Origin: a virus | DNA: 24,458 bases | Virus record (IMG/VR): IMGVR_UViG_3300010885_026425 | Span: 1-24,458 of that record | Direction: 5' to 3' (one strand) | Part shown: one piece after another, positions 1 to 24,458 of the stretch | Layout: each line of letters starts with the position of its first letter | Numbering within the stretch: position 1 is the first letter of the stretch | The notes under the pieces: model-generated | Seen by the model: only the letters and a program-made list of their open reading frames with translations | Told to the model about the DNA's origin: nothing | The model's database searches: none | Made by a program: the position numbers and the translations under genes

Positions 1-630
1 AGTCTTTTTGGACCAAGAGAGTTGTTCGGAAGATCGTATCATCAAGGTATTGATTATGCAACTCCTATTGGCAGTCCTATATATAATAATAAAGAATTAA
101 GAGTGGTATATGCAGGTGAACAACGAGGATTTGGTAATGTGGTCAGAGCAGTTGATAATCAGGGAACAGAATATATATTTGGACATTTAGATAGTATACC
201 AACAGGAACTAAATCAGGTGCTAGACTACCTTCTGGAAGTCTTATTGCTCACACAGGAAATTCTGGAGACAGCACTGGGGCACATTTACATTATGAAGTT
301 CGTCGAGGTGGTAAATCTGTTGATCCGCTGACTACAATTGACCCTACAACAGGAAAACCCTACGAAAACAATGCGACATTTGAACCAGGCGGATCATCAT
401 TGAGAAACAGCACAGCAAAAAAAGATCCAAATTACAAAGCTCAAGGAAAAGATACTGCACCTGTGCCTTCCTTGGATGGTAGTGGTCGAAGAAATGCAGA
501 AGCAGATCAGCGCACTAGAGGTTTAAATGTTGCTCCTGAATTAAAAGGCGAACCACCAGTTATGACAAGATCGAGTCCAAGAACAGTAGTACCTAGAATA
601 AATCCTTTATTGAAATTAGGTGACAAATAA
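1..630 (+). CDS. M23 (LytM-type) zinc metallopeptidase, 5'-partial
   Basis: The reading frame is open from the first base, so the N-terminus lies outside the window; the TTG at 22 is not needed as a start. The protein has the M23 endopeptidase signature: HQGID (window residues 14-18, HxxxD zinc ligands), a GHL triplet near residue 62 and AHLHYE with the HxH motif at residues 95-97. Known M23 enzymes cut peptide cross-bridges of peptidoglycan. After about residue 120 the chain becomes polar and low in complexity, probably a flexible tail. Its stop codon overlaps the start of the hub gene (TAATG), so it is co-translated with hub and spike genes. I infer that it is a virion-borne or hub-associated cell-wall hydrolase that helps the tail pierce the envelope. 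A lysis role is possible but fits the location less well. Confidence 0.9.
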   Translation, partial: SLFGPRELFGRSYHQGIDYATPIGSPIYNNKELRVVYAGEQRGFGNVVRAVDNQGTEYIFGHLDSIPTGTKSGARLPSGSLIAHTGNSGDSTGAHLHYEVRRGGKSVDPLTTIDPTTGKPYENNATFEPGGSSLRNSTAKKDPNYKAQGKDTAPVPSLDGSGRRNAEADQRTRGLNVAPELKGEPPVMTRSSPRTVVPRINPLLKLGDK

Positions 631-3593
631 TGGCACATACATATTATACACGATTAACGTTAGTACATCCTCAGGCAGCAAGTTTATTGGATCCTAGAAT
701 GGGTGTAGTCATTGCTGAAACAGCCACCACTGGTAGATTCATATTATCAGACATGTCATGGGAAAGTGCTGTCAGTCCAAATGCACTTACAACTGTGGCA
801 TTTAATACCACAGGCGATTTAAAAATTATTGAACCTTTGGGTATGAGTTTATTTGACTATATTCGTGCCGCGGCCTTTGAAGTAGGTATAGAAAATCACA
901 TAGATGCTCGTTTTTTAATAGAAGTAGAAATATTAGCAGAAAACTTTCTAAACGGCAAAGAAAATAGTCCTTACAAATACATATGGCCTATCATGTTCAT
1001 TGCCAGTGAAGTTAAAAGTAGTCTCACTGAACGAGGCACAGAATACAATATTAAATTCGCACATACGGGCGGTCATGCACAAACTGATCTAGTACAACCA
1101 ATTAAAGAAACTACGACCATTAAAGGTGTACAAAATCTTAAACAATATTTTGAAAAACTTCAGCAAACATTAGAAGAACGAGAATTTAAATATGCTGCCG
1201 CAAGACAAAAGGCCGGCGGTAAAGATGTACCTGGTGGCAAAAATCCTGCAAGTAAAGATGATTATCATGACGAGTATCACTTCATACTAGAACCACGCTT
1301 AGAAGATCCTGGTTATGAACTTACAACCAAAGGTCCTGCGGATAAAGGTGTACAAGGTTCTTGGGATATCAGAAATTTATTTACAACTAAGATTTGGGAT
1401 GTGACTACTCGTCCAGGAACAACTATCATGCAACAGATAACAAATGTCATGATGAGCTGTAAAAAGATTTCAGACTTATTGCCAGGAAGACCGAAACCTG
1501 CAACTGCTGATGCCAGTGGAAGTAGTGATCGTAGCACTAAGAATATGAAGGACATGTTAGGTACAGTTTATCAATTCTTTAGAGTAGAAACTTATAGCGT
1601 TTATAAATTATACGATTATATTAGAGGACGTTATGCAGTAAAGCATGTGTTCTTAATATATTTGGCTGATCAGCCAAATATGTTTCAATACCCTGATGAA
1701 ATAGATTTATTAAACAGTTTAAGCAATAGAGATCAAGTAGAGCTGAAATTAAAATATTATATTCAAGAAGGTTTACTGGAAAAAATTTATTATCATAATT
1801 ATACCGGTTTGAACAGTGACATATTAAAAGTAGATTTACAGTTTAATCAAACTTATTCATTACCTACATTTACGCAAGTTTGGGCAGACTACGGAACAAC
1901 AGGTCCAGGTATGATGAATATACAAAATTATAATAAACGTACCAGTCCATTTGTGCATAGAGATGACAAAGGTGCTAGGGTTGCCATTGCTGATTTAAGA
2001 GCTGCCAAAGGAAAATTACAAGATCAAGCCAAAGATCTGCAAAAAGATGTTATTTCTACAGGAGCACAAAAGATTCAGCGTAGAAAAGAATATGATGCAT
2101 TACAGAAAAAAATAAAAGACATTGACAACGAATTAAGCAAACGTGAACAGGAATTAGCAACTATTAGTGTTCCTGCTACACAAGCAAACGCTATCAATAA
2201 TAGATCAGAATTATTAGATGCTCTTAAAGGAAGCTATGCCGAAGACATGAATTTTGTCAAACTTTTAGAACAGCAACAACTTATTGATTTTCCCAGCCTT
2301 CGTGCTAGAATGGAAATAAGTCCCATTGACGAATCTATAGAAACAATACATTCGGAAAATGAGCGTCTCATGGAAAAGATTTTTGCAGTTCAATTAAGCC
2401 CTAGAGACTTAATGGAACTAGAATTAGAAATCATTGCAGATCCTTATTGGCTGGGTGTGCCAAACGTTATTCTTCAAGGTAAAATAAATTTAGATAAAAT
2501 AAAATTTCCTAAAAAAACTTCAGATGCAATTAAAGGCAAACTAAATGAAGTAATGCCTAAAATTGATCCTAGCTGGAATACTAAAACACCAGTTTGGGGT
2601 AATTATGGCGTAGCGCAGAAATATACAGGTAGTTCATTGATTTACTTTAATACTCAAGTACCTGATGGTAAATTTAATGACAAAGACATGCTGACGTTTA
2701 ATCCCAACGATCAAGTTGTAGGTATATACATGGTTAAATTTGTAACCAATGAATTTAAAAACGGTTTATGGACACAAAAATTAAAAACAGTCAGAGATCC
2801 AACTATTCCTAGTTATGTATTACCTCGAGGTCTAACCAATGAAATGACATTTGAACAATATATGGATGATGTAATAGAAAGTCCAGTAAGAGCCATTGAC
2901 AAATTAAATGAGTTGAAAAAAGAAAAAGAAAAAGAACGAGCCAGGGAATTAGGAACAAACAATATGGCTCCGGTTCCTGGCACAGAACCTCCTAAGACAA
3001 CGAATTTAAATTCGAAGATGGCCAATGCATTGTCAAAACAAAAAGAATTGTTGGCAGCAAATCCTGCTCCACCAGTTAACGATCCTGTTGAAGTCGCAAA
3101 AGCATTGATGACTGGTTCTTCTATGAGCAAGTCCCAGGCCTATGATATTGCCAAAGCCAAATACATCGAAGAAGTCAACGCAAATGCAACACACATGGAA
3201 AAAATAAACAAGCAAGCCTATGAAGAAGCAAACATTACTAATGTTAAACCTTATGATGCTAAAACAATGTCCAGTCTAACTTTTGATCGCAGTGGCAATG
3301 GTGGAATAGAACAATGGAAAATGACGGCTAATAATATGGGTGAAAGATATGTTAAGAATCCTGCCGCGGCAAGTAATAACCCTGCAGGTATTGGTTATGA
3401 TAGCGGCACTGACAAATATTATAGGTATAGTAACTTTTCTGATGGTATGGCTGCTGCCAATGAATATTATAATTATGGAAATGGGGTTAAACAAGCCGGC
3501 AATCAAGGCTCAGATAGATTGTTGTTACCAGCAGACGTCAAGCAAGATCAACAATTAGAATACATTAAAAATAAATTGAAAGGTGGCAAATAA
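630..3593 (+). CDS. Putative baseplate hub protein (gp27-type), 987 aa with long C-terminal extension
   Basis: The first ~730 residues read like the hub (torus) proteins of T4-like tails. An early segment GDLKIIEPLGMSLFDYI lies at about 62-78. KIYYHNYTGLNSDILKVDL, near 385-403, resembles the hub signature of an aromatic-rich strand followed by YTGxNxDIL. Near 604 there is DPYWLG, and near 697-724 a strand pair VVGIYMVKFV and LWTQKLKTVRD that typically closes the hub domain. A predicted coiled coil rich in K, E and Q occupies about 454-512. Beyond about 750 the chain is Lys/Glu/Ala-rich. It ends with a small Gly/Tyr-rich patch (about 917-949, NPAGIGYDSG to AANEYY). T4 gp27 is about 391 residues, so this protein is more than twice as long. 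The gene sits between the M23 gene (1-base overlap) and the gp5-like gene (1-base overlap), the expected place for a spike partner. The family call rests on motif memory and context. Confidence 0.7.
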   Translation: MAHTYYTRLTLVHPQAASLLDPRMGVVIAETATTGRFILSDMSWESAVSPNALTTVAFNTTGDLKIIEPLGMSLFDYIRAAAFEVGIENHIDARFLIEVEILAENFLNGKENSPYKYIWPIMFIASEVKSSLTERGTEYNIKFAHTGGHAQTDLVQPIKETTTIKGVQNLKQYFEKLQQTLEEREFKYAAARQKAGGKDVPGGKNPASKDDYHDEYHFILEPRLEDPGYELTTKGPADKGVQGSWDIRNLFTTKIWDVTTRPGTTIMQQITNVMMSCKKISDLLPGRPKPATADASGSSDRSTKNMKDMLGTVYQFFRVETYSVYKLYDYIRGRYAVKHVFLIYLADQPNMFQYPDEIDLLNSLSNRDQVELKLKYYIQEGLLEKIYYHNYTGLNSDILKVDLQFNQTYSLPTFTQVWADYGTTGPGMMNIQNYNKRTSPFVHRDDKGARVAIADLRAAKGKLQDQAKDLQKDVISTGAQKIQRRKEYDALQKKIKDIDNELSKREQELATISVPATQANAINNRSELLDALKGSYAEDMNFVKLLEQQQLIDFPSLRARMEISPIDESIETIHSENERLMEKIFAVQLSPRDLMELELEIIADPYWLGVPNVILQGKINLDKIKFPKKTSDAIKGKLNEVMPKIDPSWNTKTPVWGNYGVAQKYTGSSLIYFNTQVPDGKFNDKDMLTFNPNDQVVGIYMVKFVTNEFKNGLWTQKLKTVRDPTIPSYVLPRGLTNEMTFEQYMDDVIESPVRAIDKLNELKKEKEKERARELGTNNMAPVPGTEPPKTTNLNSKMANALSKQKELLAANPAPPVNDPVEVAKALMTGSSMSKSQAYDIAKAKYIEEVNANATHMEKINKQAYEEANITNVKPYDAKTMSSLTFDRSGNGGIEQWKMTANNMGERYVKNPAAASNNPAGIGYDSGTDKYYRYSNFSDGMAAANEYYNYGNGVKQAGNQGSDRLLLPADVKQDQQLEYIKNKLKGGK

Positions 3594-5116
3594 TGGGCAG
3601 TGGTAATATTGCAAATCCCTACGGTAATGCTAGAACTCCTAAAAGCTATAATGAAAATGCCAATAATAATGGCAATGCTAGAAGTCCCGGTGTATACATT
3701 GGTATAGTAAAAAAGAACGATGACCCACAGAACATGGGTCGTTTAGAAGTTTACATTAAAGAATTTGGCGGAGACCCTCAAATAGAAAAATCTTGGATAA
3801 CTGTAAGCTACGCCAGTCCATTTGCTGGATCGACTAATATATTTGATCAAGGTGCAAATGTCACAGAATATGAAGATACAATGAAAAGCTATGGCTTTTG
3901 GGCTGTTCCTCCAGACATTGGTGCTCAGGTTCTTGTAGCTTTTAATGCAGGTAAAACCACTGAAGGATATTGGTTTGCATGTTTATATCAACGAGGAACA
4001 CAGGTCAGTGTGCCGGGGATACCTTCTAAAAATACACACGGTGGTAAAAATAAACCAGCAGCTCCAAAGAATAAACGAGACTCGAATCCAGATTTAGAAA
4101 AATATGTAGAGCACAAGCCCATGAGCGATGCGCTGAAAAAACAAGGCTTGGAAAAAGATTTATTAAGAGGATTGACCAGTAGCAGTGCAACAAGAGAAAG
4201 TCCTAGCAAAGTAGTGGGTATACTAACTCCGGGGCAACATCAATTTGTCATGGACGATGGCGACAAAGATGGCAATAATAAACTAATCAGACTTCGAACT
4301 ACAAATGGCACACAATTATTATTAGATGATGCTGGCGGTCACATTTATCTAATTACTAAGAATGGCGAAAACTGGGTTGAACTCAGCAATGACGGTGCAA
4401 TACATATCTATGGCGGCAACGATATAAACATAAGAAGTAAAAGTAATATTAACTTATACGCAGACAATGATGTTAACATAGAAGCAGGTAGAACTATTAA
4501 CATGAATGCCAAAGAAGGTAATTTACAAATTCAAGCCGCAGGTGATCTTAATTCAACAGTTCAGGGTAGTACTAGACTTACCAGCGTACTTAGCAGTCAT
4601 GTATATAGTGGTACAGCACATTATGAAACGGCAAATGTTATTCATATGAATGGTCCAGATGCTGAATTGGCCGCGGCTATTCAGTCTTATAAACTAGCAG
4701 TGAATCAAGGAGTAACTGAAAGTATATGTAGTGTAGTTCCAGAGCGCGAACCTTGGTTTGGTCATAGTGGAGCAATCAATCCAGTTGGTCCTGGTAATCA
4801 ACAAATGAAAACAGATCCCAAGCCCAACGAAACTCCTCGACAACCAGAAGAAAAAGAACAAGGGGCACCGATTAGTACCCCTAGTGAAAAACAAGATGAA
4901 GTTGATTTGTCAGATGCCACGGCCAGTGACAAAGCCATTGGCGCAATTAAGAAAAGCAATGGATATAGTCCAGTAAATACAAATGATGCAGGTACACAAA
5001 GTGGTGGCTATGGCAGTGATATGATTAATGGTTCAGCAAACACCGCAGGCAACACCGATACTGATAATACCGGTAGTGGCACTACTGGCAATGTACAAGA
5101 CACAGGATTAGGTTAA
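3593..5116 (+). CDS. gp5-like baseplate central spike: OB-fold plus beta-helix, no lysozyme domain
   Basis: Residues about 31-135 form an OB-fold of the gp5/VgrG type (GVYIGIVKKNDDPQNMGRL, then WITVSYASPF, then GAQVLVAFNAG and GYWFACLY). Residues about 214-355 form the spike: GQHQFVMDDG, NGTQLLLDD, then short repeats such as DINIRSKSNINLYADNDVNI and INMNAKEGNLQIQAAGDL, typical of the trimeric beta-helix that punctures the outer membrane. In T4 gp5 a lysozyme domain lies between these parts. Here there is only a polar linker (about 140-212), and a separate lysozyme-like gene starts one base after this stop codon. The C-terminal 120 residues are acidic, Gly/Ser/Thr/Asn-rich and probably disordered. 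The start codon overlaps the hub gene stop (TAATG). Function follows from homology to the T4 spike; the sequence supports it strongly. Confidence 0.88.
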   Translation: MGSGNIANPYGNARTPKSYNENANNNGNARSPGVYIGIVKKNDDPQNMGRLEVYIKEFGGDPQIEKSWITVSYASPFAGSTNIFDQGANVTEYEDTMKSYGFWAVPPDIGAQVLVAFNAGKTTEGYWFACLYQRGTQVSVPGIPSKNTHGGKNKPAAPKNKRDSNPDLEKYVEHKPMSDALKKQGLEKDLLRGLTSSSATRESPSKVVGILTPGQHQFVMDDGDKDGNNKLIRLRTTNGTQLLLDDAGGHIYLITKNGENWVELSNDGAIHIYGGNDINIRSKSNINLYADNDVNIEAGRTINMNAKEGNLQIQAAGDLNSTVQGSTRLTSVLSSHVYSGTAHYETANVIHMNGPDAELAAAIQSYKLAVNQGVTESICSVVPEREPWFGHSGAINPVGPGNQQMKTDPKPNETPRQPEEKEQGAPISTPSEKQDEVDLSDATASDKAIGAIKKSNGYSPVNTNDAGTQSGGYGSDMINGSANTAGNTDTDNTGSGTTGNVQDTGLG

Positions 5117-5117
5117 T

Positions 5118-5846
5118 ATGGCAACAGAAATGTCTACTTTTTTATCGGCAGCAACATTTGAAGAGTTTGATAAAAAGCTCGCAGAAGCTGCCGCGGCAAC
5201 TGCGGCATTGAGTAAAGGTGTTGCAGATATTCCAGGCTTGACTGGAAAAACTATCACCGAAAAAAATCTCATTAATAATTTAACCAATGGTATTAGTCCA
5301 GCACAGGCTGATAATATGCTGGCAAAAGATATAATTAGTAATGAAGCATCAGTGAAAAAAACTTTAGCCTCTACAAGGGTAACCAAAATTCCACAAAATG
5401 TTTTTGACGGATTAGTTAGTTTTCAAAATCAAGTTGGTGATATAAGCTATGCATATATTGGCGGCAGTAAAGTGGATCTAACATCTTTTTATCAAAACGG
5501 CGAATGGGATAAAGCTGCCAGCTTTATTGCCGCAGATGAAAGAGATCGTCCTAGAAGAATACGAGAAGCATTAATGATAGTCAGCAATGATTATGGCCCT
5601 GATGTTGACGAAGCTTCTATTGTTAGACAAGGCTTGGACAATGCCAACGAGTTAATAGCCAAAGGCAAGTTAAATGAACAAACTGGTGATCCTGCCACTG
5701 ATCAACAAGTGTTGGCCACAGCTACAAATTATATCAAAGAAACTGGTAAGGCTGTGCCTAATCAAAGTTTTGCTATTAGTTCAGCGGCTAATAACAATGA
5801 ACTAGAAGGGCTAGTCAAACAAACTGCGGGACCGTGGCCTTATTAA
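5118..5846 (+). CDS. GH24-lysozyme-like protein lacking the catalytic half
   Basis: Residues about 57-160 match the C-terminal lobe of phage (T4-type, GH24) lysozymes: ISPAQADNMLAKDI, then FDGLVSFQNQVG (96-107; the family reads FDALVSFxFNxG), then WDKAASFI and RRIREALMIVSNDYG (146-160). The catalytic N-terminal hairpin (Glu, then Asp and Thr in a YxDxxGxxTIGYG context) is not visible. The first 40 residues are instead an Ala/Lys-rich helix. An extra tail (about 161-242) follows and ends in GPWPY. It starts one base after the spike gene, with TTAGG upstream as a weak ribosome site. I infer that the lysozyme domain fused into T4 gp5 is here a separate and possibly enzymatically dead hub component, perhaps a structural cap or peptidoglycan-binding piece. 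A diverged active enzyme cannot be excluded without a structure model. Confidence 0.72.
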   Translation: MATEMSTFLSAATFEEFDKKLAEAAAATAALSKGVADIPGLTGKTITEKNLINNLTNGISPAQADNMLAKDIISNEASVKKTLASTRVTKIPQNVFDGLVSFQNQVGDISYAYIGGSKVDLTSFYQNGEWDKAASFIAADERDRPRRIREALMIVSNDYGPDVDEASIVRQGLDNANELIAKGKLNEQTGDPATDQQVLATATNYIKETGKAVPNQSFAISSAANNNELEGLVKQTAGPWPY

Positions 5847-5852
5847 AGCTGG

Positions 5853-6083
5853 TCATTTTGACAGTTCTTCCATAAAGTGTTCATGTACAGGTTGGTGAGC
5901 AACTCTAGTTAGCCATCCATTGTTAATACATTCTACAATTATTCTTTTGTAGGAGTCGGGACATTGCGAATTTATTTGAAGTGCCGCTCTAGGCACTAAC
6001 GAAATACCATCCGGACTAAAATGAAAATCATTAGAGTCTTGCAAATATGTTTTAATTTTTAGACTTGAGCTTGTTGTAAACAT
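5853..6083 (-). CDS. Hypothetical protein, 76 aa, last gene of the ligase operon
   Basis: No family recognised. The product is a small soluble protein with no membrane segment, Cys pair or obvious motif (it ends HEHFMEELSK). The start has no clear Shine-Dalgarno sequence and lies 32 bases inside the 3' end of the 53-residue zinc-type gene, which suggests translational coupling. Its stop lies 7 bases from the stop of the convergent lysozyme-like gene, with no room for a terminator between them. The compact placement at the end of a row of overlapping genes supports it being real. Confidence 0.7.
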   Translation of the reverse strand: MFTTSSSLKIKTYLQDSNDFHFSPDGISLVPRAALQINSQCPDSYKRIIVECINNGWLTRVAHQPVHEHFMEELSK

Positions 6084-6213
6084 TTTTAATACTTTGAAAA
6101 AGGTTATAAAATCTCAATGAGTGAGTATTAATCATAGGTCTGTGATGCGGGCATCGTCCTTGATTATAATCACAGAGTACTGAATACTCTTTTCGGCAAG
6201 TAGTGCATTTCAT
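6052..6213 (-). CDS. Small Cys/His-rich (zinc-ribbon-like) protein, 53 aa
   Basis: This short gene begins MKCTTCRKEYSVLCDYNQGR and continues CPHHRP. It has a CxxC pair at residues 3 and 6, Cys14, and CPHH at 21-24, a plausible single zinc site. The remaining 30 residues are basic and aromatic. Its ATG overlaps the TGA of the upstream 102-residue gene by the classic ATGA arrangement, and its 3' end overlaps the next gene by 32 bases. Both are strong signs of a translated gene in this packed operon. I remember similar short Cys/His proteins (CxxC followed by a QGRCPH-type block) from T4-like phages of water bacteria, but no function is known to me. A role in binding host RNA polymerase, DNA or RNA is conceivable for a phage zinc finger and is only inference. 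Confidence 0.75.
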   Translation of the reverse strand: MKCTTCRKEYSVLCDYNQGRCPHHRPMINTHSLRFYNLFQSIKNVYNKLKSKN

Positions 6214-6518
6214 TTTTTAAGAGCTTCAACAAAAGCAATTTTTCCCAGTTCCGCTCCAAAGTCTTCTTCACTGGTAATAATATGCAGGCTCGTATAATGT
6301 CTATCCGCTCTTGAATCATAGCGATTAATCTCAACAATTTTGCCTCCAGAAGCATTGTATACTGTAAATCTCAAAGGTTCGTTTTCACTGCCCAGTGTTT
6401 GACTATGATGACCACGAGTACTAATAAGTGCGCCGATTTTTCTATCAGCATAAGGAGTTGGCACTGACTCATTAGAAAAGATAAAGTCGTGCAATTTTTG
6501 TCGCAGCCAATTTTTCAT
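6210..6518 (-). CDS. Hypothetical protein, 102 aa
   Basis: No family recognised. The N-terminus is amphipathic and basic (MKNWLRQKLHDFIFSNE). The middle is beta-rich (PLRFTVYNASGGKIVEINRY, then YTSLHIITSEEDFG) and the C-terminus is a short helix. No catalytic motif, signal peptide or membrane segment is seen. The start overlaps the stop of the 71-residue gene by 4 bases (ATGA) and the stop overlaps the next start in the same way, so translation is probably coupled along the operon. A weak purine stretch (GAAG) precedes the ATG. A shorter reading in another frame at 6170-6355 is a shadow of this gene. Confidence 0.82.
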   Translation of the reverse strand: MKNWLRQKLHDFIFSNESVPTPYADRKIGALISTRGHHSQTLGSENEPLRFTVYNASGGKIVEINRYDSRADRHYTSLHIITSEEDFGAELGKIAFVEALKK

Positions 6519-6730
6519 AGATAGTCTTCGTAGATTTTTTTAGCAATTTCACTGGCAACACATTTTGCTTGATCCAAGTCATGTGTGGTGTGAATGCACC
6601 TATTATAAGATTTTGGATCATCTATGATTTGCATAATATCTTCTATAATAAGTTTAGCAAACAAGTCGTGATCAAAATTAGAGTAGGGATTGTAGCATTT
6701 TAATGCTAGTTCTTTAATTCGTGTATTCAT
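6515..6730 (-). CDS. Hypothetical protein, 71 aa, alpha-helical
   Basis: A small, probably all-helical protein beginning MNTRIKELALKCYNP and ending AKKIYEDYL. I recall similar short proteins opening with M-N-x-R-I-K-E-L-A in many T4-like phages of aquatic bacteria, with no assigned function. An AAGG ribosome site lies 6 bases before the ATG. The gene overlaps the 83-residue gene upstream by 17 bases and the 102-residue gene downstream by 4 bases, so it belongs to the ligase operon. No residue pattern points to an enzyme. Confidence 0.82.
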   Translation of the reverse strand: MNTRIKELALKCYNPYSNFDHDLFAKLIIEDIMQIIDDPKSYNRCIHTTHDLDQAKCVASEIAKKIYEDYL

Positions 6731-6965
6731 GTAAAGCCTTAATATCCTGGTGTTTTACTATTATAACATAATAGATTTGTTTGTCAAACTTAATTGGCAG
6801 ATCTAAATGTATACTAATACGGGGACCTTCTATATGGTTAATTACTGTATCGTTGCCAACTGTTCCTATAAAAGGAATTTTGTTCCAATAACCAAAAACT
6901 CTATCTCCAATATACCAAATTGGTTCATACCCTATACGATTAAAATAATCAGTTTGATTTCCCAT
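6714..6965 (-). CDS. Hypothetical protein, 83 aa, beta-rich
   Basis: No family recognised. The sequence is rich in aromatic and beta-branched residues (EPIWYIGDRVFGYWNKIPFIG, then YYVIIVKHQD). The segment WYIGDRVFGYWNKIPFIGTV reads like a small SH3-like or other barrel fold, but this is only an impression. The start codon overlaps the ligase stop (TAATG), so it is the first gene translated after ligase, and its end overlaps the next gene by 17 bases. An accessory role linked to the ligase or nucleic acids is possible but unsupported. Confidence 0.78.
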   Translation of the reverse strand: MGNQTDYFNRIGYEPIWYIGDRVFGYWNKIPFIGTVGNDTVINHIEGPRISIHLDLPIKFDKQIYYVIIVKHQDIKALHEYTN

Positions 6966-8281
6966 TACAATTTTTCTCCTGCTTCGAATCCACGAAAACG
7001 TAAAAATCTAGGAAATCGCAGACTGTATGTACCGTCTTGATTTTGTGTAATAGCATCGGCTCTTACTTCAACCACTGCTCCAAGAAGTGTATTACGATTA
7101 GTCCAATAGTCAATGCGGTCATTATCAGTGAACCCGCTACCACAATTGACTTGAATAAATCTTCCCCCGTCGTCTCCTGAGCAGATGAGTGCGCCCAATC
7201 GCCCTTCATTTCGTCCTGTTCCTTCTTCAACACCTTGTACCTCCAAACTTACTTCAATAAAAGGCTTTAGTTTTAACCAAGCATGACTGCGCTTGCATTC
7301 ATAAGGAGCCTGAGGATCCTTAATCATAATGCCTTCATAGCCGCCTTCGATGGCCAGTGCATTAATCTCTTTGTACTTACGTTGTCCAGATTTTGAATCC
7401 AGATCTACAAGTTCTTGTCCTACCATTGTTACGTTGGGCAACGAATCTTGATGATGATTTATAAATTTTGTTAAATGACTGCTACGGAATTCTTGAGTGG
7501 CATTCCAGGACCCTAGTTCGAAATGTACCAAAGGCATGCAATCAAACAAATGTAATACTGCATCTTCTGCCTGTACATCACTTTTGCGATGTACCTGCTT
7601 CATCAAGTCCTGGAAACTACTGCTCATAATCTCACCATCAAAGACCCAAGGTTCTACCAGTGTATCTGCAATAGATTTAAACTGTTCCACTATATGTGGA
7701 AAGTTGACAAACTCTTTGCCATTGCGACTAAACATATTGACACGACCATCAGGGTGTACAATAGTGATAACACGAACACCATCAAGTTTAACTTCGATAA
7801 ACTTCTTCCCTGCGACCTTGCTTTCATGGTTAGCACTATCGTGAGCAAGCTGACAACCAAAAACAGGAATAGTATAATCAACATATTTCTTCTCCACTAC
7901 TTTATTAATTGTTTTTTCGCTGACACCACAGCGTAGATCTTTGATAAGGATACGACGATACCAACCGTTCCATTGTGCATTAGTGCAGTTGGACATTAGT
8001 TCGTCAATGGTGTCACGAGCAAGGTTGCCAGTGATACTACGATTAATAAAGCCTGTGATGACCAGTGTAAATGAATCCCAATCAACGCCAGGACCATCAA
8101 GGCCACTGCGTTCTGGAACTTGTTTAATGCCAAATGTGATTGTACTGTCCAAGGCAAGACGACAGCCATGAAAAAATTCATCGTTGCCCGCCTCGGCCTG
8201 GGCAAGGATGATTTGTTCTTTGTTAGTGCGAAGATTATGATCTTCTAAACTACTGATAACATAATAGCAGGGATCTGACAT
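6965..8281 (-). CDS. ATP-dependent DNA ligase (T4 gp30-like), 438 aa
   Basis: The enzyme seals nicks in duplex DNA by transferring AMP from ATP to a lysine and then to the 5' phosphate. All nucleotidyltransferase motifs are visible: motif I EVKLDGVR with the adenylated Lys165, motif III FDGEIM (214-219), motif IV YEGIMIKDP (315-323), motif V WLKLKP (335-340) and the OB-fold end with motif VI RFPRFLRFR (422-430). The N-terminal helical domain has WYRRILIKDLRCGVSEKTIN (107-126), typical of T4-type and related ligases. T4 gp30 has 487 residues, so this one is somewhat compact. Translation starts at an ATG 5 bases after GGAG. A perfect-consensus sigma70 promoter lies just upstream, implying early or middle expression. 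It heads an operon of small overlapping genes on the strand opposite to the tail genes. Confidence 0.97.
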   Translation of the reverse strand: MSDPCYYVISSLEDHNLRTNKEQIILAQAEAGNDEFFHGCRLALDSTITFGIKQVPERSGLDGPGVDWDSFTLVITGFINRSITGNLARDTIDELMSNCTNAQWNGWYRRILIKDLRCGVSEKTINKVVEKKYVDYTIPVFGCQLAHDSANHESKVAGKKFIEVKLDGVRVITIVHPDGRVNMFSRNGKEFVNFPHIVEQFKSIADTLVEPWVFDGEIMSSSFQDLMKQVHRKSDVQAEDAVLHLFDCMPLVHFELGSWNATQEFRSSHLTKFINHHQDSLPNVTMVGQELVDLDSKSGQRKYKEINALAIEGGYEGIMIKDPQAPYECKRSHAWLKLKPFIEVSLEVQGVEEGTGRNEGRLGALICSGDDGGRFIQVNCGSGFTDNDRIDYWTNRNTLLGAVVEVRADAITQNQDGTYSLRFPRFLRFRGFEAGEKL

Positions 8282-8296
8282 GTAGTCTCCAAAAAT

Positions 8297-8330
8297 AATC
8301 TCTATGCCATATTATAACAGCATAGAGATT
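8297..8330 (-). terminator. 11-bp hairpin with T-run, enclosing a promoter -10 box
   Basis: Read on the - strand, AATCTCTATGC (8330-8320) and its exact complement GCATAGAGATT (8307-8297) enclose a 12-base loop and are followed, after one A, by five T's (8295-8291). This has the form of an intrinsic terminator for transcripts arriving from the 96-residue gene. The stem is AT-rich, so efficiency is uncertain. The -10 box of the ligase promoter lies in the loop, so the palindrome may also be an operator. Confidence 0.6.
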
Positions 8331-8339
8331 CTGTGTCAA
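8311..8339 (-). promoter_or_regulatory. Perfect-consensus sigma70 promoter for the ligase operon
   Basis: On the - strand TTGACA (8339-8334) is followed after exactly 17 bases by TATAAT (8316-8311). The -35 box begins immediately after the stop codon of the 96-residue gene. The expected start site (about 8304) lies in the second arm of the flanking hairpin, so RNA begun here cannot form that hairpin. GGAG at 8290-8287 gives the ribosome site. Confidence 0.9.
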
Positions 8340-8630
8340 TTACTTTTTGGCAATTTGTTTTGCTGCCTCAAAAATACGCATGGCATCTTGTAAACGAAAG
8401 TTATCCTGTCGATAATGCCAATCTTTTTTACGTTGAGCAGTATCTAATGCGTCCATTAATGCATATTTGTCTTTTAAATTATTTGTTTGCATTAGTAATG
8501 CTGACATATCTACAATATCTAAAGCATACTCTACCCATTTGTGTGTGCTATTAATTTTATCTTTTTGTAAAAAAACTAATTTGTTTGAACCCGTTTTTGC
8601 ATACTTTTGTTTGTAATTTGCTACATTCAT
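8340..8630 (-). CDS. Hypothetical protein, 96 aa, helical and lysine-rich
   Basis: No family recognised. The sequence is highly polar, Lys/Gln/Asp-rich and predicted mostly helical (for example NLKDKYALMDALDTAQRKKD, then FRLQDAMRIFEAAKQIAKK). No Cys, signal peptide or membrane segment is seen. It has its own near-consensus promoter (TTGACA-17-TAAAAT) and a TAGG ribosome site 7 bases before the ATG that lies within the arm of a 14-bp hairpin. It is therefore a separately controlled single gene, insulated from both neighbours by hairpins. Basic helical phage proteins of this size often bind nucleic acid or host proteins, but nothing here shows it. Confidence 0.8.
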   Translation of the reverse strand: MNVANYKQKYAKTGSNKLVFLQKDKINSTHKWVEYALDIVDMSALLMQTNNLKDKYALMDALDTAQRKKDWHYRQDNFRLQDAMRIFEAAKQIAKK

Positions 8631-8631
8631 A

Positions 8632-8666
8632 AAAATACCTACTTGTTGTGGTCAAGTAGGTATTTT
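8632..8666 (-). terminator. 14-bp perfect hairpin with T-run before the 96-aa gene
   Basis: AAAATACCTACTTG (8666-8653, - strand) pairs perfectly with CAAGTAGGTATTTT (8645-8632) across a 7-base loop. Arm two continues to a run of five T's that ends at the ATG (8630-8628). It would end transcripts from the DUF465-like gene and hide the TAGG ribosome site of the 96-residue gene in any read-through RNA. The + strand copy also has a T-run, so it may work in both directions. Confidence 0.75.
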
Positions 8667-8690
8667 AACACGATTTTGATTTTATGTCAA
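8662..8690 (-). promoter_or_regulatory. Near-consensus sigma70 promoter for the 96-aa gene
   Basis: TTGACA (8690-8685) and TAAAAT (8667-8662, 5 of 6 matches) are 17 bases apart on the - strand. The -35 box follows directly after the stop codon of the DUF465-like gene. The expected start near 8655 lies inside the first arm of the 14-bp hairpin, so RNA begun here lacks most of that arm. Confidence 0.82.
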
Positions 8691-8900
8691 TTATTCGTAG
8701 TGATGTTCTTGCATTAAATTATACCGCTTACGATATAACAATGATAGTTCATCTTTGAGTTTAAGTTTTTCTTTTTTAAGTGTTTCTACTTGAAATTCAT
8801 CCCAGGATTTTTGGGCGAGTATTTGTTCAATTTGTCTTGCTACCTGTGTGTGACGATTGTCCACAGTTCTGATGTGATGTTCCAGTGAGTCGATGTCCAT
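8691..8900 (-). CDS. YdcH/DUF465-like small coiled-coil protein, 69 aa
   Basis: The second half, TLKKEKLKLKDELSLLYRKR, closely matches the hallmark of the DUF465 (YdcH) family of short bacterial helical proteins, which read LKKEKLxLKDEL near the C-terminus after a helix with HxxLDxxI-type spacing (here SLEHHIRTVDNRH). The protein should form an antiparallel helical hairpin. The family's function is unknown to me. I chose the ATG at 8900 because AAGGAG lies 6 bases before it; an extension to a TTG at 8933 would place this strong ribosome site inside the coding region. A late-like motif ATTAAATA (8945-8938, - strand) precedes it with a leader of about 32 bases. The gene diverges from the HNH gene. 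Confidence 0.75.
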   Translation of the reverse strand: MDIDSLEHHIRTVDNRHTQVARQIEQILAQKSWDEFQVETLKKEKLKLKDELSLLYRKRYNLMQEHHYE

Positions 8901-8926
8901 TTCAATCTCCTTAAAAACTGTCATAG

Positions 8927-8955
8927 TTGACAATACGTATTTAATGCCGTATAAT
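8927..8955 (+). promoter_or_regulatory. Perfect-consensus sigma70 promoter for the HNH gene
   Basis: TTGACA (8927-8932), 17 bases, TATAAT (8950-8955) on the + strand, with an expected start near 8962. The -10 box overlaps the left arm of a 6-bp palindrome (TAATGC 8952-8957, GCATTA 8964-8969), and another TAATGC lies at 8943-8948, so a repressor could bind here. No Shine-Dalgarno sequence lies between this start and the ATG at 8979. Confidence 0.88.
8938..8945 (-). promoter_or_regulatory. Candidate late promoter for the DUF465-like gene
   Basis: ATTAAATA on the - strand, one base from the T4 late consensus TATAAATA in its core, followed by C as at the HNH, gp25 and fibre sites. It overlaps the divergent sigma70 promoter of the HNH gene. 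No sigma70 promoter is apparent on this strand. Confidence 0.4.
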
Positions 8956-8966
8956 GCTTTTTAGCA

Positions 8967-8973
8967 TTAAATA
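8967..8973 (+). promoter_or_regulatory. Candidate late promoter directly at the HNH start codon
   Basis: TTAAATA followed by CATTT and then the ATG at 8979. The same arrangement (ATAAATA, CATGT, ATG) precedes gp25. By analogy with T4 late promoters, transcription would begin at or within a base or two of the ATG. Confidence 0.5.
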
Positions 8974-8978
8974 CATTT

Positions 8979-9518
8979 ATGAGCGATACACTTTTACTCA
9001 ATTCAGATGGCAGTCCACTGTCAATGTTACCACCCAGCGTTGTTGATTGGACTATGGCAATCAAACTAGTCTTTTTAAACAAAGTTTCAGTGATCAAAGA
9101 ATACGACGATTGGATAGTGCATAGCCAAAAATTGGCCATCCCAGTGCCCAGTATTATAATGACCAAGCGTTATGTGCGTCCAAAAAATAGAGTATTGTTT
9201 AATCGTAAAATGGTTTACCTGCGTGATAATTATACTTGCCAATACTGCGGAGATCAATTCCAAGCCAAAGACTTGACATTAGATCATGTCACTCCAAAAA
9301 GTAAAGGTGGCAGAAGCTCTTGGAGTAATTTAGTCACTTGCTGTGGTACTTGTAATTGGCTTAAAGGCGCCAAGGCCATAGAACCGTTGACTAAACCAAA
9401 AGAACCCAGTTATTGGCAAATGGTCAAAGTTGTTAAACAACATAACCCTTATCATATGCGAGATCCTGCTTGGGCAGAGTATCTAGGCTATGAACAACCA
9501 AGGCAAGCAACAGGATAA
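8979..9518 (+). CDS. HNH endonuclease, 179 aa
   Basis: The nuclease core occupies about residues 78-131: YTCQYCG (Cys87, Cys90, zinc), LTLDHVTPKSKGG (Asp102, His103), NLVTCCGTCNWLKG (Asn117, zinc Cys122 and Cys125, Asn126). This is the zinc-bound HNH arrangement common in free-standing phage and bacterial nucleases. The first 75 residues (MSDTLLLNSDGSPLSMLPPS onwards) form a conserved-looking N-terminal domain seen with this HNH subfamily, not an intron-type DNA-binding tail. No ribosome site precedes the ATG. A consensus sigma70 promoter and a late-like motif both lie upstream, and a strong terminator follows the stop, so it is a one-gene unit. Possible roles are a homing endonuclease, host DNA degradation or help in DNA packaging; the sequence does not decide. 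Confidence 0.9.
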   Translation: MSDTLLLNSDGSPLSMLPPSVVDWTMAIKLVFLNKVSVIKEYDDWIVHSQKLAIPVPSIIMTKRYVRPKNRVLFNRKMVYLRDNYTCQYCGDQFQAKDLTLDHVTPKSKGGRSSWSNLVTCCGTCNWLKGAKAIEPLTKPKEPSYWQMVKVVKQHNPYHMRDPAWAEYLGYEQPRQATG

Positions 9519-9519
9519 T

Positions 9520-9544
9520 AAAAGGCACTTAATGTGCCTTTTTT
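9520..9544 (+). terminator. Intrinsic terminator after the HNH gene
   Basis: AAAAGGCAC (9520-9528), a 5-base loop, GTGCCTTTT (9534-9542) and further T's form a 9-bp stem with a run of six T's, two bases after the stop codon. It separates the HNH unit from the late baseplate wedge operon. Confidence 0.92.
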
Positions 9545-9576
9545 ATTGACTTGTTATCTACATACATTATTCCATA

Positions 9577-9583
9577 ATAAATA
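9577..9583 (+). promoter_or_regulatory. Candidate late promoter directly at the gp25 start codon
   Basis: ATAAATA (within TAATAAATA, 9575-9583) with CATGT before the ATG at 9589. In T4 the late element ends about six bases before the transcript start, which would place +1 on the A of this ATG. It probably drives the wedge operon gp25, gp6 and the giant gene. Confidence 0.65.
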
Positions 9584-9588
9584 CATGT

Positions 9589-9975
9589 ATGAGAGTCTTT
9601 AAAGGTTATAGTACAGTGGGCAAAGAATGGGGCAACTTCAAAATCTATGATATTGAACTTGCTAAACGTGACTTGCTCAATGAAATGTATACTCGCAAGG
9701 GTGAAAGATTGATGAGTCCTGAATACGGTTATATTGTTTGGGATCTACTATTTGACCCATTGACTCATGAATTAGTACATGTTATTAGGGAAGATACTCT
9801 GAGAATAATTAGCAGAGATCCTAGACTAGAACTTAATACATTAGACGTTACTGAGAACGTTGATTTACAAACATTAACAGTGAAAGTAATTTTGAACTAT
9901 GTTCCTACCGCGACAATCACTGAACTAGTAGCAGTTTTTTCCAGAGACCTAGCTTCAAATAAACTACAAGGATAA
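9589..9975 (+). CDS. 25: gp25-like baseplate wedge protein, 128 aa
   Basis: This is a GPW/gp25-family protein, the core wedge piece that contacts the first sheath ring and is shared by contractile tails and type VI secretion baseplates (TssE). Visible family features are LAKRDLLNEMYTRKGERLMS (residues about 25-44), PEYGYIVWDLLFDP (45-58) and IISRDPRLEL (86-95), where the usual EPR triplet reads DPR. Length is close to T4 gp25 (132 residues). No Shine-Dalgarno sequence precedes the ATG and a late promoter motif ends 5 bases before it, so the mRNA may be leaderless. The gp6-like gene follows 4 bases after the stop, the usual gp25-gp6 order. Confidence 0.95.
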   Translation: MRVFKGYSTVGKEWGNFKIYDIELAKRDLLNEMYTRKGERLMSPEYGYIVWDLLFDPLTHELVHVIREDTLRIISRDPRLELNTLDVTENVDLQTLTVKVILNYVPTATITELVAVFSRDLASNKLQG

Positions 9976-9979
9976 GGCA

Positions 9980-12900
9980 ATGCCAAAAGCAATTAGACAA
10001 GAAAACCTATATGGTGCAGAAGATTGGAGCATAGTATACAGCAGTTTTAAAAACGCTGAATTTACTAGCTATGATTTCGACACATTGCGCGACAGCATGG
10101 TCGGCTATATGCAAGTTAACTATCCTGAAGAGTTTAATGATTACATTCAAAACAGTGAATTTATTGCATTGTTAGACTTGGTAGCTTATGTGGGTCAAAA
10201 TCTAGCATTCCGCATGGATTTAAATGCTAGAGAAAACATTTTAGACACAGCAGAAAAGCGTGAAAGCGTATTACGTATTGCACGTATGTTATCGTATAAA
10301 CCAAAACGTGTTCGTCCTGCTCAAGGTTTCTTAAAAGTAACCAGTATTGTTACCACTGATCAAATTATTGACAGCACAGGTGCCAACTTGGCTAATAAAA
10401 CAGTAGAATGGGGCAGTGATACCAGTGAGTTAGAATATGAACGTTTTATTAGAATTCTAAATGCGGCATTCAGTGATAACAATAAATTTGGAACTCCTGT
10501 AAAAAGATCAGTAAACAACGAATCCAGTAACATATTTGAAATATATCAATTTAACAATACAAATTTAATAACTAATTATCCTACCAGTGCCATCGTAGAC
10601 GGCATTGATTTGAATTTTGATTTACTGCCTATTGATATTGATTCCTCTGGATTTATTACACAGTCTGAACCAGACTATCAAAATGCTTTTAGTGTCATGT
10701 ATAGAAATGATGGCAAAGGTGTTGGTAGTACAAAAACTGGATTCTTCTTTTTAGCCAAGCAAGGTTATATTACTAGTACCATTGAATATATATCTACTCC
10801 TGTGGCCAATGCAGTAATAGATTTGCCACAGACAGAAAATATCAGTGAAGAAGATTATTTTGTACAAACCGTTGATCAGTATGGCAATGTATTAAAAACT
10901 TGGACAAGAGTTGGAAATTTAGACTTTTCAAATATCGTAGTCAATGAACAAAGCGGAGTTACTAAAGATATATTTGAAGTAATTTACAGTGACAATGATA
11001 TCACTAGTATTAAATTTGGCGATGGTACATTTACAAATGTTCCCTCTGGTTATATTCGTATATGGTACAGAACAGCAGAAAATGATTTTATTAAAGTCAG
11101 AGCAGGTGAAATTAATAATGTTATATTTGATATAACATATACTAACTCTAACAATCAAAATCAAACATTGTCTATGGTGTTAGAATTGCAGGACAATATG
11201 GTCACTGGACTTCCTGCCGAGTCCTTGGCTGAAATTAAACAAAACGCACCAGAAGCATTTTATAGTAAAAATAGAATGGTAACCGGTGATGACTACAACG
11301 GCTTTTTACCAACACTAAACAATGATGTATTGTTTATGAAAGCCGAGAACAGAACATTCAGCGGACACAGTCGCAATGTCGATTTACAAGATCCCACAGG
11401 TAAAAGTAGACCTTTGTTAGAGTTTGCCGACGATGGATATTTGTACAGCACAGAATATACTAAGAATTTTTATATTGCAGATGATACAAGCCGCCGAACA
11501 GTTGATTTGCTGGACGAATACATCGAAAATAAACTCAGTGATATTAGTTTGTTGAATTTTTACTATGGTAAATTAAACTTAGATGGACAGACTAATTCGA
11601 CTAATTTTGACTTAGTCAATATGGGTAAAACTCCGTGGTATGCAATATTAAAGACTGCTCAGATAACAGCTGACGATTCGAATTTAAATACCCTTAAACA
11701 AATTCAAGTAGAAGGTATCAACACTGACAATGCGTGGGATAGTTTTGACATCGATGGCGGTATGATTCAAATCAATGATGAACTATTCAGTTATACAGGA
11801 ATCAATAAAAGTACTAATACATTCACCGGAGTCACTCGTGCTCGTCAAGGAACTAAGCCCGCATTACATGTTAAAGGAACAAACGTTTACAAAGTCTATG
11901 ATTATAGATGGCGATCTGCATACTATGATTTAACTGGTTCCAACGGTTATGTGTCTCAGTCTAAAAATAATCCAACTCCACAAAAGTTGGGATTTACTAC
12001 CAGCGGTCCATTACGCACAGTACGTCCAGGAAGTTTTATTAAATTTGAAGACAGCACTGGTTCGTTTACTTGGTCTACTATATTAGATATCAAGGGCGAC
12101 GGTCTTGGAGTAGAAGACAGCAATTATAAGTACACAGGTCTATTGGCTAATGGTATGGGACCGGTAGAAATCAATAAGTCAATTCTCGAAGACCAAGTTA
12201 TAAGAAGCGTTATACCTGCGTTTACTAGAATCTTTGATGATATAACAAGATCCACTTTAATAGAAAAATTAGAAGATAAAAAAAGTTTTGCTTTAAAATT
12301 TGATAACCAAAGTCCTAAGTGGACTGTTATTCCAGAAACTACTATCATCGATTTAGACAAGCCTTTTGATACCAAAGACGATAGCACTGGCTGGGTGATG
12401 TATGTAAAAAGGGAAACATCGGGCTGGACTGTGATAATTCGACAACTTGATTATGTTTTCGGCAGTGAAGAATTAATTCGTTTCTATAATATTAATTTTG
12501 CGCCAACTTTTAATCCCAGCTTTCAAAGTGTAAGCAAAGATTCAATTACAGTATTAGGATTAGCCGAAGACTCAGTGACTAAAAAATTAAAGCTGGCAGA
12601 AAAACAAACATATCGAATCAGCGGATATTATGTCTATGACGACGGTTATACCGATAACAGTAAAGTTAAAGTTACACCCATTGACATGGACAATGACTTT
12701 TTACCAGATGACCCTCGCCACTTTTTAAATGTAGTTGAGAATAGTCAAATTGCATTAGTCAACTATGACGAAGGTGATTTTAGTTATGAAGTTCCCGCAG
12801 ATCTATCTACTAAAAAACCCATTCTAAAAAGAGTAAATGGTAAGATGTCATTGCCATTCAAATGGAATCATAAGGTGCAAGTGGATCAAACATTGAATCC

Positions 12901-13468
12901 TAGTTTAACTAATATTGTTGACGTTTATGTATTGACTAAAAGTTACAACGAAGATTATACAACTTGGAAACGTAAAAATAACACAAAGACATTGGCTCCT
13001 TTGCCTCCAACAACAGAAGAATTAAGAACTAGTTTTTCTAATTTGCTAAGTTACAAAATGATGACAGATGAAGTTATATTCCATCCTGTTAAATTTAAAC
13101 CATTGTTTGGAACTCTTTCTGCTTCACAATTTCAAGCACAGTTTAAAGTAGTTAAAAACGCAAAGAGTAAATTAACAGACAGCGAAGTTAAAAGTAAAGT
13201 GGTAAATGCCATTGATACATTTTTTGCACCGGGAAATTTTGGTTTTGGTGAAATATTTTATTTTACAGAATTGGCTGCATATTTACACACGAGTTTAAGC
13301 AGTGATTTGAGCAGTGTGGTTATTGTACCTATTAGTGCTGACGGAAGATTTGGTACATTATTCCAAATTCAACCAGATAGAAATGAAGTAGTAACCAGTG
13401 TGGCCAGTGTAAATGACATCATTGTTATAAATGAAATAACTGACAATAACATTAGGATCGGTAAATGA
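9980..13468 (+). CDS. 6: gp6-like baseplate wedge protein (baseplate J type), 1162 aa
   Basis: The N-terminus is diagnostic of the gp6 family: LRDSMVGYMQVNYPEEFNDY, then SEFIALLDLVAYVGQNLAFR and DLNARENILDTAEKRESVLR, LARMLSY-type segments within residues 35-115. In T4 two gp6 copies per wedge dimerise into the inner baseplate ring and control sheath contraction. The later GDDYNGF (near 434) fits the baseplate J core. At 1162 residues it is almost twice T4 gp6 (660). One visible insertion at about 586-645 reads GGMIQINDELFSYTGI and FTGVTRARQGT, a small beta module I have seen in other tail proteins. An AAGGATAAGG stretch precedes the ATG. The 3' end overlaps the giant gene by ATGA, so the two are translationally coupled. 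Confidence 0.92.
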   Translation: MPKAIRQENLYGAEDWSIVYSSFKNAEFTSYDFDTLRDSMVGYMQVNYPEEFNDYIQNSEFIALLDLVAYVGQNLAFRMDLNARENILDTAEKRESVLRIARMLSYKPKRVRPAQGFLKVTSIVTTDQIIDSTGANLANKTVEWGSDTSELEYERFIRILNAAFSDNNKFGTPVKRSVNNESSNIFEIYQFNNTNLITNYPTSAIVDGIDLNFDLLPIDIDSSGFITQSEPDYQNAFSVMYRNDGKGVGSTKTGFFFLAKQGYITSTIEYISTPVANAVIDLPQTENISEEDYFVQTVDQYGNVLKTWTRVGNLDFSNIVVNEQSGVTKDIFEVIYSDNDITSIKFGDGTFTNVPSGYIRIWYRTAENDFIKVRAGEINNVIFDITYTNSNNQNQTLSMVLELQDNMVTGLPAESLAEIKQNAPEAFYSKNRMVTGDDYNGFLPTLNNDVLFMKAENRTFSGHSRNVDLQDPTGKSRPLLEFADDGYLYSTEYTKNFYIADDTSRRTVDLLDEYIENKLSDISLLNFYYGKLNLDGQTNSTNFDLVNMGKTPWYAILKTAQITADDSNLNTLKQIQVEGINTDNAWDSFDIDGGMIQINDELFSYTGINKSTNTFTGVTRARQGTKPALHVKGTNVYKVYDYRWRSAYYDLTGSNGYVSQSKNNPTPQKLGFTTSGPLRTVRPGSFIKFEDSTGSFTWSTILDIKGDGLGVEDSNYKYTGLLANGMGPVEINKSILEDQVIRSVIPAFTRIFDDITRSTLIEKLEDKKSFALKFDNQSPKWTVIPETTIIDLDKPFDTKDDSTGWVMYVKRETSGWTVIIRQLDYVFGSEELIRFYNINFAPTFNPSFQSVSKDSITVLGLAEDSVTKKLKLAEKQTYRISGYYVYDDGYTDNSKVKVTPIDMDNDFLPDDPRHFLNVVENSQIALVNYDEGDFSYEVPADLSTKKPILKRVNGKMSLPFKWNHKVQVDQTLNPSLTNIVDVYVLTKSYNEDYTTWKRKNNTKTLAPLPPTTEELRTSFSNLLSYKMMTDEVIFHPVKFKPLFGTLSASQFQAQFKVVKNAKSKLTDSEVKSKVVNAIDTFFAPGNFGFGEIFYFTELAAYLHTSLSSDLSSVVIVPISADGRFGTLFQIQPDRNEVVTSVASVNDIIVINEITDNNIRIGK

Positions 13469-16400
13469 GTAAACAAGTAAAAAAACCAGCTGAATTAACT
13501 CCTGTCAAAGTTAGTAATGTAAATTTATTACCCAGTGGGTTAGCCACAGATCCTAACAAAAAAATGTTAGACTCTACGCTGGACGTAATGGCCAGCAAAG
13601 GGCAAATTTTACCATTTAAAGAAACTTATGGTACCAGAGCAGCCAGCAATAAAATAGAAGAATTTTTTAAAGTAGAAAGTAACCAAGCTCGTCGAGAGAG
13701 TCAGGGCAATAATATGTTGGTGCTTCGAAAAAGCGACGACACTTATCTCGGTAAAATTTCTTACTATGACATCGAAAATTATTTCAATATTAAAGGCAGC
13801 GAATTAAAAGACGGTGTAGTTTTAGATAAAAATATCAACGTATTAGACCTTCCAGTGGATCCTATTAAACTAACAGACTATAGTTCGTATTACTGGTTAG
13901 AAGATGACTTACCACCTTGTAGAATTGATTTAAATTCTACAAAATTTTCTATTGTCGATGATTTGTTAGGTAAACCGTTTGCAACTCTTAAAGACGATTC
14001 TACTGGTCGTGAATTAGAACTACAAAACGGCATGGTAGTATATTTTACTGGTGTCATTGACACTGCATATAAAACATTTAATGAAGTGTCTGCAGGAAGT
14101 TTTGTTAAAGGTAAAAGTTATACAATCAAAAGAAAAGGAAATACTGATTGGACAGCAATAGGTGCAAGCACAAATGATATAGAAGATGAAGATGAGTTAG
14201 GATTCACTGCAACCGGTCCAGGCTCTGGCACAGGCATAGCAATAGATCAAGAAATTAAAGCCTATTACGTCTATGGTGTGGGGAAAAGTATAGGTTTATT
14301 TCTTAAATCAAACGTAGAAATAAGAACTCCTGTCAGCGGTTTAGAAAAAAGACCATGGGATCAATACGGAAATACTTTTGATTATCCCAAGTCATCATGG
14401 GATGATGGCGAATGGGACGGTAGTAATATGACTACTGAATATGTCGAATATATTGTGCAAGAAAAGTATACTAGTAATACTAATCATTGGCAGGCCCTGG
14501 ACTGCTGGCATCACATTAGTACGATACGTCATGTAGCAAAATTCTTAAACATAAAAGTAGAAGATTTTATTAATATAGCAAATAAAGCCAAACGTCCTAT
14601 TATTAGTTTTAATAAAGATGTAAAATTATTTAATTGGCCAACGGGTGCAATATTTGAAATCAATTCTATTTTACCAGGTACAAAATCAAAGTGGGAAAAT
14701 AAAACAAATCTAGTAGATCAATTTAAATATACTTTAAAAGACGGTGATACAGTAGTATTTGATTCGTCAGACGGTCTATGGAGAATCAATAATATATCTA
14801 CTGGCGCAACATTTTCTCTATTAACTTTAGAGATAAGGAACGGCGATGGCGCCATCATCGTATCTCCGGGAATATCGGAATATTATCAAGCCATTTACAA
14901 AAATAACACATGGCAGTTGGCTCAGAATAAAACAACAGCAAATCAAACACCTTTATTTGAATTTTATGACAGCGATAAAAATAATATCGAAGCATTTAAT
15001 GATACTAGCTTTAAAGGCGGTATTATTTTAGGATTTCAAGAAGGTGCAACATATGATAGCATTTTAAGAAAATACATACATGTTGATTCTATAGAATTAG
15101 AAAGTAATATAATACAAGTTGCACCAAATCAAATTACTTTTGTCACAGATGTAGACTCGGAATTTACTTATACAGATGATATAACTAATGACATATCTAC
15201 TATTAAAGGGCCATACGGATATAAATCTGTTAACAAAATATTGCCTTTTTATAAAAACCGCACTGGCTTAGATTTTACAAAACAATTACAAGACTTGTTG
15301 TATGAAAAAACAGAAGATAGTGCGTGGTCTGCGGAAATTAGTCCAGTAACAAATGGATTTACAACAATTCATATATACTATGATGAAATTGATCAATATA
15401 AATTTTATTTCGATGTCGAAGGTTATGGATTAATAAGATTTTCTGGAAAAACAGGAGATGATGATGTTGAACAAGTATTGCCATTGATATCTGGTGGTAT
15501 TATGAAAATTGTTTGTCATGATTTGCCTTACCCTATAACGTTTTATAAAGCTACGTTATTAAATAACATTACAAAAAGGCAGACATTAGCCCCCGAATAC
15601 ATTTCTAATAACGGTATTAGAAACGGAACTATTACTTTGGATCTTAGAGAAAGTGTAACAACAGTTTCTGGAATTACTAGAGCCAATGAATTATCAGCAG
15701 AAGACACAAAATTATTATGGGAGTTCAATGGAACATATAAAACAGCTTATGTAAAATCGTTGTACAACTGGAACTTCTTACAAAGCGTGTTTACTAAAGA
15801 CAAAACTAATCCGTTATATAATAACTTCGATTATACGTTAGGTGATATTATATTAGACGATGGCAGCATCGGCTATAATAAACAACTAACTGCTAGTACT
15901 GGAATTTTTAACAAAATTCAAACAGGAGATAAAATCTGTGTCAACTCTATAATAAAAAATCCAGAATCTAAAACAGCACCTGCGTCATTGGTTGTCAACC
16001 CATTAAACGAGTCGCTAAACAAAATAAATTATTACAGCTTATATCAACATGCTAGTTCTTTATTATCAAATAGTACTGATATCAAAAAATTTATAGACAT
16101 AGAAGAATCTATACCAACTATGTTCATGGGCGGCGGTACATTTTTAAAACACAGCGATCCATTGGCCAAGACTGCGATTGTAGCTACTAATTTACCATAT
16201 GACTTGGGCGACATATTAATTAAACAAGGTAAACACTACGATATATTTTTATCTAAGCTCACTGCGGAATTAGAAAATATTATAAATTCTACAAATTATA
16301 ATTTGTTATCTAGTTGTGAAGTATTAAATCTTGCACTAAACAGAATATATATTATCGGTGCTAGTGATGACTTATTCTGGAGTCATAGTAATATGATCGG

Positions 16401-19400
16401 GTGGGGATCATCGAATAATTATTATCAACGAACATTGAGTTTATCAAATTTAAAAGTTAATCTCGAAGCCAATGAATTTGAAAATATAAGTCACCGTACA
16501 GGTAAAGAAAGTATATTGCATATCTCTGCCGACGATAAAATATTAACTCGCAATGTAGATTATCGTTTAATATCGGAAGACGGGTATTATACCGCAATTG
16601 AATTTAATGAAACTACTGCTGGTAATTTTGTAATAGGAAAATCATATACAATTACATCCGTGGGCACTACTAATTTCGTATCAATTGGCGCGGCATCTAA
16701 TACTGTTGGTGTGATTTTCACAGCAACAGGTGTAGGCTCAGGCTCAGGAAAAGCTGTTATATCTACTGTGACTATTAAACAGTGGTTTACTACATTTAGA
16801 TCCATGGTGCCTGCTAGTTTAGCTAAAATTGGCCTTAGCCCAGTTTATCAACCAGCACTTCACTTTGACACAACAGTCAATGGTTATTTTTTACATCGTC
16901 ATGACGGCACACGATATTATCTAAAACAAGGATTAGATGCTCGGGGTAATCCTATAAACTTGGTAGAATATTATTTGTATGAATATGAAAAAGCAGTTTG
17001 GAGCAGTATTGCCTATGACGTAGAAAATAACAATCAAAGAGAGATCTTAGAAGCCCAGCCTGGCTATTTTAGAAATACATCAAATACTTGGGGAAAATCT
17101 AAACAAACAATCAACAATGAACTCCGCCAGTGGATGTTAGAAAATAATATCTTTATCATGGAAAATGATAGCTACATTGCAACCAATGGATTTACGTTAA
17201 AGTATCAACTTGGCACAGGTGACGGCGATTACTTAGTGGGGTCGTATAAAGCAGTGTATACTTACATGTATGACACTGATAGACCTCACTCGCATCCGTG
17301 GGAAATGTTGGGCTATACAATTAAACCTACTTGGTGGGATACTTATTATAGTTGGACTAATCCTGCAAAACGTATTGCATTAAAGAAAGCACTACGAATA
17401 GGAAAGATCAGCAATCCAGCAGAAGATGATGTAGTCAATCCTGCTTTTGCTAGAAACATAGATATTAATTATGCAGATCCTGATACACTAGAAGATTTCC
17501 CAGTGACTAGTTCGGGTAGTTTAATTTCTCCTCTTGACTTTAATGAGTTATTACTTGCAAAATTAATCTACTTGAGTTTAGACACATTTGAAGAAACTGA
17601 AAACTGGGCCGCAGGAGATATGGGACCTTATGAACAAGTATTTTTAAATACTCAACGAGGCGTTGCGGCACAAACTAGAGCACGTTTCCTATTGTCTCCT
17701 GCACAGTATGTCAACTTAAATTGGGTACCAGGACAGACTATTACCAATGCTTGGGGTAATAAATTAGATCGTACTACTAAATTTTGGCAACATAGTACTA
17801 TTGAACACAATTATCATAGAGAAGTAATTGATGGCAGTTTAATCTATACTGGTGGTATTGAAAGTTTATATGCAGAATTCTGCGTATTAAACAATAAAGA
17901 CTATGTCACAGAAGTCATCGATAAGTTTAGCAATATCATTGTAAACAAAGAATTTTTATTAAGCGGGTTCACTAATAAAGATAATTTAAGAATTCAAAGT
18001 ACTAGTATGAGTACGCAGAAAAATATCTTATTTGTTCCTGAAGAAAACTATCAAGTAAGAACAGTTAGACATTATCCAGAGCGTGAGATATTTTATTCAG
18101 GAATGAGAATTATCTTTGATGGCACAAATTATAGTTTAAATGGCTTTGCCACGGAATTTGGATTCTTTCCTTGTTACACGCCGAGACTGGGTTCATCTAC
18201 CAGTGCTGTGACAATTGGAAATGTAACACTTAAAGAAAAAAATAATTACAGCAATAACATTAAGTTTATTCAGTACGGTAGTTTATTTTCTAGCAGACAA
18301 GAAATCTATGATATACTAATAGGCTACGGCAAATATTTAGAAGCAACGGGCATAGTCTATGAAGAACCAGAAGGCGCGGATATTCGTAACTGGCAACTAA
18401 GTGCCAAACAGTTTATATTCTGGAGCAATGATTTGTTGGCTTCGGGCAATTATATTGATTTGAATCCCTGTGCTGATTTTATAAAAATCACAGGACAGTA
18501 CGGACAATTAGAAAACTTAGAAGGCACTAATGAAAATATAGGTCAATGTGTTGATAGATTTAATCGACCATTGTTTAGTAAAGATTTATTAGTTACTAGA
18601 GATGTTGATAATATCTTAATTAAAACTAAAAAGTCCGGTTCAGGAATTTACGGCATTAAATTAGTTTTTGTAATCTATGAAAGCGTTGTTCATTTAGACA
18701 GTACAAGTATCTTCGGAGATGTATATTTTAGTGCCAGTCAGAATACAACAAAACGCAGTTTTATCACAGGCGGCAAAAAAAGTATAAACTGGACAGGAGC
18801 TTATTATGTTCCAGGTTATGTATTTGACGGAACCTCGCTGATACCTAACTTTGACTCCATGGCCGAAGTGGGTCATACTTTATTGGATATAGAAAGTACA
18901 GTATTAGATACCGAAATGTTAGACGCAAGTAGAGCGCAGTTTGGACTTAATAGAAACATAGAACTTCGTCAACTATTCTTAGATCAAGGCAATGAAATAC
19001 TATTTAAAAATGCAATTACATTTAATAAAGGTACAGTAAAAGTCTTTGATAGTTTAACTCCATTGACACATCAAGATGGATCTAAAACAGTTGCCTATGA
19101 AGAATACATGGTTCGTTTGGGAGAGTTTGGTAATACAGAAAATATAGAATACTATGAATTTGAAATGTTATCTGACGATGTCGCCGATGATATAAAGATA
19201 ATTAAATTTACTGAAAACAAAGGTACAGACGATCAAGTATTGTATGTAACAGATGACTCGGAACGCTGGGTATACAAGCCTCGCGATAAGTCATTAAATT
19301 TTGCAGATAAAGCCAGTCACGGAACGTTGAAAAGAGGCGGACCGATAATTAGTGGCGACACTGACCTAAGCGTAGATACCTTAGATGACTTATCAAACTT

Positions 19401-22182
19401 ATACAATGAATTTATTGACCTGTGGTCAATACCTGAATACTCTAGCAAATCTACTTACAAGATCAACGAACAAGTAAGATATGAAGGAAAGTTGTATGTA
19501 ACAACAGGAACAGTTTTACAAAATCAAATGATAGCCACTGCCAATGATTTTGTAGTAGGGGATAGTTATAAAATATTAACATTGGGTACAACTAATTGGA
19601 ATACGGTTGCAGGAACAACTAATAAAGAATATGCAGTAGGCAATGTAGTAAAAGTAGTACCAATATCAACTAATAATAACCGACATACTGGTACAGGTAC
19701 AGCACAAAATATTAAATATTCATTGGTGCCCAAAGAACCATATTTGCCTAATATTTTTGTTAATAACTACAACAAGCCAAATCCAGCTAGTTCATTTAGT
19801 GGGTTCACTCCAGGTACATGGCAAGTTTTGCAGACCGTTGATAGAAATTTAGCTATCACCGAAGTATGTACAGGTTTAACTGATGTCAGCAAAGCTAGAA
19901 TATCTACAGGGGCAACTAATCATAAATTATCAGTGGGAGACTATGTCTGTATTGTAAATGCTGAACTTGATGGGTCTAGCGCCAACGGTATTTGGGAAGT
20001 AGTTCAAATAGAAGAAGCTACAGTAAAAGGTGTCACTGAATATTTCTTTTACATCAGAACTAGAATTTTAAAGACCATCTACACTGGTAAAGTGTTTACA
20101 TTTAAAACTGTTAGATTTAAAAACAGCCAAGATTTTGATGTTATAAAAACAGATGTTAATTATAAGCAAGATGCCAGTTATAACTGGCAAGAAAAATATG
20201 AAACTGAATATCCGTTGACACCCAGCGGCTATGATTTGAGATATCCTATTGCCATTGTAGACAGTGGATTAAACGAAATCGACCCAGTGACATTTAATTA
20301 TGGTAATTACAAAGTTTATCAATTTAAAAATAATACTTGGAATGAAGTCAAAGCGGAAACAGAACTTTTAAAACTAGATGACATTGAACACTTGATTGTC
20401 TATGATTATGCCACTAATAAAACTGTGGCTAAATTAGAAATGTTTTCTCCTCAGGATCTAGTTATACCTGAAGTATTTAAAAATGACATAGATATTATAG
20501 GAAGAGTTGACCCTGCAAAATATAATAGAACCACTGATAAATTCAAAAGCATTTATACAAGTCTGGGCTGGTATGAAGAATATATTGGTAGACGTTGGTG
20601 GAATATTAATTCAACACAGTTCAACGATTATACAACTGCCAGTGACCAAGTCAAAGCAGAATACTGGGGTACTACAACCAGCAAAAATAAACCAGAAGTC
20701 TACGAATGGACCAAGAGTCCTGTTCACCCCAGCAAATGGGAAAAATTAGTCACAGGTAAAAATCAAGTATTTGGACAATTAGCCACAGGTCAAGCCTATG
20801 TAGATAATGCATTAGGCACAGACAATTATCACTGGGTTGAAGAAGAAGATTATGTTAACGGTAAAACTTATACTGTTTATTATTTCTGGGTAAAAAATAA
20901 AAAGTCTATTGCTCTAGAAAGTAAATTTTCTAGGGTATACACTGTCGAACAACTAAGCAATGTTTTACTAAATCCAAGTGCGGCTGGACTGGCATGGTGG
21001 AGTCCGGTCGGCACTGATAGTATCATCGTTAAAGGAATTAAGACATATCTAAACAGTTCTAGTACAGTAATACAAATTAAGAAAAAAACACAGGGCGAAG
21101 AAAAACATCAACAATGGGCATTTATTTCAGAAGGCAACACAGTAGAAACAATACCTGAGTGGCTGCATGTTCGTTTACGTGACAGTATCAGCGGACATCT
21201 ATATTACAAGAAAGATGTCAATCGTAAAACTTACTATATAGAAAAAAATGTACCGGACACGATTAACTTGCACAGATATAACCGCTTGGGCAACGAAGTG
21301 CGTCCTTATCTACAAACTTGGTTCAGCGATTTATATGAAGCTAGAAGAACTTTTATTAAACGTCTAAACAATATAATGTTGCACATAGATATCAGTGAAA
21401 TTGCAAATTGGGATGACTCTATATTAATGAGTATAGCATACAAGGTAGCTGATCATGTAATAGATGTAACTAATTTTTGGACTATTGCCGATTATAGAAG
21501 TGAAGACTACAAATCTACTAAATCAATTGATAAAATAATCAACGACATTTCTGAGTTATACAATGAAACTTATACCACCGGTGAATATATTAGAATTAAT
21601 GAAATTTACAATCCTAAGAAATATGCCATCTACGAAAAAACAGAGTCGGGTGGTTTTAATGTAGTTTTTAGAAAAGATAGTGCTATTCAATTCATAGAGG
21701 ATTTTAACTTATATGGATGGGATTCTTCTCCATGGGATGATTTAGTCTGGGACTATGATGTTAATTCTGCATACAATGCCATTGTTGATTCGATACGCAA
21801 AGAAATTTTTATTGGAAAATACGCAAAATATTATTCTTCCATCATGTGTTCTATGTTTAGATATGTATTATCTGAACAAATAAACGTTGACTGGCTGGCA
21901 AAATCTAGTACCATCGAACCAGTAAATTTAATAGCACAGACTTTGTCAAACAACGATTATATCAAACGAGATGAAATCAGTACCATCAGTGATTTCTATT
22001 CTACAGTCAAGGCATATCGAGATAAGATTCGAGGCGGAACAATTAATAAAGTAACCATCGATCAATTAGATGTTACAATAAGTGAAACTAAGGAATTTTT
22101 GGATATAACTGATCCAGATGAAATTGCAATTAATCTTACAAAAATCGTATTACCAGTTAAGATCAGTGTTGATCTATCATAG
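13465..22182 (+). CDS. Giant virion structural protein, 2905 aa, gp7-position baseplate wedge candidate
   Basis: A single uninterrupted frame of 8.7 kb, over a third of the window. It overlaps the gp6-like stop by ATGA and so holds the place of T4 gene 7 (gp7 is about 1032 residues and wraps the gp6 ring). I do not recognise gp7 itself in it, so the name rests on context. The chain is aromatic- and Asn-rich with many beta-type segments (YSSYYWLEDDLPPCRIDL at about 140-157; RRWWNINSTQFNDY near 2376). It has no signal peptide, long membrane segment or catalytic motif I can name. It carries three spaced copies of a ~50-residue domain (residues about 209-259, 1050-1097 and 2024-2080). The last 400 residues are more helical (MLHIDISEIANWDD and ISDFYSTVKAYRDK). 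A very large wedge arm, a fibre anchor or a combined gp7/gp8 function are all possible. Confidence 0.75.
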   Translation: MSKQVKKPAELTPVKVSNVNLLPSGLATDPNKKMLDSTLDVMASKGQILPFKETYGTRAASNKIEEFFKVESNQARRESQGNNMLVLRKSDDTYLGKISYYDIENYFNIKGSELKDGVVLDKNINVLDLPVDPIKLTDYSSYYWLEDDLPPCRIDLNSTKFSIVDDLLGKPFATLKDDSTGRELELQNGMVVYFTGVIDTAYKTFNEVSAGSFVKGKSYTIKRKGNTDWTAIGASTNDIEDEDELGFTATGPGSGTGIAIDQEIKAYYVYGVGKSIGLFLKSNVEIRTPVSGLEKRPWDQYGNTFDYPKSSWDDGEWDGSNMTTEYVEYIVQEKYTSNTNHWQALDCWHHISTIRHVAKFLNIKVEDFINIANKAKRPIISFNKDVKLFNWPTGAIFEINSILPGTKSKWENKTNLVDQFKYTLKDGDTVVFDSSDGLWRINNISTGATFSLLTLEIRNGDGAIIVSPGISEYYQAIYKNNTWQLAQNKTTANQTPLFEFYDSDKNNIEAFNDTSFKGGIILGFQEGATYDSILRKYIHVDSIELESNIIQVAPNQITFVTDVDSEFTYTDDITNDISTIKGPYGYKSVNKILPFYKNRTGLDFTKQLQDLLYEKTEDSAWSAEISPVTNGFTTIHIYYDEIDQYKFYFDVEGYGLIRFSGKTGDDDVEQVLPLISGGIMKIVCHDLPYPITFYKATLLNNITKRQTLAPEYISNNGIRNGTITLDLRESVTTVSGITRANELSAEDTKLLWEFNGTYKTAYVKSLYNWNFLQSVFTKDKTNPLYNNFDYTLGDIILDDGSIGYNKQLTASTGIFNKIQTGDKICVNSIIKNPESKTAPASLVVNPLNESLNKINYYSLYQHASSLLSNSTDIKKFIDIEESIPTMFMGGGTFLKHSDPLAKTAIVATNLPYDLGDILIKQGKHYDIFLSKLTAELENIINSTNYNLLSSCEVLNLALNRIYIIGASDDLFWSHSNMIGWGSSNNYYQRTLSLSNLKVNLEANEFENISHRTGKESILHISADDKILTRNVDYRLISEDGYYTAIEFNETTAGNFVIGKSYTITSVGTTNFVSIGAASNTVGVIFTATGVGSGSGKAVISTVTIKQWFTTFRSMVPASLAKIGLSPVYQPALHFDTTVNGYFLHRHDGTRYYLKQGLDARGNPINLVEYYLYEYEKAVWSSIAYDVENNNQREILEAQPGYFRNTSNTWGKSKQTINNELRQWMLENNIFIMENDSYIATNGFTLKYQLGTGDGDYLVGSYKAVYTYMYDTDRPHSHPWEMLGYTIKPTWWDTYYSWTNPAKRIALKKALRIGKISNPAEDDVVNPAFARNIDINYADPDTLEDFPVTSSGSLISPLDFNELLLAKLIYLSLDTFEETENWAAGDMGPYEQVFLNTQRGVAAQTRARFLLSPAQYVNLNWVPGQTITNAWGNKLDRTTKFWQHSTIEHNYHREVIDGSLIYTGGIESLYAEFCVLNNKDYVTEVIDKFSNIIVNKEFLLSGFTNKDNLRIQSTSMSTQKNILFVPEENYQVRTVRHYPEREIFYSGMRIIFDGTNYSLNGFATEFGFFPCYTPRLGSSTSAVTIGNVTLKEKNNYSNNIKFIQYGSLFSSRQEIYDILIGYGKYLEATGIVYEEPEGADIRNWQLSAKQFIFWSNDLLASGNYIDLNPCADFIKITGQYGQLENLEGTNENIGQCVDRFNRPLFSKDLLVTRDVDNILIKTKKSGSGIYGIKLVFVIYESVVHLDSTSIFGDVYFSASQNTTKRSFITGGKKSINWTGAYYVPGYVFDGTSLIPNFDSMAEVGHTLLDIESTVLDTEMLDASRAQFGLNRNIELRQLFLDQGNEILFKNAITFNKGTVKVFDSLTPLTHQDGSKTVAYEEYMVRLGEFGNTENIEYYEFEMLSDDVADDIKIIKFTENKGTDDQVLYVTDDSERWVYKPRDKSLNFADKASHGTLKRGGPIISGDTDLSVDTLDDLSNLYNEFIDLWSIPEYSSKSTYKINEQVRYEGKLYVTTGTVLQNQMIATANDFVVGDSYKILTLGTTNWNTVAGTTNKEYAVGNVVKVVPISTNNNRHTGTGTAQNIKYSLVPKEPYLPNIFVNNYNKPNPASSFSGFTPGTWQVLQTVDRNLAITEVCTGLTDVSKARISTGATNHKLSVGDYVCIVNAELDGSSANGIWEVVQIEEATVKGVTEYFFYIRTRILKTIYTGKVFTFKTVRFKNSQDFDVIKTDVNYKQDASYNWQEKYETEYPLTPSGYDLRYPIAIVDSGLNEIDPVTFNYGNYKVYQFKNNTWNEVKAETELLKLDDIEHLIVYDYATNKTVAKLEMFSPQDLVIPEVFKNDIDIIGRVDPAKYNRTTDKFKSIYTSLGWYEEYIGRRWWNINSTQFNDYTTASDQVKAEYWGTTTSKNKPEVYEWTKSPVHPSKWEKLVTGKNQVFGQLATGQAYVDNALGTDNYHWVEEEDYVNGKTYTVYYFWVKNKKSIALESKFSRVYTVEQLSNVLLNPSAAGLAWWSPVGTDSIIVKGIKTYLNSSSTVIQIKKKTQGEEKHQQWAFISEGNTVETIPEWLHVRLRDSISGHLYYKKDVNRKTYYIEKNVPDTINLHRYNRLGNEVRPYLQTWFSDLYEARRTFIKRLNNIMLHIDISEIANWDDSILMSIAYKVADHVIDVTNFWTIADYRSEDYKSTKSIDKIINDISELYNETYTTGEYIRINEIYNPKKYAIYEKTESGGFNVVFRKDSAIQFIEDFNLYGWDSSPWDDLVWDYDVNSAYNAIVDSIRKEIFIGKYAKYYSSIMCSMFRYVLSEQINVDWLAKSSTIEPVNLIAQTLSNNDYIKRDEISTISDFYSTVKAYRDKIRGGTINKVTIDQLDVTISETKEFLDITDPDEIAINLTKIVLPVKISVDLS
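14089..14241 (+). repeat. Inserted small domain, copy 1 of 3 in the giant protein
   Basis: Residues 209-259: SAGSFVKGKSYTIKRKGNTD followed by WTAIGAS and, after an acidic spacer, GFTATGPGSGTG. The pattern FVxGxSYxIxxxGxTxW and the closing TGxGSGxG are shared with copies 2 and 3. Repeats are at protein level only. Confidence 0.8.
16612..16755 (+). repeat. Inserted small domain, copy 2 of 3 in the giant protein
   Basis: Residues 1050-1097: TTAGNFVIGKSYTITSVGTT, NFVSIGAASNTVGVIFTATG and VGSGSGKA. This copy is closest to the form of this domain I remember from many phage tail proteins. Confidence 0.85.
19534..19704 (+). repeat. Inserted small domain, copy 3 of 3 in the giant protein
   Basis: Residues 2024-2080: ATANDFVVGDSYKILTLGTT, NWNTVAGTTNKEYAVGNVVK, then HTGTGTA. 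It is the most diverged copy, with an insertion before the closing TGTGT. Confidence 0.7.
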
Positions 22183-22207
22183 AATTAACTGAGTAGTTAA
22201 AGTTGTT

Positions 22208-22215
22208 TATAAATA
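22208..22215 (+). promoter_or_regulatory. T4-type late promoter TATAAATA
   Basis: An exact match to the T4 late consensus, in the short gap after the giant gene. Start is expected near 22221, giving a leader of about 14 bases that contains AGGA. It should drive the small structural genes downstream. Confidence 0.8.
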
Positions 22216-22234
22216 GTACAATAAGGAAATGACA

Positions 22235-22735
22235 ATGATTTTTTATTCTAATGTAGCCGATGACTTAGTACAAGATAGTTTTATACTATTAACTACTATG
22301 ATTGTGTACCGAGGTAAACAGCCCACTGTGGCAGAATATATTACTAAAGTTAATAATGGCACTTATACATGGACTGGAAATTATCTACTACAAGTATATA
22401 AAGATGTTGATTTGTCTAAGAGTAAAGTTGAATCTGTTACAAAAATAGAAAAAAATAGTCCTGACGGTACTTCTTATGGAAATTATTTTTGTCAGGCAGG
22501 ACTGGCTGAATGGGCTGTTTTATTTGATAAAACCACATCTCAAGGTACAAATAAACTTTTAAATTTTAATACTAGTCCAATGACTTTTGCAAGAAATATC
22601 TCCGAAAATGATTTGTTTATGATTGTTCCGGTTTCAGATATCAAAGGACTGGGTGTTTTAAGATTTGACTCCATCGATTTTAAGAGCGGCAATAATCCCA
22701 ATCCTATTAAAAGATTTGCTGTTAATTTTTCATAA
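22235..22735 (+). CDS. Probable virion structural protein, 166 aa
   Basis: No family recognised with certainty. It is a compact beta-rich protein with no signal peptide or membrane segment (FCQAGLAEWAVLFDK in the middle; a strand-rich end GLGVLRFDSIDF to IKRFAVNFS). I chose the ATG at 22235 over the ATG six bases earlier because AGGA lies 7 bases before the later codon and only 1 base before the earlier one. A perfect late promoter precedes it and it lies between the wedge giant and fibre-type genes. It is therefore probably a baseplate or fibre-attachment component, by context only. Confidence 0.75.
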   Translation: MIFYSNVADDLVQDSFILLTTMIVYRGKQPTVAEYITKVNNGTYTWTGNYLLQVYKDVDLSKSKVESVTKIEKNSPDGTSYGNYFCQAGLAEWAVLFDKTTSQGTNKLLNFNTSPMTFARNISENDLFMIVPVSDIKGLGVLRFDSIDFKSGNNPNPIKRFAVNFS

Positions 22736-22752
22736 ACGGATAAACTGAAATA

Positions 22753-23364
22753 ATGTCAATAATCGAACAAAGTCCAGGTCTAGTAATATCAGCGTTGACT
22801 AAAACACTGAAAAAAATCGTCGGCACTAGGATTTCAAGAGGACACTTATACTGGATGAAAGGTGCTGTACCCTCGTCCTTGGAAAATATAACAAATCCTC
22901 TTAGATATCGAGTAGCAGATAGACTGGTTCATTGGAATAGAAATCAAATCATAATAACTCAAGGACTTATTTCTACCACAGCATCTACACCAATTAACAG
23001 CGGAGTTGCAACATGGTTTTATTTTTATAGAATAGACGGTAATAAAATTTATCAATTAGTTGGTACTATTACATCAACAGGTGGCGGTGGCGACTTAGAA
23101 TTAGCAAATACCACAATTTTTAAAGATAAGACATATGGTATACAAGAGCCAAGACAAAGTATATCAATTAACCCAACCAGTGCAACGTGGGTAGTAGAAC
23201 CCATACAAAGCATATCAATTACTCCATCTAGTGCAACGTGGGTAGTAGAACCCGTACAAAGTATATCAATTAACCCAACCAGTGCAACGTGGGTTGTAGA
23301 ACCCGTACAAAATGTAGAAATTGTGCCGCCTGCCGCTACGTGGGAAATTGAGTATGAGTTATAA
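22753..23364 (+). CDS. Probable fibre/baseplate protein with C-terminal 17-residue tandem repeats, 203 aa
   Basis: The N-terminal ~135 residues form one domain (SRGHLYWMKGAVPSSLENIT, then ATWFYFYRIDGNKIYQLVGT and GGGGDLELANTTIFKDKTYG). The GTI-to-GGDLELxNTxI stretch resembles beta modules near the attachment ends of tail-fibre-like proteins. Residues 135-202 are four tandem units of the form QSISINPTSATWVVEPV, the last one diverged (QNVEIVPPAATWEIEYE). Each unit is one or two beta strands with a fixed Trp, so the tail probably forms a repetitive shaft or a trimeric beta structure. No strong ribosome site is seen; the gene starts 17 bases after the preceding stop. The exact function is unknown. 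Confidence 0.75.
   Translation: MSIIEQSPGLVISALTKTLKKIVGTRISRGHLYWMKGAVPSSLENITNPLRYRVADRLVHWNRNQIIITQGLISTTASTPINSGVATWFYFYRIDGNKIYQLVGTITSTGGGGDLELANTTIFKDKTYGIQEPRQSISINPTSATWVVEPIQSISITPSSATWVVEPVQSISINPTSATWVVEPVQNVEIVPPAATWEIEYEL
23155..23358 (+). repeat. Four 51-bp tandem repeats inside the coding sequence
   Basis: Units at 23155-23205, 23206-23256, 23257-23307 and 23308-23358. The first three are nearly identical in DNA (units 1 and 3 differ at only a few bases), the fourth is clearly diverged. The unit is in frame, so gain or loss of a copy would change the protein by 17 residues without a frameshift. Confidence 0.95.
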
Positions 23365-23370
23365 TGAAAT

Positions 23371-23378
23371 AGTAAATA
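23371..23378 (+). promoter_or_regulatory. Candidate late promoter AGTAAATA
   Basis: AGTAAATA lies 20 bases before the ATG at 23399. The leader would be about 15 bases long and contains AAGGA (23388-23392), 6 bases before the start codon. It matches the late consensus less well than the other sites. Confidence 0.45.
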
Positions 23379-23398
23379 TGAAATAACAAGGATTAAAA

Positions 23399-23977
23399 AT
23401 GCACAGTGATATAAAAGTTAAAATTACAGGTCATGTCAAAATAATAGACTTGACCACCAACAAAGTATTAATAGATAGATATAACGCTATCAATGCCGAA
23501 GCTATGAGTATTGTTTTAGCTAGTATGTTACAAGGTAATAATTCAAATTATATATATGAGTTGCATTTTGGCAATGGCGGAACAGTTGAAGACAGTACTG
23601 GTAACATTACATATAAGGATGTGTCTGATAACTTAAAATTAGGTACAGTTGCAGAACTATACAATCCTTTGTACTACAAGGTCATTGATATCAATGATGA
23701 TACAAATAATGATGATATTACTAGAAACTCTGCTCAGATCGAACATACAGATGGTTTAATTTACAGTGATTTAGTTGTTACATGCACATTAGAAGAGAAT
23801 CAACCCGAAACCTACGAAAATACCGGGATTATAACCTTCAATGAAATTGGTCTAAAGAGCAGGGGTAATACAGGATTAAATTCAGGCTATTTATTAAGCC
23901 AATTAGTCTTTGAGCCAGTGGAAAAAACAGCTGGCCGAGTCATACAAGTTATATATACCCTACGAGTTAGCTTATAA
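23399..23977 (+). CDS. Probable virion structural protein, 192 aa
   Basis: The pattern is KVKITGHVKIIDLTTNKVLI, then NAINAEAMSIVLASMLQG, then YIYELHFGNGGTVEDSTG and a C-terminal strand GRVIQVIYTLRVSL. I recall this HVxIxDxxTxxVLxxxxNAI to FGNGG layout from structural genes beside tail fibres in many T4-like phages, without an established role. It is soluble and beta-rich, with no signal peptide. AAGGA lies 6 bases before the ATG. The next gene starts 34 bases downstream from its own late promoter. Membership of the distal baseplate or fibre-attachment apparatus is inferred from context. Confidence 0.78.
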   Translation: MHSDIKVKITGHVKIIDLTTNKVLIDRYNAINAEAMSIVLASMLQGNNSNYIYELHFGNGGTVEDSTGNITYKDVSDNLKLGTVAELYNPLYYKVIDINDDTNNDDITRNSAQIEHTDGLIYSDLVVTCTLEENQPETYENTGIITFNEIGLKSRGNTGLNSGYLLSQLVFEPVEKTAGRVIQVIYTLRVSL

Positions 23978-23982
23978 AACAA

Positions 23983-23989
23983 CTAAATA
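23983..23989 (+). promoter_or_regulatory. Candidate late promoter CTAAATA
   Basis: CTAAATA followed by C, with expected start near 23995 and a leader of about 17 bases containing AGAGGA (23997-24002). It is placed before the fibre-type gene at 24012. Confidence 0.6.
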
Positions 23990-24011
23990 CAATATTAGAG
24001 GAATTCAACAA

Positions 24012-24458
24012 ATGGCATACGATGTTACCAAATCAAATCAAGAGAGACTAACAATGGTACCTGATAGAACTGTGGAAACCAGTTCTAGCTCAATAAGTTT
24101 GGTTGGTAAAAACTACGCAGGCTACGGTAAGATAATAGCAGAAAATCTAGTACACATACTAGAAAATTTCAGCAGTCCTGGGGTGCCAAAGAATCCAATC
24201 GTCGGACAATTATGGTGGCAAAGTGACACTGAGAAATTAAAAGTTTATACTGGGACAACACTTACGTCAGACGGCTGGTTGCCATTAAATCCTCCTTTAA
24301 TTAAAATTAAACCTGTTGATACAAATTATGAAATAGTAGAAAATGATCATGGAAGTTATATACGAGTCATTAGTTCTGATCCCAGAATAATATCATTGCC
24401 TAATACTAGTTCTATTCCTGTTGGTACAAAAGTAATTATAGGAAGAGCCGGTACAGGA
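24012..24458 (+). CDS. Tail-fibre-type protein, 3'-partial (first 149 aa)
   Basis: The frame is open to the last base. The N-terminus reads VGKNYAGYGKIIAENLVHIL (residues about 31-50), ENFSSPGVPKNPIVGQLWWQ (51-70), then SDTEKLKVYTG. This block is, as I remember it, the standard start of large fibre-like virion proteins in T4-like phages of aquatic bacteria, in which a conserved N-terminal attachment region precedes a long variable shaft and a receptor-binding tip. Residues 100-149 (ENDHGSYIRVISSDPRIISL and PVGTKVIIGRAGTG) look like the first beta shaft module. AGAGGA lies 9 bases before the ATG and a CTAAATA late motif precedes that. Receptor specificity cannot be inferred because the distal part is missing. 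Confidence 0.85.
   Translation, partial: MAYDVTKSNQERLTMVPDRTVETSSSSISLVGKNYAGYGKIIAENLVHILENFSSPGVPKNPIVGQLWWQSDTEKLKVYTGTTLTSDGWLPLNPPLIKIKPVDTNYEIVENDHGSYIRVISSDPRIISLPNTSSIPVGTKVIIGRAGTG

Follow-up and report, generated by a model that had tools for sequence, protein, structure and literature searches.

A G+C-rich stem is usual in intrinsic (Rho-independent) terminators, but it is not strictly required. In Escherichia coli, the frd terminator overlaps the ampC attenuator, the signals of two neighbouring genes sharing bases, and ampC transcripts pass through the frd terminator as an attenuator. Nested late promoters are found in genes e, soc, 49, I-TevI and segB of bacteriophage T4 and in mobE of Aeh1, in each case together with a hairpin that sequesters the ribosome-binding site (RBS) (PMC3014915, PMC2988022). 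The promoter of these genes lies in the 5' strand of the hairpin, and long upstream transcripts fold while the promoter-started ones do not (PMC3014915, PMC2988022). In Aeromonas phage 25, the very stable hairpin seg43(25) has its base directly upstream of an RBS that is not sequestered, and its effect was given as undetermined (PMC2988022).

The element described here occupies the 58 bases between a gene for a 96-aa protein and a DNA ligase gene of an uncultured phage. It is similar to an intrinsic terminator in having a stem-loop and then a U-run shortly past a stop codon. With the T4 genes it shares a hairpin that holds the promoter in its 5' strand and that long upstream transcripts, and not the promoter-started ones, are predicted to form, and with seg43(25) a very stable hairpin whose base is directly upstream of an unsequestered RBS. 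It is probable (roughly 60%) that a terminator and a promoter overlap in these bases. Nothing matching a promoter inside a terminator was found in the open-access literature, an absence that is weak evidence of novelty because only that literature was covered.

The window under analysis is the whole virus record, 24,458 bases long, in which a minus-strand block flanked by tail and baseplate genes holds the ligase gene, the 96-aa gene and a DUF465 gene, with an HNH gene oriented the opposite way. A DNA search of INPHARED found no near relative of the window among 50,697 annotated phage records, the ligase matches in that collection are all less than 60% identical, and Rfam returned no match. 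Homologues of the ligase were gathered from IMG/VR and their leaders then extracted; the relatives are metagenomic and the phages uncultured. Other ligase homologues (L267-L284, 45-51% identity) are found on marine alphaproteobacterial single-cell and metagenome contigs, and none of these contigs has a strong promoter of the sigma70 type where the ligase begins.

Table 1. Features of the ligase leader and of the related unit before the 96-aa gene, in window coordinates.
Feature	Position	Strand	Basis or detail
ATP-dependent DNA ligase gene, 438 aa	6965..8281	-	phrog_114 (E 9e-94); PF01068
96-aa gene upstream of the ligase	8340..8630	-	no family match
Stop codon TAA of the 96-aa gene, abutting the -35 box	8342-8340	-	sequence
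-35 box TTGACA	8339-8334	-	promoter scan; present throughout the close relatives
5' arm of the inverted repeat, AATCTCTATGC, within the 17-nt promoter spacer	8330-8320	-	covariation
-10 box TATAAT, forming the loop of the 14-pair hairpin in RNA	8316-8311	-	promoter scan and RNA fold
3' arm of the inverted repeat, GCATAGAGATT	8307-8297	-	covariation
Predicted start of transcription within the 3' arm, at the A of 8305 or of 8303	8303..8305	-	-10 box spacing
T-run where termination is presumed to occur: T5, in relatives 5-9 T	8291..8295	-	sequence and relatives
Shine-Dalgarno GGAG of the ligase gene	8290-8287	-	sequence
Ligase start codon ATG	8281	-	sequence
P2, related unit before the 96-aa gene	8631..8690	-	TTGACA 8690-8685; TAAAAT 8667-8662; arms 8666-8653 / 8645-8632

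The first-pass annotation had described a perfect TTGACA-17-TATAAT promoter on the minus strand, whose -35 box touches the upstream stop codon and whose -10 box lies in the 12-base loop of a perfect 11-bp repeat followed by five T's, and the sequence agrees with it to the base. The arms AATCTCTATGC and GCATAGAGATT are 100% complementary over 11 bp around a 12-nt DNA loop, the 3' arm is followed by ATTTTT at 8296-8291 (minus strand), with an A preceding the T5, and the promoter is one of only three 12/12 sigma70-type promoters within the window.

In the proposed mechanism, RNA polymerase arriving from the upstream gene would copy both arms, and the read-through RNA would fold into a 14-pair hairpin with the U-run directly after it and be released. 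With the upstream RNA released at the U-run, the ligase would not be made from upstream messages. A polymerase that binds the sigma70-type promoter, on the other hand, would start about 6-8 nt past the -10 box, inside the second arm. The resulting RNA has no first arm and thus could not form the hairpin, and would continue into the ligase gene with its Shine-Dalgarno open. As read-through would be stopped and transcripts of the ligase's own promoter would escape, it is this promoter that would set the ligase level. The earlier placement of the start inside the second arm stands as a prediction, whereas the position proposed for it, near 8304, needs a slight shift: a purine start 6-8 nt past the -10 box would be at 8305 or 8303. 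The sequence, its conservation, the changes that preserve pairing, the T-run and the predicted difference in folding between the two kinds of RNA are shown; the start site, the termination efficiency, the timing and the physiological purpose are inferred.

As RNA, the stem grows to 14 pairs, two of them G-U, with a loop that is exactly UAUAAU and an energy of -17.1 kcal/mol, and the surrounding 84 nt have a folding z of -2.9. In thermodynamic folding, the read-through RNA reaches -18.2 kcal/mol with the hairpin, and the promoter-started RNA has a weak structure of -3.8 elsewhere. Together with the comparative data below, these predictions support a hairpin specific to read-through RNA, which would most likely be an intrinsic terminator. 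The stable stem-loop, which is conserved with covariation, and the U-run immediately 3' of it (T5-T9 in 8/8 close leaders) are features of such terminators. Contrary to the usual form, however, the window stem is A+T-rich (G-C makes up 4/11 Watson-Crick pairs), a full promoter is nested in it, and the downstream RBS comes right after the U-run. The A+T-rich stem, with A-U pairs adjoining the U-run, speaks against this reading and suggests a terminator weaker than a classical one; a window T-run of the shortest class, with an A before it, also speaks against it. The difference from frd/ampC lies in the predicted inability of the promoter-started ligase RNA to form the hairpin.

The promoter (12/12), the stem and the T-run are all kept in 8/8 non-redundant leaders of the close clade, which was defined by ligases 75-98% identical that carry this very unit. 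The T-run measures 5, 9, 8, 7, 6, 5, 6 and 6 in these leaders, the window T5 being in the shortest class, and a run of at least five T's is found in 8/8 of them versus 0/63 leaders of a distant ligase set and 3/61 control promoters. All stem cells pair in the close relatives (116/116, 100%), and 2/13 stem pairs are altered on both sides: A-U, G-U and U-A are seen at the outer pair, and G-C, G-U and A-U at the ninth. Covariation amounts to 0.160, compared with 0.088 +/- 0.015 in shuffles, of which 0/500 came as high, and values between 0 and 0.064 after sliding, the variable pairs representing few independent evolutionary events. Matched spacer and leader also fold better than swapped ones in this clade (p 0.007). 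The gene upstream of the unit varies among the relatives and the unit remains with the ligase, to which it therefore belongs. The earlier proposal of a compact unit that ends one transcript and starts the next has thus been strengthened by the hairpin specific to read-through RNA and by the conserved T-run of the comparative data, while its termination step stands as a prediction.

Similar units are found at other promoters. In P2, the TTGACA abuts a stop codon, the 5' arm of the hairpin starts within the -10 box, and a T-run reaches the ATG; the gene has no Shine-Dalgarno. P2 is kept in several relatives, and another (L013) lacks the hairpin and has an ordinary Shine-Dalgarno there. An independent nested unit of different sequence, CGCCTATAC / GGTATAGGC followed by T5, lies after a porin-like gene in L063 (10916-11870); this gene has a signal-peptide-like start and is itself on a phage contig. 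In the L230 ligase leader, a hairpin with T6 is found just past the -10 box. A stem-plus-T-run score of 22 is reached by 5/633 non-redundant promoters, three of the five being variants of the ligase unit, against a swap null with a mean of 1.1 and a maximum of 2 that is inflated, since swapping does not disrupt hairpins lying entirely 3' of the -10 box.

A phage-wide hairpin rule was rejected, since most sigma70-type promoters of a 233-kb relative (G001) have no such hairpin. An 11-bp inverted repeat (8937-8947 / 8964-8974) also surrounds the -10 box of P3 (8927-8978, plus strand), a 12/12 promoter that precedes the HNH gene; P3 was discarded as a further case because the arms are not kept in relatives. 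Complementarity between a promoter spacer and the Shine-Dalgarno of the same gene occurs in some cases (L092:136, L095:10168, L093:13209; G001), for example TGGACTCTT / AGGAGTCCA.

The leaders of the distant set have the same gene and a similar promoter with no T-run following, so termination is not constant across the family. In 53/63 of them, the upstream gene runs past the -35 box, its stop codon ending 12 nt from where the box begins, and the box is thus also coding; in L038 (5226-5951) and these 53 leaders, the box encodes the final residues, LTY-stop, of a conserved ~245-aa gene that carries an HExxH-like motif and is without a match in Pfam. Because the distant leaders gave no one consensus structure in RNAalifold, matched folding was compared with swapped folding. 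Each spacer with its own leader has an ensemble energy of -12.86 kcal/mol, versus -11.20 kcal/mol when swapped (z 6.3, p 2e-5), and the effect is still seen among nine leaders less than 75% alike (p 2e-4). In the control promoters the effect is far smaller (z 2.6, p 0.007, N 61; Shine-Dalgarno p 0.08), a weak excess of spacer-leader pairing over swapped pairs. Shared ancestry is removed only partly in these permutation values. In the distant leaders, the stop codon of the upstream gene is at the 5' strand of the helix or inside it, so a ribosome ending there could open the helix, and translational coupling is possible as an added layer.

These distant leaders bear directly on a rival in which the hairpin, as in T4 e and I-TevI, is a translation filter: placed before the Shine-Dalgarno, it would block ribosomes on unterminated read-through RNA, and promoter-started RNA would be translated. 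The nested-promoter principle is the same as in T4 (PMC3014915, PMC2988022), and the cost of opening the Shine-Dalgarno region in the distant clade is 5.86 kcal/mol versus 4.59 when swapped (p 2e-5), with values often of 7-14 in read-through RNA versus 2-4 in promoter-started RNA. Such folding kept without a T-run points to masking of the ribosome site in these relatives. In the window and its close relatives, however, the GGAG is outside the stem, its opening cost does not exceed that of shuffles or swaps, and a T-run that is useless for masking is kept 8/8, which makes the translation filter unlikely there. A stem of 14-17 pairs directly past a stop codon could also serve in RNA processing or in stabilising a 3' end, the read-through RNA being cut at the stem or protected by it with no true termination. 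This reading predicts neither the conserved T-run nor the geometry of the nested promoter, and is held to be quite improbable.

The first-pass annotation had also named an operator or a cruciform, where the dyad around the -10 box would bind a dimeric repressor or extrude in supercoiled DNA to control the promoter. A perfect dyad over the -10 box is classic operator geometry, and the fold is strong as single-stranded DNA too (z -5.8). Imperfections in a DNA dyad have no strand preference, while RNA tolerates G-U and not A-C. The imperfect stem cells of the close clade comprise 13 G-T and 0 A-C, and those of the distant clade 38 G-T versus 17 A-C (23 versus 11 over distinct dyads). No good second copy of the dyad was found in G001 (233 kb) or in G002 (128 kb), although a single-site autorepressor would be possible. 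Both the G-T bias and the lack of a good second copy favour an RNA element. In addition, the loop varies between 12 and 13 nt among close relatives, and a DNA site leaves the T-run unexplained, so this pair of alternatives is disfavoured and considered improbable. Lastly, an ordinary promoter might overlap an inverted repeat by chance, as the hairpin-free promoters that prevail in these phages and the similar, unconserved repeat at P3 would suggest. But the stem score was reached in only 3/20,000 shuffles with both hexamers fixed, and the unit is conserved with double-sided changes and a T-run kept 8/8, leaving chance very improbable.

The reading as overlapping terminator and promoter also places the element beside the T4 systems. 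Its predicted start, in the 3' arm, is 3' of the 5' strand of the hairpin, as in the T4 type. There, though, the Shine-Dalgarno or the AUG is in the helix, an arrangement supported in the distant clade only, while in the window the stem does not include the RBS and is followed by a T-run; the phage late promoter TATAAATA is replaced by a 12/12 sigma70-type match. The distant ligase leaders are closer to the T4 form than the window unit, which works like the T4 system on this reading, but is not filed as a member because it has no sequestered RBS and no late promoter. Across the family, one nested-promoter layout seems to have two outputs, termination in the close clade and ribosome-site masking in its sister clade. 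That the whole is a filter of transcript origin, with an interchangeable output built around the same nested host-type promoter, is a tentative generalisation, held at somewhat less than even odds.

One stretch of 58 bases probably closes one message and opens the next, in a layout that is kept by compensating mutations. If true, such an element would insulate a gene from its neighbour and start it with no protein beyond a host-type RNA polymerase, and could provide a design for compact insulated promoters. Predictors of terminators or of promoters, used alone, would misread these sites. The T4 nested-promoter principle, known for late genes, would be extended to a gene of DNA metabolism that has a host-type promoter, and the family would show how the output could shift from stopping transcription to blocking translation with the logic kept.
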